Below are positions 1 through 64,000 of a DNA stretch of 64,000 nt, one piece after another. The stretch comes from Bacteroidetes bacterium HGW-Bacteroidetes-2 (lineage in GTDB: Bacteria; Bacteroidota; Bacteroidia; Flavobacteriales; Flavobacteriaceae). The notes beneath the pieces are model-generated. The model ran no database searches, was not told the DNA's origin, and worked only from the letters and a program-made list of their open reading frames with translations. Every line of letters begins with the position of its first letter. Within the stretch, counting starts at the first letter, position 1. The position numbers and the translations under genes were made by a program. The stretch lies in the NCBI GenBank assembly GCA_002842575.1, contig PHDJ01000004.1, positions 1 to 64,000 of the forward strand. The letters run 5' to 3'.

Positions 1-73
1 AAAGAGTACATAGGTTACAAATTCATTCATATCTAAAAAATAAAAACTCCTTTCGTTGGAAAAGAGTTCTAAG

Positions 74-147
74 TAGCGAGAGGGGGGCACGATCCCCCGA
101 CCTCCGGGTTATGAATCCGACGCTCTAACCAACTGAGCTACCTCGCC
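74..147 (-). tRNA. tRNA-Met (CAT anticodon)
   Basis: Read on the minus strand this is a 74-base cloverleaf that starts GGCGAGG and ends CTCGCTA, with A as discriminator base. The anticodon loop TTCATAA gives CAT. The T arm is a strong GGGGG/CCCCC stem around ATCGTGC. The acceptor stem has G-U pairs at both ends. CCA is not encoded. Initiator and elongator Met tRNAs (or a lysidine-modified Ile tRNA) cannot be told apart with certainty here; the first pair is G-U, not the unpaired base of a classic initiator, so elongator Met or Ile2 is more likely. Confidence 0.93.
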
Positions 148-351
148 ATTTTTAAATAAAGTTTTTGGTTAATAGTTAATAAGGTATTAGAAATAAGATG
201 AATCTCACATCTAACGTCCCTTGCTTAAGCGGCTGCAAATATAAAAACAATTTATAGCAGGACAAAGGTTTATTTTCATAAAATATTTTTTTTATCCTTT
301 TCTAATACATATTTAATCTATATATTGGCGCAAACTAACAAAAGATAACCA

Positions 352-738
352 ATGGAAGAAAAAGTTAAATTCGAGATGGAGTTTCCCATCCAGGTATCCC
401 CTTCGCTTCTGTACCAATATATATCGACGCCATCAGGACTTTCGGAGTGGTATGCTGAAAATGTAAATTCTCGCGGAGAGTTCTTTACTTTTATTTGGAA
501 TGGATCTGAGGAAAGCGCAAAACTTTTAGGTAAAAAAAGTGGAGAAAGAATTAAATTCAGATGGATGGATGATGAAGAAACGGAATATTTTTTTGAATTG
601 CGTATTCAAGTGGATGAAATAACAAAAGATGTATCACTTATGGTAACTGATTTTTCCTATGAAGACGAAATGGATGAAAATAAAATGCTATGGGATACGA
701 TGATATCTGAATTAAAGCAGGTTTTAGGGTCTTCTTAG
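352..738 (+). CDS. START-like domain protein (SRPBCC fold)
   Basis: This 128-residue protein has the helix-grip pattern of the Bacteroidetes START-like family: an N-terminal strand ending in a Pro-Ile-Gln-Val turn, then the helix SPSLLYQYISTPSGLSEWYA (residues 16-35). A beta sheet rich in Trp and acidic residues and a long C-terminal helix follow. There is no signal peptide, so it should be cytosolic. The family probably binds a small hydrophobic ligand, but its function is unknown. It is monocistronic, or shares transcription with the aminotransferase 54 bases downstream, which has its own promoter box. Confidence 0.85.
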   Translation: MEEKVKFEMEFPIQVSPSLLYQYISTPSGLSEWYAENVNSRGEFFTFIWNGSEESAKLLGKKSGERIKFRWMDDEETEYFFELRIQVDEITKDVSLMVTDFSYEDEMDENKMLWDTMISELKQVLGSS

Positions 739-758
739 AAATCTTATAAATTAACTCG

Positions 759-787
759 TATCTTTGCCTCGTTTTAAAGTAACGAGG
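759..787 (+). promoter_or_regulatory. -7 box TATCTTTG followed by a 5'-UTR hairpin
   Basis: TATCTTTG (759-766) matches the Bacteroidetes -7 consensus TAnnTTTG; no convincing -33 TTG is seen 19-20 bases upstream. Immediately downstream a perfect 7-bp stem, CCTCGTT (767-773) with AACGAGG (781-787), ends five bases before the ATG at 793. The start of the leader would therefore fold into a hairpin next to the initiation site. Confidence 0.5.
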
Positions 788-792
788 TTTTT

Positions 793-1638
793 ATGATTAA
801 TGTAAACGGAAATATAGTACCTACTTCACAAGCCTTTTTGTCAACAACAAATAGAGGTTTTGCATTTGGAGATGCTGTTTTTGAAACTCTTCGTCTTTCA
901 TCAGGGAAAATATATTTTTGGGAAGATCATTATTTTAGGCTAATGGCTTCAATGCGTATTTTGCGAATGGAAATACCTATGACTTTTACCATGGAATATT
1001 TACAAGAGCAAGTTTTAGAAACTGCTAAACAAGCATTCCCAAAAGAAAATTCAGTTAAAATAAGAATTAATGTATATCGCAATGAAGGGGGTTTGTACAC
1101 TCCTCAGGATAATACCGTTTCATTTGTAATTACTTCACAGAAATTAGATTCCGACTTTTATTTGCATAATTCTGTAGATTATGAAGTTGAGCTTTTTAAA
1201 GAGTATTATATGAATTCCGGATTACTTTCCACCATTAAAACAAACAACAAAGTTCTACATGTTTTAGCTGGAATTTTTGCAAAAGAAAACGGATATAACA
1301 ATTGTTTACTTCTTAACGAAAACAAAATGGTTGTAGAAGCGATTAATGGAAATTTATTTTTAGTTACCGGAAAAACAATTAAAACACCTCCTCTTACAGA
1401 TGGTTGTTTGCGGGGCATCATTAGAAAACAGCTTATAAAAATTATTTCACAATTACCAGATTATTCCATTGAGGAATCTTCTATCTCTCCATTTGAGCTT
1501 CAAAAAGCAGATGAATTGTTTATTACAAATGTGGTAACCGGAATTCAATCTATAACCAAATACCGTAAAAAAGAATTTCATGCCAATGTGGCTAAAGAGC
1601 TAACAACCAAATTAAATGTAAAAATAAGATGGAGTTAA
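793..1638 (+). CDS. pabC: class IV aminotransferase, probable aminodeoxychorismate lyase
   Basis: This is a PLP-dependent fold type IV enzyme of 281 residues, the usual length for PabC/IlvE/Dat proteins. Family signatures seen are the N-terminal NRGFAFGDAVFETLR (20-34), the catalytic lysine K149 in STIKTNNKVLHVLAG, and E182 in the cofactor segment VVEAINGNLF. A loop with PPLTDGCLRGIIR follows. In Flavobacteriaceae this neighbourhood (START-like protein, YqgE, HU) usually carries the 4-amino-4-deoxychorismate lyase of folate synthesis. Substrate cannot be fixed from sequence; a branched-chain or D-amino acid transaminase is the alternative. It converges with the yqgE-like gene 27 bases away. 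Confidence 0.75.
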   Translation: MINVNGNIVPTSQAFLSTTNRGFAFGDAVFETLRLSSGKIYFWEDHYFRLMASMRILRMEIPMTFTMEYLQEQVLETAKQAFPKENSVKIRINVYRNEGGLYTPQDNTVSFVITSQKLDSDFYLHNSVDYEVELFKEYYMNSGLLSTIKTNNKVLHVLAGIFAKENGYNNCLLLNENKMVVEAINGNLFLVTGKTIKTPPLTDGCLRGIIRKQLIKIISQLPDYSIEESSISPFELQKADELFITNVVTGIQSITKYRKKEFHANVAKELTTKLNVKIRWS

Positions 1639-1665
1639 ATGTTGAATGGATTAAGATTTGTGTTT

Positions 1666-2226
1666 TTAATTAAAATTTGGATTTTCTGGAGCATTAGACC
1701 AAATGAGGTAATCACCACCAAATTCCACCATTTTTTCTTTCCAAAACGTAGCATAATGTTTAGAAATGATTTTGTTTTTATACTTGTTTTTAACTACAAT
1801 CCAGCTGTTTAATTGTAATTCTTGATCTAACTGACTCGTTTCCCACCCGGAATATCCTAGAAAAAAACGAATGTCATTTTCTGTTATTTTTTTTAGTTCT
1901 AAAAGCGATGTCACACTTTTAATATTTCCACCCCAGTATATGCCATTAGCTATTTCAACGCTGTCTGGAATAAGTTGTGGCACTTGGTGAATAAAATAAA
2001 GATTATCTTGTTCTACTGGGCCACCATTATAAACAATAAAATCTGAATTTATTTCAGGCACCAATTCCTTTATAGTGTAGGTTAAAGGCTTGTTTAAGAT
2101 AAATCCAATAAAACCACTTTCACCCTCATCAGCAAGTAGAATTACGGAACGATTAAAGGAGGTATCTCCAATAATAGAAGGTTCTGCTACTAAAAGGTGC
2201 CCTTTGGTTGGCTTTAAGGAAATCAT
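1666..2226 (-). CDS. YqgE/AlgH family protein (UPF0301)
   Basis: The 186-residue protein begins with the family's KGHLLVAEPSIIGDTSFNRSV (8-28). It then has GFILNKPL (41-48), VYNGGPVEQDNLYFIH (64-79), YWGGN and the C-terminal FFLGYSGWETSQLDQEL. This is full length for the family and has no signal peptide. The molecular role is unknown; AlgH homologues affect transcription and stress responses in proteobacteria. It lies downstream of the HU gene on the same strand, but the HU terminator at about 2273-2313 separates them. Confidence 0.9.
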   Translation of the reverse strand: MISLKPTKGHLLVAEPSIIGDTSFNRSVILLADEGESGFIGFILNKPLTYTIKELVPEINSDFIVYNGGPVEQDNLYFIHQVPQLIPDSVEIANGIYWGGNIKSVTSLLELKKITENDIRFFLGYSGWETSQLDQELQLNSWIVVKNKYKNKIISKHYATFWKEKMVEFGGDYLIWSNAPENPNFN

Positions 2227-2272
2227 AATAAGGTTGCTTATACTAAAACTACATATTTTTTTTGAAAAATAA

Positions 2273-2313
2273 AAAAAGCTTCACCTATCTTTAAGATTAG
2301 ATGAAGCTTTATT
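2273..2313 (-). terminator. Rho-independent terminator of the HU gene
   Basis: On the minus strand, AAAGCTTCA near 2312 pairs with TGAAGCTTT near 2275, with partial pairing continuing inward (ATCTAATCTT/AAGATAGG), followed by a run of seven T. It begins about 20 bases after the HU stop codon. Confidence 0.75.
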
Positions 2314-2332
2314 AAATACGTTGTAAGGTAAA

Positions 2333-2605
2333 TTAGTTTACAGATTTTTGTAAATCTGAACCTGCTTTAAATTTAACTACTTTTTTAGCAGCAATTTTAA
2401 TAGTTTTACCTGTTTGAGGATTTCTTCCTTCTCTGGCTGCTCTTTTTGAAACGGACCAAGAACCAAAACCTACAAGAGATACTCTATCTCCTTTTTTAAG
2501 AGATTTTTCAACATTTCCTAAAAAGGATTCTAGCGCTTTTTTAGCTGCTGCTTTAGTAACTCCGGCATCTGCTGCCATTGCATCAATTAAATCTGATTTG
2601 TTCAT
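2333..2605 (-). CDS. hup: HU family nucleoid DNA-binding protein
   Basis: This is a complete 90-residue HU. The helical dimer body starts MNKSDLIDAMAADAGVTKAA. The signature GFGSWSVSKRAAREGRNPQTG covers residues about 47-67, and the DNA-intercalating arm carries the R-N-P-Q-T-G motif (61-66). It bends and packages DNA as a dimer and serves recombination and replication. The gene stands alone, between its own promoter (2657-2686) and terminator (2273-2313), which fits an abundant protein. Confidence 0.96.
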   Translation of the reverse strand: MNKSDLIDAMAADAGVTKAAAKKALESFLGNVEKSLKKGDRVSLVGFGSWSVSKRAAREGRNPQTGKTIKIAAKKVVKFKAGSDLQKSVN

Positions 2606-2656
2606 AAATTTGATTTTTAAATTAAATTGTTGGTTAAACGTAATTATTTCGCTCTA

Positions 2657-2686
2657 CAAATTTAATCGGATTATCGGTTCGTGCAA
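2657..2686 (-). promoter_or_regulatory. Bacteroidetes sigma-70 promoter of hup
   Basis: On the minus strand TTG (2686-2684), 19 bases, then TAAATTTG (2664-2657) match the primary-sigma consensus TTG-N19-TAnnTTTG with the canonical spacing. The predicted start lies about 45 bases upstream of the HU ATG. It is the clearest promoter in the window. Confidence 0.75.
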
Positions 2687-2790
2687 GTAATAACGCGGTA
2701 AATCAAGTTTTTTGTTAATAACTTTAACAGTTTGTTGATAAACTTAAATGTTTTTTATTCCTTTTTAAGGAAATCAATAGCAATAGGTTC

Positions 2791-3648
2791 TTAGCGCATT
2801 TTGGCATTCAATTCAAAAATATAACCATTTAATAACGATTTTACATCCATTTTTTTCTTTCCTGGTAATTGTAATTCTTGAAGGAAAACATATCCGTTTT
2901 TTGCTGCAACTTTTAGGTGTTTTTTTGTGGAAATAACTTTTCCTATTTCTTCGTTATGTTTCTCTATTTCTATATTTGTGGTAAAGATTTTTACCGTTAC
3001 TTCAGTTTCGCCATTTTGTAAGTAACACCATGCCGATGGATATGGACTAAGCCCTCTTACCTTATTGTATATTGTTTCTACAGAGGTATTCCAATTTATT
3101 TTTGTATTATCAGAATCCAGTTTATAAGCTGTTTTTATTTTGTCTGAAAAGTTTTGTGGTTTGGTGTTTACGGTTCCTTCTTCAATTTGAGAAATTGTTT
3201 TTAAAACTAAAACACTTCCTTGATGCATTAGTTTATCGTGTAAACTAGATGCATTTTCATTTTTTTCGATAGTGGTTTCATTTATTGGTGCTGCTCCACG
3301 ATATTGTGGAAGGAGGGAGGCGTGTAAATTAAATGTTCCAAATTTAGGCATTTGCCACACTTCCTTAGGGAGCATTCTAAAAGCAACAACAATTTGCAGA
3401 TTGGCTTGTAATGCTTTTAATTGGACTAAAAAATCCTCTGCTTTTAAATTTGTTGGTTGTAAAACTTTTAAGTTTTGTGACAATGCATATTGTTTTACTG
3501 CAGATTGGTGCAGCGTTCTTCCTCTTCCAGCAGGTTTGTCGGGTGCTGTAATAACACCAACAATGTTTTTTTTATGTTCTACAAGTGCTTTTAATGTAGC
3601 AACTGCAAAATCGGGTGTTCCTAGAAATACAATCCGTAAATCGTTCAT
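2791..3648 (-). CDS. fmt: methionyl-tRNA formyltransferase with an internal deletion
   Basis: The N-terminus (LRIVFLGTPDFAVATLKAL, then ITAPDKPAGRG) and the C-terminal domain (GLSPYPSAWCYL) are clear Fmt. The active-site segment FNLHASLLPQYRGAAPIN (106-123) keeps Asn107 and His109. Directly after Asn123 the protein jumps to ETTIEKNENASSLHDKLM. The family normally has about 30 more residues here, including the ETGVT...D-x-G strand with the third catalytic residue (Asp146 in E. coli). The protein is therefore 285 residues instead of about 315, and the junction at 3279/3280 is in frame. It probably lacks activity, or the assembly has a local error. Its ATG overlaps the recQ stop by one base, so the two are translationally coupled. 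Confidence 0.9.
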   Translation of the reverse strand: MNDLRIVFLGTPDFAVATLKALVEHKKNIVGVITAPDKPAGRGRTLHQSAVKQYALSQNLKVLQPTNLKAEDFLVQLKALQANLQIVVAFRMLPKEVWQMPKFGTFNLHASLLPQYRGAAPINETTIEKNENASSLHDKLMHQGSVLVLKTISQIEEGTVNTKPQNFSDKIKTAYKLDSDNTKINWNTSVETIYNKVRGLSPYPSAWCYLQNGETEVTVKIFTTNIEIEKHNEEIGKVISTKKHLKVAAKNGYVFLQELQLPGKKKMDVKSLLNGYIFELNAKMR

Positions 3649-5546
3649 TAAGAAAGTGTGTATTGATTTTTTGTGTTAAAACTAATTTTTTTATGTTCTA
3701 GCAATAAACGCAGTACATAAATAATTTTTTGTTCTGTAAAGGTAAGCTTTTCGGTTATTTCTCGGGAGCTTAGAGCAACCTCCTCTTCTAAAAGTAATAG
3801 TATTTTATCTGAAATTAAAAGACTTTCCTTTTTTGATGGTAAGCTTTCCTGTTTGGTACATACACTACAAATGCCACAAGATGCAGTGGTGTTTTCTCCA
3901 AAATACTGAAGTAATTGCACACTTTTACATAGATTATCATTGTTTTTAAACTGCAAAACGGAAGCTACTTGTTTTATTTTATTTTCGTTCTGTTGAATAA
4001 GCAATTTTGAAACTCTATTTATGGTTCTGTCGTCTTCTCTTGGTTCTATTAGGGTTAAAGAGGCATCTGTAGTGGTTTGTTGAAAGTGTATTATGCCATC
4101 TTTTTCAAATTGTTTTAATATATCAATAACTGTTGCACTATTTTGATTTGTTTTAGAGGCAATAATTTCTATGTCTATGGAAATGGGTTTTTCAAAAATA
4201 CCGGAATACATTCTTAAAATTGCTTTACCAATACTAGATGCTTTTTCATTTCTATCAAAATAGGATAATAAAGTATTGGAGGGTACTAAAAAATGCACTT
4301 CTGTTTTTCTTCCAAACTCTATAGATAATTTTATAACTCCGAGTCTGTCTAGAGCTTGAATAGCATTATAGGTCTTAATAGTATGTAATGCATATTGCTG
4401 ACAAAATTTTTCAAAATTAAATGGATGGGTAGTGAATTCGCCTTCGCCATAGGCTATGTATAAATAATTGCATAGTTTTCTATAGATAATTTTGCAAAAT
4501 TCGGGGGTGGGCAGATGTATTAAAAACTGATTTTTTACTTGAACTTCGTCTGAAGGATTATAAAGCATTATTGCTCTGGCATATACCTCGTCTCTTCCTG
4601 CACGACCTGCTTCTTGAAAATAACTCTCTAAACTTTCTGGTAGGTCAAAATGAATTACGGTGCGAACGTTTGATTTGTCAATTCCCATACCAAAGGCATT
4701 GGTTGCAACCATAACGAGTGTTACATCTTGCATCCAGTTTTTAAAACGAATTTTCTTTTCTTCTTCGGAAATGCCTCCGTGATAGAAGGAAGTTTTAAAA
4801 CCTCTTAAATTTAAATTTTTACTGACCTCTTCGGTTTTTTTTCGATTGCGGGTGTAAATAATTACCGATTCATTTTTGTTTAACAATTTTTCTATGCGAT
4901 AAAGTTTATCTTCTTCTGGTAGAGTTATATAAGCAAGATTTTCTCTATAAAAAGATTTCTGGAGTATATTTGGTTTTTTTAGTTCTAACTCGTTTATGGT
5001 ATCTGCAAGAACTTCGGGTGTTGCAGTAGCGGTTAACGCTATAAATGGTACTCCAGGATGTAATTTTCTAAGTATAAGTAAGTTTTTATATGCGGGTCTA
5101 AAATCATTTCCCCATTGCGAAATACAATGCGCTTCATCTATAGCTATAAGGTTGACATTCATTTTTGCGATGCGAAGTTGCACTAATTCCTGATGCAAAC
5201 GTTCCGGCGAAAGATATAAGAATTTATAGTTGCCATAAATACAGTTGTCTAGTAGTCTGTCTAAATCATTATAGTGAATATTTCCTGAAAGGGATATAGC
5301 TTTAATACCCATGCTTTTCAAAGTATCCACTTGATCATTCATTAAGGCAATTAACGGAGAAATTACAATGCAAATACCTTCTTGTTGTATGGCAGGTATT
5401 TGAAAACAAATAGATTTTCCTCCTCCTGTGGGAAGTAGTGCAACAGTATCTCTTCCTTGTAAAACACTTTCAATAATTTCTTGTTGAAGGGGTCTGAATA
5501 AGGTATGTCCCCAATATTTTTTTAGTATTTTTAGAGAAGCGTTCAT
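3648..5546 (-). CDS. recQ: RecQ family ATP-dependent DNA helicase
   Basis: This 632-residue superfamily 2 helicase has Walker A LLPTGGGKS (residues 38-45), DEAHCISQWGNDFRP (137-151), motif III ALTATAT and motif VI QEAGRAGRDE. The RecQ zinc module is present as Cys then CGICSVC, about 540-560, four cysteines in total. A short winged-helix tail follows, and no HRDC domain is visible. It unwinds forked and recombination DNA. It sits between an NTPase (4-bp overlap) and fmt (1-bp overlap) in a tight operon. Confidence 0.95.
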   Translation of the reverse strand: MNASLKILKKYWGHTLFRPLQQEIIESVLQGRDTVALLPTGGGKSICFQIPAIQQEGICIVISPLIALMNDQVDTLKSMGIKAISLSGNIHYNDLDRLLDNCIYGNYKFLYLSPERLHQELVQLRIAKMNVNLIAIDEAHCISQWGNDFRPAYKNLLILRKLHPGVPFIALTATATPEVLADTINELELKKPNILQKSFYRENLAYITLPEEDKLYRIEKLLNKNESVIIYTRNRKKTEEVSKNLNLRGFKTSFYHGGISEEEKKIRFKNWMQDVTLVMVATNAFGMGIDKSNVRTVIHFDLPESLESYFQEAGRAGRDEVYARAIMLYNPSDEVQVKNQFLIHLPTPEFCKIIYRKLCNYLYIAYGEGEFTTHPFNFEKFCQQYALHTIKTYNAIQALDRLGVIKLSIEFGRKTEVHFLVPSNTLLSYFDRNEKASSIGKAILRMYSGIFEKPISIDIEIIASKTNQNSATVIDILKQFEKDGIIHFQQTTTDASLTLIEPREDDRTINRVSKLLIQQNENKIKQVASVLQFKNNDNLCKSVQLLQYFGENTTASCGICSVCTKQESLPSKKESLLISDKILLLLEEEVALSSREITEKLTFTEQKIIYVLRLLLEHKKISFNTKNQYTLS

Positions 5547-6088
5547 ACCTTGTGGCTTATTTTTTCTAAAATAAATTCTACACGTGCTTCCAAAGTTAAT
5601 CTAGGAACTTCAATAGGGATATATGCATAATTTTTATAGGTTCTTTCAAGATAATTGTGAATTTTTTTTGCTTCCTCAAAATTTTCATAACGTTCGTTGT
5701 CTTGTATGTAAATTTCTTCCCACGGAGGTAAAATAAACACTAAATCATAGGGGTGCTGTTTACAAGCGTTTTGAAATCCTTTTGGATATTCGGTTTGAAA
5801 ATAGTCAAGATAGGCTACAACATCGTGCATGCCACGGTCATAAAAAACAAAATTATTTTCATGTTTTTGCCCCTCATTGTATTGAAGTATTCTTCCGTCT
5901 AATAAAAGTTGACTAAATAATAATGGTTTTTCTAAAAACAACTGATTAATGCCTTCCGCTTTTGCCTGAAGCGTTATTTTTCGTGATATCTCTTCTAGAC
6001 AGGGATAACCATAGCTTTCTAATTTTGTAATAATCGAAGATTTTCCAGTTCCTGGACCTCCAGTAAGTACTATTCGTTTTGGTTTCAA
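5543..6088 (-). CDS. P-loop NTPase, AAA_28-like
   Basis: A single-domain NTPase with Walker A VLTGGPGTGKSS at the very start, then EEISRKIT and a DRGMHDVVAYLDYF segment resembling a kinase lid. The C-terminal PIEVPRLTLEARVEFIL is as in AAA_28 proteins. I chose the TTG at 6088 (182 residues) because family members begin just before the P-loop. An in-frame ATG at 6166 would add 26 residues that look like untranslated leader and would overlap the divergent promoter region. The substrate is unknown; nucleotide or cofactor kinase-like activity is possible. It is first in the operon with recQ and fmt. Confidence 0.8.
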   Translation of the reverse strand: MKPKRIVLTGGPGTGKSSIITKLESYGYPCLEEISRKITLQAKAEGINQLFLEKPLLFSQLLLDGRILQYNEGQKHENNFVFYDRGMHDVVAYLDYFQTEYPKGFQNACKQHPYDLVFILPPWEEIYIQDNERYENFEEAKKIHNYLERTYKNYAYIPIEVPRLTLEARVEFILEKISHKV

Positions 6089-6142
6089 ACTGTTTTTTTT
6101 AAAAAATACAAAATACGGAAAAAGAAATTGATTTTGAAACCT

Positions 6143-6150
6143 TATCTTTG
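6143..6150 (+). promoter_or_regulatory. -7 promoter box TATCTTTG
   Basis: TATCTTTG followed by C matches the Bacteroidetes -7 consensus and lies 86 bases upstream of the DUF493 ATG at 6236. A TTG occurs at 6128-6130, but the spacing of 12 is shorter than normal, so the -33 element is uncertain. Confidence 0.4.
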
Positions 6151-6235
6151 CATCAAAATAAATCATTTTTCTGCATTAAGATTTATAAGCCTTAAGTTTA
6201 AAAAACAATTCAATTTTTTAAGTTACTTCCATTTT

Positions 6236-6526
6236 ATGAGGATTGATAAAAATACAGAAGAATTTTATAAATCATTAAAGGAAAAGTTAAGCAATGACAC
6301 GTTTTGGCCTTCAGATTATTTATATAAATTTATAGTGCCTTCTGATGAGACAAAAGTAACACAGATTGAAAATACTTTTAATAATTTAGGAGCTGTAATT
6401 ACTACCCGAGAATCTTCAAAAGGAAATTTTACAAGTATAACGATACTTGTAAAAATGAAAAACCCCGATGCGGTAATTGAAAAGTATTTAGAGGTATCAA
6501 TTATAGAAGGTATAATTTCATTATAG
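6236..6526 (+). CDS. DUF493 family protein
   Basis: The real start is the internal ATG at 6236 (MRIDKNTEEFYKSLKEKL), giving 96 residues, normal for the family. A longer reading frame from 6128 is leader. The sequence has the DUF493 pattern: WPSDYLYKFIVPS, a central helix, GAVITTRESSKGNFTSITI, and a final helix with a strand. It is a small ferredoxin-like cytosolic protein related to E. coli YbeD, with no established reaction. It precedes DUF4290 and murA on the same strand. Confidence 0.85.
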   Translation: MRIDKNTEEFYKSLKEKLSNDTFWPSDYLYKFIVPSDETKVTQIENTFNNLGAVITTRESSKGNFTSITILVKMKNPDAVIEKYLEVSIIEGIISL

Positions 6527-6603
6527 GGTAATAAATTACACCGTTTTTTTTACTACTTTGCACATTATTAAATTTAAGGACACATATTTAAACCATACAT
6601 ATT

Positions 6604-7257
6604 TTGTTAAATCAATTAGAGTACAATACCGAAAGACCTAAACTTATTATACCAGAATATGGAAGACATATTCAAAAAATGGTGCAACACGCAATCACTT
6701 TTGAAGATCGTGAAGAGCGAAATAAAATTGTAAAAAGCATTATTGCAGTAATGGGTAATTTAAATCCACATTTGCGCGATGTTCCAGATTTTCAGCCGAT
6801 GCTTTGGGATCAACTTTTTATCATTTCTGATTTTAAATTAGATGTAGACTCTCCTTTTCCTATTCCAAAAAGAGAAATGCTTGAAGAACGCCCGGAGCCA
6901 TTAAAATATCCACAAAACTTTCCAAAATATCGATTTTATGGTAACAATATAAAGCGAATGATAGATGTGGCTGTAAGTTGGGAAGATAGCGAAAAAAAAG
7001 ATGCACTTGTTCTGACTATTGCAAACCATATGAAAAAATCATTCCTAAGTTGGAATAAGGATAGTGTAGAAGATGATGTAATTTTTAAACATTTATTAGA
7101 ACTGTCTAGCGGAAAAATAAATCTTTTAGAAAGTGATGAAGATTTATCTAACTCATCAGACTTATTAAAAACCAAAAAGAAATTTACTAACGGAAGCACT
7201 CCTTCGGGAAAAAAGAACTTCAAAAGTAATACCAATAGACCTCGCAAACGATATTAA
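6604..7257 (+). CDS. DUF4290 domain-containing protein
   Basis: The 217-residue protein begins at a TTG and quickly reaches the family hallmark LEYNTERPKLIIPEYGRHIQ. It then has helical segments with VMGNLNPHLRD, DFQPMLWDQLF and FPKYRFYGNNIKRMI. The tail from about residue 185 is Lys/Ser/Asn-rich and probably disordered. The family is essentially Bacteroidetes-specific, cytosolic and of unknown function. It is very often immediately upstream of murA, as here (18-base gap), so a link to cell-wall synthesis is a reasonable inference from context only. Confidence 0.9.
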   Translation: MLNQLEYNTERPKLIIPEYGRHIQKMVQHAITFEDREERNKIVKSIIAVMGNLNPHLRDVPDFQPMLWDQLFIISDFKLDVDSPFPIPKREMLEERPEPLKYPQNFPKYRFYGNNIKRMIDVAVSWEDSEKKDALVLTIANHMKKSFLSWNKDSVEDDVIFKHLLELSSGKINLLESDEDLSNSSDLLKTKKKFTNGSTPSGKKNFKSNTNRPRKRY

Positions 7258-7275
7258 GCTCAGAACACTTTTTTT

Positions 7276-8586
7276 ATGGGAACTTTTAAAATTGAAGGAG
7301 GTCACCAATTAAAGGGAGACATTCATCCACAAGGAGCCAAAAACGAAGCCTTACAAATTTTATGCGCCGTTTTGCTTACTTCAGAAGAAGTAAAAATTAG
7401 TAATATACCAGATATAATTGATGTCAATAAACTTATTGGAGTTTTGGGCAATCTTGGTGTAAAGGTAAAAAAACTAGAAAAAGGTGATTATTCTTTTCAA
7501 GCAGACGCTGTAAATCTAGACTATTTAGAATCGGAATTGTTTAAGCAGGAGGCAAGCTCTCTTCGTGGATCTATAATGATTGTTGGCCCACTTTTAGCGC
7601 GTTTTGGCAAAGGATACATACCACGACCAGGCGGAGATAAAATAGGAAGAAGACGTTTAGATACGCATTTTGAAGGATTCATAAAACTGGGGGCTAAATT
7701 TCGTTACAATAAAGAGGAGTATTTTTATGGTGTAGAAGCCCCTAACGGATTGACAGGTCAATATATGTTACTAGATCAAGCATCTGTTACCGGTACAGCC
7801 AATATAATTATGGCGGCGGTATTGGCAAAAGGAACCACAACCATTTACAATGCAGCTTGTGAACCTTACTTACAGCAATTATGCAAAATGCTAAATTGTA
7901 TGGGGGCAAAAATCTCCGGTGTAGGTTCTAATTTATTGGTTATTGAGGGCGTTAAAACCCTTGGCGGATGCAACCATAAAGTGCTTCCTGATATGATTGA
8001 AATAGGAAGTTGGATTGGGCTAGCTGCTATGACCCGAAGTGAAATTACCATAAAAAATGTAAGTTGGGAAAACTTGGGGGTAATTCCTGCCACTTTTAGA
8101 AAATTAGGCATATTACTAGAACAAAAAGGGGATGACATCTACATTCCTGCACAAAAACATTACGAAATTCAAAATTATATAGATGGTTCTATTCTTACCA
8201 TAGCAGACGCGCCTTGGCCAGGTTTTACCCCAGATTTATTAAGTATCGTTCTTGTGGTTTGTACCCAAGCAAAAGGAAGTGTTTTAATACATCAAAAAAT
8301 GTTTGAAAGTCGTTTGTTCTTTGTAGATAAACTTATTGACATGGGCGCAAAAATAATACTTTGTGATCCACACAGAGCAACGGTAATTGGTCATGATTTT
8401 AAATCGATGCTAAAGGCTACTACCATGGTTTCGCCAGACATCAGAGCAGGTATTTCCCTATTAATTGCAGCTCTTTCTGCCACCGGAACCAGCACCATTC
8501 ATAATATTGAGCAAATTGATCGTGGGTATGAAAACATTGATGAGCGATTGAATGCTATAGGAGCAAAAATTACTAGGATAGAATAA
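7276..8586 (+). CDS. murA: UDP-N-acetylglucosamine 1-carboxyvinyltransferase
   Basis: MurA transfers enolpyruvate from PEP to UDP-GlcNAc, the first committed step of peptidoglycan synthesis, in the cytosol. The 436 residues show the inside-out alpha/beta barrel repeats, the N-terminal GAKNEALQIL (20-29) and the loop IPRPGGDKIGRRRLDTH (115-131). The residue equivalent to catalytic Cys115 of E. coli is Asp121 here. Asp at this site, as in mycobacteria and chlamydiae, keeps activity but prevents fosfomycin alkylation. It is cotranscribed with the DUF4290 gene. Confidence 0.96.
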   Translation: MGTFKIEGGHQLKGDIHPQGAKNEALQILCAVLLTSEEVKISNIPDIIDVNKLIGVLGNLGVKVKKLEKGDYSFQADAVNLDYLESELFKQEASSLRGSIMIVGPLLARFGKGYIPRPGGDKIGRRRLDTHFEGFIKLGAKFRYNKEEYFYGVEAPNGLTGQYMLLDQASVTGTANIIMAAVLAKGTTTIYNAACEPYLQQLCKMLNCMGAKISGVGSNLLVIEGVKTLGGCNHKVLPDMIEIGSWIGLAAMTRSEITIKNVSWENLGVIPATFRKLGILLEQKGDDIYIPAQKHYEIQNYIDGSILTIADAPWPGFTPDLLSIVLVVCTQAKGSVLIHQKMFESRLFFVDKLIDMGAKIILCDPHRATVIGHDFKSMLKATTMVSPDIRAGISLLIAALSATGTSTIHNIEQIDRGYENIDERLNAIGAKITRIE

Positions 8587-8601
8587 GGTAGTAAAAAATA
8601 A

Positions 8602-9075
8602 TTATACGGAATTGTCTCTTAAATAGGATACATTTTTATGGTCAGATTCCATTAAACCCTGTTGTTTTGTTATTATTTTTATTTGTTTAATAGTAATGTT
8701 TTTAGAGTTCTTTTTTTGTAAAACTTTATGATAAGCTTTTTTAACAATTTCTTCACCATATTTGCAATAATCCAAAATTCTTTTACGACCGTAGTTAGAA
8801 AGTGCAACATTAATTATCATCCAAAAAGTAAATATTTTACCAGTTACAGAAAAATTATTTAAAATATCTCCATCTAATTGTTGAACCTCATTTTCAAGTT
8901 CTACATTGCATTTTTGACTAGTTTTGATGCAACCTGTAAAAAAAGTTTTTAAATCTTTATAACGAGTTCCATTAAATGCAGTTTTATAAACATCAATTCT
9001 ATTGTGGTTTATTTCTAGCAATTTTCTTAAAACATGTATGGAAATATCTGTATTCAAAGTTTTTATTTTAATCAT
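8602..9075 (-). CDS. PA2169-type four-helix-bundle protein (DUF2383)
   Basis: The 157-residue all-helical protein follows the DUF2383 pattern: LRKLLEINHNRIDVYKTA, then helices with FFTGCIKTSQKCNVELE. Next comes the conserved KIFTFWMIINVALSNYGRKRIL, then YCKYGEEIVKKAYHKVL. There is no metal-binding ferritin motif. Members are stress-induced cytosolic proteins of unknown role. The C-terminal 25 residues are more Lys- and Asn-rich than usual. It converges with murA; the gap is 15 bases. Confidence 0.75.
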   Translation of the reverse strand: MIKIKTLNTDISIHVLRKLLEINHNRIDVYKTAFNGTRYKDLKTFFTGCIKTSQKCNVELENEVQQLDGDILNNFSVTGKIFTFWMIINVALSNYGRKRILDYCKYGEEIVKKAYHKVLQKKNSKNITIKQIKIITKQQGLMESDHKNVSYLRDNSV

Positions 9076-9108
9076 TAGTTAGTTATGCTTTAATTATTTT
9101 GCGCGTAA

Positions 9109-9522
9109 TTATAAATTGTTTTTATAATCAGATGCAATAAACATTCCCGTATAAGTTTCTTTTGTATCAGGAAATTTCAACAAATTGCAAGCATTAGGCA
9201 GATTATAATTTTCTTCGGAATTTTTAAATGAAAAAATTTCTGTAAAAATGATAGTTCTATTTGATGGATATGCTAAATTCCATACCATTCTTCTTTCACT
9301 GTTTTCATTTGGATCACCATATTTTTTTATCAAATATTTTATAGCTATAACCGATTCATTGGACCAATTGTCCATCCAGTTTGGCATTGGTAAAATGGGT
9401 TCATTAATAGGGATAAACCTGTTCTGTATACTCACATAAGAATATGTTGGTATATTTTGAGCATTTAAATTTCCTAAACAGATACAAAAAACAACCGTAA
9501 GCAAAAGGAGTAAATTTTTCAT
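9109..9522 (-). CDS. secreted protein of unknown function
   Basis: The 137-residue product starts with a signal peptide (MKNLLLLLTVVFCICLGNLNAQ; cleavage likely after Ala21). The mature part has no family I recognise. It has one cysteine at CNLLKF, a Trp/Pro-rich stretch PMPNWMDNWSNES and mixed hydrophobic segments. It could be periplasmic. It precedes the four-helix-bundle gene on the same strand with a 33-base gap. Confidence 0.6.
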   Translation of the reverse strand: MKNLLLLLTVVFCICLGNLNAQNIPTYSYVSIQNRFIPINEPILPMPNWMDNWSNESVIAIKYLIKKYGDPNENSERRMVWNLAYPSNRTIIFTEIFSFKNSEENYNLPNACNLLKFPDTKETYTGMFIASDYKNNL

Positions 9523-9966
9523 GATGTTATATTTTAATTTGTTATTTTTAATTAAGAAAATAAATACGTTTTAAAAACCAACCCCTCTCTTGCCTCACAC
9601 ATAGAGAAAGGTTGGGGATTAATATTTTCAATTTTTATTCTATTTAATAATTTTTTTAAACAATATAAAATTTTATAAATAAACTATGTTTTATTTGTGA
9701 ATTGCTAAAATTGTTAATGTATTAGTAGAAATATATGAGTAAAGGTGTGAAATATTTAAAGATATTTTGTTACATTAAATTTTGAAAATGTTATATTAAT
9801 CACACATTTTTAAAATACAAGTATTTAATAACAATTTAAGGAAATCAAGAGGTACACGAAAGGAATATATATATATATATATAAATTTTGAAAATGAAGA
9901 AATAGATAAAGGGTATCTATAAATAGAAGAAAAAATAAAGGAAAAGAAAATGAAATTATATTGGGT
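9523..9966. other. 444-bp AT-rich intergenic region
   Basis: No open frame or RNA gene is seen. It contains an imperfect inverted repeat at about 9577-9617: CCAACC with GGTTGG, and TCTCT with AGAGA either side of a 12-base loop. It also holds a dinucleotide (AT)9 run at 9865-9882. The rest is low-complexity A/T. Confidence 0.5.
9865..9882. repeat. (AT)9 dinucleotide repeat
   Basis: Nine uninterrupted AT units in the leader-free gap between two minus-strand genes. Such tracts are prone to slippage. It lies downstream of the cupin gene, so it is unlikely to switch it. Confidence 0.9.
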
Positions 9967-10335
9967 CTAACTCACCTCTTCATACCCACTTTTGATAATC
10001 GTAGAAATCATTTTGAAACGAACATTAGCTTTTATAGTATTTCTTGAATGTGCTGGAATAATAATAGATTGCCCAGTATCTAGATGATTAGAAACATCAT
10101 TTATTAATACTTCTGCTTTGCCATCGATAACTTGAATAAAGGTATCAAAGGGCGATATTTTTTCCATTAAAGTTTCTCCAGTATCAAAAGAAACTGCACT
10201 TACATTTCCTGTTGATTTTTTAATTATAGTTTTGATTAATACAGAGTTAGGAATGTATTCAATAATTTCAACTACAATAAAAACTTTAGATTTTTGATAT
10301 TCTACTTCCTGTGTTGGTTCTTTTTCTTTTGACAT
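9967..10335 (-). CDS. small cupin-domain protein
   Basis: The 122-residue protein is a single beta barrel of cupin type: the first motif region DTGETLMEKISPFDTFIQVIDG (about 51-72), then AEVLINDVSNHLDTGQSIIIPAHSRNTI. The second-motif histidine H95 is seen, but the first motif lacks the usual His pair, so metal binding is doubtful. There is no signal peptide. It is located 163 bases downstream of an AraC regulator on the same strand. The role is unknown; a small-molecule sensor or stress protein is plausible. Confidence 0.7.
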   Translation of the reverse strand: MSKEKEPTQEVEYQKSKVFIVVEIIEYIPNSVLIKTIIKKSTGNVSAVSFDTGETLMEKISPFDTFIQVIDGKAEVLINDVSNHLDTGQSIIIPAHSRNTIKANVRFKMISTIIKSGYEEVS

Positions 10336-10497
10336 TTTTTATTTTATTAAATTTTACCTGTAAACTTTAAATGGGTGTTGAAATAGATTTTTTCATACTA
10401 ATAAAATAAAAATGCTGTATTCTATTTAAATAATTCCGTGCTAAGGTGGTGCTATTTGTTTAATATATATTAGTTAAAAGCATTTTAAAATGAAGAA

Positions 10498-11058
10498 TTA
10501 TATATTTTCTAGGTTTTGATTTCTTTTGTGCTTTAACTCTTTATAATATGAAGGAGAAAGTCCATTAATTTTTTTAAATTGGTTAGATAGATGAGCTACA
10601 CTGCTGTAATGTAGTTTATAAGAAATTTCAGTAAGCGTAAGTTGGTCATATAAAAGTAATTCTTTTACTTTTTCAATCTTATGAAAAATAATGTATTGCT
10701 GAATGGTTATGCCTTTTACTTCAGAAAAAGTATTCGCAAGATAGGTATAATCATAATTTAATTTTTCGGAAATGTATGTTGAATAATTAACTTTTGGAAT
10801 TTCATCTTGGTAATGAATCATTTCAATTATAATGTTTTTTATTTTTTCAATTAAGATGCTTTTTGAATCATCTAGAAGCTCTAATCCCGATTTTAAAAGA
10901 TTTATTTTAAGTGTATCATGCTGTTCAAGAGTAATGTCTTCCATTATTTCTGCCGATCCTAATTCAACATTAATATACCTTAAGCCAAGTTTCTTCAGCT
11001 CTTCTTTAACTAGCATTTTGCAACGCAGGCTAACCATGTATTTAATGTATAGTTTCAT
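10498..11058 (-). CDS. AraC family transcriptional regulator
   Basis: The C-terminal half has two helix-turn-helix units: YTYLANTFSEVKGITIQQYI (about 104-123) and LTEISYKLHYSSVAHLSNQF (142-161). They end with the AraC signature KKINGLSPSYYKEL. The N-terminus MKLYIKYMVSLRCKM resembles a small beta-alpha domain with one cysteine (C13). It could respond to a ligand or metal, but no effector is evident. It is transcribed away from the redox cluster that begins at 11686. The 627-bp gap between them holds a long dyad, so it is a candidate regulator of that cluster. Confidence 0.85.
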   Translation of the reverse strand: MKLYIKYMVSLRCKMLVKEELKKLGLRYINVELGSAEIMEDITLEQHDTLKINLLKSGLELLDDSKSILIEKIKNIIIEMIHYQDEIPKVNYSTYISEKLNYDYTYLANTFSEVKGITIQQYIIFHKIEKVKELLLYDQLTLTEISYKLHYSSVAHLSNQFKKINGLSPSYYKELKHKRNQNLENI

Positions 11059-11685
11059 AAATTACCAGTTTTTGAATTGCTTTACTTGGTTGTTTAAAAA
11101 AGCTTAGAATTTTTAAATCGATAAAATTTAGCAATCCTTCATTAACTTAGTATTCTTTAATTAAAACATATTATTTTGAATATCCTACTACGGATTAATT
11201 GTATTGTTTTTAGCTTCTCAATCATACATTTAATTTGATTTAATGTTTGCTAATTTCAATAATTATATTAAGATATTATTACAAAATAAACAAGAAATCT
11301 TACATATATCTTAGTTTAATGTAAAGAAAGTGGGGTGATTTATGAATACCTGTTTAAAAAGTTCTGGCATACTTAATAAAAATAAAATATTCTATCCATA
11401 TGATATAAATTAGGACTACTAAATTTCAATCTATCATTAGATTTAAACAAGAAGATATACTTATAAAAAAAATTACTGCATTTATGGAATATTTTTTAAA
11501 ACATAAATGTTTTTAACATAAAAATTTTAAACAAAAATAAGGTTTTTAAAAAACATATAGAGCAGGTGTTAATTTTATATTATATGACATTTGTCATATA
11601 ATACAGTAGTAATAATTAAGAAATTTACACCATAATATTTTAAAATCATTTCAACCCAAAAATTATTTATAAAATTCAACTAATT
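11059..11685. other. 627-bp divergent intergenic region
   Basis: The gap between the divergent AraC gene and the redox cluster has no convincing coding frame or structured RNA. It is extremely AT-rich. The one distinct element is the dyad at 11578-11603. Promoters for the cluster should lie in the last 150 bases, but no clean TTG/TAnnTTTG pair was found. Confidence 0.5.
11578..11603. promoter_or_regulatory. 12-bp-arm dyad, probable operator
   Basis: The core TATATGACA-TT-TGTCATATA is a perfect inverted repeat with a 2-base centre. The symmetry extends three further bases on each side. It sits 82 bases before the first ATG of the redox cluster. Size and TGACA/TGTCA half-sites suit a dimeric regulator such as a CRP/FNR-type protein, but no family assignment is secure. 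Confidence 0.55.
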
Positions 11686-12561
11686 ATGAAAACACAAAAA
11701 AAACTTTATTTATTTATTTTAGGTATTCTATTTATGGGACTCCAAAGTTGTACCCATGATGATCGCGACACCGTAATACCTGTTCCAGTTGATGAAGATC
11801 AAATAGCATATGATGCTGCAGATATGATTAATGGAAGTAGATTGTATAACGATTTTACAAAAGCTGAAACTGGCTTTGTAGCACCTAATGATCCCGCAGT
11901 AGTTCTTGAAAACATTACAGGTTTTAAGGATTTTTACAGATGTAAACAATGTCACGCCTGGGATCAAAAAGCAAGATTTGGATCCTACATTAACAGAGCT
12001 CCAAATGCTACAAGACCTGATATATCCTCTGTTCAATTAACAAATTTGACCTATGCAGACATAAGTATTTTGTTTGAAAAAATAAAAAATACCGGTGGTG
12101 CAGCTGTAGATCCTGCAAGAACTGCAGACGGTACAAACCCTGCATTAGGCGGTAATAATCACCCTGATTATGGAACTATACTTTCCGATGCCTTAATATG
12201 GGATTTGGTTAAATTTTTAAAAGAAGGAGCTCTTGATACAGATGAATTATATGCTATAAATACAGTAGGAACCTATCCAACAGGCTCAAGAACCTTTACC
12301 GATTTAGGCAGAAATGGTAATGCCACCGCTGGGAATGCCTTTTATGCAGCTAAATGTGCAAGTTGCCATGGTGCAGATGGTACAACCATTCCATTAGGAG
12401 GGAATACCTTAGGAAAATTTACCAGATCTAATCCGCACGAAGTACAACACAAAGTGGTTTCTGGTCAACTAGGATCTTCCATGGGATCTACCCCTACAAC
12501 ACTTGAAGAAATGAAAAACCTTTATAAAGCACTGAGCAATCAAACTGTATATCCTGACTAA
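11686..12561 (+). CDS. diheme c-type cytochrome lipoprotein
   Basis: A lipoprotein signal ends in LQSC (Cys22), so the 291-residue protein should be anchored to a membrane facing the periplasm. Two heme c sites are seen: CKQCH (86-90) in an N-terminal domain and CASCHG (224-229) in a classic C-terminal cytochrome c domain. A possible axial Met is in QLGSSMGSTP. The arrangement resembles periplasmic diheme electron carriers such as TsdA-like proteins, but the substrate is unknown. It is the first gene of a plus-strand run of eight; a 116-base gap with an 18-bp inverted repeat follows. Confidence 0.85.
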   Translation: MKTQKKLYLFILGILFMGLQSCTHDDRDTVIPVPVDEDQIAYDAADMINGSRLYNDFTKAETGFVAPNDPAVVLENITGFKDFYRCKQCHAWDQKARFGSYINRAPNATRPDISSVQLTNLTYADISILFEKIKNTGGAAVDPARTADGTNPALGGNNHPDYGTILSDALIWDLVKFLKEGALDTDELYAINTVGTYPTGSRTFTDLGRNGNATAGNAFYAAKCASCHGADGTTIPLGGNTLGKFTRSNPHEVQHKVVSGQLGSSMGSTPTTLEEMKNLYKALSNQTVYPD

Positions 12562-12579
12562 AGCAGGCAATCTTAAAAT

Positions 12580-12640
12580 AAATCTAATTTAGAATTTAGC
12601 AAAGTCCCTAGGTGGTTTTACAAAATTCTAAATTAGATTT
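12580..12640. repeat. 18-bp perfect inverted repeat between cytochrome genes
   Basis: AAATCTAATTTAGAATTT (12580-12597) and its exact reverse complement (12623-12640) flank a 25-base loop. There is no T run after the stem, so this is not a typical terminator. It could block exonucleases or set relative expression of the upstream diheme cytochrome and the downstream genes. Confidence 0.8.
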
Positions 12641-12676
12641 CCTAAGAAACCAAATAGAAACTAAAAAACAATAAAA

Positions 12677-13054
12677 ATGAAAAAAATATTTCAATTTTTG
12701 CTTGTGATAGGAATGAGTTTGATGACTTTCTCATGTTATTATGATGAATTAACAGATCAAACTAATCTTCCATTACCTCAAAATATATCGTTCCAAGATC
12801 AGGTGCAACCTATATTTACTCAAAACTGTGTTAATTGTCATAATGGAAATCAAAATCCAGATTTGCGCTCAGGCAATTCATTTAATGCATTGCTTAGTGG
12901 TGGCTTTGTGATTTCATCAGATTCTGAAAACAGTGTTTTATATAAAAGTTTAATAGGACAAGGAGCACCACTTATGCCACCAAGTGGTGGCATAAGTCAA
13001 ACTAAAATAAATGTAGTAAAACAGTGGATTGACGAAGGTGCACTTAATAACTAA
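12677..13054 (+). CDS. monoheme cytochrome lipoprotein (PSCyt1-like)
   Basis: The 125-residue protein has a lipoprotein signal ending FSC (Cys20) and one heme-binding site CVNCH (51-55). The preceding VQPIFTQN and the C-terminal GAPLMPPSGG...VVKQWIDEGA are typical of planctomycete-type small cytochrome c domains. The Met in PLMPP is the likely axial ligand. It is periplasmic and membrane-anchored. It precedes the DUF5777 barrel by 16 bases, suggesting a surface or outer-membrane electron route. A 12-bp hairpin (12970-12997) lies inside its coding sequence. Confidence 0.85.
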   Translation: MKKIFQFLLVIGMSLMTFSCYYDELTDQTNLPLPQNISFQDQVQPIFTQNCVNCHNGNQNPDLRSGNSFNALLSGGFVISSDSENSVLYKSLIGQGAPLMPPSGGISQTKINVVKQWIDEGALNN

Positions 13055-13070
13055 TCTCAAAAATATACAA

Positions 13071-13919
13071 ATGAAAAGATATAAATCAATTCTAGCAGTG
13101 GCATTTATTTTTCCACTTATGATTTTTGCCCAGGAAGATGCAGATGCTACTGAAGAAACAGTAAAACTTGAAAGAGCGGCTTTTGAAAGTACTGCACTCA
13201 TTGAAAATCAAACCGATGTGCTCAATACAAAAGGGACATTAGAAATGACCATGAATCACCGTTTTGACATGGTGGATAGTGATAATTCACTTATTGGGCT
13301 TTATGGAGCTGCAAACATTCGGATTGCTTTAAGTTATGCTATTCATGATAGAATAACCGTAGGATTTGGAACCACAAAAGATAACCGATTACAAGATTTT
13401 AATCTTAAAGGTGCCATATTAAGACAAACCCGAGGTAATGAAATGCCAATAAGCGTTAGTTATTATGGAAACTTTACTATTGACGCCAGACAAAAAAATC
13501 AAGATCTTTTTTACCATACAGAAGACAGATATTCTTTTTTTAACCAACTAATTATTTCAAAACGATTCACTAGAAATATATCCTTTATGGTAGCACCAAG
13601 TTTGTCACACTATAATTTGGTTGAAAACACTATGAAAAATGACATGTTTGCAATAGCCTTTGGTGGTCGTGCAAAAATTAGCCCACAAACCTCTATCATA
13701 GCCGAATATAATCAACCAATTACTACCTTTGATTCAGGAACACCTGAACCTGGAGTTAGTTTAGGTTTGGAGTTTTCAACAGGATCACATGCATTTCAGG
13801 TTTTTATTACTAACTATAAAGGAATCGTAGCGCAAAAAAACAATATGTTTAATCAAAACAATTTTTTTGATGGCGATTTCATGATTGGTTTTAACATAAC
13901 CCGATTATGGCATTTATAA
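13071..13919 (+). CDS. DUF5777-type outer-membrane beta-barrel protein
   Basis: The start is the ATG at 13071 (MKRYKSILAVAFIFPLMIF), because the 14 codons before it in frame are not leader-like. The 282-residue protein has a signal peptide, a short acidic linker, then alternating amphipathic strands: LEMTMNHRFDMVD, GLYGAANIRIALSY, ITVGFGTTKDNRLQDFN, and a final strand FMIGFNITRLWHL. This matches the Bacteroidetes DUF5777 family, predicted outer-membrane barrels often encoded with cytochromes. In this operon it could act as a pore or scaffold for the cytochromes; that is inference. Confidence 0.78.
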   Translation: MKRYKSILAVAFIFPLMIFAQEDADATEETVKLERAAFESTALIENQTDVLNTKGTLEMTMNHRFDMVDSDNSLIGLYGAANIRIALSYAIHDRITVGFGTTKDNRLQDFNLKGAILRQTRGNEMPISVSYYGNFTIDARQKNQDLFYHTEDRYSFFNQLIISKRFTRNISFMVAPSLSHYNLVENTMKNDMFAIAFGGRAKISPQTSIIAEYNQPITTFDSGTPEPGVSLGLEFSTGSHAFQVFITNYKGIVAQKNNMFNQNNFFDGDFMIGFNITRLWHL

Positions 13920-13928
13920 AAACACATT

Positions 13929-14195
13929 ATGAAAAAATCATCTAAAAAAACAAAGAATCAAATTAGTAGAAGAGGATTTTTACCGATGCTAGGAGGGGGG
14001 TTAATCCTTCCTCTTCTCGGTTTTGGAAAAGCCTCACCTGAGGTGCTTGGAGAAGATAGTGATGCTTACCAGACCATGCTTAAAGCTGACGGTACAACGG
14101 TAAGAGTAAAAAAAAGCGTGTTGGAAAAATCAAAAGTAATTGAAAAAAATATTTCCAATAAATCCTTTTTAGGATGGTTGAATAAAGATAAATAG
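13929..14195 (+). CDS. small Tat-signal protein
   Basis: The 88-residue product carries a twin-arginine leader NQISRRGFLPMLGGGLILP (12-30) and then only about 45 mature residues. These include YQTMLKADGTTVRVKKSVL, a short module that recurs just after the Tat leader of the next gene (ELMSTDGHIMQVPSSEV). It has no cysteines for a cluster. It may be an assembly or anchoring partner of the ferredoxin subunit 6 bases downstream. No function is known. Confidence 0.8.
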   Translation: MKKSSKKTKNQISRRGFLPMLGGGLILPLLGFGKASPEVLGEDSDAYQTMLKADGTTVRVKKSVLEKSKVIEKNISNKSFLGWLNKDK

Positions 14196-14201
14196 AGTAT
14201 T

Positions 14202-15140
14202 ATGCAAGAAGACAAAAAGAAATCAAGGCGTAAATTTTTTGAATTAGGCATTAAGTTTGGCTTACTCGCATCTGTTGGTACAGTTGCTGTAGCAAAGGCA
14301 TTTGATGACGAGGAAAATTCAGGAATGATAGAACTTATGTCCACCGATGGTCATATAATGCAAGTGCCTTCTTCTGAGGTTCACGATATGGGACATATCC
14401 AAAAGGATGGTTATGATCCAAGAGCTGGATTTCCAAATAAAAAGTTTGTAATGGTAGTGGATTTAGCCAAGTGTAAAAATGCACTTAAATGCCAAGAATC
14501 TTGTAATAAAAACCATTACATCACAGGTGAAAATGCTTGGCTGAAAGTATATAAAATGCAGGAGTCTGAAAAAACTGCACCTTATTTTATGCCAACACTT
14601 TGCCAGCATTGCGATAAACCACCCTGTGTTAAAGTATGTCCTGTTGATGCCACTTTTAAACGCCAAGATGGAATTGTTTTGATAGATAATGAGCGTTGTA
14701 TTGGTTGCAGGTTTTGTATGGCAGCTTGTCCTTATTCAACAAGAGTTTTTAACTGGAATGAGCCTGATCAGCCACAAGCTGCTCACACAGGCACATATAC
14801 TCCAGACCACACGGGTAAACCAAGTGTAAAAGGTACGGTAGATAAATGCGATTTTTGCCCTCATAAAATTGATATGGGTGAACTTCCACACTGTGTTACA
14901 GCCTGCCCTAATGACGTTTATTCCTTTGGTGACATTTATGAAGATGCAGTAACCAATGGAAGTGGACAAACATTTAAACTAAGCGCACTTTTAAAAGAAC
15001 GATCTGGTCACCGATTGTTAGAAGGATTAGGTACCGAACCTAGCGTTTATTATTTACCCCCAACAGAAAGACTTGTTGAATTTGAAGAAGGTATGGAAAA
15101 CTACACGGAATTTCAATCTGTCAAAAAAACTGAAGAATAA
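14202..15140 (+). CDS. Tat-exported 4Fe-4S ferredoxin subunit (DmsB/NrfC/PhsB type)
   Basis: A twin-arginine leader (KKSRRKFFELG) is followed by a 312-residue iron-sulfur protein with four cysteine groups. These are CKNALKCQESC, CQHCDKPPCVKVCPV, CIGCRFCMAACPY and CDFCPHKIDMGELPHCVTACP. That is the four-cluster pattern of electron-transfer subunits in membrane oxidoreductases. It should lie on the periplasmic side and exchange electrons with the NrfD protein, whose ATG overlaps its stop codon (TAATG). The usual molybdopterin catalytic partner is not encoded next to it. Confidence 0.92.
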   Translation: MQEDKKKSRRKFFELGIKFGLLASVGTVAVAKAFDDEENSGMIELMSTDGHIMQVPSSEVHDMGHIQKDGYDPRAGFPNKKFVMVVDLAKCKNALKCQESCNKNHYITGENAWLKVYKMQESEKTAPYFMPTLCQHCDKPPCVKVCPVDATFKRQDGIVLIDNERCIGCRFCMAACPYSTRVFNWNEPDQPQAAHTGTYTPDHTGKPSVKGTVDKCDFCPHKIDMGELPHCVTACPNDVYSFGDIYEDAVTNGSGQTFKLSALLKERSGHRLLEGLGTEPSVYYLPPTERLVEFEEGMENYTEFQSVKKTEE

Positions 15141-16453
15141 TGAAACCATATGATAAATTAATACAAGACCTCGCTCCCCAAAAATTTGGAATGCGTGGCA
15201 AAATTTGGATAGCCTTTTTATTAGTAGTTATTCTAGCAGCACTATATGCTTATTATCAACAATTTGATAAAGGTTTAATCATCACAGGTATGCGCGATTA
15301 TGCATTGTGGGGAGTCTATATTTCAAACTTTGTTTTTTTTGTGGCTATTAGTTTAGTAGGCTCTTTGGTTACTGCTATTTTAAGACTTTCTGGAGTTAAA
15401 TGGAGTACACCCCTTACCAGAATATCTGAAGTTATAGCCGTAGCAGCTATTATTATGGCAGGCCTTACCATCATCATTGATATGGGTCGTCCTGACAGGA
15501 TTTACAATATTTTTTTACACGGCAGATTACAGTCGCCAATTATTTGGGATGTTTTAGTAATAACAACCTATTTATTGATTAGTATCTTGTTATTGTATTA
15601 CCCTCTTTTACCCGATTTTGCAATTTTAAAAAAATACTTTAGTAACAAACCAAAATTAAGTAAATGGTATGGCAAACTTTCGTTAAAATGGACAGGTACT
15701 AAAAAACAAACTAGTATTTATAATTCATCTATAAAAACACTTTCCATTTTAATTATTCCTGTTGCTTTCGGAATACATACAGTTACGGCTTGGCTTTTTG
15801 CTACTACGTATCGTCCGGGGTGGGATAGCACCAATTTTGGACCCTATTTTATAGCTGGCGCTTTTGTTGCCGGAGCTGGAGCAGTTGTGGTAATTATGTT
15901 TGTTTTAAGAAAAATATATCATCTTGAAAATTATATCACCGATTTGCACTTTGATAAAATGGGTAAATTATTGGTTCTGTTATGTTTGGTTTATTTGTAT
16001 TTCAATGTAAACGAATACTTAATTCCCGCCTATAAAAGTACAAACGAAGAATCTGCACATTTAGAAGAACTGTTTTTTGGTAGTTATGCACCTTTATTTT
16101 GGACAGTTATTATAGGTGGTTTAATTGTGCCAGTAATAGCTTTAGTTTTTCCAAAAGGAAGAAAACCACTGCCCCTTTTTATTATTGCATTGTTAGTAGT
16201 ACTTGGAGCCTGGTGGAAACGATATATTATTGTAACACCAACCTTACTCCATCCATTTTTACCCATTCAAGGCGTTCCTGAAAGCTGGAGGCATTATTTT
16301 CCTACCGGTTTAGAGTGGACCATCACTTTTGGCACTTTAGCTTCGGCACTGCTTATTATGACTATTTTGTTTCGTTATTTACCCATTATTCCAATACACG
16401 AAACTGCTGAAGAAAGAGGAATTTTAGAACATGATAAAACCGAAACATTATGA
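15140..16453 (+). CDS. nrfD: NrfD/polysulfide-reductase-type integral membrane subunit
   Basis: The 437-residue protein has about ten membrane segments. It opens with the family's MRDYALWGVYISNFVFFVAIS, then DMGRPDRIYNI, WLFATTYRPGWDS and a final segment before a polar tail. NrfD-type proteins exchange electrons between (mena)quinol and a periplasmic ferredoxin subunit; the length matches ActC/HmeP-like members more than short NrfD. It overlaps both neighbours by a few bases, so it is tightly coupled with the ferredoxin and the anchored periplasmic protein. Confidence 0.9.
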   Translation: MKPYDKLIQDLAPQKFGMRGKIWIAFLLVVILAALYAYYQQFDKGLIITGMRDYALWGVYISNFVFFVAISLVGSLVTAILRLSGVKWSTPLTRISEVIAVAAIIMAGLTIIIDMGRPDRIYNIFLHGRLQSPIIWDVLVITTYLLISILLLYYPLLPDFAILKKYFSNKPKLSKWYGKLSLKWTGTKKQTSIYNSSIKTLSILIIPVAFGIHTVTAWLFATTYRPGWDSTNFGPYFIAGAFVAGAGAVVVIMFVLRKIYHLENYITDLHFDKMGKLLVLLCLVYLYFNVNEYLIPAYKSTNEESAHLEELFFGSYAPLFWTVIIGGLIVPVIALVFPKGRKPLPLFIIALLVVLGAWWKRYIIVTPTLLHPFLPIQGVPESWRHYFPTGLEWTITFGTLASALLIMTILFRYLPIIPIHETAEERGILEHDKTETL

Positions 16454-17331
16454 TGAAGTTAGTTACTTTTCGCAGCAAATTAGCCACGCTACTTTTTATG
16501 ACATTATTTGCTTTTTTTGGCACAAAAGCATACAGTCAAGACGATAAAATAGGTGCTAGAATCACCATTGAATATGTGAAAGTTGTAAATGAAAACTCCT
16601 TCATAAAATTATCTGCTATTTTCAGAGGAGAGGATGGTTTTGAACCTTGCCAGAATTTAAACTTTACTATTTATAAAGTTGAAGTTGACAAAGATGATGA
16701 GGAGCTTAATGCCGAAGTAAAAATAGGCGAAGCAAAGACAAACTATGATGGAAAAGCAACATTTATTGTGCCCCCAGAATTTATTACAATAACCAATGAT
16801 TTTATTGTTAGAATTGAAGACAGTGAAATGTATGAAGACGATGAAGAAACCATAACCGTTGTAAATGCCAATATGGAAGCGTCTATCGTTGAAATAGATA
16901 GCATATATCACATTCAAGCACGGTTATTTACTTTAGAAGATGAACCCATTGCAGAGGAGGAAATTAAAGTAGGTCTAAAACGTCTATTTGGCAGTCTAAC
17001 TGTTGGTGAAGACGATAGTTACACTACCGATGAAGATGGATCTATATTGGTTCCAATACAAGAAGGATTTACAGGAATTGATGGAAAACTAACCTTTGAA
17101 ATAGTTCTTAAGGAAAGTGATGACTTTGGCACGATAATCGCATATATTAACTCAGATATTGGTGTTCCTATTAAAGATGAATCCACATTCAATCAAAGAA
17201 CGATGTGGTCGCCACCTACAAAGACTCCTTTATTTTTATGGATAGTACCTAACATTTTGTTGGTTGGAATCTGGGCCATTTTGTTATTTTTGGTTATTAA
17301 CTTATTTAAAATTTATAAATCTAAAATTTAA
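16450..17331 (+). CDS. membrane-anchored periplasmic protein with Ig-like segments
   Basis: The 293-residue protein has a signal peptide (cleavage likely after TKAYSQ). About 210 residues of beta-rich acidic sequence follow, in which two halves each contain a DGKATFIVP / DGKLTFEIVL type strand. A C-terminal membrane helix (about 265-287, LFLWIVPNILLVGIWAILL) and a short positive tail end it. There are no cysteines for heme apart from one isolated Cys. I do not recognise the family. Its 4-bp overlap with the nrfD gene suggests a structural subunit of the same complex. Confidence 0.75.
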   Translation: MMKLVTFRSKLATLLFMTLFAFFGTKAYSQDDKIGARITIEYVKVVNENSFIKLSAIFRGEDGFEPCQNLNFTIYKVEVDKDDEELNAEVKIGEAKTNYDGKATFIVPPEFITITNDFIVRIEDSEMYEDDEETITVVNANMEASIVEIDSIYHIQARLFTLEDEPIAEEEIKVGLKRLFGSLTVGEDDSYTTDEDGSILVPIQEGFTGIDGKLTFEIVLKESDDFGTIIAYINSDIGVPIKDESTFNQRTMWSPPTKTPLFLWIVPNILLVGIWAILLFLVINLFKIYKSKI

Positions 17332-17336
17332 TTATT

Positions 17337-17741
17337 ATGAAAAACGTGAAATATTTATTACTAGTAGGAATTTTTGCAATTGCTACACTTTCTTTTACCT
17401 CGGCGATTCAAGATGAATGGGTCGTACCAGCAAAATACAAAACAATGAAAAACCCTACCGATGCAAAAGATAGTGAAAATATCGCTCTAGGGAAATCCTT
17501 ATATGCCAAACAATGCAGCTCTTGCCACGGTAAAAAAGGTTGGGGTGATGGCTCCAAAGCAAAAGAAATGAAAGGTGACTTAGGTGATTTTTCATCCAAA
17601 AAAACACAAGGAGATACAGATGGTGAATTGTATTACAAAATAACCTTTGGCAGAAATGATATGCCAGCTTTTGATAAAAAAATAGCCTCTGAAGAGGATC
17701 GCTGGTTAGTAGTCAACTTCTTAAGAACCCTTGCAAAATAA
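17337..17741 (+). CDS. monoheme cytochrome c
   Basis: The 134-residue protein has an N-terminal export signal (ATLSFTSA) and a class I cytochrome c fold. CSSCHG is at 60-65, an axial Met in GRNDMPAF, and the closing helix EEDRWLVVNFLRTLAK. It should be a soluble or membrane-tethered periplasmic carrier delivering electrons to or from the NrfD complex. It lies 5 bases after the anchored protein and ends the operon at a strong terminator (17761-17790). Confidence 0.92.
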   Translation: MKNVKYLLLVGIFAIATLSFTSAIQDEWVVPAKYKTMKNPTDAKDSENIALGKSLYAKQCSSCHGKKGWGDGSKAKEMKGDLGDFSSKKTQGDTDGELYYKITFGRNDMPAFDKKIASEEDRWLVVNFLRTLAK

Positions 17742-17760
17742 AATACGCAAGCATTCAGAT

Positions 17761-17790
17761 AAAAAAACCGAACAAAAAGTTCGGTTTTTT
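17761..17790 (+). terminator. Rho-independent terminator of the redox operon
   Basis: A perfect 12-bp stem, AAAAAACCGAAC with GTTCGGTTTTTT, flanks a 5-base loop (17773-17777) and ends in a T run. It separates the monoheme cytochrome from its truncated duplicate. Confidence 0.92.
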
Positions 17791-17858
17791 TATCTCTATT
17801 AATGACATTTATTTAAATATACTAAATGGATTAACAATGTGTAACAAAAAAAAATAGT

Positions 17859-18569
17859 ATGAAACCTTTATTCCTATTAGGATTATTAATTTCAGTTTTA
17901 ATTTTTCAAAGTTGTAAAAACAATACAACAAATCAAGAAGAAGTAACTCTTGATGAAACAGAGCAAATAGCACCACATAATGTAGATAGTACAGCAATAG
18001 AAACCACTATAGAAAATATAGAAGACACTTCCTCTATTGTTTCGGAAACTGTAAAAAGCGGAACAACTTCAAAAGAAGTTATAACCACAGAAGTTAAAAC
18101 CACTAAAACAATTGAAAAAACCGTAAAACCTATTGTTGTAGAAACTAAACCTGTGGTAAAAGAAAATCCAAATGAACCAGAAGTTGTTGTGGTTGAAAAA
18201 CCAATAACCAAACCTGTAGAAGAAAAACCAGTAGCCAAACCTGTAGAAGAAAAACCAATAGCTGTTACTGATCCAACAGAATGGATTGTACCGGCAAAAT
18301 ACAAAACTATGAAAAACCCAACGGATGCAAAGGATAGCGAAAATTTGGCTATCGGCAAATCTTTGTATGCCAAACAATGCAGCTCTTGCCACGGTAAAAA
18401 AGGTTGGGGTGATGGTTCAAAAGCTCCAGAAATGAAAGGCGATTTAGGAGATTTTTCATCTAAAAAAACACAAGGAGATACAGATGGTGAATTGTATTAC
18501 AAAATAACCTTTGGCAGAAATGATATGCCAGGTTTTGATAAAAAAATACCTTCAGAAGAGGATAGATAA
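17859..18569 (+). CDS. cytochrome c lipoprotein, duplicated and C-terminally truncated
   Basis: A lipoprotein leader (LIFQSC, Cys19) is followed by a Thr/Glu/Val/Pro linker with tandem KPVEEKP units. A cytochrome domain nearly identical to that of the preceding gene follows (CSSCH at 174-178, GRNDMPGF). It stops at SEEDR, where its neighbour continues WLVVNFLRTLAK. The DNA after the stop still encodes TLAK plus stop in another frame (ACACTAGCAAAATAA), so a deletion of about 22 bases has shifted the frame and removed the last helix. Heme attachment could persist, but the fold is probably unstable. It may be a recent pseudogene. Confidence 0.85.
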   Translation: MKPLFLLGLLISVLIFQSCKNNTTNQEEVTLDETEQIAPHNVDSTAIETTIENIEDTSSIVSETVKSGTTSKEVITTEVKTTKTIEKTVKPIVVETKPVVKENPNEPEVVVVEKPITKPVEEKPVAKPVEEKPIAVTDPTEWIVPAKYKTMKNPTDAKDSENLAIGKSLYAKQCSSCHGKKGWGDGSKAPEMKGDLGDFSSKKTQGDTDGELYYKITFGRNDMPGFDKKIPSEEDR

Positions 18570-18636
18570 CACTAGCAAAATAAAAGATATCTCTAAAACA
18601 AATTTAAAAGTTGGTTTGTTTTGGAGACATTTTTAG

Positions 18637-19386
18637 CTAATAAGAATATTTTTTAACTATTTCAGTAACATCTTCATGCTTTTTCCAAGATTCTGGACGT
18701 TCAAAATCTTGTCCAGATATTAGTACTTGTGCATTTGGATATTTATTTTTAATAGTTGTCCAATTTGTGTCTTCCCAATTTGTTTCGTCTAATAATTGGA
18801 GTCTTACATTTTTCAATTTACCTGAAACCGCTTTGTCTATTAAAGGCCACCAAAGGCTTTCTGTTTCTCTATCCCAAAGCACAAAACCATCTAAACCATT
18901 CCATACTTCTGGGTCAAAATAGGTATAACCACTTAATGCAAATGTAAAAATCTTGTCGTCATAAGTGCGTTTATACACCGCGCCTAAATCTGCTAATACG
19001 CAATATGCCGCAAAAATAGGTTCACCATCAATATAATCGTTTACAACTTCGTGTTTAGTAAGGTCTTTAACCGAATAGGCTTTTACTTCATTTCCTTTAT
19101 GTGCTACTAAAAATCGTTCTTCATCGTTCCAAAATGTGTTGGCTTGAGAAACTGTTTGAAATTTTGGTTCTAGCAGGGCAGAAAACGCTTCTCTACCTAT
19201 GCCATAATGAAATTGTTCTGGTTTTAAGTCTAAATTATTTACTTCAAAATGTTTTTGGTTTTTACCTCCAAATAATAATTTATTTCCATTTTCTTCAAAA
19301 AACTTACCATTATTTAGTGCGGAAGGACGTTGTGAAAAACCAATAAAACAAATTAAAAGCAGACTAAATTGAGCGATTTTTTTCAT
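18637..19386 (-). CDS. DUF3179 domain-containing secreted protein
   Basis: The 249-residue protein has a signal peptide (MKKIAQFSLLLICFIGFSQ). The DUF3179 pattern follows: a central CVLADLGAVYKRTYD segment, FALSGYTYFDPEVWNGLDGFVLWDRETESLWWPL, and the late W..IKNKYPNAQVLISGQDF. The family is periplasmic and uncharacterised. It converges with the cytochrome duplicate and is divergent from the repeat lipoprotein at 19629. There is no obvious operon partner. Confidence 0.88.
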   Translation of the reverse strand: MKKIAQFSLLLICFIGFSQRPSALNNGKFFEENGNKLLFGGKNQKHFEVNNLDLKPEQFHYGIGREAFSALLEPKFQTVSQANTFWNDEERFLVAHKGNEVKAYSVKDLTKHEVVNDYIDGEPIFAAYCVLADLGAVYKRTYDDKIFTFALSGYTYFDPEVWNGLDGFVLWDRETESLWWPLIDKAVSGKLKNVRLQLLDETNWEDTNWTTIKNKYPNAQVLISGQDFERPESWKKHEDVTEIVKKYSY

Positions 19387-19628
19387 GAGCTTGAGTTTAA
19401 ATTTTACTGTAGTGGCTAAAATAAGAATTTCATTACATATAAAACCAATTAATTTTTTAATGGTCGTAAAGAGACGAAGGATTCATATGAACAAACCTCA
19501 AAACCTATAATATTTTTCTTTAGGTAGCGATAAGAAATAATTTAAAATCATAAAAATGTCTTTTTTTAAAGTAGGGTTTAAATCTTGGTTATTGTTCTTA
19601 TATATAAATAAACTAAACTTAAATCTTT

Positions 19629-21149
19629 ATGAAAAAATTAGCCCTATTACCTATTTACTTTTTATTGAGCTTGTTTGTATTTACATCGTGTACTACAGAT
19701 GAAGCTATTAATGACAACGCCAATTCTGAAAGTATTGCAATGAACTCGCAACTGGCAAACTTGTTAGTAAGAACTTCGGAAAACAGCAATAACCCGAATG
19801 CTATAAATTGTATTAATTTTCAATACCCTATAACTTTTATTTTACTGAATGTTAATAATCAACAAACGGGTACTCAAACCGTTAATAATGACGCTGAACT
19901 TTTATTTTTTCTAACAACTATTGATCCAAATGGTTCTGTAAGTATCGTTTTCCCTATTAATGTTATCCTCTCTGACGGAGCAATTGTTACAGTTAACAAT
20001 AACCAAGAGCTGTTAGATATTATTATTGCTTGCGACAGTAATGGTGACGGTCAGGTGCCAACAAATTTTACTGAAATATTAACCGATGGCGTTTGGTTTG
20101 TTACCTACTATTTTGATAACCAAGATGAAACAAATAATTTTGCAGGATACCAATTTTCATTTGCCACAAACCATACAGCACAAGCGGTTATCAGTTCAAC
20201 AGTTATAAATGGAAATTGGAATTTAACCTCTAGCAGCACGCCAGATTTAACCCTATATTTTGGTGAAGCAAGTCCTTTAGATGACTTAGACGAGAACTGG
20301 CAAATTATTGAAGCAACGCCATTAATTATTCGTTTAAAACATACAAGCGGAGGTGATGGAACAGTAGATTTTCTTACCTATGAACGCACTCCAAATACAG
20401 GTGGAGGTTCAGGAGGAGGCTCTCTAGATTTAGTTAACTCATTGGTAACAAATACTTGGTATGTAAACCTACTTGAGGAAGATGGAAATAATGAAACTTG
20501 TGATTATGTTGCCTATCAATTTACATTCAGTATAAACCAAACTGTTGTTGCTGTAAGTACTTCAAATACTGTAAATGGTACTTGGGCTGTAACTTCTAGC
20601 AGTAGTGGTTTAGACTTAGAAATTAATTTTGAAACTGTTGGCGAAAACGATCCTTTTGAAAATTTAAATGATGATTGGGACGTGACTAACTTTACTCTAG
20701 AAAACATTAACCTTGTTGACATAAGTGGAGGAAATGGAGGTACAGACTATCTTATTTTTGGAAGAAATCCTTACTCAAATTGTTCAGGTGGTGGTACTGG
20801 AAACACCCAAGAATTAATAGATATACTAATTAGTGGCCCTTGGTTTGTTCAAAGCTATGTAGATAGTGGAAACAATGAAACCAACAATTATACAAATTAT
20901 GTGTTAACATTTAATGCAAATGGTAGCGTAGATGCTACAAACAATAGTAATACTATTAACGGCACATGGAACATAACTACCTCTAATAACAGTGGTCTTC
21001 ATTTAGAATTATATTTTGGAGAAGTAGCTCCCTTTGATGATTTTAATGATGATTGGAATGTGTCTAATTTTACAACAACCTTAATTGAACTCTTTGACGT
21101 AAGTGGAGGTGATGGTACTACAGACACTCTTACCTTTCAAAAATTATAA
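19629..21149 (+). CDS. lipoprotein with three lipocalin-like repeats
   Basis: The 506-residue product has a lipobox TSC at residues 19-21. An N-terminal domain of about 140 residues contains FQYPITFILLNVNNQQTG. Then come three copies of a repeat of about 110 residues. Each copy starts L[IV]xx(G/T)xW[FY]V and contains Y.FTF...VNGTW.[IV]TSS, L.LYFGE..P.DDLNDDW and a terminal SGG.G..D.LTF. Gly/Ser linkers separate copies one and two. The pattern resembles surface lipocalin or DUF4923-like repeats of flavobacteria. It is probably outer-membrane-attached and exposed; the ligand is unknown. A strong terminator follows. Confidence 0.85.
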   Translation: MKKLALLPIYFLLSLFVFTSCTTDEAINDNANSESIAMNSQLANLLVRTSENSNNPNAINCINFQYPITFILLNVNNQQTGTQTVNNDAELLFFLTTIDPNGSVSIVFPINVILSDGAIVTVNNNQELLDIIIACDSNGDGQVPTNFTEILTDGVWFVTYYFDNQDETNNFAGYQFSFATNHTAQAVISSTVINGNWNLTSSSTPDLTLYFGEASPLDDLDENWQIIEATPLIIRLKHTSGGDGTVDFLTYERTPNTGGGSGGGSLDLVNSLVTNTWYVNLLEEDGNNETCDYVAYQFTFSINQTVVAVSTSNTVNGTWAVTSSSSGLDLEINFETVGENDPFENLNDDWDVTNFTLENINLVDISGGNGGTDYLIFGRNPYSNCSGGGTGNTQELIDILISGPWFVQSYVDSGNNETNNYTNYVLTFNANGSVDATNNSNTINGTWNITTSNNSGLHLELYFGEVAPFDDFNDDWNVSNFTTTLIELFDVSGGDGTTDTLTFQKL

Positions 21150-21172
21150 TTAACCTGAATTTGCTAAGCCCG

Positions 21173-21204
21173 AAAAAGCCATCCACCACTGTGGGTGGCT
21201 TTTT
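21173..21204 (+). terminator. Rho-independent terminator
   Basis: AAAAAGCCATCCAC pairs with GTGGGTGGCTTTTT (one T-G wobble) around a CACT loop, giving a 14-bp stem ending in T. It terminates the repeat-lipoprotein gene and faces the convergent response-regulator gene. Confidence 0.88.
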
Positions 21205-21288
21205 TATTTAAAATGGATACTTTGCAAATTACTTTATGAAATTCTTTTTAAGGTTAAATAGATTACAATTCAAAATATTTAATTACAG

Positions 21289-22023
21289 CTATATTCTTTT
21301 TAAAAAAGCTTCTTTACGGCGGCTGGATACTTCTATGGTACTTTTGTCTTGCATCGTTATTTCGCCCCCATTGGTTTTTGAAAATTTAACTACAAAATTT
21401 AAATTAATAAGGTGAGAATTATGTACTCTAAAAAAATTGCAATTAACAAGTAACTCTTCAAAATATTTTAATGTTTTAGACACGGTTATTTTCTTTTTAG
21501 AAGTTAAAAAAATGTGGGTATAGTTTATATCGGCTTGGCAACGAATAATTTCAGCAACAGGAATAAATAAAATTCCTTCTTGCGAAGTAATGCTTATTTT
21601 TTTAAGGTTGTCTTTTTGAAGAATATTGCTCAGCAAAACATTCATTTTTTCAGAAAGATTGTTTTGTGATAGTGTATTGCTAACTTTTAAAATAGCATTG
21701 TTTAAGTCTTCTTCATCAATTGGTTTTAGCAAGTAATCTATAGCGCTAAATTTAAAAGCTTGTACAGCATACGCGTCATAAGCTGTTGTAAATATAACTT
21801 GAAAATTAATATGCTGAAAGGATTTAAGCAAGTCAAACCCTGTTTTTTGATGAATTTGAATATCTAAAAAAACCAAATCGGGTTGTAGTGTTTTTATACC
21901 ATTTTTTCCCGTTTCTACAGTTAGAAATGTACCTAAAATAGTAATGTTTAAATATGGTTGTAAGAGCAAAATTAATCGGTCAATGCAGTGTTGCTCGTCC
22001 TCTATTATTAGGGCTTTTATCAT
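21289..22023 (-). CDS. LytTR-family response regulator
   Basis: The 244-residue protein has a receiver domain with phospho-acceptor Asp in DLVFLDIQIHQKTGFDLL (about residue 55) and K in YLLKPIDEEDL. A LytTR DNA-binding domain (about 140-240) follows, with SQEGILFIPVAEIIRC and FFRVHNSHLINLNFVVKF. It acts in the cytosol on direct-repeat operators. It lies 13 bases downstream of its cognate sensor kinase gene, so the two form a two-component operon. The target is unknown. Confidence 0.93.
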   Translation of the reverse strand: MIKALIIEDEQHCIDRLILLLQPYLNITILGTFLTVETGKNGIKTLQPDLVFLDIQIHQKTGFDLLKSFQHINFQVIFTTAYDAYAVQAFKFSAIDYLLKPIDEEDLNNAILKVSNTLSQNNLSEKMNVLLSNILQKDNLKKISITSQEGILFIPVAEIIRCQADINYTHIFLTSKKKITVSKTLKYFEELLVNCNFFRVHNSHLINLNFVVKFSKTNGGEITMQDKSTIEVSSRRKEAFLKRI

Positions 22024-22036
22024 GACGCATATGGGT

Positions 22037-23848
22037 TTAAAATTTTAAAAGGAGTGGTATTTTTACTTCTACACAAACGCCTTTTCCGTTTTCTTTATCA
22101 AAAATAAGAATGCCACCGTCAGCATTTTTTAATTGGTTAATTATTTGAATTCTACTTTGTGTAATTTGAATTCCAAGTGATTTTTTTTGATGTGATTTTG
22201 TATCATTTTTTTGTCTGCCAACTCCATTATCCTCAATACTACAAATAAGTTGGTTATTATTTTTTTTAAATTCTATAAAAATAATACCTTTTTCTTTTTT
22301 ATTTGAAATGCCATGCCAAATGCTGTTTTCAATAAAAGGTTGTAATAGTAATGATGGTATTAGTGTGTTTTCAGGATCTAAATGTTGGTCTATTTTTATG
22401 GTATATTCAAAATTATTTGAGAGCCGCATAGCTTCGTTTTGCATATAAAGTTCTAGTAATTTTATGTCTTCAGCTATGGTTACAAATTTTTTTTCTGAAT
22501 TTTCAAGGGTAAGACGCATTAGTTTTGCAAATTTTGTGAGATACTTATTGGCAGTAACCGTATTGTTTTTTGAAATATAATCACTTATAGAATTTAATGA
22601 ATTGAAAATAAAATGAGGATTCATTTGCGCCCGTAGTGCTTTCAATTCGGTTTCATATACAATGGTTGAAAATTCTGCTTGGTTTTTAAGGGTTAGTGCA
22701 TCCCTTTTCCTTTTATAAAGAAAAACGCCTATAATTATAAATATGACGAGTAGGGTAGTGGCTAATAACGTTTGATTTTTAATTTTTTTTTGATGCTTTA
22801 TTTCAGCTTTAGCAAGTGCTTGGTTTTTTTCGTTTTCAAATAATAAATCTTGCCTGATGATTTCTACTTTTTTTTCTTGATTAAGAACGCTATCTCGCAG
22901 TACAATATGTTTTTTATAAGCAAATAAAGCTTGAGTAGCGTTGTTTTGTTTTTCATACACGCGACTCAAAACCTCCCAAGCGTGTGATTCCCAATCTATA
23001 GCTTTATGCATTCTAGCTTTTTCTATGCTGTTTTTAAGGGTTAATTGTGCAAGCTCTAGCTTGTTTTGAATGAGATAAATTTCTCCCATATTGCGCAACA
23101 TAATGCTTTGGAGGTATAAATCATTATTGTTTTGGGCTAATAGCAATCCTTTATTTAAATAGAGTAGTGCTTTTTCATATTGTTTTTCATACTGGTGTGC
23201 CCGAGATAAGTTATTTAAAATAGCTGGCAAATATTCTGAAATTGAATTGTTTTGAGAAATAGCCAATGCCTCATTTAGTTTTTCTATGGCTATTTTATAA
23301 TTTTTTTGTTCAATTTCCACGGTAGCAATATTAGTAGAAGCTGTAATAATTTGCCTTAAAGATTTTGCTTGTTTTGCAAGAACTAATAATTTTTGATAAT
23401 TAATTAATGCTTTTTCAAATTCACCAATATCAGCATAAATGTTTGCAATATTATTATAAACCGAAGCTTCAAAAAGTGGTATTTTCAGTGAATTAATTTC
23501 ATTTAAGCTTTTCTGAAAAAAAAACAATGCATTGGTGAAATCAGATTTATAATATTGAATTAAACCTCTTTGCCTGTAGGCGTAGGCTATTCCTTTTTTC
23601 CATTTTATTTTGGTCGCAATTTCTAATGCATGGTTTGCGTGTTTTTCGGCTGCCTCGCTGTCATTAGTGTACATAGCGTAAGACAAATTAAGCAATGTAG
23701 AAATGCGAACTGTATCTTGAAGTTTTGGTGTTTGCAGCACATTTTGCAATGAGTCTAAAAGTTGGGTTTGCGAAAAACCAACAAATCCAAAAGAGACTAT
23801 AAATAAAAAGAGTGCAATTATTTTCATACAGTTTTTAGTTACTAACAA
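22037..23848 (-). CDS. TPR-containing LytS-type sensor histidine kinase
   Basis: This 603-residue kinase has a signal peptide and about 300 residues of periplasmic tetratricopeptide repeats (IYADIGEFEKALINYQKLL and similar). One membrane helix follows (about 355-375, TLLATTLLVIFIIIGVFLY), then the His_kinase module LKALRAQMNPHFIFNSLNSI. The phosphorylated His is in NPHF, followed by an ATPase domain with ENSIWHG and DNGVG. TPR-linked kinases of this type are common in Flavobacteriia and likely sense periplasmic protein partners. It is paired with the LytTR regulator. Confidence 0.93.
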   Translation of the reverse strand: MLVTKNCMKIIALFLFIVSFGFVGFSQTQLLDSLQNVLQTPKLQDTVRISTLLNLSYAMYTNDSEAAEKHANHALEIATKIKWKKGIAYAYRQRGLIQYYKSDFTNALFFFQKSLNEINSLKIPLFEASVYNNIANIYADIGEFEKALINYQKLLVLAKQAKSLRQIITASTNIATVEIEQKNYKIAIEKLNEALAISQNNSISEYLPAILNNLSRAHQYEKQYEKALLYLNKGLLLAQNNNDLYLQSIMLRNMGEIYLIQNKLELAQLTLKNSIEKARMHKAIDWESHAWEVLSRVYEKQNNATQALFAYKKHIVLRDSVLNQEKKVEIIRQDLLFENEKNQALAKAEIKHQKKIKNQTLLATTLLVIFIIIGVFLYKRKRDALTLKNQAEFSTIVYETELKALRAQMNPHFIFNSLNSISDYISKNNTVTANKYLTKFAKLMRLTLENSEKKFVTIAEDIKLLELYMQNEAMRLSNNFEYTIKIDQHLDPENTLIPSLLLQPFIENSIWHGISNKKEKGIIFIEFKKNNNQLICSIEDNGVGRQKNDTKSHQKKSLGIQITQSRIQIINQLKNADGGILIFDKENGKGVCVEVKIPLLLKF

Positions 23849-24022
23849 AAATAATTAAAAGTTTAAAAAAAACACTACAATGCGAATTTTCATACATAAG
23901 TTACACAAAATCAAGTTTTTCAATCAAATAATAAATAGCAATAGGCATCAAATAAATTTAAACTCTTTGGATGTTTCTTAACCCTATTTTTACAGGTAAA
24001 CTAATATCAAATTTTAAATAGT

Positions 24023-24691
24023 ATGGAAACTACTGAAAGCAATCTGCAGGAAGAAAAGCTAAATTTTAATAAAGAAAACATAAAAGTTTTTTATAAGAAT
24101 GAATTGCCACAAATACTTAAAAAAGTACTTTTAAACCCAACACATGGTGCTTACAGCTTGTTTGCCAATTCATCATTATTTTCTTATAGAAATACATTAT
24201 TACTTATGTTGAGTATCGCATTGCTTTACTTTATTGCTCCATATTTATTGGTAGGAAGTGCGATTAGAAGTTTTATGAGCTTTTCTGTATTGATGAAATC
24301 GTCCATAGCTGCAACGATATTTATGATAGTTTCATCTGGAATAGCATTCGGAATTAAAACCCTAAATGGCAAGCCAAAATTTAAAAATGAACTACTTACA
24401 GGTGCTTTATGTGGTTTGGGCTTGGTGTTGCTTTTAATTATGCTTCTTGTTGTGAGAATTATTGCTAGTGAAATTAATATATATGACCTAATGAATATTT
24501 CTAGACTCATCAACAATGCTGGATTTCTTTTGATTATTGTGGTTTATATTTTTCTATTTATGATTACAATTTTTCAACAATCTCTATTAGCAAATGGTAC
24601 TAAACCTGCTTTAAGCTGGTACATTTCACCTTTGGCTATTATGGCCGCTTTTTATATAACATTTAAAGTTTTAAAAGAATTTTTATTTTAA
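24023..24691 (+). CDS. polytopic membrane protein of unknown function (Yip1-like)
   Basis: The 222-residue protein has a polar N-terminal region (about 1-55) with a PTHGAYSLF segment, then five likely membrane helices. The layout, a soluble N-terminus followed by a five-helix bundle, resembles Yip1-domain proteins, but no motif is decisive. It is divergent from the kinase gene and 21 bases upstream of a lipoprotein gene on the same strand, probably in an operon with it. Confidence 0.55.
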   Translation: METTESNLQEEKLNFNKENIKVFYKNELPQILKKVLLNPTHGAYSLFANSSLFSYRNTLLLMLSIALLYFIAPYLLVGSAIRSFMSFSVLMKSSIAATIFMIVSSGIAFGIKTLNGKPKFKNELLTGALCGLGLVLLLIMLLVVRIIASEINIYDLMNISRLINNAGFLLIIVVYIFLFMITIFQQSLLANGTKPALSWYISPLAIMAAFYITFKVLKEFLF

Positions 24692-24712
24692 TAATAACCT
24701 AATACTAACATT

Positions 24713-25297
24713 ATGAAACTAAGTTTTACTAACATATTTGTATTTTTTTTGCTTTTTATTTCGTGTAATACTAAAGCGCAACAAGATTCACTTTCTAAAG
24801 GAGCAACCTTGCTGTTTAAAGAAGTTACTAGTAAACTCTCTATTTCTGAAAAAAACAGTATTTATGCCCTTACTACATTTAAACTTTCAAACGATGAAAA
24901 CCAATTTTGTTATGATGGAGCTGAAGATTTCCCTTTTGACGCATTTGTTTATCCTTTAGATTTAAATGCAGATGGAGTTGAAGAAATTGCAATACTATTT
25001 GGAAATTCATATACTTCAGGGTTTGCCGGAAATTCTTCAATTTTATACATTAAAAATAATAATGATGATTTTATAGCAAATTTTGGATTCCCTGGTTTTT
25101 TAATGGTTGCTACAACCAAAAATAATATATATCCAGATATTTTAATAGATACTCCCACATCTGATGCTGCTTTATGGAAATGGAATGGGGTCAATTATGA
25201 TTTTGCCAAAACCCTTAAGAAGGATAAAAATATATTCGCTAGTTTTAAAAACGTTTATGAATGGAGTGAAATTTATCAAGAAAGTTTAAAAAAATAA
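24713..25297 (+). CDS. lipoprotein of unknown function
   Basis: The 194-residue protein has a lipobox FISC (Cys19). The mature region contains a VYPLDLNADGVEEIAILFGN segment, which resembles a single FG-GAP-like calcium loop (DLNADGVEE), and two cysteines. It may be a periplasmic or surface-attached protein. It is the second gene of a two-gene unit with the membrane protein upstream. No specific role can be read. Confidence 0.6.
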   Translation: MKLSFTNIFVFFLLFISCNTKAQQDSLSKGATLLFKEVTSKLSISEKNSIYALTTFKLSNDENQFCYDGAEDFPFDAFVYPLDLNADGVEEIAILFGNSYTSGFAGNSSILYIKNNNDDFIANFGFPGFLMVATTKNNIYPDILIDTPTSDAALWKWNGVNYDFAKTLKKDKNIFASFKNVYEWSEIYQESLKK

Positions 25298-25360
25298 CAA
25301 TTCTATTTTTCAATTAAATATTTATAATTTGGCTATTTTAAATTTTTTCTAATGTTTCAC

Positions 25361-25483
25361 CTAAAGCGCAATCAAAATCCCAATAACCACAAGAACAATT
25401 TCGCCAATGGCGTATTTTAGGTAGTTTACAGTTTTGCCCTGTTCAAGCAGTTTTTTTCGGATGTTTCGGAAGAGTTTTATCAT
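25361..25483 (-). pseudogene. truncated sixth DUF6090 gene (40-codon stub)
   Basis: An ATG at 25483 opens a frame that reads MIKLFRNIRKKLLEQGKT and continues through YLKYAIGEIVLVVIGILIAL to a TAG at 25361. This is the complete conserved N-terminus and membrane helix of DUF6090, ending exactly where the other copies continue QINNWNE. No recognisable remainder follows. It is either the relic of a sixth array member or a minimal one-helix peptide. Confidence 0.85.
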
Positions 25484-25485
25484 AA

Positions 25486-26238
25486 TTACCGTATTTTCAA
25501 ATCAGTTTCAATGACACTAATTAAATGCGCATTTTGCTTTATTAATATTTCTAACACATCAATGTTATTTACAATTTTTAGAGAGGCTTCAAAAAGTATT
25601 TGCTGGAATTCAGCTTCTTTTGAAAGTGCTATGAGTTCTGCGCTATCGATAAAATCAAAAGATAAGTCCTCTACGGTCGTATTTTTATATTTATTCTCAA
25701 ACCAATTGGTGAGCTTGTACATTTTTTTATTTCCCAAATAAATGCGCATTTTTGTTTTTATAACCTCATCTAATTCAGAATAAACATCATCCATATCCTT
25801 CATATTCCTGAAATAGACTAATATCTCTTTTCTAATGGTATCATTGGTGATTTTTGTCGATAAAAAGGGATCATTGTCTTTAGTTATTGGATTGTAATTA
25901 GGTAAAAATCTGATAATGCTAGGGTTATTTATGACAATTGTATTATCATTTTTTACGCCTATTTTATACAACTGTTCCTGTAAAAAATCGACGTTTTTAA
26001 GTTCTTTAAGGTTCTGACTATAAGAAACGGAATCTGATTTCAGGTCTTGTAACAAATTAGAGAGCACAGACTTCTGATGGATGTTTTCTTTTCTACCTTC
26101 ATTCCAATTATTAATTTGTAAAGCAATCAAAATCCCAATCACCACCAATACAATTTCACCAATGGCGTATTTGAGGTATTTTGATGTTTTACCTTCATTT
26201 AGAAGGTTTTTACGTATGTTTCTAAAGAGTTTTATCAT
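25486..26238 (-). CDS. DUF6090 family membrane protein, copy 5
   Basis: The 250-residue protein begins MIKLFRNIRKNLLNEGKTSK, then has the membrane helix IGEIVLVVIGILIALQINNW (about 27-46). A soluble, mostly helical region follows, ending near VIETDLKIR. The family is restricted to Bacteroidetes and uncharacterised. The short basic N-terminus suggests the soluble part lies in the periplasm. It is the most downstream full copy, three bases from the truncated stub. Confidence 0.88.
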   Translation of the reverse strand: MIKLFRNIRKNLLNEGKTSKYLKYAIGEIVLVVIGILIALQINNWNEGRKENIHQKSVLSNLLQDLKSDSVSYSQNLKELKNVDFLQEQLYKIGVKNDNTIVINNPSIIRFLPNYNPITKDNDPFLSTKITNDTIRKEILVYFRNMKDMDDVYSELDEVIKTKMRIYLGNKKMYKLTNWFENKYKNTTVEDLSFDFIDSAELIALSKEAEFQQILFEASLKIVNNIDVLEILIKQNAHLISVIETDLKIR

Positions 26239-26265
26239 TGGTATTTATATATAGCTGCTATCCTA

Positions 26266-27297
26266 TTATTTTGAATCTGTTTTTTCATAAATGGCATAGA
26301 CGTTAGCACCAGGACTTATATATAATTTGCCTTTTCCTGGTCTGTTGAAGACTAAATAACTTTGATAATCTTCAGAAAAGAAAGTGGTTTCAGTATAATA
26401 AAATAAGTTGACTGTAGATTTTCCATCGACCTGTATTTGTAATTTGCCTTCTATTTCTTTAACCTTTATATTTTTTGGCCAAAATGTATTTACACTTTCC
26501 TGTCGGGTATATGTGCCTACATACTCGTTTATAGATGTTGTGCTTTTATAGTTGTAATTAACAATCTCTGGAATCGTATCTTTACTGCCAATAGCGTCGT
26601 GAATTTTATGGTACAAATCAATGGCCGCAATCCTATATTCATTAGCTTTTTTAAAAATGTTAAGCCTATCATTCATATAGTTGGCAACTAAATCTTTATA
26701 TTTTTTATCATTAAGATAATAATCGATTTGTGCATCAGCTAGCAATCCCTTTAGACCGATTTGGCTCCAATCAAATCGACTGTCTTCATCAATGTTTTTG
26801 TAAGTAGTATTCCTTATTCTGTCATTATATACATCAATTTCAATTTTCAAACCAACATATAAATTTTTAATTTCGGGCAATAGGGGTCTATATATTTCTG
26901 GTATATTATCAATGTTGCCTTTTAGATTGTCAAAGCCATTGGTCGCAATCTTAAAATCGCGATAGTTATATCCTATTCTCATCAAATTCCCTGTACGATA
27001 ATCGTCAGCTGTAAATGTATTATTGTAAACTCCCTTTGAAATAGAATCTGTAAATAAATGATAGTCGAACATTCTGTTGGCTTGTATTAAATCTAACTGG
27101 ATGTCATTTTGTATTTCTTTAAGGGTATTCACAATTTTTGCTTCGTTCTTTTTCTGCTCGTTCCAATTATTGATCGATAAGGCAATCAAAATCCCAATGA
27201 CCACCAGTACAATTTCGCCGATGGCGTATTTTAGGTAATTGGCAGTTTTTCCTTGTTCAAGCAGTTTTTTTCGGATGTTTCTAAAAAATTTAATCAT
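26266..27297 (-). CDS. DUF6090 family membrane protein, copy 4 (long form)
   Basis: At 343 residues this is about 90 longer than its neighbours. It has the shared leader MIKFFRNIRKKLLEQGKTAN and helix IGEIVLVVIGILIALSINNW. The extra C-terminal portion (about 255-343) contains INEYVGTYTRQES, KLQIQVDGKSTVNLFYYTE and LVFNRPGKGKLYISPGANVYAIYE. It looks like a small beta domain, perhaps of the DUF3471/lipocalin-like kind seen after some enzymes. Its first 24 nucleotide-coded residues are closest to those of the truncated stub, suggesting a recent duplication. Confidence 0.87.
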   Translation of the reverse strand: MIKFFRNIRKKLLEQGKTANYLKYAIGEIVLVVIGILIALSINNWNEQKKNEAKIVNTLKEIQNDIQLDLIQANRMFDYHLFTDSISKGVYNNTFTADDYRTGNLMRIGYNYRDFKIATNGFDNLKGNIDNIPEIYRPLLPEIKNLYVGLKIEIDVYNDRIRNTTYKNIDEDSRFDWSQIGLKGLLADAQIDYYLNDKKYKDLVANYMNDRLNIFKKANEYRIAAIDLYHKIHDAIGSKDTIPEIVNYNYKSTTSINEYVGTYTRQESVNTFWPKNIKVKEIEGKLQIQVDGKSTVNLFYYTETTFFSEDYQSYLVFNRPGKGKLYISPGANVYAIYEKTDSK

Positions 27298-27336
27298 TGA
27301 ATTATCTGTTGTTTATAGTTTGATCATTACTTTCTT

Positions 27337-28107
27337 TTATTGAGTATCAATTTTCAGAATGATGTCTTTGGCTCTTTGTTTCATTTCCTTCAATGCTTCG
27401 TTTAATCGCAGTTTGCGATATATATTGTTTTTTATAGTGTTTCGCATATCGGGTGTCTTTAATTGTTCTAAAAACACAGCTTTCCTAATGTTTTCTGGTT
27501 GTGCAAAATTGATGTCACTTTTTTTATAAAATGTATCGGGATAAATATCAACTTCAAAGCCTATAGCTGACCAAAACTTGCCGTCATCAATAGTGTTGTC
27601 AGAATCCCAAGCTGTTTGCTGAATGAAATCACTTGAATTTATGGTGTAATAAGTATTAATGTCATCAAAGAGCTCATTAAACTCAAAGAAATCGGTTATG
27701 CCTGTGTTAAGGACTTTTTGAAAGCTTTGATCTTTTATTTTATAATTGACAGCAGTGTAAGGTAGTTTGTTGTATAAAGTATTTGCAGATAATGTGTCTG
27801 GAAATGAAGCATTCAATAAGGATTTAGCATTGTCAATAAAAAAAGGAATTCTGTCCAGCCGATTCGAAAATGCCAAAGTATCTGCTATCAAATCATAACG
27901 AATATTTTGCAATACACTTTTAACGATTGCTTTTTCTTTTCGTTCTTCATTCCAATTGTTAATTTGAAGAGCAATCAAGATCCCAATCACTACCAACACA
28001 ATCTCGCCAATGGCGTATTTAAAGTACCTGCTTGACGGCGAGGCAGGTTTGGATGTTTTGTTTTCCATAATTGAGTTTTGACGTATGTGGCGTAAGAATT
28101 TGATCAT
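27337..28107 (-). CDS. DUF6090 family membrane protein, copy 3, with in-frame palindrome
   Basis: This 256-residue copy reads MIKFLRHIRQNSIMENKTSK, then seven extra residues PASPSSR, then YFKYAIGEIVLVVIGILIAL. The extra codons are exactly the 21-bp palindromic unit CCTGCCTCGCCGTCAAGCAGG. The copies on either side go straight from K to Y. The soluble part is helical, with KAIVKSVLQNIRYDL, and ends IILKIDTQ. Membrane location and function are as for the array; the insertion lengthens the cytosolic leader only. Confidence 0.88.
   Translation of the reverse strand: MIKFLRHIRQNSIMENKTSKPASPSSRYFKYAIGEIVLVVIGILIALQINNWNEERKEKAIVKSVLQNIRYDLIADTLAFSNRLDRIPFFIDNAKSLLNASFPDTLSANTLYNKLPYTAVNYKIKDQSFQKVLNTGITDFFEFNELFDDINTYYTINSSDFIQQTAWDSDNTIDDGKFWSAIGFEVDIYPDTFYKKSDINFAQPENIRKAVFLEQLKTPDMRNTIKNNIYRKLRLNEALKEMKQRAKDIILKIDTQ
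28026..28048. repeat. REP-like palindrome inside a coding sequence
   Basis: ACCTGC and GCAGGT arms flank an 11-base centre TTGACGGCGAG. The unit is far more GC-rich than its surroundings and accounts exactly for a 21-base in-frame insertion in DUF6090 copy 3. I believe similar CCTGCCTCGCCG... units are dispersed in flavobacterial genomes; that is from memory and unchecked. Confidence 0.7.
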
Positions 28108-28136
28108 AGATTAATAAGTTGATTTCATCACGCACT

Positions 28137-28865
28137 TTAATTTTTTGAATCCAAATCGGTTTTTATATTCTCAATTAACTTATTTAATGGTATTAAAACG
28201 TCATTGAATCTTTCAATCCCTCTTATACGTTGTCTTTTAATAAGTCTTAAAATATTAAGGAATTCAGGGTTGTTCTTTAAATCATTAAAATTGTTGGGTT
28301 TTGCAGTGTACGTTGAATTTTCTGAATACATGACATGCTTTGCATAATATGGAAATACTACACTGGATCGTATGAGATTTTCATCAATGGTATAGTCAGG
28401 AATACTTAAAAATTTAACATCGTACATATTGATGATTTCCATTCTAAGTTTTTCGTTTTGTATGATTCCTATTCCCATTGTTTTAAGCGAATTATATGCT
28501 GCTGAGTTGAAAAATCCAGCATAGTTATGTGGAATCCTACCAAAACTACTGTCGAGTTCGGTTGAATAGGGCAAACCATTTTTTATATAATATTCAATCC
28601 TATTTATATCTTCAATAGTAACTTTAATGAGTTCCATTCCTTCTTTAATTTCATCTAATGTTTTTTTTAATTCTAACTGTAAATCAGACAATAATTTAAT
28701 TTCTTGAAGGTGCATTTTTCGATTCTCATTCCAATTATTGATCTGCAAGGCTAATAGGATACCAATCACAACAAGCACAATTTCACCAATGGCGTATTTT
28801 AGGTATTTTCCTGTTTTGTTTTCCATTATTAGGGTTTGACGTATGTTACGGAAGAATTTGATCAT
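28137..28865 (-). CDS. DUF6090 family membrane protein, copy 2
   Basis: The 242-residue protein has leader MIKFFRNIRQTLIMENKTGK, helix IGEIVLVVIGILLALQINNW, then helical soluble sequence with QLELKKTLDEIKEG and LRLIKRQRIRGIERF. It overlaps the preceding copy by 4 bases (ATGA), so translation is probably coupled. The leader shares IMENKT with copy 3, suggesting these two are sister copies. Confidence 0.88.
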   Translation of the reverse strand: MIKFFRNIRQTLIMENKTGKYLKYAIGEIVLVVIGILLALQINNWNENRKMHLQEIKLLSDLQLELKKTLDEIKEGMELIKVTIEDINRIEYYIKNGLPYSTELDSSFGRIPHNYAGFFNSAAYNSLKTMGIGIIQNEKLRMEIINMYDVKFLSIPDYTIDENLIRSSVVFPYYAKHVMYSENSTYTAKPNNFNDLKNNPEFLNILRLIKRQRIRGIERFNDVLIPLNKLIENIKTDLDSKN

Positions 28866-29575
28866 TTCAAATGGCTTTTAATTAAACGTCTTATGTTTTG
28901 AATTTCAGCAAGTGAGCTATCCATTTTTCTGAGTTGGCCACCTCTATTGTCTTTAAACAATTTAAACATTACGATTGATGCTGTTTTTTCAAAGAATGTT
29001 TTGGAATCTATAGGCTCACAATATTCTGACCATTTAAAATCTGAAAATTCTGTTTTAACCACCGGAATCCAGTCAATGTTGAACGAGCTTAAAACATCGT
29101 TTAAGCTTTCGTAAAGTTTAAAAAGGCTTTCGTCGTAGTACGAAATCAATGCCAACTGGAGTTCATTGTTGGATACAATATCTAAGCCTTTTGATTTTAA
29201 CACTTCAAAAGCGCTTGATTGCGACTTAAAACGCTCAAAACATATAATTTTTCCCATCCATTTGTTTAAACTGTCGTTGTAGTTTTTTAAGGCCACCTGC
29301 TCCAATAATTTGTCGGTGTACGTGATGGCTTCTTCAGTCTTAAAACGTTCTATAGAGAGCAAAGCGTAATCCCGTTCCAGATTTTGGTCAATAAGGGTTA
29401 AAATCTCTTTTTCAAAGGTTTTTACTTTTCTTATTTCGTTCCAATTGTTCACCTGTAATGCTAAAAGAATTCCAATCATTACCAATGCAATTTCGCCGAT
29501 GGCGTATTTTAAATATTTTGATGTTTTGCCTTCATTGAGAAGGTTTTGGCGGATGTTTCTGAAGAGTTTTATCAT
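28862..29575 (-). CDS. DUF6090 family membrane protein, copy 1
   Basis: This is the first gene of the array, 237 residues. The leader is MIKLFRNIRQNLLNEGKTSK and the helix IGEIALVMIGILLALQVNNW. The helical soluble part has ALKNYNDSLNKWMGKIICFE and ends RRLIKSHLK. Its leader is closest to copy 5, so the order of duplication is not simply sequential. Its expression probably drives the array. The 105-base gap to the ester cyclase gene upstream holds no clear promoter. Confidence 0.88.
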   Translation of the reverse strand: MIKLFRNIRQNLLNEGKTSKYLKYAIGEIALVMIGILLALQVNNWNEIRKVKTFEKEILTLIDQNLERDYALLSIERFKTEEAITYTDKLLEQVALKNYNDSLNKWMGKIICFERFKSQSSAFEVLKSKGLDIVSNNELQLALISYYDESLFKLYESLNDVLSSFNIDWIPVVKTEFSDFKWSEYCEPIDSKTFFEKTASIVMFKLFKDNRGGQLRKMDSSLAEIQNIRRLIKSHLK

Positions 29576-29680
29576 AGATTTCCTTTTTTCAGGTCTTTTT
29601 TCTTGTCAATTAACCACATTAGATAATTGCATTAAAATAATAAGGATAATTGCTTTTTTCATGAGTTACTTTTTTTGAAG

Positions 29681-30166
29681 TTATTCTTTAAAATCGAGAA
29701 TTTGTGTTTTTATGCTCGGGTCATCTGGGAAGCACCATTGTTCCGCTATTTTGCCATTATGTATTCGATAAATAGAAACTTCGTATATCTCAATTTTCGC
29801 TCCTGTAGCATCTATTCCTTCATAGGTTTTAGTATGTGTTGCTGTGGCTTTATAGCGTGTGACAACTTTATCATTTTCTTGAATGATATCTACTATTTCT
29901 TCATGCCAATCCGGAAAAATGGCTCTCCAGTCTGAAATGGCTTGTTTAGCCTCTTCAATTCCTGTCCACTCTATACTCGTCAAATAATGACAAACAAAAT
30001 CAGAAGTTAGTATATCGTCTAAATTGTCCACTTTACCTTCATTCCAAACCTTGTGATATTCCAAAACAACTGCTTTGTTTTTCTCTAAAATCGAGTTCTT
30101 ATCCGTTGATTGGCAACTGCAGAACAATAGCAATGCAGTTAGTAGTGTTAAAATTTCTTTTTTCAT
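29681..30166 (-). CDS. ester cyclase-like SnoaL/NTF2 lipoprotein
   Basis: The 161-residue protein has a lipobox FCSC (Cys18) and a SnoaL-type cone fold. It reads VVLEYHKVWNEGKVDNLDDI, DFVCHYLTS, AISDWRAIFPDWHEEIVDII, then KIAEQWCFPDD. The Asp/His/Trp pattern (PDWHEEI) is that of SnoaL-like ester cyclases (PF07366-type). It is membrane-tethered in the periplasm. It is the last gene of a long minus-strand run (38.9 to 29.7 kb) that contains four other NTF2-like domains. Confidence 0.85.
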   Translation of the reverse strand: MKKEILTLLTALLLFCSCQSTDKNSILEKNKAVVLEYHKVWNEGKVDNLDDILTSDFVCHYLTSIEWTGIEEAKQAISDWRAIFPDWHEEIVDIIQENDKVVTRYKATATHTKTYEGIDATGAKIEIYEVSIYRIHNGKIAEQWCFPDDPSIKTQILDFKE

Positions 30167-30218
30167 AATTTTTGATTTAGTAATTTGATACCTTTGTTTT
30201 AGATGTCCTTATTTTTTC

Positions 30219-31772
30219 TTACTCTTCCCTCGGCAAACGCACATCTTCTTGCGCAATTTGATATACCAATGCTGCAATTACCGTTGCGTTAATTTTCATA
30301 TCACGTTCTGGAACATATTCCAACACATCTAAATTGGTGTGGTGTGTTACAGTACTATAATTTAAGGGGTCTTGAATGATTTGAAAGCCTGGGATTTTGT
30401 AGTAATCGAAAACATCGTGGTCGGTAAAATTCGTGTTTTCGATGGTTAGATTGTTGACGTCTAAATGCGAATAAGGCGCTAGCATTTTAGCGAAAATAGG
30501 CCGTACCGCTTCGTTCCCTTGCAGATAGATGCCCCGCATTTGTCCGGCACCATTATCCATATTGATATAGGCCGAAATTTTTTCGACCTCCTTTTTTCTG
30601 GTGGTTTCCTTTACTTTCCCATAGTGGTTTTGGGCATATGCCATAGAGCCTAAATATCCTTGCTCTTCGCCGCCCCAAAGTGCCAATCTAATGGTTCGTT
30701 TTGGTGTTAACCCGGATGCTTTAATAATGCGCATGACTTCCATCATTACGGCCGAACCTGCACCATTGTCTGTGGCGCCAGAGGCAGAATGCCAAGAGTC
30801 AAAGTGGGCACCAATCATCACCACATCGTCTTTTAATTTAGGATCTGAACCTGTAATTTCTGCTAGAATATTTACATTATTTTCGGGCTTTACATACGAC
30901 GCTACATCTAAATGGAATTTTATTTTTGGCGTATTTCCTCTTTCTGTCAAGCGTTTCAATTTACCAAAATGTTCTGGCGCAATCGCAAAATAGGGAAGTG
31001 GTTTCACATCGCTTTCTCTATAATTATACGTGCCACTTGGATGAACAACTCCAGGAAAAAATGGTGTTGTTCCTAACATACTCAATGCACCTTCCGCTTT
31101 TAAGAAAGCAAAAAATGCATCATCCTTTTTCATAAAACTTGCGAAAATCACCTCTAAATCTTCTATTAAGTTCATATTCCCAACCGAAAACCCTAAGGTT
31201 TTGTTCGGTGCAGGTACAATCGATTTTTCGGATTCCTGAATCTGTTCTTCCGTAAACCGTTTTGAAAGTGCATCAAACAACATATTTTGTTCTGGGGCAG
31301 CTCCCATCAGTATGGTTTTTCCTTGTAATTTTCCGCTCCATTGTTTTTTAACCAGTTCCATATCGGCATAACTTTCAATCCAAACTAAATCGCCAATTTG
31401 CACACCATTTGAAGGTTCTGTCCACGCATACGGATACGCTTGTATTTTCATATAGGCAGGTGAGGTCATTTCTACATTGAAAGATTTGACTTCCCAACCC
31501 ATACAATCGTCACAATATTTTTCGAAATAGGCCTTATCAACGCCGTAACTTTCCAGGGTTTTCTTTGCCCATTCCGCCGCCGTATAATATTGATTGGTGC
31601 CCGTCAATCGTGGGCCATACACATCGGACAAGTCCGCAATGAGGCTCATCACTTGCGATTTCTGAAAACCTTCGGTATTGATTTTAGCAAGCGCTTGTGG
31701 CACGGTTTGGCTGGTTGCAGCGAAGGATGCACATAAGAAGGCTGAGATAAGAATTTTAGATGTAATTTTCAT
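30219..31772 (-). CDS. M28 family zinc aminopeptidase/carboxypeptidase Q-like
   Basis: The 517-residue exported peptidase has a signal peptide ending about AATSQ. A first domain contains a PA-like insert. The M28 metal site follows: H in IGAHFDSWHSASGATDNGAG (first His, then bridging Asp), EE in LALWGGEEQG, D in YINMDNGAG, and a late His in VTHHTNLD. It cleaves peptides in the periplasm or outside, related to carboxypeptidase Q. It lies between the ester cyclase and the DUF418 protein in the same transcription direction. Confidence 0.93.
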   Translation of the reverse strand: MKITSKILISAFLCASFAATSQTVPQALAKINTEGFQKSQVMSLIADLSDVYGPRLTGTNQYYTAAEWAKKTLESYGVDKAYFEKYCDDCMGWEVKSFNVEMTSPAYMKIQAYPYAWTEPSNGVQIGDLVWIESYADMELVKKQWSGKLQGKTILMGAAPEQNMLFDALSKRFTEEQIQESEKSIVPAPNKTLGFSVGNMNLIEDLEVIFASFMKKDDAFFAFLKAEGALSMLGTTPFFPGVVHPSGTYNYRESDVKPLPYFAIAPEHFGKLKRLTERGNTPKIKFHLDVASYVKPENNVNILAEITGSDPKLKDDVVMIGAHFDSWHSASGATDNGAGSAVMMEVMRIIKASGLTPKRTIRLALWGGEEQGYLGSMAYAQNHYGKVKETTRKKEVEKISAYINMDNGAGQMRGIYLQGNEAVRPIFAKMLAPYSHLDVNNLTIENTNFTDHDVFDYYKIPGFQIIQDPLNYSTVTHHTNLDVLEYVPERDMKINATVIAALVYQIAQEDVRLPREE

Positions 31773-31795
31773 AGTGTTGTTTTTGATTATTTTAA

Positions 31796-33094
31796 TTAAT
31801 TATTTTTAAACGGCTGCTTCTTCCCATAAGTCAACGAACGCCACAACCATTCAAATGGTCCATATTGAAAATGCCTTAACCAAATCGGACTGGTAATCAA
31901 CTGAAAAATCCAAATGCTAAACACTACATAATATAATTCGTAACGTTCTAACTGACCGTATAATCCAAAACCAAGAAATACAATAGAGGTAATGATGCTA
32001 TGCATTAAGTAATTAGACAACGCCATGCGGCCAACCGCTGCCAAACCTCTTTGCAAAAAGCCAAGAACGCCCGATTTTATAAATAGCATAAAAAAGCCAA
32101 TATGACCTAAGGTGATAAACAGTCTGCCAATATTATAGGTTTGTTTAGCTTGATAGATATGAAGGGTATCAAAATTGTTGCTGGTGATTAAGTTAACTTC
32201 GTAATAATTGACGCTCAAGCCTACTGCATATCCAATTAACGCAAGTATCACATAAAATTTGACGCTTTTTTCACCGTGAAGTATGCGCAGTTTATAAAAG
32301 GCCATTCCTAAAAACATAAAGCTTAAAATGTCCCAAGCGCCATAACGGTATTGAAACCATGTTTGCATCCATTGTATTTCGGGTGCTTTTTCCTGTTGGA
32401 CTTCAAAATAATTACCTTGCATGCCTGTGATGTGTTCTTGAATTTCTTCCGGTGTTTTTTTAGTGGATATTTTTTCCCATTCGGCAATGGCGTCATCGGC
32501 TTTCTTGTCGAGTTCGGTACCACTTTCCTTAAAAATTAAGGCTTGTTCAGCTTCAGCTTTTAGGGTTTTGTTTTTATGATAGTCACTAATATCCCATGCG
32601 GTTCCTAAGCAAATTAATACTGCGGCAATTATGAGTAAACTCTTAACCGCTAAGTTTCTAAACGGGAACAAAAAGAACCCAAATAAGCCATAAGCATATA
32701 AAATATCGCCATCCCATAAAAACACCCATGTGTTGACCAAGCCAAATAGCAAAAGCCACACGATTCTTCTGTAATACACATCGGCGGTTGAAATACCGGC
32801 GCCTTTATCAATTAGGCGCGAGGTGAGCAATATAACACCGGCACCAAACAGTATGGTAAACAAGCCGCGCATGGTGCCTTCAAAAAACAATTCGTTGGCA
32901 AACCAGACCGCATAATTTAAGCCTTCGGTGTGGCCAAGTACACTTGGGTCTTCGTAGGAATAGGGCAAGCCCATACCGTTGATGTTCATTAATAAAATAC
33001 CCAAAAGAGCAATTCCTCTAATAACATCCAAAGAATTGATGCGTGATTTTTTTTGAGTAGGGTTGAAATCTGCTTGTCCGATTATAGCGTTCAT
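31796..33094 (-). CDS. DUF418 domain membrane protein
   Basis: The 432-residue protein starts with RINSLDVIRGIALLGILLMN, the hallmark of DUF418/acyltransferase-like membrane proteins, and has about ten hydrophobic segments. The C-terminal part carries the DUF418 pattern, with AVGRMALSNYLMHSII and GPFEWLWRSLTYGKKQP. A soluble stretch (about 165-245) lies between helices. The family is thought to be cell-envelope-related; the substrate is unknown. It is four bases from the next gene upstream, so operonic. Confidence 0.9.
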   Translation of the reverse strand: MNAIIGQADFNPTQKKSRINSLDVIRGIALLGILLMNINGMGLPYSYEDPSVLGHTEGLNYAVWFANELFFEGTMRGLFTILFGAGVILLTSRLIDKGAGISTADVYYRRIVWLLLFGLVNTWVFLWDGDILYAYGLFGFFLFPFRNLAVKSLLIIAAVLICLGTAWDISDYHKNKTLKAEAEQALIFKESGTELDKKADDAIAEWEKISTKKTPEEIQEHITGMQGNYFEVQQEKAPEIQWMQTWFQYRYGAWDILSFMFLGMAFYKLRILHGEKSVKFYVILALIGYAVGLSVNYYEVNLITSNNFDTLHIYQAKQTYNIGRLFITLGHIGFFMLFIKSGVLGFLQRGLAAVGRMALSNYLMHSIITSIVFLGFGLYGQLERYELYYVVFSIWIFQLITSPIWLRHFQYGPFEWLWRSLTYGKKQPFKNN

Positions 33095-33097
33095 TTT

Positions 33098-33955
33098 TTA
33101 TTTATTTATGGCGTCAGCCAGTTTCTTGGTATCCACATACTGCTGAAAAGCAGTGATTTTGTCGTCTTTTAAAGACCATAAATGGGCAACTTGAACATTG
33201 TATGCCTTGCCGGTTTCTTTGAATTTGGCAACATAGCGTAGGGTTGCCAAAACTTGGTTGTTGCTCATTTCGTGAAGCTTAATATCTTCCAATTTAAAAT
33301 ACTCGTGCTCTGCACCAGTTCTTGCAAATACACCGTTTAAAACCGCATCTGGACCTATGTATGGATTGCCGTCTGCATAAGGATTGCCTTCAGCTTCCAA
33401 CCAAACAATCTTGGCATCCATAGCTCCCAGAACCGCAGGAATATCTCCGGCTGAAAAGGCTTTATACAGGTCATTAATGATTGTTTTATTTTTATTTGAA
33501 TATTGAGGTTTCATTTCCACCCGAATAAGCCTTATTGGTGTGGTCTTGCTGAGGTTAACAACTGAATGCGGCGCCTCCGGACCCTTTTGCATGGTGAGCG
33601 GAAAGCTTAAGGGTTCGGGTAATTTTCTGGTGTCAAAAATTACTTTTCCGTCCTTGTCATAATCAATAAAATCGCCTGCTTCCTGAATGTAGAGTACGCT
33701 TGGCCATTTGTGATGATGTAGTGACTCTTTTTCCCCAGGGGAAACAGAGACCTCGAGTACCCTTACCTCATCATTCTCCAGCAGGATCTTATGGTTTTTA
33801 GGAGCAGCAATCACTGCATCTAGTTCTGCCGGCCATTCAGCCGGATCTCCTGATTTGTAATCTATTTTTTGAGACGCTTTGTTTTCCTGACCAAAACCGG
33901 CAATGCTTACTAATAACACTGCCAGTGCAACGAGTTGTTTTTTAAGTGTTTTCAT
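33098..33955 (-). CDS. secreted cupin-NTF2 fusion protein
   Basis: After a signal peptide (cleavage near SIAGFGQ) two domains follow. Residues about 45-150 form a cupin: VRVLEVSVSPGEKESLHHHKWPSVLYI has a three-His cluster, and AGDFIDYDKDGK and PEAPHSVVNL supply the second motif. Residues 155-285 form a SnoaL/NTF2-like domain (IINDLYKAFSAGDIPAVLGAMDAKIVWLE) ending in HLWSLKDDKITAFQQYVDT. The cupin could bind a metal. The fusion suggests a periplasmic enzyme or binder of a small organic compound. It lies between the DUF418 and alcohol dehydrogenase genes. Confidence 0.85.
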   Translation of the reverse strand: MKTLKKQLVALAVLLVSIAGFGQENKASQKIDYKSGDPAEWPAELDAVIAAPKNHKILLENDEVRVLEVSVSPGEKESLHHHKWPSVLYIQEAGDFIDYDKDGKVIFDTRKLPEPLSFPLTMQKGPEAPHSVVNLSKTTPIRLIRVEMKPQYSNKNKTIINDLYKAFSAGDIPAVLGAMDAKIVWLEAEGNPYADGNPYIGPDAVLNGVFARTGAEHEYFKLEDIKLHEMSNNQVLATLRYVAKFKETGKAYNVQVAHLWSLKDDKITAFQQYVDTKKLADAINK

Positions 33956-33986
33956 AATTCATTTTTTAAATTGGTTAGTATTTAAT

Positions 33987-34991
33987 TTAGTTTTTCAATA
34001 CGATTCGAAAGCGAGCTTTCCCTGATTTTAAATGTTCTATTGCTTCATTTGCCTTTGCCATGGGAAATTCTTCAGTAATGGGGTAGATGTTATGACGCAC
34101 ACAGAACTCCAGCATGGTTCGGGTAAGTGCTGGGCTACCAAGAGGACTGCCTGCAACCGACTTTTCTCCCATTATTAAGATAAATGCCGGAATTGCCAAA
34201 GGCTCCAATACTGCACCGACATTGTGAAATTTTCCTTTTGGTGCGAGTGCTACCAGATAGGAATTCCAGTCTAAGGTAACATTGGTGGTATTGAGGATAA
34301 AATTTAAAGTGCCTGCTATTTTAGCCAATTCGTCAGGATTGGTGGAATCTACCACTTTGGTCGCACCCATTTTTAAAATGGATTCTTTTTTACTTGGGTT
34401 AGAGCTAAAGGCAATCACTTCACAGCCCCATTTGTTTAGAAACTTGAGTGCCATATGACCTAAACCACCAATTCCGATGACGCCTACCTTGTCAGTAGCT
34501 TTCACTCCTGCCAATATGATGGGGTTGAAAACAGTAATTCCACCACAAAGCAGCGGACCTGCTTTTGCCAGGTTGATTCCTTCGGGTAATGGAATGGCCC
34601 ATGACCAATGAGCTCGCACATAATCTGCAAAGCCACCATGGCGGCCGCCTATAGTAAATTCTGCAGAGGAGCATAGATGATGAGACCCGTCCATACACTC
34701 ATGGCAGGACATGCAGGATCCGGAAAACCAGCCCACACCCACTTTATCACCCACTTTGACATTTTTCACCGCATTTCCTGCTGCGACTACTTCACCGATC
34801 ACCTCATGGCCGGGAACAATGGGGTAGGTGGTCATTCCCCAGTCATTGTTCATCATACTGAGGTCTGAATGGCAAATGCCACAATTGATGATTTTGACAT
34901 CGACTTGTTCAGGACTGATGGCTCCCATTTCGTAGTAGAAAGGTTCTAATTTTTGGTTTGGGCCGTTGGCGGCTAATGCTGATACTTTCAT
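33987..34991 (-). CDS. zinc-dependent NAD(P) alcohol dehydrogenase (YahK/AdhC type)
   Basis: The 334-residue medium-chain dehydrogenase has the catalytic zinc site NCGICHSDLSMMNNDWG and GHEVIGEV. The structural zinc lobe is CMSCHECMDGSHHLC, and the Rossmann fold VGVIGIGGLGHMALKF. It oxidises or reduces aldehydes and alcohols of cinnamyl or aliphatic type, usually with NADP. It is cytosolic. The gene is much more GC-rich than its flanks (by hand count 35 of the 60 bases from 34681 are G or C), which suggests recent acquisition of this block. Confidence 0.94.
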   Translation of the reverse strand: MKVSALAANGPNQKLEPFYYEMGAISPEQVDVKIINCGICHSDLSMMNNDWGMTTYPIVPGHEVIGEVVAAGNAVKNVKVGDKVGVGWFSGSCMSCHECMDGSHHLCSSAEFTIGGRHGGFADYVRAHWSWAIPLPEGINLAKAGPLLCGGITVFNPIILAGVKATDKVGVIGIGGLGHMALKFLNKWGCEVIAFSSNPSKKESILKMGATKVVDSTNPDELAKIAGTLNFILNTTNVTLDWNSYLVALAPKGKFHNVGAVLEPLAIPAFILIMGEKSVAGSPLGSPALTRTMLEFCVRHNIYPITEEFPMAKANEAIEHLKSGKARFRIVLKN

Positions 34992-35032
34992 AATTTGATT
35001 CTTTTATTGATTTGTTTAACGATTTTGATTTT

Positions 35033-35434
35033 TTATGCTTTATGTACTTCCATTTCGATTTCTATCATAAACTCAGGCAGTGCCAGTTCCTTTACGCCCA
35101 GCCAGGTACCGGCAGGGAAATGGTTTTTGTAGATTTCAGTGCGATAGCCCGCGTGCTCCAGAAATAAGGGCATGTTTGTGGTAAAGACATCTTCCTTAAC
35201 TACATCGTCAAAAGTGCAGCCGTAATGTTTTAGAACTTTATCTAAGTCGGCATAGCAATTTTTCATTTGTTGCAAGAAGTCACCTACTGCAGATGGATTG
35301 CCTTCATCGTCCATACTTACGGCACCGGAGATTTTTATGTGGTTGCCAATCTTTACTGCGTGTGAATAGCCAAAGGCTTTTTCTACCTCAGGGCGAAGGT
35401 TAAAGTATTCGGGTTTTTGGTTTGACTTTTCCAT
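35033..35434 (-). CDS. RidA/YjgF/UK114 family protein
   Basis: The 133-residue protein shows the RidA trimer fold: YSHAVKIGNHIKISGAVSMD, QMKNCYADLDKVLKHYGC, DVVKEDVFTTNMPLF, then the C-terminal ALPEFMIEIEMEV. The usual enamine-binding Arg of RidA (about position 105) is replaced; the motif here is GVKELALPE, so deaminase activity is uncertain. It overlaps nothing and is three bases from the epimerase gene, in the same direction. Confidence 0.88.
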   Translation of the reverse strand: MEKSNQKPEYFNLRPEVEKAFGYSHAVKIGNHIKISGAVSMDDEGNPSAVGDFLQQMKNCYADLDKVLKHYGCTFDDVVKEDVFTTNMPLFLEHAGYRTEIYKNHFPAGTWLGVKELALPEFMIEIEMEVHKA

Positions 35435-35436
35435 AT

Positions 35437-36369
35437 TTAATAGTTGTTTAATGTTTCTTTTACGGGTTTGAAGTGAATTCCTAAATCCTCTGCTGCCAAT
35501 CGGTTTTGATAAATTATTTTTGATTGGTTTTTAGGTTCTTGATGGTTGAGCATTAATGTTACATCCGATACTCTGTAACTTTCACTGGACAAAAGGTAGT
35601 TTTTCCCATGTATGTTTTTTGTTGTTGCCACTTTGTAAATAGCTTTGGCAACATCTTCTACATCTACCAATGCCCATAATACATCCATGTCATAAAGCAT
35701 TTGTATAAATGGATTGGGGGCAATTTTATTTTTAAACAGAAATTGTATACCCGTTGAAGTGGAATCTTGTCTGTTTGACAAAGACTTTCCCATTACACCC
35801 ACCGGCGAAACAGAGGTGATTTCAAAAGGTAGATTGGGATTGTCTGCAATGAATTTATCAACTACTTGATTGGCAATAAACTTTGCTTGAGCATACGGAT
35901 GGCCTTGTTCGCTCATAAAAGGCACATCATTTTCAGTGATTTGGTCCGCTTCCGTTTTACCTTCGGGCAATAGTGGAAAGTTTGTATTATAAGCAGCAAC
36001 TGAGGCAATAAAAACCACTTTTTTAATGGTTTTACTACCCTTTACCACCTCCAAAAAGTTTTCTGTGCCTTTGATCGTTGGATCAAAAAGTTCGGTTTTT
36101 GGATCTTTAACGTCCAGTTGAAACGGCGTGCCTCCGTGAATAACAATGTCACAACCTTTAATAAAACTTTTAAGAAGCATTTTGTAGACAACGTCTAATT
36201 CTTTAATTTCTAAATGATTGGCATTTTGAAATTTTCTTAAGTGTTGAAACTTTTCTTCTTTTGAAATATCCGTTGTTGATACTTTTACTTCATAGCCGTT
36301 TTCTAAAAATTGTTTGGTGATGTAGCTTCCAATAAAACCGGAACCACCAATAATGCCTACTTTTTTCAT
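35437..36369 (-). CDS. NAD-dependent epimerase/dehydratase family protein
   Basis: The 310-residue extended short-chain dehydrogenase has the Rossmann GIIGGSGFIGSYITKQF (residues 5-21), the catalytic YAQAK (about 176-180) and FEITSVSPVGVMG. It resembles dihydroflavonol-reductase-like and stress epimerases that reduce aldehydes or ketones more than sugar epimerases. It is cytosolic. In context with the alcohol dehydrogenase and RidA it suggests metabolism of a small carbonyl compound. Confidence 0.88.
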   Translation of the reverse strand: MKKVGIIGGSGFIGSYITKQFLENGYEVKVSTTDISKEEKFQHLRKFQNANHLEIKELDVVYKMLLKSFIKGCDIVIHGGTPFQLDVKDPKTELFDPTIKGTENFLEVVKGSKTIKKVVFIASVAAYNTNFPLLPEGKTEADQITENDVPFMSEQGHPYAQAKFIANQVVDKFIADNPNLPFEITSVSPVGVMGKSLSNRQDSTSTGIQFLFKNKIAPNPFIQMLYDMDVLWALVDVEDVAKAIYKVATTKNIHGKNYLLSSESYRVSDVTLMLNHQEPKNQSKIIYQNRLAAEDLGIHFKPVKETLNNY

Positions 36370-36436
36370 TTTTCATACATTTTTAATTAATTTGTCCATT
36401 CCTAAAATTAAGAATGGACAGATAAGTTTGGTTTAT

Positions 36437-36964
36437 TTATTCTTGTGTTTCCGCAGTTTTAGTTTTTGGCGGAGCAGCTTCCTGAAATGTTTGTAAATCC
36501 AACACCAATTTTGAAATGTCCCAATAGCCGTGTTCCTTAACTATTTTTCCGTCCATAAATCGTGCGGTAATGTGTACCGGGATTTCATATAAAAGGTCAT
36601 TTGCTATAAGTCTGGCTTGCCATAATCCCCAAAAGTTTACCCAGGTTTCTCCTTTGTCTGTTACCACCATTTCATATTCCGATTCTTCCGGCACATATTT
36701 CCAAGACGAAAAAAGAGCGGCATCTTGTTTATTTTGGGCTACCAATTGTGCAACGGTTTGTGCATTTTTTTTGGTGGCATTATTGAATATTTTTGCCGTA
36801 TCGGCATAGTAGGTTACTAATTCTTGCCAATTTTGATTTTCGTAGGCTGCAATAACCTTTTTATAGGTTTCTATTTCCGGTGAGTTTTGTGTGTACCGTT
36901 TATATTGTTGATTACACGCCATAAATAGGACGATTGTAAGTCCCAGTAAAATTACTTTTTTCAT
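36437..36964 (-). CDS. NTF2/SnoaL-like lipoprotein A
   Basis: The start is the ATG at 36964 (MKKVILLGLTIVLFMAC), a lipoprotein signal. Nine upstream codons in frame are leader shared with the next gene. The 175-residue product has RYTQNSPEIETYKKVIAAYENQNWQELVTYYADTA, the NTF2 fold with W-containing strands (VNFWGLWQARLIA), HITARFMDGKIVKEHGYWD, and an Ala/Pro/Lys tail. It is a paralogue of the gene at 37130-37642. It is likely periplasmic or surface-anchored. The ligand is unknown. Confidence 0.85.
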   Translation of the reverse strand: MKKVILLGLTIVLFMACNQQYKRYTQNSPEIETYKKVIAAYENQNWQELVTYYADTAKIFNNATKKNAQTVAQLVAQNKQDAALFSSWKYVPEESEYEMVVTDKGETWVNFWGLWQARLIANDLLYEIPVHITARFMDGKIVKEHGYWDISKLVLDLQTFQEAAPPKTKTAETQE

Positions 36965-36980
36965 AATGTTGGTTTTTAAA

Positions 36981-37031
36981 TTAGGATTCATTAAAATGGA
37001 TTACCTCACCATTTATATTAAAAATAGGTAG
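36981..37031 (-). pseudogene. C-terminal remnant of a duplicated NTF2-like gene
   Basis: In the gap between the two paralogous lipoprotein genes, a frame reads LPIFNINGEVIHFNES and stop (TAA at 36981-36983). It matches the end of the intact gene at 37659 (LKDGEIIHFNEY). This shows that a two-gene unit, short NTF2 gene plus lipoprotein gene, was duplicated, and the first member of the downstream copy was then lost except for about 16 codons. Confidence 0.75.
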
Positions 37032-37129
37032 CCGGCAGTATATTTTGCAAATCGTGTAATAACCATAAAACTTGAAAATCACTTTTAATTACTGCCGGAA
37101 TTCTCTATAAAGAAAATCTACCTGATTTT

Positions 37130-37642
37130 TTATTCTTCAGCTTCAGCTGATTGTGCTGCAGCTTTTCTTTCAATTTCCTGAAGTTCCAAAACTATTTCTG
37201 TTGGATCCCAATAACCATAATTGGTTACGATTTTACCATCTACAAAACGATAGGTCAGGTGAATAGGCATATCAATGACTTTTCCACTTTCTTTTATGGT
37301 AGCTCTCCAGTCTAACCAGGCATTTACCCAAGTGTGTCCTTTATCAGTGACTACCATTTCATACTCCTGGTCTTCTTCTAAAAACCCCCTGTTTGAATAA
37401 TTAGCATCATTACCTTGATGGAATTCCACTAGTTTGTCCACAGTAAGAAAATCGGTTTTTGTGTTGAAGTAGGTTTTGCTTGTGTCTGCAAAATCAGTCA
37501 TGCTATACTTTTTTTCATTGTAATCTTTAATGACTTTTTTTACAATATCGATTTCAGGTGAATTTTGTGTGTAGCGTTTATCTTGTTGATTGCACGCTGT
37601 AAATAGGACGATTGCAAGTCCCAGTAAAAATAAATTTTTCAT
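37130..37642 (-). CDS. NTF2/SnoaL-like lipoprotein B
   Basis: The start is ATG 37642 (MKNLFLLGLAIVLFTAC). The 170-residue protein is a clear paralogue of lipoprotein A: NQQDKRYTQNSPEIDIVKKV against NQQYKRYTQNSPEIETYKKV. It has the NTF2 core VNAWLDWRATIKESG and HLTYRFVDGKIVTNYGYWD, and an Ala/Glu tail. Its leader and signal are almost the same as in A at the DNA level. It starts 16 bases beyond the 3' end of the NTF2 gene at 37659, so they are coupled. Confidence 0.85.
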   Translation of the reverse strand: MKNLFLLGLAIVLFTACNQQDKRYTQNSPEIDIVKKVIKDYNEKKYSMTDFADTSKTYFNTKTDFLTVDKLVEFHQGNDANYSNRGFLEEDQEYEMVVTDKGHTWVNAWLDWRATIKESGKVIDMPIHLTYRFVDGKIVTNYGYWDPTEIVLELQEIERKAAAQSAEAEE

Positions 37643-37658
37643 AATGTTAGTTTTTAAG

Positions 37659-38084
37659 TTAGTATTCATTAAAATGGATTATTTCACCATCTTTTAGTGT
37701 CCAAAGATGCTGAAATGTTGTTGTTATGCCTTCGCATTCTGATGGTTGGCGGCCGGAAACTGTTCCGGTGACCAAAACCTTGTTTTGTTCAATTTCGCGA
37801 TACTCCAAATTTTTAAATGAAACGCCCCGCCATTCGTTTTTTACAATTGCAGAAAGTGTGATGGTGTAGCGTTCATTGACTTCTTTGGTGCTTTTAACTT
37901 CCTCCGATTTTAGGGTTGGGGTCATTGCCGCAATATCGTTTGAAGTGATGCTGTTTTTTTGCAAGGCATCATAGAGGTTTTTTACAACTTCAAGATTGCC
38001 CGCCTTTTGCCCTTGCACAGAAGGGATAGCCATCCATGCAAGGATAAAGATTATTGTGAAAAGCGCTATTGATTTTGATAGCAT
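37659..38084 (-). CDS. secreted NTF2/SnoaL-like protein
   Basis: The 141-residue protein has a signal peptide (cleavage likely near SVQGQ). The NTF2-type sequence is NLEVVKNLYDALQKNSI, WRGVSFKNLEYREIEQNKVLVTGTVSGRQ, then FQHLWTLKDGEIIHFNEY. The terminal strand matches the remnant at 36981-37031. It lies in the run between the two-domain protein at 38122 and lipoprotein B. Catalysis cannot be assigned. Confidence 0.8.
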   Translation of the reverse strand: MLSKSIALFTIIFILAWMAIPSVQGQKAGNLEVVKNLYDALQKNSITSNDIAAMTPTLKSEEVKSTKEVNERYTITLSAIVKNEWRGVSFKNLEYREIEQNKVLVTGTVSGRQPSECEGITTTFQHLWTLKDGEIIHFNEY

Positions 38085-38121
38085 ACTTCTAAAATTCAGA
38101 GGTTTTATTTATTCTAAATTT

Positions 38122-38880
38122 TTATTTTTTTGCCGGTGAATAAGACAATTCGGGCTGCATATGTCCTTCGGTATATTCAATTTTTGTAACATACTGCATT
38201 AGTTCATTCCATAGTTTTCTGGAATCTTCACCAAGTAGCTTTCTATTTTCATCGCTTTGTTTTTCAAATTCCAGCGGGCTAGCTGCAGCGTTTGAAACTA
38301 ATATATAGGACTCTGTGTTTCCAAAACCGCTGAAATACAAGCGATAGTGGGATTTTGATCCTTTTTTGGTATAGAGGTCTTTGAATTTTTTAGCGATTTC
38401 TGCAATTTTTTGACCATCGCGTGCTTTGTGATACAACACCATGTTTTTTCTATAGTTTTGACCTTTAGGTGTTGTCATACCATCCGGCATATAAGAAAGT
38501 TCATTGCTAAGTGTAATGATATAATCATAATGGTTGTCATAATGTTTATCAAATTCTCCAAAGATTTCTGCAAACTTATCATCACCCAGTTTTGCACGTG
38601 TTTTAGGCATAAAATCTTTTCCTAAATCTTCCCAGCCACCTACTGGGGTAATGCTTATTACTCTGTTGTCATAAGTCCACAATACATTCCATCCATCCTC
38701 TTCCTGATTTTCTTTGGCCAAATCTGCCAGTCTTTTTGAGATTTTTTCATAGGCATCAGAACTTGACGGATACACGTGATCTACGTGGATTCTGTAAAAC
38801 TGGTTGTTTTGCGCCGTGAGCATACTAATGCTAAAAACGGCTACGATTACTGTGGTAATCATTATTTTAATTGTTTTCAT
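38122..38880 (-). CDS. secreted protein with two ferredoxin-like halves
   Basis: The 252-residue protein has a signal peptide (cleavage near LTAQ). The sequence divides in two: FYRIHVDHVYPSSSDAYEKISK... (25-115) and NMVLYHKARDGQKIAEIAKKFKDLY... (140-235). Both begin with a strand followed by a helix, as in dimeric alpha/beta barrel (NIPSNAP- or ABM-like) proteins. I cannot assign the family. It is the first gene of the minus-strand cluster downstream of the HTCS gene, 150 bases from it. A direct-repeat operator candidate lies in that gap. Confidence 0.65.
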   Translation of the reverse strand: MKTIKIMITTVIVAVFSISMLTAQNNQFYRIHVDHVYPSSSDAYEKISKRLADLAKENQEEDGWNVLWTYDNRVISITPVGGWEDLGKDFMPKTRAKLGDDKFAEIFGEFDKHYDNHYDYIITLSNELSYMPDGMTTPKGQNYRKNMVLYHKARDGQKIAEIAKKFKDLYTKKGSKSHYRLYFSGFGNTESYILVSNAAASPLEFEKQSDENRKLLGEDSRKLWNELMQYVTKIEYTEGHMQPELSYSPAKK

Positions 38881-39000
38881 AATAAAAGTTATTTAGTTGG
38901 TTAATAATAGACTAAATGTATGCACACTTCTGAATAAAAATTTGTGATTTTCTTGCGAATAATAGGATTATTATCGCATTAAATAGGTGATTTGTAGTGA

Positions 39001-39017
39001 TATACGTGTATATACGT
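39001..39017. promoter_or_regulatory. 10-bp-spaced direct repeat, candidate HTCS operator
   Basis: TATACGT at 39001-39007 and again at 39011-39017 are spaced one helical turn apart. AraC-type DNA-binding domains, such as the one at the C-terminus of the adjacent HTCS, bind direct repeats. The site lies about 120 bases upstream of the first gene of the NTF2-rich cluster. On the minus strand a TACATTTA box, possible -7, occurs about 90 bases further towards that gene. Confidence 0.45.
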
Positions 39018-39029
39018 AGTAAAAAACGC

Positions 39030-42000
39030 TTAAGAGGTGAGTTCTTTTTTGTAGGCAGTTGGGCTACAACCAAATTCATTTTTGAAGGCACGAGAAAAAT
39101 AGGCTTGATCATTAAAACCAGTTTGAAAGCAAATTTCAGCGATGCTTCCTGTGTTGTTTTTAAGTAATTCTGCCGCTTTTTGTAGTTTGATTTTTCGAAT
39201 CATCTCTCCAGGAGATTGACCAGTTAGGGCTTGAAGTTTTCTGTGAAGTTGCGAATTGCTTAAACACATTACTTCTGCTAATTTTTCAACAGAATACTCA
39301 GGATTACGACTGTTATTTAGGATGTGGTTAAACATTTTTTCTAAAAATTGTTTGTCTTTATTTTTTACAGCATCACTTTCCAAAGTAAAAGGAGTTGTTA
39401 TTTTGAATTTTTGTTTTAGAATTTCTTGTTTTTTAAGTAGGTTTTTAATGCAAATATGTAATTCTTTGTTGCTAAAGGGTTTATAAATATAAGCGTCCAC
39501 GCCAGTTTCTAAACCTGTGAGTTTATCGTTTTGATTCGCTTTTCCAGTAAGGATAATAATGGGGATATGACTAGTTTTTTCATCGTTTTTTAAATGGGTT
39601 ACCAAAGTAAAACCATCTATTTTTGGCATCATCACATCGGTAAGGATGAGGTCAGGTATTGCTTTTATTGCCATTGCAAGTCCTATTTCTCCATTTTCAG
39701 CTTCGATAATATTGTATTTTTCTTCTAGTAAATCTTTAATATATTGCCTGATTTCAGCATTATCTTCAACAAGTAAAATAATTTTTTTATTAGTTACTGT
39801 AATTTTATATCCATTATCCCTGTTAGGGGTTTCAGGATATTGGTATTGTTTAGAAATAGCTAAGTTTTTTATTTTTTTGGATTCTTTTGTTAACTCACCA
39901 GCAGGAAATTCAAACATAAACTGGGTTCCTTTTCCAATGGTATTTTTTTCTACAGTAATGGCACCACTATGTAATTCTGCCAGTTCTTTTGTTATTGCAA
40001 GACCAATTCCTGTACCTTCATATAACCTTGTGTCAGAATGGTCTACCTGATAAAATCGATTAAAAATATATGGGAGGTCTTTTTCGGGTATTCCGATGCC
40101 TGTATCTGTAACGATTATTTGAATATGATGATTTGCTGTTTGTTTTATTTGAAGTGAAATTTGGCCGCCCTTTAATGTAAACTTGACGGCATTAGATATT
40201 AGATTGATACAGATTTTTTTTATTTTTTCCTCATCAAAAACGGCTTGTATGTTATTGTTTTCTGTTTTAAAATGAAGGGTTATATTTTTATTGGCAGCAT
40301 AGGACTCAAAGGCATAAAATAAATTTTTCAGTAAAGGAACAAGATTTTGTTGTGTGTTATAAAGCTCCATTTTACCAGCTTCTAGTTTGGAAATATCTAG
40401 CATTTGATTGATGAGTTCTAAAAGTCGTTTTGTATTTGAGTCGATGCTTTTTATTTGCTTGCGAGATTTAGCATTTTTAATGTCCTCTAATAAATTTTCG
40501 ATTTGCCCAATAATAAGGGTTAACGGAGTTCGTAATTCATGGGAAATGTTAGTGAAAAATTGAGATTTAAGTTTGTCTAACCCTCGCAAACTTTCAGATT
40601 CAATTCGTTCAAACTTTAATTGATTTTTTACATGAAATCTTTTTAATTCATATTTTCTTAAAATTAATAATAAGATTAAAAGTAAAATACCATAGGCAGT
40701 AAAAGCCCACCAAGTGCCAGTCCAGTGTGGTAGTATTTGTATTGGGATTGAAATGCCGGTTTCATTCCAAATGCCGTCATTGTTGCTAGATTTTACTTTA
40801 AAAAAGTATTTACCCGGTGGTAAATTGGTGAATGTTGCCGTATTGCTATTGTGGTTATAAACCCAGTCTTTATGATAATTTTTTAACATAAAGGCATATT
40901 CGTTTTTAGAAGGAGCTGAAAAATCTAGTGAAGAAAACTCAAAGATGATGTTGTCTTCCTTGTTTGAAAATACAACAGTTTCCTTTGGATTTAAGGGTAA
41001 TATTTTTTTTGTTGTTTCAAGGGTATTATTTTTTAATCTGCTGTAAGAATTAATGGAGGTGATACTTATCTTTGGAATATAAGGATTGTCAATAATCTGC
41101 TCAGGAAAGAAGTGTGTTACACCGTCAATACCACCAAAAAATAATTCTCCCTTTTGACTTTTAAAATAAGCACCTGTATTAAATTCGTTGCTTTGTAAAT
41201 GGTCATTTACATCAAAATTTCTAAACGTTTTTTTAGTATAATTTAATTGTGAAAGACCTTTATTTGTGCTTATCCATAAGCTATTAAATTGGTCTGGCAG
41301 TATTGCATAAACTACATTATTGGGTAAGCCGTCTTTTTCGGTAATATGGGTAAAGGAATTATCTTTTTTATTTAATATAGAAATCCCTCCAGAGGTTCCA
41401 ATCCAAAGTTGTTTTTCTGGCTCTACAGGATCTGGTGTTATGCATTTTATTTGATTATTGATTATACTATTGGTGTTTTCAGGGTCGTTTTTATAGTAAT
41501 AAAATTGATTTTTTGTTTCATCAAAGGATATAAGACCATTGCTAGTACCTAGCCAGATTATTTTATTTTCGTCCTTGTATAGTGTGACTCTATTATAAAT
41601 ATTGGTTTGAGGAAGGTTGCTATATCGATAATGTTTAAAAACACCCTGGTTTCTGTCAACCATTTTTGATAAGAAATTTTCAGTGGCGATCCATAAATTT
41701 TCTTCGGAGTCTTCATATACTAAAGAAATATTTTTTTGAGGGATTCCATTAGCAATTTGAGGGTTGTATTTAAACATTACATACGTATTTAAAGCAGAAT
41801 TATATTTGTATAATCCCTCTGTTGTGGCAAACCACATTAACCCATCTTTGGTTTTAGTAATAGACCAAGACCCAGTATTTCCAAAAGTGTTTAATTCATT
41901 TGAACTAGTTTCAAAGCTTTGAAGGCTATTTGTTTTTTTATCCCATCGATAAATTACATCGCTGCTTAACCATAAGTAACGATTGTTTTCTTGATATATG

Positions 42001-43139
42001 GCTCGAATGCTAAATCCAGCCACTCTGGAATTGGCGTTTTTTGGTCTTTTGATATTTAAAAAACGATGTGCTTTAGGATCATACGTATTTAAACCCATAC
42101 CATTGGTGCCTACCCACAAAATTTCAGTAGCATCAATATATACACTTGAAATAATGTTGTAACTAATACTGCCAGTGCTGAATGGATCGTTTCTAAAAGA
42201 TGTGAAAGTGTTTGTTGAGGTATTAAAGTGCATGAGCTCTGCCGAGGTGGCGAGCCATAGGTTATTTTTTTTATCCTTTACAATCTTAATAATGCCTCCC
42301 CATCCATATCTAAAAACAGTATATTGGTGAGGATAATATATAAAAGTTTCGTTTTTTGGGTTAAAATGAATCAATCCTGAAACAGCACCTAACCATAATG
42401 TGCCATCGTCATTAGACAGTATCGAAGAAATTTCAAAATCTATATTTGTAGATTTTGCCTTATTGTTTTTTATATCAAATGTATAATGTTTGAATTGCTC
42501 GGTTTCAGGATTAAATTTGTTCAGCCCTTTTGTTGTACCTATCCAGATAGTTTGCTCATTTTCTATTTGAATTTTCCAAATAAGATTATAATTTAAGGAG
42601 TTTGTATTTTCAGGTTCATTTTTATATTGCTTTACGCTTTGAAACTTACTTCCGTTTTTGGTTTGTATGATTTTAAACAAGCCATTGTCATAAGTGCCAA
42701 CCCAAAGGGTACCTTTTTTGTCTGATTGAATTTCTCTGATTTCTGAAGAGTTGGGAGCCACAAAATCTTGTTGTGGTAAATTAATTCGCTCAAATTGATC
42801 TAATGCTTTATTGTATCTATTTAGCATCCCATTTATTGTGCCTACCCAAAGTGTTCCAAAAACATCAAAGTGTATTGAAGTGATATGGTTATGGTCTAAC
42901 GTGTTTTTGTCATATGGATCGTGTTGATAAATTTTAAAGGTATGTCCATCATATTTGTTAAGTCCGTCTTTTGTAGCAAACCACATAAAACCTTCGGAAT
43001 CTTGAGTAATGGCATTTACAGAGTTTTGCGAAAGGCCATCATCAATACTTAAATAATTGAAATGAATGTCTTGCGCTATAGAATAAAGCGGTAGGTAAAT
43101 AATAATTAAGAAAACTATTAAAAATAATTTTGGTTTCAT
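39030..43139 (-). CDS. hybrid two-component system regulator (HTCS)
   Basis: The 1369-residue one-protein sensor has these parts in order: signal peptide; a periplasmic two-component propeller with many repeats such as GLSQNSVNAITQDSEGFMWF and LWVGT (about 30-690); a Y_Y_Y domain; a membrane helix (about 785-805); HisKA with FFTNISHELRTPLTLI; HATPase with NLISNAVKFT and DTGIGIP; receiver with LILTDVMMPKIDG; and a C-terminal AraC domain (FNDQAYFSRAFKNEFGCSP). HTCS proteins usually control polysaccharide loci. Here no SusC/SusD pair is nearby; the adjacent cluster is rich in NTF2-like proteins. Confidence 0.95.
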   Translation of the reverse strand: MKPKLFLIVFLIIIYLPLYSIAQDIHFNYLSIDDGLSQNSVNAITQDSEGFMWFATKDGLNKYDGHTFKIYQHDPYDKNTLDHNHITSIHFDVFGTLWVGTINGMLNRYNKALDQFERINLPQQDFVAPNSSEIREIQSDKKGTLWVGTYDNGLFKIIQTKNGSKFQSVKQYKNEPENTNSLNYNLIWKIQIENEQTIWIGTTKGLNKFNPETEQFKHYTFDIKNNKAKSTNIDFEISSILSNDDGTLWLGAVSGLIHFNPKNETFIYYPHQYTVFRYGWGGIIKIVKDKKNNLWLATSAELMHFNTSTNTFTSFRNDPFSTGSISYNIISSVYIDATEILWVGTNGMGLNTYDPKAHRFLNIKRPKNANSRVAGFSIRAIYQENNRYLWLSSDVIYRWDKKTNSLQSFETSSNELNTFGNTGSWSITKTKDGLMWFATTEGLYKYNSALNTYVMFKYNPQIANGIPQKNISLVYEDSEENLWIATENFLSKMVDRNQGVFKHYRYSNLPQTNIYNRVTLYKDENKIIWLGTSNGLISFDETKNQFYYYKNDPENTNSIINNQIKCITPDPVEPEKQLWIGTSGGISILNKKDNSFTHITEKDGLPNNVVYAILPDQFNSLWISTNKGLSQLNYTKKTFRNFDVNDHLQSNEFNTGAYFKSQKGELFFGGIDGVTHFFPEQIIDNPYIPKISITSINSYSRLKNNTLETTKKILPLNPKETVVFSNKEDNIIFEFSSLDFSAPSKNEYAFMLKNYHKDWVYNHNSNTATFTNLPPGKYFFKVKSSNNDGIWNETGISIPIQILPHWTGTWWAFTAYGILLLILLLILRKYELKRFHVKNQLKFERIESESLRGLDKLKSQFFTNISHELRTPLTLIIGQIENLLEDIKNAKSRKQIKSIDSNTKRLLELINQMLDISKLEAGKMELYNTQQNLVPLLKNLFYAFESYAANKNITLHFKTENNNIQAVFDEEKIKKICINLISNAVKFTLKGGQISLQIKQTANHHIQIIVTDTGIGIPEKDLPYIFNRFYQVDHSDTRLYEGTGIGLAITKELAELHSGAITVEKNTIGKGTQFMFEFPAGELTKESKKIKNLAISKQYQYPETPNRDNGYKITVTNKKIILLVEDNAEIRQYIKDLLEEKYNIIEAENGEIGLAMAIKAIPDLILTDVMMPKIDGFTLVTHLKNDEKTSHIPIIILTGKANQNDKLTGLETGVDAYIYKPFSNKELHICIKNLLKKQEILKQKFKITTPFTLESDAVKNKDKQFLEKMFNHILNNSRNPEYSVEKLAEVMCLSNSQLHRKLQALTGQSPGEMIRKIKLQKAAELLKNNTGSIAEICFQTGFNDQAYFSRAFKNEFGCSPTAYKKELTS

Positions 43140-43265
43140 CTATCCCATATTAAAAAACAAGGTGCATTTTGGGGATGAAATGGTAAATATAAAAAAAACT
43201 AATGTATTAAAATTGTTTATTATTAACTCTTCTATTAAATTAAAAAAGGGAAATGATGATGTTGC

Positions 43266-43835
43266 TTATTTACTTTTATTGATTTCATCCAGCAATTTTC
43301 GATTGAGTTGTTGCTCGCGTTCTATGGCACGTTGGCGGTGGGTTTCAAACTCATCTTCGGTTTCTTGAAGTTTTAATTTTAATGCAGAAGTAACTTTGTT
43401 GTTATTGACAAATCTAGAAACAAACAAACCTAAAAATAAAGCAAGAAGTATTATTATGGACCAAACGAGGTAATTATAAACTCCTTTTGTAAGTAAAATG
43501 CCTAGAAAAGAAATGCCGTTTTCTTTTTCTATAGCGTTTTTAAGCTTTTGGTTGGTTTCTTTTAATTTTGTTTGAAGAATTTCAGTTTCAATTTTTTGCG
43601 ATTCAATTTCCGATTGCATTTGGATAAGGGCATTTTGATATACTAAAATGCTATCTATAACACTTCTTTTAAGGGTTTCTAGGTTCGTTTTTTTAACTAC
43701 TTTAAATTCTTGGTAACTGTTGGAACTATTTATTAAGTGTTCAAACTGTTCTGGCAAGGTCTTATTTTCTTGTGCAAAAAAGGTAAATGAAAAAAACAAC
43801 ACGGCTAGTGTTGTGAGGGGTTTAAAAGTGATCAT
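43266..43835 (-). CDS. membrane protein with coiled coils
   Basis: The 189-residue product has a signal peptide (cleavage near FFAQ). A long Gln/Lys/Glu/Leu heptad region (about 60-100, QMQSEIESQKIETEILQTKL) is followed by a membrane helix (about 118-140) and a second charged coiled coil (LQETEDEFETHRQRAIEREQ). This gives a periplasmic coil, one anchor and a cytosolic coil. No family is recognised. It is divergent from no gene and lies between HTCS and the small ferredoxin gene on the same strand. Confidence 0.6.
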   Translation of the reverse strand: MITFKPLTTLAVLFFSFTFFAQENKTLPEQFEHLINSSNSYQEFKVVKKTNLETLKRSVIDSILVYQNALIQMQSEIESQKIETEILQTKLKETNQKLKNAIEKENGISFLGILLTKGVYNYLVWSIIILLALFLGLFVSRFVNNNKVTSALKLKLQETEDEFETHRQRAIEREQQLNRKLLDEINKSK

Positions 43836-43915
43836 GTGTATTTGTTTTGGTTAAGCCACTATGTATAACAAGTAAAAAAAGATTAAATTGTATACTAAAA
43901 AAAAAATAGGCTTTT

Positions 43916-44149
43916 TTAACCTGCAATTTTTTCTTTGTTATAATGAAATTGAAGTGCGCCCGAAGGACACTTTTTTACTTGTGCTACAATTTTATTAGTA
44001 GCCGCACCATCAAGGTCTATCCAAGGTATAACTGTAGTTCTGAAAACATCCGATAACCCTTTGGCGCATATTTCTGCGAGAATACAAATTTTTGGGTCGT
44101 AGGTAACGGTGATTTCACCATTGCTAAATTCATTGTGGTAATTTTCCAT
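43916..44149 (-). CDS. divergent 4Fe-4S mono-cluster protein (Fer4_19 type)
   Basis: The 77-residue protein begins with a GEITVTYDPKICILAEICAK strand, continues GLSDVFRTTVIPWIDLDGA and ends VKKCPSGALQFHY. The cysteines in CILAEIC and KCPSG fit the Fer4_19 pattern, a small ferredoxin-like domain with three or four cysteine ligands. It may carry electrons in the cytosol. The gene stands alone, 139 bases from the photolyase gene. Confidence 0.85.
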   Translation of the reverse strand: MENYHNEFSNGEITVTYDPKICILAEICAKGLSDVFRTTVIPWIDLDGAATNKIVAQVKKCPSGALQFHYNKEKIAG

Positions 44150-44288
44150 AGCGGTTCATAATTTGGGGTTATGACTAAGGGTATGTTTACTTATTAACAA
44201 ATAAATAACAAAAAGTTAATAACATCGGTAAAATTACGTATTATTTCGATTAAAAGTATAATAATGAAGAAAATTCCTACAAATAATA

Positions 44289-45593
44289 TTAGCTGATAGC
44301 CTCTTTATAGGTTTTTAAAGCACGTTCTCTAGCTACCTTATGGTTTACCATTTCTTTAGGATATAAAGGCGTTTGAAATTCTTTAACCCAAAGTTTGATA
44401 TAGGTTTTGTCTTTATCAAACTTTTCAATTTGTGTGGTTGGGTTAAAAATCCTGAAATAGGGTGCTGCATCTACACCACAACCGGCAACCCATTGCCAAT
44501 TACCTATATTAGAAGCCATTTCATAATCTAGCAATTTTTCAGCAAAATATGCTTCTCCCCAACGCCAGTCTATTAATAAATGTTTGCATAAAAAGCTACC
44601 CACTAGCATTCTAACTCTATTGTGCATCCATCCAGTTTCATTAAGTTGACGCATTCCGGCATCCACTAATGGAAATCCTGTAGTACCTGTTTTCCATTTT
44701 TCAAAATCTGTTTCGTTATTACGCCATACAATTCGGTCATATTTCTTTTTAAATGAAAGGGTATGAGTTTCTGGAAAATGATAAAGAATTTGCATAAAAA
44801 ACTCCCGCCATATCAATTCGTTCCAAAAAACTTCATTTTTTTCTTCTATCGCTTTTTCCATTACTTGCCGAATTCCTAATGTACCAAATCTAAGATGCGT
44901 TCCTAAATAAGAGGTTCCTTTTATCGCAGGTAGATTTCTTGAGTTTTCATATTCCTGAATTAACTGTTTACTCAAATTGAACTCCGGGACTTCTATATTT
45001 GAAAGAGTAAACCCAATGTTTTCAAGAGTTACATTTGGTAATTCTATCTTAGTAAGACAATTTTTTAAATAAGGTTTACTAGAATAAATTTTAAATGGTT
45101 GTTTTTTAAATTGTTCTTTCCACTTTCTCATAAAAGGTGTAAAAACCAAATAGGGGGTACCATCTTCTTTAACTATTTCATCTTTTTCAAAAATTACCTG
45201 ATCTTTAAATGTGTAAAAACCAACGTTCTTTTTGGAAAGAAAATCATCTACTTGTTTATCTCGTTGTTGGGCATACGGTTCATAATCATGATTTGTAATT
45301 ACATTTTGCACCTCAAAGTCTTGGATTAATTGTTTGAACACATCCAATGGTTTTCCGTGGTAAATGCCAATACTGCTGCCACAAATATACAGTAGCTTTT
45401 CACGCATTTCTTGAAGGGTTATGTGAATAAAGGTAACACGGGCATCGTCTTTTTGGAGGGGATCTAAAATCTCGATATCAAAAATAAAAATGGGCATCAC
45501 TGGGAATTTACCATTAAGAGCTTTGTAAAAACCTACATTGTCGTCTAGACGTAAGTCTCTTCTAAACCAGAAAATATTTATTTTGTTTTTCAT
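44289..45593 (-). CDS. phr: class I deoxyribodipyrimidine photolyase/cryptochrome
   Basis: I chose the ATG at 45593 (MKNKINIFWFRRDLRLDDN), 434 residues. The 10 residues upstream are not typical of the family. The N-terminal Rossmann antenna domain is followed by the FAD domain: GTTGFPLVDAGMRQLNETG, WMHNRVRMLVGSFL and GNWQWVAGCGVDAAPYFRIF, with an ISxYLxFGxxS-like region LGTHLRFGTLGIR. It uses light to split cyclobutane pyrimidine dimers. It lies downstream of SDR and SRPBCC genes in an apparent operon that recurs in Bacteroidetes. Confidence 0.93.
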   Translation of the reverse strand: MKNKINIFWFRRDLRLDDNVGFYKALNGKFPVMPIFIFDIEILDPLQKDDARVTFIHITLQEMREKLLYICGSSIGIYHGKPLDVFKQLIQDFEVQNVITNHDYEPYAQQRDKQVDDFLSKKNVGFYTFKDQVIFEKDEIVKEDGTPYLVFTPFMRKWKEQFKKQPFKIYSSKPYLKNCLTKIELPNVTLENIGFTLSNIEVPEFNLSKQLIQEYENSRNLPAIKGTSYLGTHLRFGTLGIRQVMEKAIEEKNEVFWNELIWREFFMQILYHFPETHTLSFKKKYDRIVWRNNETDFEKWKTGTTGFPLVDAGMRQLNETGWMHNRVRMLVGSFLCKHLLIDWRWGEAYFAEKLLDYEMASNIGNWQWVAGCGVDAAPYFRIFNPTTQIEKFDKDKTYIKLWVKEFQTPLYPKEMVNHKVARERALKTYKEAIS

Positions 45594-45752
45594 TTTGAGA
45601 GCTTTTTTCCATTTTATTCCCATTCTAAAGGGTGAAATAGAAAAAATCGTTTATCGTTTAGAAAAAGAGATAAATAATTAGAAATTTTCATTTCAAATTT
45701 AGTTATAAAATTTACTTGCAACGCAGGTATAAATATTTTTTTCAGCATACAT

Positions 45753-46448
45753 CTATATCTTTAAAGTGGATAACCCTCCATCAACTCCATACACTTGCCC
45801 CGTAATCCAAGAAGCTTTTTTGCTTATTAAAAAACTTACCATATTAGCAATATCTTTCGTTTCGCCTATGCGTTTTAAAGGGTGCCGTTCAGATGCGTTT
45901 TCTTTTTTCTTTTCGTCATTTAAAAAACGTTCAGCAAGGGGTGTGTCTGTAAGCGAAGGGGCTATTACATTACATCTTATTTTTGGAGCATACTCTGCTG
46001 CAAACGCTTTTGCAAAACCTTCAATCGCACCTTTTGAGGCACTTATACTGCTGTGAAATGGCATTCCAATTTTTACCGCTACCGAGCTGAATATTACAAT
46101 GCTTGGGTTTTCTGATTTTAATAAGTTTGGCAGGATTCCTTTTAAAGTTATCACCATTGATATAAAGTTAATTTGAAAATCTTCTTCAAAGGTTTCAATC
46201 TTTAAATTTTTGAACGGACGAAGTTGTATGCTTCCTGGACAATAGACAAAACCATCTAATTGTTCAGGTAGTTCTTTTGAAGTTATATCGTCCTTAGTTG
46301 CATCAAAAGGAATATGCTTGATGTTGTTTAAATTAATTTCAGGTAAAGTACGAGATGCAATAATTACATCATTTTTTTTTGCTAGATTTTCTGCAATGGC
46401 TTTTCCTATGCCATAGGAGCCGCCTATTAATAGTATATTTTTACGCAT
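45753..46448 (-). CDS. short-chain dehydrogenase/reductase-like protein without catalytic Tyr
   Basis: The 231-residue protein has a glycine motif ILLIGGSYGIGKAIAENLA and a SDR fold (FVYCPGSIQLRPF, IVIFSSVAVKIGMP, then GVDGGLS at the end). At the active site the usual YxxxK reads ISASK (in FHSSISASKGAIEG), so the catalytic Tyr is replaced by Ile. It may be a non-catalytic SDR or bind a ligand. It is six bases from the SRPBCC gene and upstream of the photolyase gene; the function of this light-associated trio is unknown. Confidence 0.88.
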   Translation of the reverse strand: MRKNILLIGGSYGIGKAIAENLAKKNDVIIASRTLPEINLNNIKHIPFDATKDDITSKELPEQLDGFVYCPGSIQLRPFKNLKIETFEEDFQINFISMVITLKGILPNLLKSENPSIVIFSSVAVKIGMPFHSSISASKGAIEGFAKAFAAEYAPKIRCNVIAPSLTDTPLAERFLNDEKKKENASERHPLKRIGETKDIANMVSFLISKKASWITGQVYGVDGGLSTLKI

Positions 46449-46453
46449 ACATT

Positions 46454-46918
46454 TTAAGATTTGTATTCACCAAAGAGTTCTATGAGTTTTTTTCTGCGGT
46501 ATTCAAAAATTTGGTTCAATTTTGGTTTAACTAAAAATGGATGTACCATTCTTCCTAAAATTCCTAAAGGCATTTTATAATCTACAATATCTTCCATCTC
46601 AACACCGCCTGAAATTTCTCTCAAGAAATGTTTATGATGCCAAAGTGCATAAGGACCAAAACGTTGTTCATCCACAAAATACATTTTATCCTTTACGTGC
46701 GTAATTTCGGTCACCCAATTGGTTTTTATACCTAAAACCGGCGTTACAACATATTGTATTATTTGTCCGGAATACATTGGCCTGTCTGCTCCAGAGAGTA
46801 TATGAAAACCCATATAATCTGGTGTTATTATTTTTAAATTGGAAGGATTTGATAAAAATTCCCACGCCTCCATTAATGAAATGGGCAAGTTTTGTTTAGA
46901 ATGTAAAGTGTACATCAT
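46454..46918 (-). CDS. SRPBCC family protein
   Basis: The 154-residue protein starts YTLHSKQNLPISLMEAWEFL, then SNPSNLKIITPDYMGF, and ends in a helix FLVKPKLNQIFEYRRKKLIEL. This is the polyketide-cyclase/START (SRPBCC) helix-grip fold. A central WVTEITHVKDKMYFVDEQRFGPYALWHHKHFL segment is typical of a cell-division-inhibitor-type subgroup found next to photolyases. It is cytosolic. The hydrophobic ligand is unknown. It is the first gene of the trio with SDR and photolyase. Confidence 0.85.
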   Translation of the reverse strand: MMYTLHSKQNLPISLMEAWEFLSNPSNLKIITPDYMGFHILSGADRPMYSGQIIQYVVTPVLGIKTNWVTEITHVKDKMYFVDEQRFGPYALWHHKHFLREISGGVEMEDIVDYKMPLGILGRMVHPFLVKPKLNQIFEYRRKKLIELFGEYKS

Positions 46919-47085
46919 TTGATTAAAATTAGAAACAAATCTAACATATTAATTGTTTAAAAAATATAAAAATAAGTTAAACAATATAATTAAATTAATT
47001 AGGTTTTTAGGGTTTTGTTAACATAAAGGGTTCCTTTTAATTTATAAATTAGTAGCTTGTTTAAATTAAATAAAACCAAAACAAA

Positions 47086-47931
47086 ATGAAAAAAATCACT
47101 ATTCTATTTACCTTCCTATGTCTTACTATGTTTTCGTATGCACAAGTAGCCTCACCTTCTCCTAGTCCATTTTCAAAAATTGAACAAAAAGTAGGCCTAA
47201 CCGATGTCACTGTTGAATATTCTCGACCAAGTATGAAAGGCAGAACGATATTTGGCAATCTTGTTCCCTATGGTAAACTTTGGCGAACTGGAGCCAATGC
47301 CCGAACTAAAATCACCTTCAGTAACAATGTAACAATCGGCGGTAAAGAGCTTAAGGAAGGAACTTACGCTTTGTTTACTTTTCCAAATGAAAAGCTATGG
47401 GACATCATTTTATACACTGAATACCAAGGTAATGGCGCGCCAAGTGACCTAGACGAAACAAAAGTTGCTGCTCGTTTTAATGCAACCCCAATTACCACGA
47501 CAATGGCTAAAGAAAGTTTTACTATGGAAATTGGTAATCTTTCTAATAGTGGAGCAACTTTATTTTTGTTTTGGGATAAAGTAATGTTACCTATCAATTT
47601 TACCGTTCCAACCGATAAAGAAGTAATGGCAAGCATTGAAAAGGCACTTTCCGGACCGTCATCAGGTGATTATTATACTGCAGCGACATATTATTTAGAA
47701 GAAGGAAAAGATATAGCAAAAGCCAAAGAATGGATTGACAAGGCTTTAGAAGGAAATGATGCACCTCCTTTTTGGCAATTGCGCCAAAAATCTTTAATTT
47801 ATGCTAAAGCAGGAGATAAAAAAGGCGCAATAGATGCCGCTAAAAAATCACTAACTGCTTCTGAAAAAGCTGGAAATCAAGATTATGTAAAAATGAACAA
47901 AGACTCTTTAAAAGAATGGGGAGCTAATTAG
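47086..47931 (+). CDS. DUF2911 domain-containing secreted protein
   Basis: The 281-residue protein has a signal peptide (cleavage near SYAQ). The DUF2911 core (about 20-165) shows SPFSKIEQKVGLTDVTVEYS, RPSMKGRTIFGNLVPYGKLWRTGAN and GTYALFTFPNEKLWDIILYT. A C-terminal helical part with TPR-like repeats (AKEWIDKALEGNDAPPFWQL) follows. It is periplasmic. The function is not established. It has a clean terminator (47945-47976) and starts from its own promoter region. Confidence 0.93.
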   Translation: MKKITILFTFLCLTMFSYAQVASPSPSPFSKIEQKVGLTDVTVEYSRPSMKGRTIFGNLVPYGKLWRTGANARTKITFSNNVTIGGKELKEGTYALFTFPNEKLWDIILYTEYQGNGAPSDLDETKVAARFNATPITTTMAKESFTMEIGNLSNSGATLFLFWDKVMLPINFTVPTDKEVMASIEKALSGPSSGDYYTAATYYLEEGKDIAKAKEWIDKALEGNDAPPFWQLRQKSLIYAKAGDKKGAIDAAKKSLTASEKAGNQDYVKMNKDSLKEWGAN

Positions 47932-47944
47932 TACATCCTTTCTT

Positions 47945-47976
47945 AAAAAAATCCTGCCAACTAGCAGGATTTTTTA
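47945..47976 (+). terminator. Rho-independent terminator
   Basis: A 13-bp stem, AAAAAAATCCTGC against GCAGGATTTTTTT, encloses a 6-base loop and runs into T residues, 14 bases after the DUF2911 stop codon. Confidence 0.92.
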
Positions 47977-48107
47977 TTATGGAGAAGATCCATTATTTTT
48001 AAAAAATTTAAGATGAAATTGGAAACCAATTTTAATTTAAGGGCTCAAATTTCTGTAATTTCCTATCTTTACCAACACATTACTTTTTTGTTTTTTTATA
48101 AAATCTT

Positions 48108-48593
48108 ATGAATTCTACTTTCAATATTACTGTAAACAACACTCTTGAATTTGCCATTTCAAAGGATAACTTGTCTGCTATTGATTTACAGCAAAAATCT
48201 TTGAATTTATTGCACGTCTTGCATCAAAATAAATCGATTGATGTTGAACTCATTACCGCAGATTTTATTGGTAAATGCTATACCATTAAAGTTAATTCCT
48301 CACTGTTTGTGGTTAAAATAGAAACCGCTTTGGATGTGCTTATTACCGAAATGGCTCTTTCCCTAGGAGAAACAATTGCCATTAACGACATTAAAGCTCC
48401 TATGCCTGGGCTAATCTTAGATGTTTTAGTAAAGGCAGGAGATAAAGTAAAAGAAGGAGATTATTTATTGATACTTGAAGCCATGAAAATGGAAAATACT
48501 CTTACCGCTCCTAGAAATGGTGTAGTAAAAACGGTTTCTGTGGAAAAAGGAAAAACAGTTGATAAAGACCAGCTTTTACTCGAAATGGAGTGA
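48108..48593 (+). CDS. biotin carboxyl carrier protein of acyl-CoA carboxylase
   Basis: The 161-residue protein ends in a biotinyl domain: APMPGLILDVLVKAGDKVKE, then EAMKMENTL with the biotinylated Lys127, and the C-terminal GKTVDKDQLLLEME. The N-terminal half is a beta-rich BT-like segment. A likely -7 box TATCTTTA lies at 48064-48071. It is the first gene of a three-gene operon with biotin carboxylase and carboxyltransferase. The arrangement matches propionyl-CoA or acetyl-CoA carboxylases. Confidence 0.92.
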   Translation: MNSTFNITVNNTLEFAISKDNLSAIDLQQKSLNLLHVLHQNKSIDVELITADFIGKCYTIKVNSSLFVVKIETALDVLITEMALSLGETIAINDIKAPMPGLILDVLVKAGDKVKEGDYLLILEAMKMENTLTAPRNGVVKTVSVEKGKTVDKDQLLLEME

Positions 48594-48655
48594 TTTTAAA
48601 CTCCGTTTTTATAAAATAAAATCCAATAAAGGGTATATATTGGTAGATAAAACAG

Positions 48656-50095
48656 ATGAAAAAAATATTAGTAGCAAACCGAGGCGAAATTGCATTGCGC
48701 ATAATGAGAACCGCTCAAAAAATGGGTATAAAAACCGTAGCGGTTTACTCTACAGCAGATAGAAATTCGCCACACGTTACGTTTGCCGATGAAGCCATTT
48801 GTATAGGTGGAGCTCCTTCTAGCGAATCATATTTGTCAGGAAATAAAATTATTGAAGCGGCCAAAAGTTTAGGAGTAGATGCCATACATCCAGGCTATGG
48901 ATTTCTTAGCGAAAATGCTGATTTTGCTGAAGCTATTGAAAAAAACGGCATTACATGGATAGGGCCAAACTCAAAGGCCATTCAAATAATGGGAAGTAAA
49001 TTAGCAGCAAAAGAGGCAGTTAAAGAATACGGTATTCCCATGGTTCCTGGAATAGATGAAGCCATTACCGATGTGTATAAAGCCAAAAAAATTGCTAAAG
49101 AAATAGGGTTTCCTATTCTTATAAAAGCATCTGCCGGAGGAGGTGGAAAAGGAATGCGGGTAGTAGAAAAGGAAAAAGATCTAGAAGAACAAATGAAGCG
49201 CGCCATTAGTGAAGCAGAATCTGCTTTTGGCGACGGCTCTGTTTTTATTGAAAAATACATTTCTTCACCGCGTCACATTGAGATACAAATTTTAGCAGAC
49301 AAGCACGGCAATACCGTCCATCTTTTTGAACGCGAATGCAGCATTCAACGCCGCCATCAAAAAGTGATAGAGGAAGCACCTTCTGTTGTATTAAACCAAG
49401 AAATACGTCAAAAAATGGGCAGAGCTGCAATATTGGTAGCTAAAGCTTGCAATTATGTTGGCGTTGGTACAGTTGAATTTTTACTTGATGAAAAAAAGAA
49501 TTTCTTCTTCCTCGAGATGAATACACGCCTGCAAGTGGAGCATCCCGTAACCGAATTAATTACAGGATTGGATTTAGTAGAACAACAAATAAATGTTGCT
49601 CGTGGGGCGTCATTAAACTTCACCCAAAAAGACCTCAAAATTCAGGGGCACGCTTTAGAATTGCGTGTCTATGCCGAAGATCCTTTAGATAATTTTATGC
49701 CAAGTGTAGGAACTTTAGAAAGGTATAGAACTCCAAAAGGAGAAGGAATACGTATAGATGATGGTTTTGAGGAAGGAATGGAAGTGCCTATTTATTATGA
49801 CCCCATGCTCGCTAAACTAATTACGTATGGCAAAAATAGAGAAGAGGCAATCCAAATAATGTTAAAAGCTATCGATACCTATGAAGTGCAAGGCATAATG
49901 ACAACATTACCTTTTGGAAAGTTTGTTTTTGAACATCCTGCTTTTAAAAGTGGAAATTTTAACACCCATTTTGTAAAAAATTATTATTCAGCTGAAAAAT
50001 TGCATAATAAAATAGAAGAAGAAGCAAGATTAGCTGCTTTAGTGGCGTTGAAATTGTATTTGAAAGATAGAGAATTATTGAGATTACCAAATTAG
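48656..50095 (+). CDS. accC: biotin carboxylase subunit of acyl-CoA carboxylase
   Basis: The 479-residue ATP-grasp enzyme shows KKILVANRGEIALRIMRTAQ, the glycine loop KASAGGGGKGMRVV, ECSIQRRHQKVIEEAPS, MNTRLQVEHPVTE (catalytic Arg) and RVYAEDP. It carboxylates the biotin of the carrier protein using bicarbonate and ATP. The length is slightly longer than E. coli AccC (449). It lies 62 bases after the carrier gene. The remainder of the complex is the beta subunit at 50365. Confidence 0.95.
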   Translation: MKKILVANRGEIALRIMRTAQKMGIKTVAVYSTADRNSPHVTFADEAICIGGAPSSESYLSGNKIIEAAKSLGVDAIHPGYGFLSENADFAEAIEKNGITWIGPNSKAIQIMGSKLAAKEAVKEYGIPMVPGIDEAITDVYKAKKIAKEIGFPILIKASAGGGGKGMRVVEKEKDLEEQMKRAISEAESAFGDGSVFIEKYISSPRHIEIQILADKHGNTVHLFERECSIQRRHQKVIEEAPSVVLNQEIRQKMGRAAILVAKACNYVGVGTVEFLLDEKKNFFFLEMNTRLQVEHPVTELITGLDLVEQQINVARGASLNFTQKDLKIQGHALELRVYAEDPLDNFMPSVGTLERYRTPKGEGIRIDDGFEEGMEVPIYYDPMLAKLITYGKNREEAIQIMLKAIDTYEVQGIMTTLPFGKFVFEHPAFKSGNFNTHFVKNYYSAEKLHNKIEEEARLAALVALKLYLKDRELLRLPN

Positions 50096-50364
50096 AAATC
50101 AGTTTGTGATTTGTTAATAACTACTTTATAAACGATTTTCCTCCATTGCATCTTGAAGAGAAAAAAGAAGTGCTAGATGAGCCAAAAATATAAATAGGTA
50201 ATTCACACCAAATTTTTTTAGTAAGCTATTGTGCCTTTTACCTCTTTGTATTTAAAAAAAAAATAGTGCTGCTAAAAGTGAAAAAGAGTTAACTAAATAA
50301 AAAACTCTTCAAATAAAAAATTGAAAATATTAAAACAATATACCCTTTTACACAATCATTAGGT

Positions 50365-51906
50365 ATGACCAACAACAGAAAAAAACTGCAAGAAAAAATA
50401 GATTTAGCCCACATGGGAGGTGGCGATAAACGTATTGCCAAACAACACGAAAAGAAAAAACTTACCGCAAGAGAACGGGTAGAGTATTTGTTAGATGAAG
50501 GTTCTTTTGAAGAAATTGGTATTTTAGTAACTCACCGTACTACAGATTTTGGTATGGATAAAGAAATATATTATGGCGACGGAGTAATTACTGGTTATGG
50601 GACGATTAACGGTAGACTAGTATATATTTTCGCACAAGATTTTACTGTTTTTGGAGGGGCATTATCAGAAACGCACGCAGAAAAAATTTGCAAAGTGATG
50701 GATCATGCAATGAAAGTAGGTGCTCCCATTATAGGGTTAAATGACTCAGGTGGTGCTCGCATTCAAGAAGGTGTTCGCTCATTGGGTGGATATGCAGACA
50801 TTTTTTATAGAAATGTGCAAGCATCTGGAGTAATACCACAGTTGTCAGCCATTATGGGACCTTGTGCAGGAGGAGCAGTATATTCCCCGGCAATGACTGA
50901 TTTTACCTTAATGGTGCAAGACACAAGTTATATGTTTGTTACAGGACCCAATGTGGTAAAAACAGTGACCAATGAAAATGTTACTTCTGAAGAATTAGGA
51001 GGAGCGAGTACGCATGCTACCAAATCTGGGGTTACACATATTACCTCTGTAAGTGACATTGCTTGTTTAGAAGATATTAAAAAATTACTGAGCTATATTC
51101 CTCAGAATAATAAAGAAAAAACTAAAAAACAGACCTACACATTAGGAGAAGAATTCAGAGACATTCTAGAAACAATTGTCCCAAATAATTCAAATAAACC
51201 TTATGATATGCACGAGGTGATTAAAGGAATTATCGATATCGATTCTTTTTTTGAAATTCACAAAGACTATGCAGAAAATATTGTAATAGGTTTTGCTCGA
51301 TTAGGAGGAAGAAGTATCGGTATTGTTGCCAATCAACCAATGCGTCTTGCTGGAGTTTTGGATGTAGATGCTTCTAAAAAAGCAGCACGTTTTACCCGCT
51401 TTTGCGATTGTTTTAACATACCCTTATTGGTATTAGTAGATGTGCCCGGCTTTCTTCCTGGCACACATCAAGAGTGGAATGGCATAATTCTTCATGGCGC
51501 AAAACTACTATATGCTCTGAGCGAAGCCACTGTGCCTAGAGTAACCGTTATTACCAGAAAAGCCTATGGAGGTGCTTATGATGTGATGAATTCTAAACAC
51601 ATTGGAGCCGATTTAAACTTTGCATGGCCAACTGCTGAAATTGCCGTAATGGGAGCAAAGGGAGCCAGTGAAATCATTTTTCGAAAAGAAATACAAGAGT
51701 CAGAAAATCCAGCGGTGAAACTTTCAGAGAAGGAAGTAGAATATGCAGAAAAATTTGCCACTCCCTTTGAAGCAGCACAAAGAGGCTTTATCGATGAAGT
51801 CATCATGCCAAGAGAAACCCGAAGAAAGTTATTGAAAGCTTTTAGTATGCTAGAGAACAAAGTCGTTTTAAAAGCAGATAGAAAACACGGGAATATTCCA
51901 TTATAA
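50365..51906 (+). CDS. pccB: acyl-CoA (probably propionyl-CoA) carboxylase beta subunit
   Basis: The 513-residue carboxyltransferase has [90 protein letters not shown] and [10 protein letters not shown]. This is PccB/MmdA-type, transferring carboxyl from biotin to an acyl-CoA. With MeaB encoded 7 kb away, propionyl-CoA to methylmalonyl-CoA is the likeliest reaction. The 269-base gap before it holds a short frame ending LHLEEKKEVLDEPKI (stop near 50192) that resembles the tail of a lost gene. Confidence 0.93.
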
Positions 51907-52186
51907 AACTGGCGTTGTTTGCTCTTGATAATTTTTTAATTTTTACCCATTTTTAATTTAAATTAATTTGAATTTGTTGAACAATAGCAAGATTAATAGC
52001 TAGAATCTTCGATTACATTTTGTTTTTTTTATTTTAATGAATAAAATTCTGTAAAATAAAATCGTAATCAGATTACTGAAATATACAAGGCTTAAAAAAA
52101 ATAAAAATATTTCTGAAAACGCACATATTATTTGCTGCCATTTTACAAATAAACCTAACTTTAACGATTCCAATTTTAGTCTTAAT

Positions 52187-53551
52187 ATGGCACTAAACGC
52201 CTACACCAAGGAATTTAGATACAATTTTAAAATAGCTTATCCAGTAATGCTGGGGCAGTTGGGCCATGTTATGGTTGGTCTAGTCGATAATATTATGGTT
52301 GGTCAACTAGGAGCAGCACAATTAGCCGCTATTTCCCTTGGAAATAGTTTGGTGTTTATAGCATTATCTATAGGTATTGGATTTTCATTTGCCATTACAC
52401 CATTAATAGCCGAAGCCGATGGTGAAAATAATGTTGAAACTGGGCGCAGTTTTTTTCACCACGGAATGATTTTATGTGGTATCAACGGTGTTCTATTATT
52501 TCTGATGTTGTTGTTTATTAAACCTATCTTATACCAGCTCAACCAACCACCCGAGGTGGTAGAATTGGCTATTCCATATCTTGAAATTGTGGCATTTTCT
52601 ATGATTCCTTTAATGCTTTTTCAGGGTTTTAAACAATTTGCAGATGGACTTTCACAAACAAGATACGCTATGTTTGCTACCATTTTGGCCAATGTGGTAA
52701 ATGTTGTGTTTAATTATTTTTTGATTTACGGAATCTGGATTTTCCCTCGCCTAGAGTTGGAAGGAGCTGCTATCGGAACCCTAATTTCAAGATTTTTTAT
52801 GTTGTGGTTTCTTTATGTAATTTTAAAAAATAAAAAGAAATTTAAAACCTATTTTGTTTGGTCAAAAAGAGAGCATTTGGACAAAACTATATTTAAACGA
52901 CTCTTTGCTCTTGGTTTTCCTACGGCATTGCAAATGTTTTTTGAAATTGCCATATTTACAGCATCTATATTCTTAGCTGGAATGCTTGGAACAAATGCGC
53001 AAGCTGCAAATCAAATAGCACTTAATTTGGCATCAATGACTTTTATGATTGCCGTTGGGTTTAGTGTTACTGCAACAATTAGAGTGGGAAATCAAAAAGG
53101 GAAGAAAAATTATACAGAGTTGCGTCGCATTGCCTATTCTATATTTTTGATGGTCTTGCTTATTCAAGCTCTATTTGCTTTAGGATTTATACTATTAAAA
53201 GACGTTTTGCCTACTGTGTATATAGACAATCTTGAAGTAATAGGTCTTGCAACGGGATTATTAGTAGTTGCAGCTATTTTTCAATTAAGTGACGGCTTGC
53301 AAGTGGTCCTGCTAGGTGGACTGAGGGGTTTGCAAGATGTAAAAATACCTACCTGGATTTGCTTTATTGCGTATTGGTTGGTTGGTTTTCCTGTTTGTTT
53401 TTACCTTGGAAAAGAAGATGCTTTAGGAGTAACTGGCATATGGATTGGGTTGTTTGCAGGGTTGACAGCATCTGCATTTATGTTGTATATTCGTTTTAAC
53501 TATTTGACTAAAAAATTAATCCGCACCAATTTGGTTGCACAAATACAATAA
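52187..53551 (+). CDS. MATE family multidrug/toxin efflux transporter
   Basis: The 454-residue protein has twelve membrane segments with MATE signatures: YPVMLGQLGHVMVGLVDNIM, GQLGAAQLAAISLGNSLVF and the second-half GTNAQAANQIALNLAS. It exports cationic drugs or metabolites with H+ or Na+. The 280-base AT-rich upstream gap has no other gene. Two small genes follow at 3- and 0-base spacing, so it probably leads a three-gene unit. Confidence 0.95.
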   Translation: MALNAYTKEFRYNFKIAYPVMLGQLGHVMVGLVDNIMVGQLGAAQLAAISLGNSLVFIALSIGIGFSFAITPLIAEADGENNVETGRSFFHHGMILCGINGVLLFLMLLFIKPILYQLNQPPEVVELAIPYLEIVAFSMIPLMLFQGFKQFADGLSQTRYAMFATILANVVNVVFNYFLIYGIWIFPRLELEGAAIGTLISRFFMLWFLYVILKNKKKFKTYFVWSKREHLDKTIFKRLFALGFPTALQMFFEIAIFTASIFLAGMLGTNAQAANQIALNLASMTFMIAVGFSVTATIRVGNQKGKKNYTELRRIAYSIFLMVLLIQALFALGFILLKDVLPTVYIDNLEVIGLATGLLVVAAIFQLSDGLQVVLLGGLRGLQDVKIPTWICFIAYWLVGFPVCFYLGKEDALGVTGIWIGLFAGLTASAFMLYIRFNYLTKKLIRTNLVAQIQ

Positions 53552-53553
53552 CT

Positions 53554-53781
53554 ATGCAATTTCCAAAATTTTTATTAGGCGATAATACAGACTATTCAGA
53601 TGCTATTTTTATAGTGCATACAGAGTTTCCAAGATTTATTATTAATCTAGAAAATGACGAGGTGGAATGGTTGGAAGATTTTGAAGATGAAGATCAAAAA
53701 GAATTAGAAGACGAAATGGAAAACCTTATACAGCAAGCAACCGATTTTTATGATAGAGAAATTTCAAGATACGAAGCATAA
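53554..53781 (+). CDS. small acidic conserved protein
   Basis: The 75-residue protein reads MQFPKFLLGDNTDYSDAIFI, VHTEFPRFIINL, and then a highly acidic central part (DEVEWLEDFEDEDQKELEDE). The N-terminal FPKFLLGD and TEFPRFIIN form a recognisable short module repeated across Bacteroidetes, of unknown function. It starts 2 bases after the MATE gene and its stop overlaps the PAP2 start (TAATG). Isoelectric point must be very low. Confidence 0.8.
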   Translation: MQFPKFLLGDNTDYSDAIFIVHTEFPRFIINLENDEVEWLEDFEDEDQKELEDEMENLIQQATDFYDREISRYEA

Positions 53782-54353
53782 TGATTGAAAACCTTTTACA
53801 TTACGATGAACAACTTTTTGTTTTTTTAAATAACTTAGGCAATCCTACTTGGGATGGATTCTGGTTGTTTATTACATCTAAATTTGGGTCTATCCCTTTA
53901 TATATAATTTTATTGTATTTTATTTTTAAACAATTCGGGTGGAAAACTACTTTAATCATTCTGCTTCTCTTGGCGTTAATGATTGCTGCAACAGACCAAT
54001 TTGCAAACCTTTTCAAGCATGGTTTTCAAAGACCAAGACCTTGTCAAGAAGAGCATTTAAAAGAAATTATTCGTTTTATTGCACCTCGATGTGGCCGCTA
54101 TGGTTATTTTTCAGCACATGCGGCAAGCGCAATGGCATTAGCTGTTTTTATCGGTCTTATGTTTAAAAATAGCTTAAAATACTTACCTTATTTTATGCTT
54201 TTTTGGGCAGCCATTGTGGGCTATAGCCGAATTTATTTAGGGGTACATTACCCATTAGATGTTGTAACTGGTTTTGCAATTGGGGGAATAATTGGATATT
54301 TGTTTTATTTGTTACTACAAAAATGGGTAAAGCCAAATATTTCTAATCCATAA
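53781..54353 (+). CDS. PAP2 family membrane phosphatase
   Basis: The 190-residue protein has six hydrophobic segments and the PAP2 signature, in three parts: FKHGFQRPRPCQEE, YFSAHAASAMALAVF and GYSRIYLGVHYPLDVVTGF. The middle motif is SAHA instead of PSGH. It dephosphorylates lipid phosphates such as undecaprenyl pyrophosphate or phosphatidic acid on the periplasmic face. It is the last gene before the decayed REP/transposase region. Confidence 0.9.
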   Translation: MIENLLHYDEQLFVFLNNLGNPTWDGFWLFITSKFGSIPLYIILLYFIFKQFGWKTTLIILLLLALMIAATDQFANLFKHGFQRPRPCQEEHLKEIIRFIAPRCGRYGYFSAHAASAMALAVFIGLMFKNSLKYLPYFMLFWAAIVGYSRIYLGVHYPLDVVTGFAIGGIIGYLFYLLLQKWVKPNISNP

Positions 54354-54362
54354 AAACATGAC

Positions 54363-54560
54363 ACCCCTAGCGGGGTTCTTTGTTCTATCGGTCATAGGAT
54401 TTCTGCCAATTATTACACCCCTAGCGGGGTTTTCTCATTATTTATGTTTTACTGATAAATTCCATTGGCAGAAGTATCCAGTAGTCTTTAATTAGTCCCG
54501 TTAGAAACGATATTTTGGTAACAATATTTAAATACATCTGAAGCAAATCCCGTTAGGGAT
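54363..54560. repeat. REP-like mini-array of palindromes
   Basis: Two copies of ACCCCTAGCGGGGT (54363-54376 and 54417-54430) and two of the related TCCCGTTAG type (54496-54510 degenerate; ATCCCGTTAGGGAT at 54547-54560) occur in 200 bases. A longer hairpin encloses the second unit: GGATTTCTGCCAAT (54397-54410) pairs with ATTGGCAGAAGTATCC (54464-54479) with a 2-base bulge. Such arrays are typically served by RAYT transposases, a relic of which follows. Confidence 0.8.
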
Positions 54561-54622
54561 GACATATTTGTGCACATTGTTTTTGTCTTGTATTGTTATA
54601 TTTCAATAAATCTTTAGCAGTT

Positions 54623-54931
54623 TCACTCCCGGGTTTTTAAAATATATCTAATATCATAATCCACCGCAAACTTGTCTAAAAAATCAATATATTCTTCTTG
54701 AAATGTTTTTGTTTTGTGATGTGTTTCTTGATTTTTGATATATTGGATAACCTCTTTTAGATTTGATTTACCATAATAAAAAGCACCAAAACCTTCTTGT
54801 CACTTGAATTTTACGTTTAAAAACTTTCGAATATTTATCCATTTAGAGGAATTTGCTTTTATTACTTTAGCTAATTCAGATACAGATTGGTTAGGTCTCA
54901 TTCTAATCAATATGTGAAAAGGATTAGGCAT
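54623..54931 (-). pseudogene. IS200/REP-associated (RAYT-like) transposase remnant
   Basis: The minus-strand frame from 54931 reads MPNPFHILIRMRPNQSVSE, then VIKANSSKWINIRKFLNVKFK. It meets TGA at 54802-54800 where a Trp is expected, and resumes QEGFGAFYYGK, VIQYIKNQETHHKTKTFQEE to a TGA at 54625. QEGFGAF and YIKNQETHH are strongly conserved in Y1/REP-associated transposases, the latter containing the catalytic Tyr. The HUH motif (PDHIHLL in relatives) reads NPFHILI, so its first His is lost. The first about 60 residues are missing. Confidence 0.88.
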
Positions 54932-55118
54932 ACTATTATTAATACTTTATGGTTATATTCCTTAATAATTCTAGGATGTATTTATACAATTCTGCTTTTC
55001 AGGAATCTTGTACTAAACAAGCCCTATTTTGAAAAGCAAATACAAATTAAATGTGAATTTGTGAATAGGTATTTGATATCTTTTTTGAAAATTAAGATAC
55101 AAATTAAAATAAAAAAGC

Positions 55119-56747
55119 TTAAAATCTTTCTACCCAATACAAGTTTCGCTGCAAACGAGCTTTATGTGAGCGGCTTTCGATACCAACGGGATTCATATCA
55201 AAACTATCTATTTTTTGAATATGAAAATTGGCAAATACCTTTTCAAATTCGATTTCTTCTGTTGAATTTGTAAGGACATAAAAACCATTTTCTTTCGGAA
55301 TTTTATACTTTATACCATCAAACAATACCTCTATAGGTTCACCATAATCCCAAATTAACTCGGGCGTAAATGCTTCAAATTCATAAATTTTAGCTTTATT
55401 TTTTTCTAAATAGGTCTTGGCATTCACGATACTGTTGTATTGTGGATTATGGGTAATTCCTTTTGCTAAAGGAAGTCCAAAACAAAGAACGCTAAAAATT
55501 AATGCTATGCTTAAATAGAAAGCAGTTGCTAATTCTTTTTTCCGAAGAAATAGTAGGATTCCGATTCCTATTGCTAAAAGGCAAAAGGAGGTAAGCAAGT
55601 ACCAAATTAAAAAGATGTGTACCGTATCACCAAAATAAAGATAAGCAGCTATCGGGAAAGCACAACCTATAAGAGCAATTAATCCAAAGTGAAAATAAAC
55701 AATGCCTGTTTCTTTTTTTGAGGACATTGTTTTAAAACTTCTAAAAAGATACTCGATATAAAATGCGGTATTCATAGCCATAGGTATCAAAACAGGCATT
55801 AAGTATCTTGCTTTTTTTTCCGGGATAATAGAAAGTAAAATTACAGAAATGAGTGTCCAAAGAAGTGTGAAAGTATATGCTTTTTTATTAAAAACCTTAT
55901 TTTTAAGATACGGATATAGTAATCCTACAAATGCAGGTATTGTCCACAAACCACTTTGTACCACAAAACTCCAATAATAATAAATTGGGCGGGTATTGTA
56001 ATTAAGCCATCTTCCGGTTTCTTTTGTGGTTATTTCTGTAACAGCTTGGTTGTCAAAAAGATAAATATATACATTCCACCAAACAGAGCTGATTATTGCT
56101 ACTAGCAAAAACACAACAAGTGGTCGCCAAAGTAGGTGCATTTTTTTAAAACGGAAAGTAAAACTATAGGCAATCAAAAATGGTAAAAATAGGACATATA
56201 AAGAAACAGGTCCTTTGCTTAAAAAAGAGCACCCAAAGAAGAGCCCAGCAAGGAGTGCATTTCTGTATAAATGCGATTTTTCAGTAAAAATTTGATACAA
56301 AAAATAAATACTAACCAGCATAAATGCGTGGGTAAAAATATCCCATTGTCCATCTCTACCAGACATGATGATATAAAAAGAGGAGGCAGAAATAAGTGCT
56401 GCTATAAAGGCAAATATTTTTTGTGACGTTAGTTTTAAACAAAAAAAGTAGGTCATAAAAACTACAAGGGTTCCCATTAGTGCTGCCGGAAGACGCAAAG
56501 CAAAAAGGCTTTTCATACCCAAACTAAGCATAGAAATAGCCGTCATCCATGTAGGTAGCGGAGGTTTTTCATATCTGGGAAGCCCATTTATAGAAGTAAA
56601 AATCCAATTGCCGTCTACAATCATTTCTCGAGCGGTGATAAAATTTCTTGCTTCCATAATATTAACAGGAAGTACATCGGGATGCATAAAGAAAACGCCT
56701 ATGCAGACAACAAAAAGCAGGAAAATGTAATTGTTATTTAAGTTCAT
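55119..56747 (-). CDS. ArnT-like family 39 membrane glycosyltransferase
   Basis: The 542-residue protein has about twelve membrane helices and the GT39/PMT-2 pattern: near the N-terminus NIMEARNFITAREMIVDGNW with the catalytic Asp/Glu loop, RYEKPPLPTWMTAISM, then ALRLPAALMGTLVVF. It ends in a soluble periplasmic part. It transfers a sugar from a polyprenyl phosphate carrier to an acceptor such as lipid A. It is the last gene of the operon with LAB_N and GT2 genes; neighbouring frames overlap by 14 bases. Confidence 0.9.
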   Translation of the reverse strand: MNLNNNYIFLLFVVCIGVFFMHPDVLPVNIMEARNFITAREMIVDGNWIFTSINGLPRYEKPPLPTWMTAISMLSLGMKSLFALRLPAALMGTLVVFMTYFFCLKLTSQKIFAFIAALISASSFYIIMSGRDGQWDIFTHAFMLVSIYFLYQIFTEKSHLYRNALLAGLFFGCSFLSKGPVSLYVLFLPFLIAYSFTFRFKKMHLLWRPLVVFLLVAIISSVWWNVYIYLFDNQAVTEITTKETGRWLNYNTRPIYYYWSFVVQSGLWTIPAFVGLLYPYLKNKVFNKKAYTFTLLWTLISVILLSIIPEKKARYLMPVLIPMAMNTAFYIEYLFRSFKTMSSKKETGIVYFHFGLIALIGCAFPIAAYLYFGDTVHIFLIWYLLTSFCLLAIGIGILLFLRKKELATAFYLSIALIFSVLCFGLPLAKGITHNPQYNSIVNAKTYLEKNKAKIYEFEAFTPELIWDYGEPIEVLFDGIKYKIPKENGFYVLTNSTEEIEFEKVFANFHIQKIDSFDMNPVGIESRSHKARLQRNLYWVERF

Positions 56748-57357
56748 TTCTATGTAAAAATATATTTCGAATATATACTACTGCTCCAAATAAGTGACCA
56801 GCTAAAAGCACGGGGTCTTTTCGGATAATGGCATAGCTTAAAATTAACGAAGATCCTATAAGGCTGAGTATCCAAAACCCAAGAGGAAGGGTAGATTCTT
56901 TTTTCCGTTCACTATAAATCCATTGGTACACAAAGCGAAGGGTAAACACAATTTGTGCAATAGTTCCTAAAAGTAGTAACCACAAGGGTATAGCATTATT
57001 ATTAAATAATTTGTGTAAATCGTATTCGTTGTTGTTAAAAGAATAAATAACGATTAATACTGGAAAAATAAACAAAAATATTCTAAAAAATAGATGTAAT
57101 TTTTGCCATTGTCCCTGTAATTGCAAGTTTCTGATGTAGATAAAATACGTAAGGGTTTGTCCAAACATTATAGCAAAATCTTCTCTAAAGTAGCCATAAA
57201 CGAAAAGCAAAAAAGAAGCTAACAAGCTGAGTTTCCAGAATAATACAGGAGTAACCGATTTTTTGTTTTTTTCAGAAAGTAACCATTGCAATAGTAACCT
57301 TCCGGAAAACAAGATTTGCGCAGTAAAACCAATGCTGTACACTATCCAATCACTCAT
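56734..57357 (-). CDS. membrane protein with two LAB_N domains
   Basis: The 207-residue protein has two copies of the lipid-A-disaccharide synthase N-terminal type membrane module: IGFTAQILFSGRLLLQWLLS followed by VTPVLFWKLSLLAS (copy 1), and GTIAQIVFTLRFVYQWIYS with STLPLGFWILSLIGS (copy 2). It resembles small two-pass flippase-like components. It probably acts with the flanking glycosyltransferases as a carrier flippase or scaffold. It overlaps both neighbours by a few bases. Confidence 0.88.
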   Translation of the reverse strand: MSDWIVYSIGFTAQILFSGRLLLQWLLSEKNKKSVTPVLFWKLSLLASFLLFVYGYFREDFAIMFGQTLTYFIYIRNLQLQGQWQKLHLFFRIFLFIFPVLIVIYSFNNNEYDLHKLFNNNAIPLWLLLLGTIAQIVFTLRFVYQWIYSERKKESTLPLGFWILSLIGSSLILSYAIIRKDPVLLAGHLFGAVVYIRNIFLHRNELK

Positions 57358-58067
57358 CCTTTTTTCGCTACTTGGTAGTTAATGTATTTTTTTTTCATCC
57401 ATAAATAAGCAAAACAATCTACGAAAGGGCCAAAAAGCCGATTCCATAACCCAAATTTAGCTTGCCCTGCCATCCTTGGAAAATGTTGAACTGGTATTTG
57501 TATGATTTTCCCATGTTGTAAAAGTATCATCGCCGGAAGAAAGCGATGCAATCCTTTAAACATCGGGATGCGTTTTGCTTGTTCGGTTTTGATTACTTTT
57601 AAAGGGCATCCTGTGTCGTCCATACCATCATTAGTAAAAGCTCTGCGTATGCCGTTTGCTATTTTTGAGGACATGTTTTTTACAAAGGCATCTTTCCGGT
57701 TTGCTCGTACTCCAGTAACTAAATCAAAGGTATCGATATGTTCTAAAAGCAAATTAAAATCTTGGGGAGAAGTTTGTAAATCAGCATCTATATATCCCAC
57801 AAGCGGGGTGCTAACGTGGTCAAATCCAGCTTTTATTGCAGCACTTAACCCACAATTTTTTTCAAATTGAAGGAACGAAAAGGCCTCATTATTTTTACAG
57901 ATTCCTTCTAAAAGCTCTTGGCTTTTGTCTTTTGAGCCATCATTTATAAATAATACAGCGGTTTTTTTGCTGGCTATTTTTAAATAGTCTCCTAATTCCT
58001 TCTCCAGTCTGGAGATGTTTTCTTCTTCATTGTATAATGGAACAATGATGGTAAATTCATACTTCAT
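57354..58067 (-). CDS. family 2 glycosyltransferase (polyprenyl-phosphate sugar synthase type)
   Basis: The 237-residue enzyme has FTIIVPLYNEEENISRLEKE (5-24), FINDGSKDKSQELLEG, GYIDADLQTSPQDFN (DxD-type metal site) and DDTGCPLKVIK. Like ArnC/DPM1, it attaches a sugar from a nucleotide donor to a polyprenyl phosphate on the inner face. There is no C-terminal membrane helix pair. It is the first gene of the lipid-modification operon (GT2, LAB_N, GT39). Confidence 0.92.
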   Translation of the reverse strand: MKYEFTIIVPLYNEEENISRLEKELGDYLKIASKKTAVLFINDGSKDKSQELLEGICKNNEAFSFLQFEKNCGLSAAIKAGFDHVSTPLVGYIDADLQTSPQDFNLLLEHIDTFDLVTGVRANRKDAFVKNMSSKIANGIRRAFTNDGMDDTGCPLKVIKTEQAKRIPMFKGLHRFLPAMILLQHGKIIQIPVQHFPRMAGQAKFGLWNRLFGPFVDCFAYLWMKKKYINYQVAKKG

Positions 58068-58183
58068 GAATATTTTTTAAGTAAGTACAAATGTATTTAT
58101 TTTACAAAGAAAAATCCATAAAGTATCTAAAATTAAAAAAACATAGTAATTTTGGTAACAAGTACAATAAAACAATATAACAA

Positions 58184-59128
58184 ATGAAATTTTTAATTAC
58201 AGGAGCGGCAGGTTTTATAGGCTCTCATACAGCACAACGCATTAAATCATTAGGACATGAAGTTATTGGGGTGGATAATTTTTCGCCTTATTATGATGTG
58301 GCGTTGAAAAAAAGAAATGCCTTAATTCTTGAAAATTTATCTATTCCCATCATAACTTGCGATATTAGATATAACGAACAATTGTATCAATTACTGCCAA
58401 AAGATTTTGATTATATCCTCCATTTTGCAGCGCATCCGGGAATATCAGATACTTCCTCTTTTGAAGATTATTTCTCTAACAACTTAATTGCAACAAAAAA
58501 CCTTTTAGATTTTGCAGAAATTAGTTCTAAAAAGCCTTTTATTATTAACATTGCCACTTCTTCCATCTATGGGAGTGAAGCAACTTTAACAGAAAAGGAA
58601 GCGCCAAAACCTACTTCTTTTTATGGTGTTACAAAATTGGCGGCGGAACAATTAGTTTTAGCCAAAGTACGTTTGGGCGAATTAAATGGCTGCTCCTTTA
58701 GATTATATTCTGTTTACGGACCTAGAGAGCGTCCCGATAAACTGTATACTCGACTTATTGCTTGTGGATTAAAAAATATCCCATTTACTTTATATGAAGG
58801 CAGTTTAACGCATTTAAGAAGTTTTACTTACGTGGGTGATATTGTAGATGGCATTGTAAGTGTATTAGGAAAAGAAACACAATGCAACGGCGAAATTATA
58901 AATTTGGGTACAGAAGAAGAACATTCTACACAAGAAGGGATAGCCGCCGTTGAAAAGCTATTAGGAAAACCAATTCAAAAAGAAACCGTTGCAAAACGAA
59001 AAGGCGACCAACTTAGAACAAAAGCTAACATTGAAAAAGCTAAAAAGTTATTGAATTATCACCCAAAAACAACCTTAGAAGAAGGCTTAAAACAACAAAT
59101 TAATTGGTATAAAGAGACTTTTTTATAA
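58184..59128 (+). CDS. NAD-dependent sugar epimerase (UDP-glucuronate 4-epimerase-like)
   Basis: The 314-residue protein has the Rossmann MKFLITGAAGFIGSHTAQRI (1-20), HFAAHPGISD, the catalytic SSIYG with YGVTKLAAEQL (Y and K), and FRLYSVYGPRERPD. The last is typical of UDP-galacturonate/glucuronate epimerases. It is divergent from the GT2 operon (116-base gap, with a TAATTTTG -7-like box at 58147-58154). It may supply the sugar for that lipid or for an exopolysaccharide. Confidence 0.9.
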   Translation: MKFLITGAAGFIGSHTAQRIKSLGHEVIGVDNFSPYYDVALKKRNALILENLSIPIITCDIRYNEQLYQLLPKDFDYILHFAAHPGISDTSSFEDYFSNNLIATKNLLDFAEISSKKPFIINIATSSIYGSEATLTEKEAPKPTSFYGVTKLAAEQLVLAKVRLGELNGCSFRLYSVYGPRERPDKLYTRLIACGLKNIPFTLYEGSLTHLRSFTYVGDIVDGIVSVLGKETQCNGEIINLGTEEEHSTQEGIAAVEKLLGKPIQKETVAKRKGDQLRTKANIEKAKKLLNYHPKTTLEEGLKQQINWYKETFL

Positions 59129-59131
59129 CCC

Positions 59132-60214
59132 TTACTTTTTGATTTTAAACAAATTTTTTGCTGCTTCAAAAGGTGTAGTTTTGTTTTTCTCTATTGCTTT
59201 TAATTGTTTTTTTAAAGCTTCCTTTATTTTTGGATGGTTGTAAAAATCAGATTTTAGTTGTTCATCAATGGTTTGTAATAACCAAAATTTATTTTGTGCT
59301 TTACGTTCTATTTCAAAAAAATCATTAGATTTGGTCAAAGCCACATAGTCTTCTACTATTTGCAAAACATCTTCAATTCCTTGATTTTTTAAAGCACTGC
59401 AAACAGCGGTTTTTGGAATCCAGCCACTTTCTTTTGCAGGAAACAAGTGCAATGTCCTGTTAAATTCTGCTTTAGCCTGATTGGCTGCTTTTATATTTTC
59501 ACCATCGGCTTTGTTAATAATAATGGCATCGGCCATTTCCATGATTCCTCTTTTAATTCCTTGTAGCTCATCACCGGCTCCGGCAAGTTTTAGCAACAGA
59601 AAAAAATCGGTCATAGAATGTACTGCAGTTTCACTTTGCCCTACCCCAACGGTTTCTATAAGTATGGTGTCAAAACCCGCTGCTTCACAAAGTATAATAG
59701 TTTCTCTGGTTTTTCTGGCAACTCCGCCTAAAGATGCTCCAGATGCTGAGGGGCGAATAAAAGCATTTTCTTCTTTTACAAGTTCTTCCATTCGGGTTTT
59801 GTCGCCTAAAATACTGCCACCACTAATCGTGCTACTTGGATCCACAGCAAGCACTGCCACTTTTTTTCCTTTTGCAACAAGCAAACTGCCAAAACTTTCA
59901 ATAAAAGTACTTTTTCCTACTCCGGGAACACCTGTAATTCCAATACGAATAGATTTATTAGCGTAAGGTAAACAAGCAGTAATGATTTTTTGTGCTTGTA
60001 AACGATGTTTTTGCGTGGTGCTTTCTACCAAGGTTATGGCACGACTTAGCGCTGTTTTATCTCCAGAAAGTAGCACTTTAACTAATTGTTCATTACTTTG
60101 AAGTTTTTTTCGCTGCATTTTTACATAGTCTGCCGATTTAGCATTTACATGCTGCAAATGGGCAACACCTTCTTTTTCTTGAAGTGCGGAAGTGGTATTT
60201 TTTTTAGCGCCCAT
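59132..60214 (-). CDS. meaB: methylmalonyl-CoA mutase-associated GTPase MeaB
   Basis: The 360-residue G3E GTPase has Walker A GITGVPGVGKSTFIES, SGGSILGDKTRMEEL, ETVGVGQSE and NKAD. The C-terminal part is helical. The N-terminal extension (about 1-60) is unusually Lys/Gln-rich. MeaB guards cobalamin delivery to methylmalonyl-CoA mutase. The mutase is not in this window, but the acyl-CoA carboxylase at 48.1-51.9 kb would supply its substrate. Confidence 0.94.
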   Translation of the reverse strand: MGAKKNTTSALQEKEGVAHLQHVNAKSADYVKMQRKKLQSNEQLVKVLLSGDKTALSRAITLVESTTQKHRLQAQKIITACLPYANKSIRIGITGVPGVGKSTFIESFGSLLVAKGKKVAVLAVDPSSTISGGSILGDKTRMEELVKEENAFIRPSASGASLGGVARKTRETIILCEAAGFDTILIETVGVGQSETAVHSMTDFFLLLKLAGAGDELQGIKRGIMEMADAIIINKADGENIKAANQAKAEFNRTLHLFPAKESGWIPKTAVCSALKNQGIEDVLQIVEDYVALTKSNDFFEIERKAQNKFWLLQTIDEQLKSDFYNHPKIKEALKKQLKAIEKNKTTPFEAAKNLFKIKK

Positions 60215-60326
60215 ATCAGTGATTTATGACAAATTTAGGAATATGATTTTTGAATTGCGATTTTTAAAGTCTTATATTTATCCATAAATATAACTATATA
60301 ATCATTAAAAACTAAACTCTTTATTT

Positions 60327-60752
60327 ATGAAAAATTTATATACAGCTTCGGTTACAGCTTCAGGTGCACGAGCAGGTCATATCAATTCTGATGACGGAAA
60401 AATTGATTTAAAATTATCTGTACCAAAGAGCATGGGAGGTGATGGCGGCAGTGGCACAAATCCAGAACAACTTTTTGGTGGAGCTTATTCTGCTTGTTTT
60501 GGCGGTGCACTGCAGGTAGTTGCTAAAGAGCACAAGGTCGATTTAGGCGATTATACCGTTACTGCAGTTATAAGTCTTGGTAAAAACGAAGAAAGTGGTT
60601 TACATCTTTCAGCAATATTAGATTGTTATATACCTGGGGTGGATATAAAAACCGGCGAAAACCTAATCAATGCAGCTCATGAAATATGTCCTTTTTCAAA
60701 AGCTACTCGTGATAATATTGATGTAACATTAAACTTGTTACTAGACCAATAA
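60327..60752 (+). CDS. ohr: organic hydroperoxide resistance protein (Ohr/OsmC)
   Basis: The 141-residue protein matches Ohr: NLYTASVTASGARAGHINSDDG, NPEQLFGGAYSACFGGALQ with the peroxidatic Cys57, and NAAHEICPFSKATRDN with the resolving Cys. The reactive cysteine pair reduces organic peroxides, usually with lipoylated protein. It is cytosolic. It has its own terminator (60782-60806). Divergent from meaB. No OhrR gene is adjacent. Confidence 0.95.
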   Translation: MKNLYTASVTASGARAGHINSDDGKIDLKLSVPKSMGGDGGSGTNPEQLFGGAYSACFGGALQVVAKEHKVDLGDYTVTAVISLGKNEESGLHLSAILDCYIPGVDIKTGENLINAAHEICPFSKATRDNIDVTLNLLLDQ

Positions 60753-60781
60753 ATGTTTCTATTGCTATTTAGTCCTTACAA

Positions 60782-60806
60782 AAAGCACCTTTTTTAAAGG
60801 TGTTTT
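60782..60806 (+). terminator. Rho-independent terminator of ohr
   Basis: CACCTTT pairs with AAAGGTG, extended by A-T pairs, around a TTT loop and followed by T residues. It begins 30 bases after the ohr stop. Confidence 0.85.
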
Positions 60807-60862
60807 TTGTGTTTGTATTTTCTGATTTTATAAAAAGGATAAAATATGGCAATAAAAATTCC

Positions 60863-60885
60863 TAACAACTAATAATTAGTTGTTA
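60863..60885. repeat. perfect 11-bp dyad
   Basis: TAACAACTAAT-A-ATTAGTTGTTA is an inverted repeat with a 1-base centre. It lies between two terminators and lacks a T run, so an operator or a decayed element end is more likely than a terminator. Confidence 0.7.
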
Positions 60886-60898
60886 AGATTTAAATTCA

Positions 60899-60915
60899 GC
60901 GGAGAAAGAGGGATT
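60899..60915. repeat. displaced copy of the tRNA-Ser 3' end
   Basis: GCGGAGAAAGAGGGATT is identical to 61075-61091, the 3' terminal part of the tRNA-Ser gene (minus strand) plus one flanking base. The copies are 176 bases apart and in the same orientation, as with attachment-site remnants of tRNA-targeting elements. Confidence 0.75.
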
Positions 60916-60962
60916 ATTTTCAATGTTCCCAGAAGGAAATCCTGAGCAAGCATAGAAAACCC

Positions 60963-60986
60963 AAACAAGCTATCGCTTGCTTGTTT
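60963..60986 (+). terminator. hairpin with T run
   Basis: AAACAAGC (60963-60970) pairs with GCTTGTTT (60979-60986) around an 8-base loop, followed by T residues. No gene ends just upstream; it could stop readthrough from ohr or serve a lost gene. Confidence 0.6.
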
Positions 60987-61040
60987 TTTTATTTTACTCC
61001 AAAAGCTAAAAGTTCTTTTTACTTTTTCCATAAAAACAAA

Positions 61041-61068
61041 AAAAACCACAACTCTCGTTGTGGTTTTT
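61041..61068 (-). terminator. bidirectional terminator beside tRNA-Ser
   Basis: AAAAACCACAAC and GTTGTGGTTTTT form a perfect 12-bp stem with a TCTC loop. On the minus strand it lies seven bases after the tRNA-Ser 3' end and ends in T, so it terminates that gene; the A/T flanks make it work in both directions. Confidence 0.9.
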
Positions 61069-61075
61069 CCTTTTG

Positions 61076-61160
61076 CGGAGAAAGAGGGATTCGAACCCCC
61101 GGAGGTATGACCCTCAACAGTTTTCAAGACTGCCGCATTCGACCGCTCTGCCATTTCTCC
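61076..61160 (-). tRNA. tRNA-Ser (TGA anticodon)
   Basis: On the minus strand this 85-base class II tRNA starts GGAGAAATGGCAGAG and ends TTTCTCC plus discriminator G. The anticodon loop CTTGAAA gives TGA (UCA codons). A long variable arm (GTTGAGGGTCATACCTC) is present, as expected for Ser. The T loop has GGTTCGAATCC. CCA is not encoded. Confidence 0.95.
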
Positions 61161-61185
61161 AGTGTCTATTGCGATTGCCTTTTCA

Positions 61186-61232
61186 GCGGGTTTGCCCGCC
61201 GAAGCTCCGACAACCGTCGGTGCGTAGGCGGG
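61186..61232. repeat. GC-rich nested palindrome (REP-like)
   Basis: CCCGCC (61195-61200) pairs with GGCGGG (61227-61232), and inside it CCGAC pairs with GTCGG. An alternative hairpin GCGGG-TTTG-CCCGC overlaps the left arm. It is strikingly GC-rich for this genome and lies 26 bases from the 5' end of tRNA-Ser. GCCCGCC...GGCGGG elements of this form are, as far as I recall, dispersed repeats in Bacteroidetes. Confidence 0.75.
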
Positions 61233-61412
61233 TGCAAATATAATACCCTTTTTTAACTTTCTAAAGCTTTTTTGTCTTAAATATTTTATTAAATTTTGTT
61301 TTGTAAATTTACTTAAGCATAAAATATAAAATTAGGATATATTTACTCGGTTATGCACGATTCTAAAAACCTATTCCTATTTTTGGGATTCATTTGGCAC
61401 AGATAAATCGCT

Positions 61413-62051
61413 ATGATAAAAAATAGTATTGAAGCTTTAAAATGGCGCTACGCCACTAAAAATTTTGACCCAAACAAAATTATTTCTGAAGATAAGATTT
61501 CAATTTTAAAAGAAGCCTTTAATCTAACAGCTTCTTCATACGGATTACAGCCAGTAAAGTTGCTTGTAGTAAGTAATGCAAAAATTAAAGAGGCTTTAGT
61601 ACCCATGACAATGCATCAAAAACAAGTAGAAGATGCATCTCATGTCCTTATATTTTGCATCGAAGAAACTATATCCTCCGAGTTTGTTACTACATATTTT
61701 AATTTAGTTAGTACCGTGCGTAACACTTCTGAAGAAATACTAGAACCTTTTAAAAATTTTCTTATTGAAGACTTTAAGCAAAGGCCTATAAATGAAATTC
61801 AAAATTGGGCAACAAACCAGGCTTACCTCGCCATGGGAAATTTACTTACAGTCTGCGCGCTAGAACAAATAGATTCTTGTCCTATTGAAGGTTTTTCACC
61901 TTCTGAATATGATGCGTTTTTTAATTTGAAAGAAAAAGGATTGCACTCTGTATTGGTTTTAGCTATTGGATATCGAGCAGAAAACGATTTTTTTGCAGCA
62001 TTTAAAAAAGTTAGGAAAGCTATGGATCAAAGTGTTATAGAAATTAAATAA
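61413..62051 (+). CDS. nitroreductase family NAD(P)H-dependent oxidoreductase
   Basis: The 212-residue protein is of the NfsB/NfnB flavin-dependent type: SIEALKWRYATKNFDPNK, LTASSYGLQPVKLLVV, a central helix with FLIEDFKQRPINEIQNWATNQAYLAMGNLL, then IGYRAENDF. FMN-binding Arg and Lys at the start and the Gly-Tyr-Arg end are present. It reduces nitroaromatics or quinones. It is 18 bases from the DegT gene and probably cotranscribed. Confidence 0.92.
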   Translation: MIKNSIEALKWRYATKNFDPNKIISEDKISILKEAFNLTASSYGLQPVKLLVVSNAKIKEALVPMTMHQKQVEDASHVLIFCIEETISSEFVTTYFNLVSTVRNTSEEILEPFKNFLIEDFKQRPINEIQNWATNQAYLAMGNLLTVCALEQIDSCPIEGFSPSEYDAFFNLKEKGLHSVLVLAIGYRAENDFFAAFKKVRKAMDQSVIEIK

Positions 62052-62069
62052 TCAACTAATTATAAAATT

Positions 62070-63263
62070 ATGCCTGGATTTGAAGTATTTGGCAACGAAG
62101 AACGAAAAGAAGTACAAGATGTTTTAGATAGCGGTGTCTTAATGCGTTATGGTTTTGACGGCCAGCGAAACGGCCATTGGAAAGCAAAAGAATTTGAAAA
62201 CAACTTTGCTTCTAGAATGGGAGTGCAGCATTGTCAATTAGTATCTAGCGGCACTTCTGCACTTACGGTTGCTCTAGCAGCTGCCGGAATAGGAGCAGGA
62301 GACGAGGTGATTATGCCTACCTTTACCTTTGTGGCAAGTTTTGAATCTATTTTAGCCATCGGGGCAGTACCTGTTTTAGTTGATATTGATGATACCTTAA
62401 CGCTATCACCAAAAGCAGTAGAACTTGCCATAACCCCAAAAACACGTTGTGTAATGCCAGTGCATATGTGTGGTTCTATGGCAAATTTATCTGTTTTAAA
62501 AGCAATTTGTAACACCCATAATCTTATTTTACTGGAAGACGCTTGCCAAGCTATTGGAGGAAGTTATGCAGGAAAGCCACTCGGTTCTTATGGTGATTTG
62601 GGTTGTTTTTCTTTCGATTTTGTTAAAACCATTACTTGTGGTGAAGGTGGAGCTGTTATTACTAACAACATGAAGTATTTTACCCTTGCAGATCACTATC
62701 AAGACCACGGTCACGATCATTTAGGAAGTGATAGAGGCGCAGAAACACATTTAAATTTAGGCTATAATTATAGAATTTCAGAACTTCATGCAGCTGTTGG
62801 TATAGCACAACTTCGAAAGTTGGATACTATTTTGGAAATTCAAAAACGTAACTATCTACTTATTAGAGAAGAATTATCTAAAATGGCAGAAATCACCTTC
62901 CGAAGGGTTCCGGAAACTGGAGTGGAAAATTATTCTTTTGTAAATTTCTTTCTACCGAATGCAATACTTGCTGAAAAAGCACATAAAGCTTTGGGCGAAA
63001 AAGGTGTGGATGCTTGTTTTTATTGGTTTAAAAATAATTGGCATTACATTAACGGTTGGGAGCATTTTAAAAATTTAAAATCATTAGGAAGTTTGTCTTC
63101 TGAAATTCGCTTGCAAATTAAAAACTATAACAAAGTTGACTTTTCAAATAGTGATGCTATTATGGGAAGAACTATTTCTTGTTTAGTAAAAATAGGATGG
63201 AGTAAAAAAGAGGTAAAAAATAGAGCCATAAAAATGAGAGAGGCTATAGAGTCTGTTCTTTAA
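62070..63263 (+). CDS. DegT/DnrJ/EryC1/StrS family aminotransferase
   Basis: The 397-residue PLP enzyme has VSSGTSALTVALAAAGIGAG, VMPTFTFVASFESILAIGA, EDACQAIGG and the pyridoxal Lys in CFSFDFVKTITCGEGGAVI, then GYNYRISELHAAVGIAQL. Most members make amino sugars from nucleotide-linked keto sugars. No sugar-nucleotide or glycosyltransferase genes are adjacent, so the substrate remains open. Its stop overlaps the convergent ribB gene by four bases. Confidence 0.92.
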   Translation: MPGFEVFGNEERKEVQDVLDSGVLMRYGFDGQRNGHWKAKEFENNFASRMGVQHCQLVSSGTSALTVALAAAGIGAGDEVIMPTFTFVASFESILAIGAVPVLVDIDDTLTLSPKAVELAITPKTRCVMPVHMCGSMANLSVLKAICNTHNLILLEDACQAIGGSYAGKPLGSYGDLGCFSFDFVKTITCGEGGAVITNNMKYFTLADHYQDHGHDHLGSDRGAETHLNLGYNYRISELHAAVGIAQLRKLDTILEIQKRNYLLIREELSKMAEITFRRVPETGVENYSFVNFFLPNAILAEKAHKALGEKGVDACFYWFKNNWHYINGWEHFKNLKSLGSLSSEIRLQIKNYNKVDFSNSDAIMGRTISCLVKIGWSKKEVKNRAIKMREAIESVL

Positions 63264-64000
63264 TAAGATACATATTCTGTTATTTCAAGACCATACCCTA
63301 TCATTCCTACACGTTTGGTTTGCTGGCTTTTAGACATCAATTTTATTTTATGAATGCCAATATTGTGCAGTATTTGGGCTCCAATACCAAAATCCTTAGA
63401 GTCCATTTTTATTTGTGGTGCTTTTGCTATTTTATCTTTAGTTTGTAATTGCCGAAGTTCGCTAAGACGGTTTAATATATTTAAAGATTGGCTTTGTTGG
63501 TTAATAAAGACAATGGCACCCTTTCCTTCTTTGTTAAGAAGTTTAAACATATCGTCTAGTTTTTTATCTGAATTATTAGTCAGGGTACTTAAAATATCAT
63601 AATTCACTAAGGTGGAATTGACACGTACTAAAACGGGTTCTTCTGAATCCCAGTCCCCTTTGCTTAATGCAAGATGAATTTGATCATTGGTGGTTTGCTT
63701 GTATGCCCTTAAGCGAAATACTCCAAAATTAGTTTGAATGTCAAAATCTTCTTTCTTTTCAATCAACGAATCATGTTGCATTCTGTATGCCACCAAATCT
63801 TCAATAGAAACAATTTTTAAATCAAATTTTTGAGCAATTTTTAACAATTGAGGAAGTCGAGCCATGGTTCCGTCTTCATTCATTATTTCTACAATAACTC
63901 CCGCAGCGGGCAATCCTGCTAAACGTGCAAAATCGATAGCAGCTTCGGTATGGCCTGTTCTTCTTAAAACACCGCCTTCTTTTGCTCTAAGCGGAAAAAT
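63260..64000 (-). CDS. ribB: 3,4-dihydroxy-2-butanone 4-phosphate synthase with degenerate GTP cyclohydrolase II domain (5' end outside window)
   Basis: The frame continues past the window end without a start codon. Visible are the RibB segment LRAKEGGVLRRTGHTEAAID and MNEDGTMARLPQL, then a GCH2-like domain of about 190 residues. The RibA zinc ligand region, normally a three-Cys motif, reads LVRVNSTLVNYDILSTLTNN with no cysteine, and the late FGIGAQILHNIGIHKIKLMS is retained. RibB makes the four-carbon precursor of riboflavin. The second domain is therefore probably structural, as in several Flavobacteriia, and a separate RibA should exist elsewhere. Confidence 0.9.
   Translation of the reverse strand: MFPLRAKEGGVLRRTGHTEAAIDFARLAGLPAAGVIVEIMNEDGTMARLPQLLKIAQKFDLKIVSIEDLVAYRMQHDSLIEKKEDFDIQTNFGVFRLRAYKQTTNDQIHLALSKGDWDSEEPVLVRVNSTLVNYDILSTLTNNSDKKLDDMFKLLNKEGKGAIVFINQQSQSLNILNRLSELRQLQTKDKIAKAPQIKMDSKDFGIGAQILHNIGIHKIKLMSKSQQTKRVGMIGYGLEITEYVSY

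Follow-up and report, generated by a model that had tools for sequence, protein, structure and literature searches.

A conserved Bacteroidota gene cluster resembling a minimal menaquinol:cytochrome c oxidoreductase with lipoprotein cytochromes

We analysed a gene cluster in a window of 64,000 nucleotides, the whole stretch of DNA studied here, from Bacteroidetes bacterium HGW-Bacteroidetes-2. Its exported ferredoxin (FeS), NrfD and one monoheme cytochrome (cytC) resemble ActB, ActC and ActE of alternative complex III (ACIII), and a minimal ACIII/DsrOP-like menaquinol:cytochrome c oxidoreductase is therefore the most plausible interpretation. We give a probability of roughly 60% to the proposal that the cluster encodes such an enzyme and that it feeds outer-membrane lipoprotein cytochromes at low oxygen. 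The original prediction is supported in part: quinol-to-cytochrome electron transfer, the lack of a catalytic molybdoenzyme and a possible outer-membrane route all find support. The prediction also called the module possibly undescribed; a published complex of identical gene content, which would have counted against it, was not found in the literature searched.

Gene content and the proposed quinol-oxidising core

The cluster is real, and every gene originally named (the Tat ferredoxin, NrfD, a diheme lipoprotein, a PSCyt1-like cytochrome, a DUF5777 barrel, an anchored beta-rich protein and a monoheme cytochrome) is present, most with a supporting family match, at the following positions:

11584..11597, no strand: palindrome ATGACATTTGTCAT (ATGA-N6-TCAT), a putative CRP/FNR-like operator that precedes cytA by 102 nt
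11686..12561, + strand: cytA, 291-aa diheme c-type cytochrome, lipoprotein
12677..13054, + strand: cytB, 125-aa monoheme PSCyt1-like lipoprotein cytochrome
13071..13919, + strand: DUF5777 outer-membrane beta-barrel protein (PF19089) with a signal peptide
13929..14195, + strand: small protein (88 aa) similar to the N-terminal extension of FeS, with a Tat-type signal (SRRGFL)
14202..15140, + strand: FeS, DsrO-like ferredoxin with a Tat-type signal and 15/16 cluster cysteines
15140..16453, + strand: NrfD, DsrP/ActC-type quinol-binding integral membrane subunit (PF03916)
16450..17331, + strand: beta, exported protein with two Ig/prealbumin-like domains and a TM helix at its C terminus (AlphaFold2)
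17337..17741, + strand: cytC, soluble periplasmic monoheme cytochrome, ActE-like (Cytochrome_CBB3)
17761..17791, + strand: perfect inverted repeat and T-run, a probable intrinsic terminator 3' of cytC
17859..18569, + strand: cytD, lipoprotein with a Pro/Glu/Lys-rich spacer of about 120 aa and a C-terminally shortened cytC-like domain

The terminator was read directly from the sequence and was not listed by a separate scan. Four genes encode c-type cytochromes, three of them lipoproteins; the monoheme cytochrome first described is present, but it is one of two paralogues (cytC and cytD). The conserved 88-aa Tat-signal protein had been left unnamed; it matched no family, and hhalign paired it with the FeS N terminus (probability 96, E 1.5e-9). 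No acceptor enzyme gene is encoded in the cluster.

The FeS protein matched Fer4_11 at 79 bits. Its earlier description as a four-cluster ferredoxin holds for the four motifs, but the full complement of 16 ligand cysteines is not there. At position 94 the window's protein has Ala, as do 72 aligned homologues (Leu in 15, Cys in 2), and the other 15 positions were Cys in 92/92. NrfD matched PF03916 at 119 bits (cut-off 25.8), and its best structure chains included 8k9e_C, the top match, labelled NrfD (E 4.4e-48), and ACIII subunit C, 6btm_C (E 2e-45). The quinol-site positions, taken from section 7 of PMC8076601 and assigned by spacing, were conserved (S132 and D137 each in 94/94, D114 in 88/94). 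Judged by its sequence, with PF03916 and the conserved quinol-site Ser and acidic residue, this NrfD is an NrfD/PsrC-like, quinol-interacting membrane subunit. CytC matched Cytochrome_CBB3 at 49.6 bits. Identities to the ACIII of the same genome were 29% for NrfD and ActC, 32% for FeS and ActB, and 32% for cytC and ActE (over 103 aa, E 6e-9).

In the proposed oxidoreductase, NrfD would oxidise menaquinol at a periplasm-facing site, the FeS subunit would take up the electrons and cytC would shuttle them across the periplasm. The membrane-anchored beta protein beside NrfD and FeS probably serves complex cohesion or cytochrome docking; it had no family above cut-off, and its AlphaFold2 model (mean pLDDT 89.7, helix 261-292) returned only generic Ig/MG-like folds from Foldseek. 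Flow in the reverse direction, from an outer-membrane donor such as Fe(II) or a reduced small molecule to quinone, would follow Qrc and Nhc, cytochrome:quinone oxidoreductases with related subunits (PMC8076601). We consider this very improbable, as cytC and NrfD resemble subunits of quinol-oxidising ACIII and the module is tied to genomes with nosZ.

Conservation, the variable slot and the outer membrane

The core order [variable lipoprotein]-cytB-DUF5777-Tat88-FeS-NrfD-beta-cytC recurs in genomes of several Bacteroidota families and is far from chance. The collection of clusters with this order proposed at the outset came to 84 mapped loci, several on truncated contigs, with FeS in 81, beta in 81, cytC in 77, DUF5777 in 70, the small Tat protein in 68 and cytB in 67; the loci and genomes counted throughout share descent. 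No conserved molybdoenzyme accompanied them in the stretches examined. PF00384 had no match in the 99.99% complete genome that contains the window or in three further module genomes (G001, G202 and G437), and when the stretches around the 84 loci were compared with the ORFs of 30 PF00384 loci, the similar ORFs were FeS proteins or fragments only. A molybdoenzyme, the first finding named at the outset as counting against the prediction, was therefore sought and not found in the own genome or the stretches examined around the 84 loci, and a CISM molybdoenzyme complex was rejected for want of a molybdopterin catalytic subunit. Because 8 of 13 module genomes have molybdoenzyme matches above cut-off elsewhere, the absence is not general. 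The original view of FeS and NrfD as normally partners of a molybdopterin enzyme was overstated, given that pairs lacking this partner are already known in NrfABCD, MccACD, Nhc and DsrMKJOP (PMC8076601) and in SirCD and Cbc4 (PMC11434368) and Melioribacter NrfCD (PMC3534657). The cluster is therefore less surprising than first stated.

The variable slot holds a diheme cytochrome (the window's cytA), an NrfA/ONR-related hexaheme cytochrome (cyt6h) or an EB_dh lipoprotein. CytA matched Cytochrom_C in Pfam at 45.3 bits, with two CxxCH motifs and a lipobox LQSC followed by THDD; H159 and M266, possible distal ligands, are conserved in its family (n=16). The cytB gene is present as predicted, but its PSCyt1-like label is weakly borne out, with a PSCyt1 match of 18.9 bits (cut-off 22) and a CBB3 match also under cut-off. 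CytD, which matched CBB3 at 38.6 bits, belongs to a family found in 6 of the 84 loci, and the 236-aa window copy stops 12 residues short of its 248-aa counterpart in a genome of the same genus (L005). Position +4 relative to the lipobox Cys was acidic in 15/16 cytA, 14/14 cyt6h and 12/15 EB_dh proteins and in 46 of the 60 cytB homologues with a lipobox (68 homologues in all), compared with 12/76 other lipobox ORFs. Signals for surface-lipoprotein export in Bacteroidota include QKDDE and SDDFE (PMC5080379); the acidic residue is strongly enriched, yet these full signals were matched only partly. Electrons from cytC would reach cytB with its DUF5777 barrel, cytA in the exchangeable slot and, in the window, the spacer-tethered cytD, and an outer-membrane acceptor of anaerobic respiration would then take them up.

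Extracellular electron transfer, suggested in the original prediction, would take these electrons further, through surface lipoprotein cytochromes to minerals, humics or partner cells. The acidic +4 residues are compatible with surface export, the hexaheme slot variant matches an MtrC/MtrF domain (above cut-off in both copies first scanned, 14/15 at E <= 0.01), and an analogous proposal has been made for Melioribacter roseus (PMC3534657). The DUF5777 protein scored 255 bits against PF19089, and its AlphaFold2 model (mean pLDDT 92.5), with porin NanC as best Foldseek match, has only 12 predicted strands. Such a barrel is presumably too narrow to sheathe a cytochrome, unlike the large Mtr-type barrels. 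The cluster encodes no periplasmic multihaem conduit, its window version has only diheme and monoheme cytochromes, and the own genome has no cyt6h family member. These features count against the suggestion: we regard extracellular electron transfer as unlikely, and an Mtr-type conduit for the window cluster as unlikely too.

Alternatively, the slot protein could be a new multihaem reductase related to NrfA and octaheme nitrite reductase, with the module as its quinol dehydrogenase, as in NrfABCD and MccACD, and the window's diheme an aberrant case. The cyt6h profile matched octaheme nitrite reductase 8rv0 (E 1.3e-11) and NrfA 3ubr (2.2e-9), and cyt6h occurred at E < 1e-90 in 23/33 module genomes and 0/47 module-free genomes. 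However, it was missing from 10/33 module genomes, the window's among them; all 16 hexahemes examined had six CxxCH and no CxxCK; and, of two presumably catalytic residues, the Tyr that follows CAQCHVE is aligned with Arg, whereas nothing conserved aligns with the AQHPE His. We consider a reductase in the slot improbable.

Probable shared regulation and the link with nosZ

A CRP/FNR-type regulator common to the nitrous-oxide-reductase operon probably activates expression of the proposed menaquinol:cytochrome c oxidoreductase when oxygen is low. ATGAN6TCAT occurs in the 400 nt preceding 31/64 module operons (block-shuffle mean 0.9, maximum 4) and 30/414 other genes, and at 60-110 nt upstream of 24 of the 64 operons versus 9 of the 414 genes; it was found in 0/12 module operons that start with cytB. 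In the window, TGACANNTGTCA occurs once, with 0.05 expected. The motif also precedes the nos-operon cytochrome gene in 14/21 module genomes and 18/20 module-free genomes, and it stands upstream of hemN, and therefore marks a broad regulon rather than a nos-specific one.

In the window's family, nosZ was present in 139/299 genomes, including 24/24 credible module genomes compared with 115/275 others (Fisher 3e-9), and outside this sample in 9/9 module genomes. A second set, the module genomes of named loci, had nosZ in 37/49; the 12 genomes with no match were mostly MAGs of completeness not given. Among genomes with the window's diheme cytA, nosZ was missing in 7/11, compared with 5/38 others.

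These data raise the possibility that the module specifically supplies N2O reductase, from menaquinol through NrfD/FeS, cytC and the outer-membrane lipoprotein cytochromes to NosZ. Consistent with this, nosZ occurs in all 33 credible module genomes of the two sets, whereas NirK does not follow the module (above cut-off in 6/33 module, 15/32 nosZ-positive module-free and 3/15 nosZ-free genomes) and NirS-family matches were few and weak (11/80 genomes above the 25.5-bit cut-off, including 7 with the module; the best, 38.2 bits, in a module-free genome). NosZ is itself a lipoprotein in these bacteria, with a lipobox in 19/21 module and 18/20 module-free genomes, and the module and the nos operon share ATGAN6TCAT and lie side by side in divergent orientation in [Muricauda] meishanensis (L078). 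However, this adjacency was seen in only 1/80 loci within the DNA stretches examined, the nos operon itself already encodes a lipoprotein cytochrome c, 115/139 nosZ-bearing family genomes lack the module, and the second set showed a looser association, with just 4/11 for the diheme subtype. The nos operons also look alike with or without the module in lipobox and ATGAN6TCAT counts. Dedicated supply is possible but, in our estimate, rather doubtful; N2O reductase is the leading acceptor candidate across the phylum, though a more tentative one for the window's diheme subtype.

More tentatively still, the module may represent a phylum-wide, unnamed Bacteroidota respiratory system, in which a stripped-down complex-III-like quinol oxidase drives electrons to a terminal unit in the outer membrane that can be exchanged (a diheme, an NrfA-derived hexaheme or an EB_dh lipoprotein). 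Anaerobic respiration linked to N2O would then take place at the outer membrane and not in the soluble periplasm. The literature searched gave no description of how N2O reductase receives electrons in Bacteroidota. A module confined to nosZ-bearing genomes in the family sample, apparently wired to outer-membrane lipoproteins and with exchangeable ends, would open both this supply and Bacteroidota outer-membrane electron transfer at large to direct tests in named isolates, among them [Muricauda] meishanensis and Eudoraea adriatica (L074).

Comparison with known systems

ACIII is among the closest comparisons: the module has homologues of the FeS part of ActB (its FeS), of ActC (NrfD) and of ActE (cytC), and it would share quinol:cytochrome c oxidoreduction. 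The cluster is not itself ACIII, as it lacks the multihaem ActA, the long ActB fusion, ActD and ActF. The own genome has a separate ACIII operon (G000:C78, L160), whose subunits we assigned provisionally, partly by similarity; the module would operate alongside it, not replace it. The module FeS lacks its cysteine in motif I, whereas the ActB of this genome lacks one in motif III.

DsrO and DsrP of DsrMKJOP are the best NCBIfam matches of FeS and NrfD, both under their equivalog cut-offs (191.5 of 200 bits and 154.2 of 350 bits), and DsrM, DsrK and DsrJ had no match among the ten proteins scanned (for FeS, among the best 25 of 70 NCBIfam matches); identity with DsrMKJOP was rejected. In NrfABCD and MccACD, FeS and NrfD likewise feed a multihaem cytochrome, and the cyt6h of sister clusters is NrfA/ONR-related but lacks the NrfA-type CxxCK heme. 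The window cluster has no such protein and no NrfA, and its NrfC equivalog score was 114.8 of the 377.6 bits required, which excluded an NrfABCD nitrite reductase.

Porin-cytochrome conduits (MtrCAB/Pcc) share an outer-membrane barrel and lipoprotein cytochromes with the module, but the 12 predicted strands and the lack of a multihaem periplasmic conduit, with nothing beyond a diheme among the nine genes, led us to reject this identity. SirCD of Shewanella and Cbc4/CbcSTU of Geobacter, compared by description only, are Mo-free quinol dehydrogenases of FeS and membrane subunit, Cbc4 also with a cytochrome; they belong to Proteobacteria/Desulfobacterota, and the available part of PMC11434368 describes their operons without a barrel, beta protein or outer-membrane lipoprotein set. 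Melioribacter roseus, from the same broad group as the window's genome, has NrfCD (Mros1571-1572), again FeS and NrfD without a molybdopterin subunit. Also compared by description only, it has just two subunits in the available part of PMC3534657, where its suggested role is to supply electrons to an Fe(III) reductase in the outer membrane.

Layout and distribution of the cluster

Nine genes run in the same direction across the cluster, separated in order by 115, 19 (16 from the ATG at 13071), 9, 6, -1, -4, 5 and 117 nt. The seven genes from cytB to cytC, which encode cytB, DUF5777, an 88-aa Tat protein, FeS, NrfD, beta and cytC, are tightly packed, with cytA directly upstream and cytD set apart. 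The features of this region are:

10498-11058, opposite strand: AraC-type regulator, upstream of the cluster
11686-18569: the nine same-direction genes
17761-17791: perfect inverted repeat with a T-run, between cytC and cytD, seen in the sequence
Downstream of the cluster, opposite strand: DUF3179 protein, from a family scan

Family scans backed most of the named genes and placed beta and the 88-aa Tat protein in no family above cut-off. The cytochrome gene that the original prediction called PSCyt1-like is present, but its PSCyt1 match lies below the cut-off for that family. A promoter and terminator scan found the sequence no richer than its shuffles. The window belongs to contig C88; the assembly comprises 3.0 Mb and has a listed completeness of 99.99%. 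The host is flavobacterial, the closest named relatives by this locus being Flavobacteriaceae. In a locus from the same genus (L005), the counterpart of cytD is 12 residues longer at its end, and the module adjoins a 505-aa counterpart of the window's 506-aa ORF at 19629-21149, which is lipoprotein-like and shows three domains that look alike.

An NrfD-alignment scan of named genomes reported at least 576 relatives, of which 80 were kept; these, the window and three further genomes make up 84 mapped loci. The collection of clusters of the same order, which had been proposed as a check, showed that the order slot gene-cytB-DUF5777-Tat protein-FeS-NrfD-beta-cytC recurs among these loci, where the slot is an exchangeable first lipoprotein gene. 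FeS and beta were each found in 81 loci, cytC in 77, DUF5777 in 70, the Tat protein in 68 and cytB in 67, counts that include a number of truncated contigs. Chitinophagaceae-type loci have a rearranged order, with cytC ahead of FeS. The slot holds a diheme cytochrome in 16 loci, a hexaheme cytochrome in 16 and an EB_dh-domain lipoprotein in 22 (one member matching PF09459 at 102.6 bits), and L033 carries all three; the remaining loci have YceI, CusAB or nothing in its place. Scripted counts excluded truncated or short ORFs and sequences with X; besides the window, alignments A4, A5, A6 and A7 contained 60/69, 68/84, 15/16 and 13/16 of the coordinate-listed homologues.

At the genome level, where the beta match was the sole basis for calling the module, the beta profile matched 26/299 genomes of the family sample, 24 of them credibly after the weak matches in G492 and G515 (E about 2e-4) were left out; for 8 of the 24 the neighbourhood was viewed under their genome handles. 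A narrower beta profile matched 10/395 genomes across the phylum. Within the window's genus, the module is present in the window's own genome and one other (G000 and G001) and in none of G002-G004. In 13 loci fetched around beta matches (L161-L173), NrfD adjoins beta in 13/13 and FeS does so in 12/13; the remaining locus is truncated where its contig ends.

Several variants and neighbours were also observed. A tandem second FeS-NrfD set, with beta mostly shortened and in some cases with cytC, occurs in L163:11299-14589, L077, L056, L037, L039 and L095. CusA/CusB-like efflux genes lie upstream, with no slot cytochrome, in L036, L038, L041, L045, L047, L049, L059, L060 and L161; many of these loci are from Cyclobacteriaceae, and most have DUF3144, a small outer-membrane protein and unknown genes downstream. 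A gene that we take to be hemA (glutamyl-tRNA reductase) adjoins the module in 9 of the 84 mapped loci and four later ones, including L028, L043, L070, L074, L075, L078, L163, L170, L171 and L173. Genes presumed to be for [NiFe]-hydrogenase maturation lie near the module at L078:17229-21286 and L171:16439-19499, with presumed structural genes too in L078. L025, a contig labelled as a Bifidobacterium breve MAG, has a module whose NrfD shares 84% identity with that of the window; this contig is mis-binned or mislabelled.

The quinol module and the search for a molybdoenzyme partner

We read the module as a minimal menaquinol:cytochrome c oxidoreductase, similar to alternative complex III (ACIII) and DsrOP, that would feed outer-membrane lipoprotein cytochromes at low oxygen. 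Several separate lines of sequence evidence stand behind this core reading, which is not so for the acceptor. NrfD belongs to the ActC/DsrP type, matching ACIII subunit C (6btm_C) at E 2e-45 and, as its best chain, 8k9e_C at E 4.4e-48. Residues for quinol handling in NrfD-type subunits are named in section 7 of PMC8076601; matched by spacing to the residues named there, the Ser and the Asp five positions on are each kept in 94/94 homologues, and the acid of transmembrane helix 2 (D114) in 88/94. cytC shares 32% identity over 103 aa with the ActE of the same genome (E 6e-9). PF03916 matches at two sites in this genome, which has its own ACIII operon at another locus (L160), so the module would be a second quinol:cytochrome c route.

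FeS had been described as a four-cluster ferredoxin. This holds for 15 of the 16 ligand cysteines, conserved in 92/92 homologues, but one cysteine is missing from motif I. At this position, the second cysteine of the motif, 72 of the 92 homologues have Ala, 15 have Leu and 2 have Cys, so one of the clusters is probably of the [3Fe-4S] kind or missing. The missing cysteine lies in motif I in the module, whereas it lies in motif III in the genome's own ActB. On the NarH pattern of ligation, motif I presumably supplies ligands of the cluster farthest from the membrane, the one that other complexes turn towards their molybdopterin subunit; this is offered as a lead. The Tat protein resembles the N-terminal extension of FeS (hhalign probability 96, E 1.5e-9).

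The absence of a catalytic molybdoenzyme from the cluster was borne out, as PF00384 had 0 matches in the window's genome. Among 16 genomes searched, 13 of them with the module, PF00384 was absent from four module genomes (G000, G001, G202 and G437), matched below cut-off only in G183 and above it in the other eight; the three module-free congeners have matches. A conserved enzyme gene beside the collected clusters, which might have accompanied them elsewhere, was also looked for. Across the stretches of the 84 loci, the ORFs with similarity to 30 query ORFs, each the longest open frame of a locus fetched for a PF00384 match, were all FeS proteins, including a split FeS copy in L080. On the own-genome search and the 84-locus ORF comparison, a hidden molybdoenzyme partner was rejected.

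The proposed outer-membrane side

DUF5777 has 12 strands in a high-confidence structure prediction (mean pLDDT 92.5), and its nearest Foldseek match is the porin NanC. With 12 predicted strands, an Mtr-type conduit through this protein is unlikely and was rejected. A literature search by name found no paper with 'DUF5777'. A free-standing set of YceI, DUF5777 and a cytB-like gene lies near the module at L006:809-2627, which suggests that the barrel and cytB are a separable outer-membrane pair. In the predicted model of beta (pLDDT 89.7), two Ig-like domains precede a C-terminal transmembrane helix; fold searches returned generic Ig-like folds with nothing informative, and in profile searches every match, whether to Intimin, a membrane protein or transthyretin-like proteins, was weak.

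cytA, cytB and cytD carry lipoboxes. An acidic residue at +4 was found in 15/16 cytA, 14/14 hexaheme, 12/15 EB_dh and 46/60 cytB sequences, compared with 12/76 other lipobox ORFs of the same loci, a background pre-filtered for a signal-peptide-like start as the module families were not, and 1/6 cytD (pooled Fisher 4e-20, with non-independent homologues). This residue recalls the surface export signals of Bacteroidota lipoproteins described in PMC5080379, without being identical to them.

Profile comparison relates the hexaheme slot protein to octaheme nitrite reductase and NrfA; it is not an ordinary NrfA, as CxxCK is absent in 16/16. At E < 1e-90 it was found in 23/33 module genomes and 0/47 module-free genomes, 13 of the latter having weak matches only (best E 2e-6). 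Because 22 of the 24 module genomes of this family have it, the diheme version of the window's genus is a minority variant in the family sample.

Probable low-oxygen context and relation to known systems

nosZ (PF18764) is present in 139/299 family genomes: 24/24 credible module genomes versus 115/275 others (Fisher 3e-9), counts that ignore kinship, the 24 representing 19 genera. G492 and G515 are not among the nosZ-positive genomes, and counting them as module carriers gives Fisher 4e-7. Outside the family sample nosZ is found in 9/9 module genomes, and the module-free congener G004 lacks it. A second set consisted of 49 genomes traced from the 80 named loci L019-L098, of which 30 loci and L048 were left out; most of these genomes are MAGs with no completeness stated. 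Here nosZ was found in 37/49; by slot it was found in 4/11 diheme genomes, the window's own subtype, versus 33/38 others (Fisher 0.002). The L078 locus ([Muricauda] meishanensis) has the nos operon next to the module, in divergent orientation; we take the small ORF that separates the two to be an Rrf2-type regulator.

NirK exceeded its cut-off in 6/33 module genomes, 15/32 nosZ-positive module-free genomes, 3/15 nosZ-free genomes and 9/49 genomes of the second set. NirS-family proteins exceeded a low cut-off in 11/80 genomes (best 38.2 bits), 7 of them with the module. On these counts a tie of the module to nitrite reduction was rejected.

An ATGA-N6-TCAT palindrome lies within 400 nt strictly upstream of the gene in 31/64 module operons (block-shuffle mean 0.9, maximum 4), in 24 of the 31 at 60-110 nt. 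By first gene it precedes 12/15 diheme, 8/12 hexaheme, 5/9 EB_dh and 0/12 cytB operons; among other genes it was found in 30/414, 9 of them at 60-110 nt. It also precedes the nos-operon cytochrome gene in 14/21 module genomes (17/21 with several upstream windows per operon rather than one) and 18/20 module-free genomes, and stands at -71 in the window genome's own nos operon. Since hemN has it too, the palindrome probably marks a general low-oxygen regulon. A NosZ lipobox was found in 37/41 genomes examined (L159:8906-10858; L078, L175-L213), so NosZ of these Bacteroidota is probably membrane-anchored. Neither this lipobox nor the nos-operon motif is confined to module genomes. Because module-free nosZ genomes share both, N2O respiration seems not to require the module.

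On curated scores or gene content, membership of the module in DsrMKJOP, NrfABCD or ACIII was rejected. The original prediction of a possibly undescribed module stands in part: judged from the listings and passages searched, no publication described this gene set, but molybdenum-free FeS/NrfD quinol dehydrogenases are known. These include SirCD and Cbc4 (PMC11434368) and an FeS/NrfD pair of Melioribacter that is proposed to feed an Fe(III) reductase in the outer membrane (PMC3534657).
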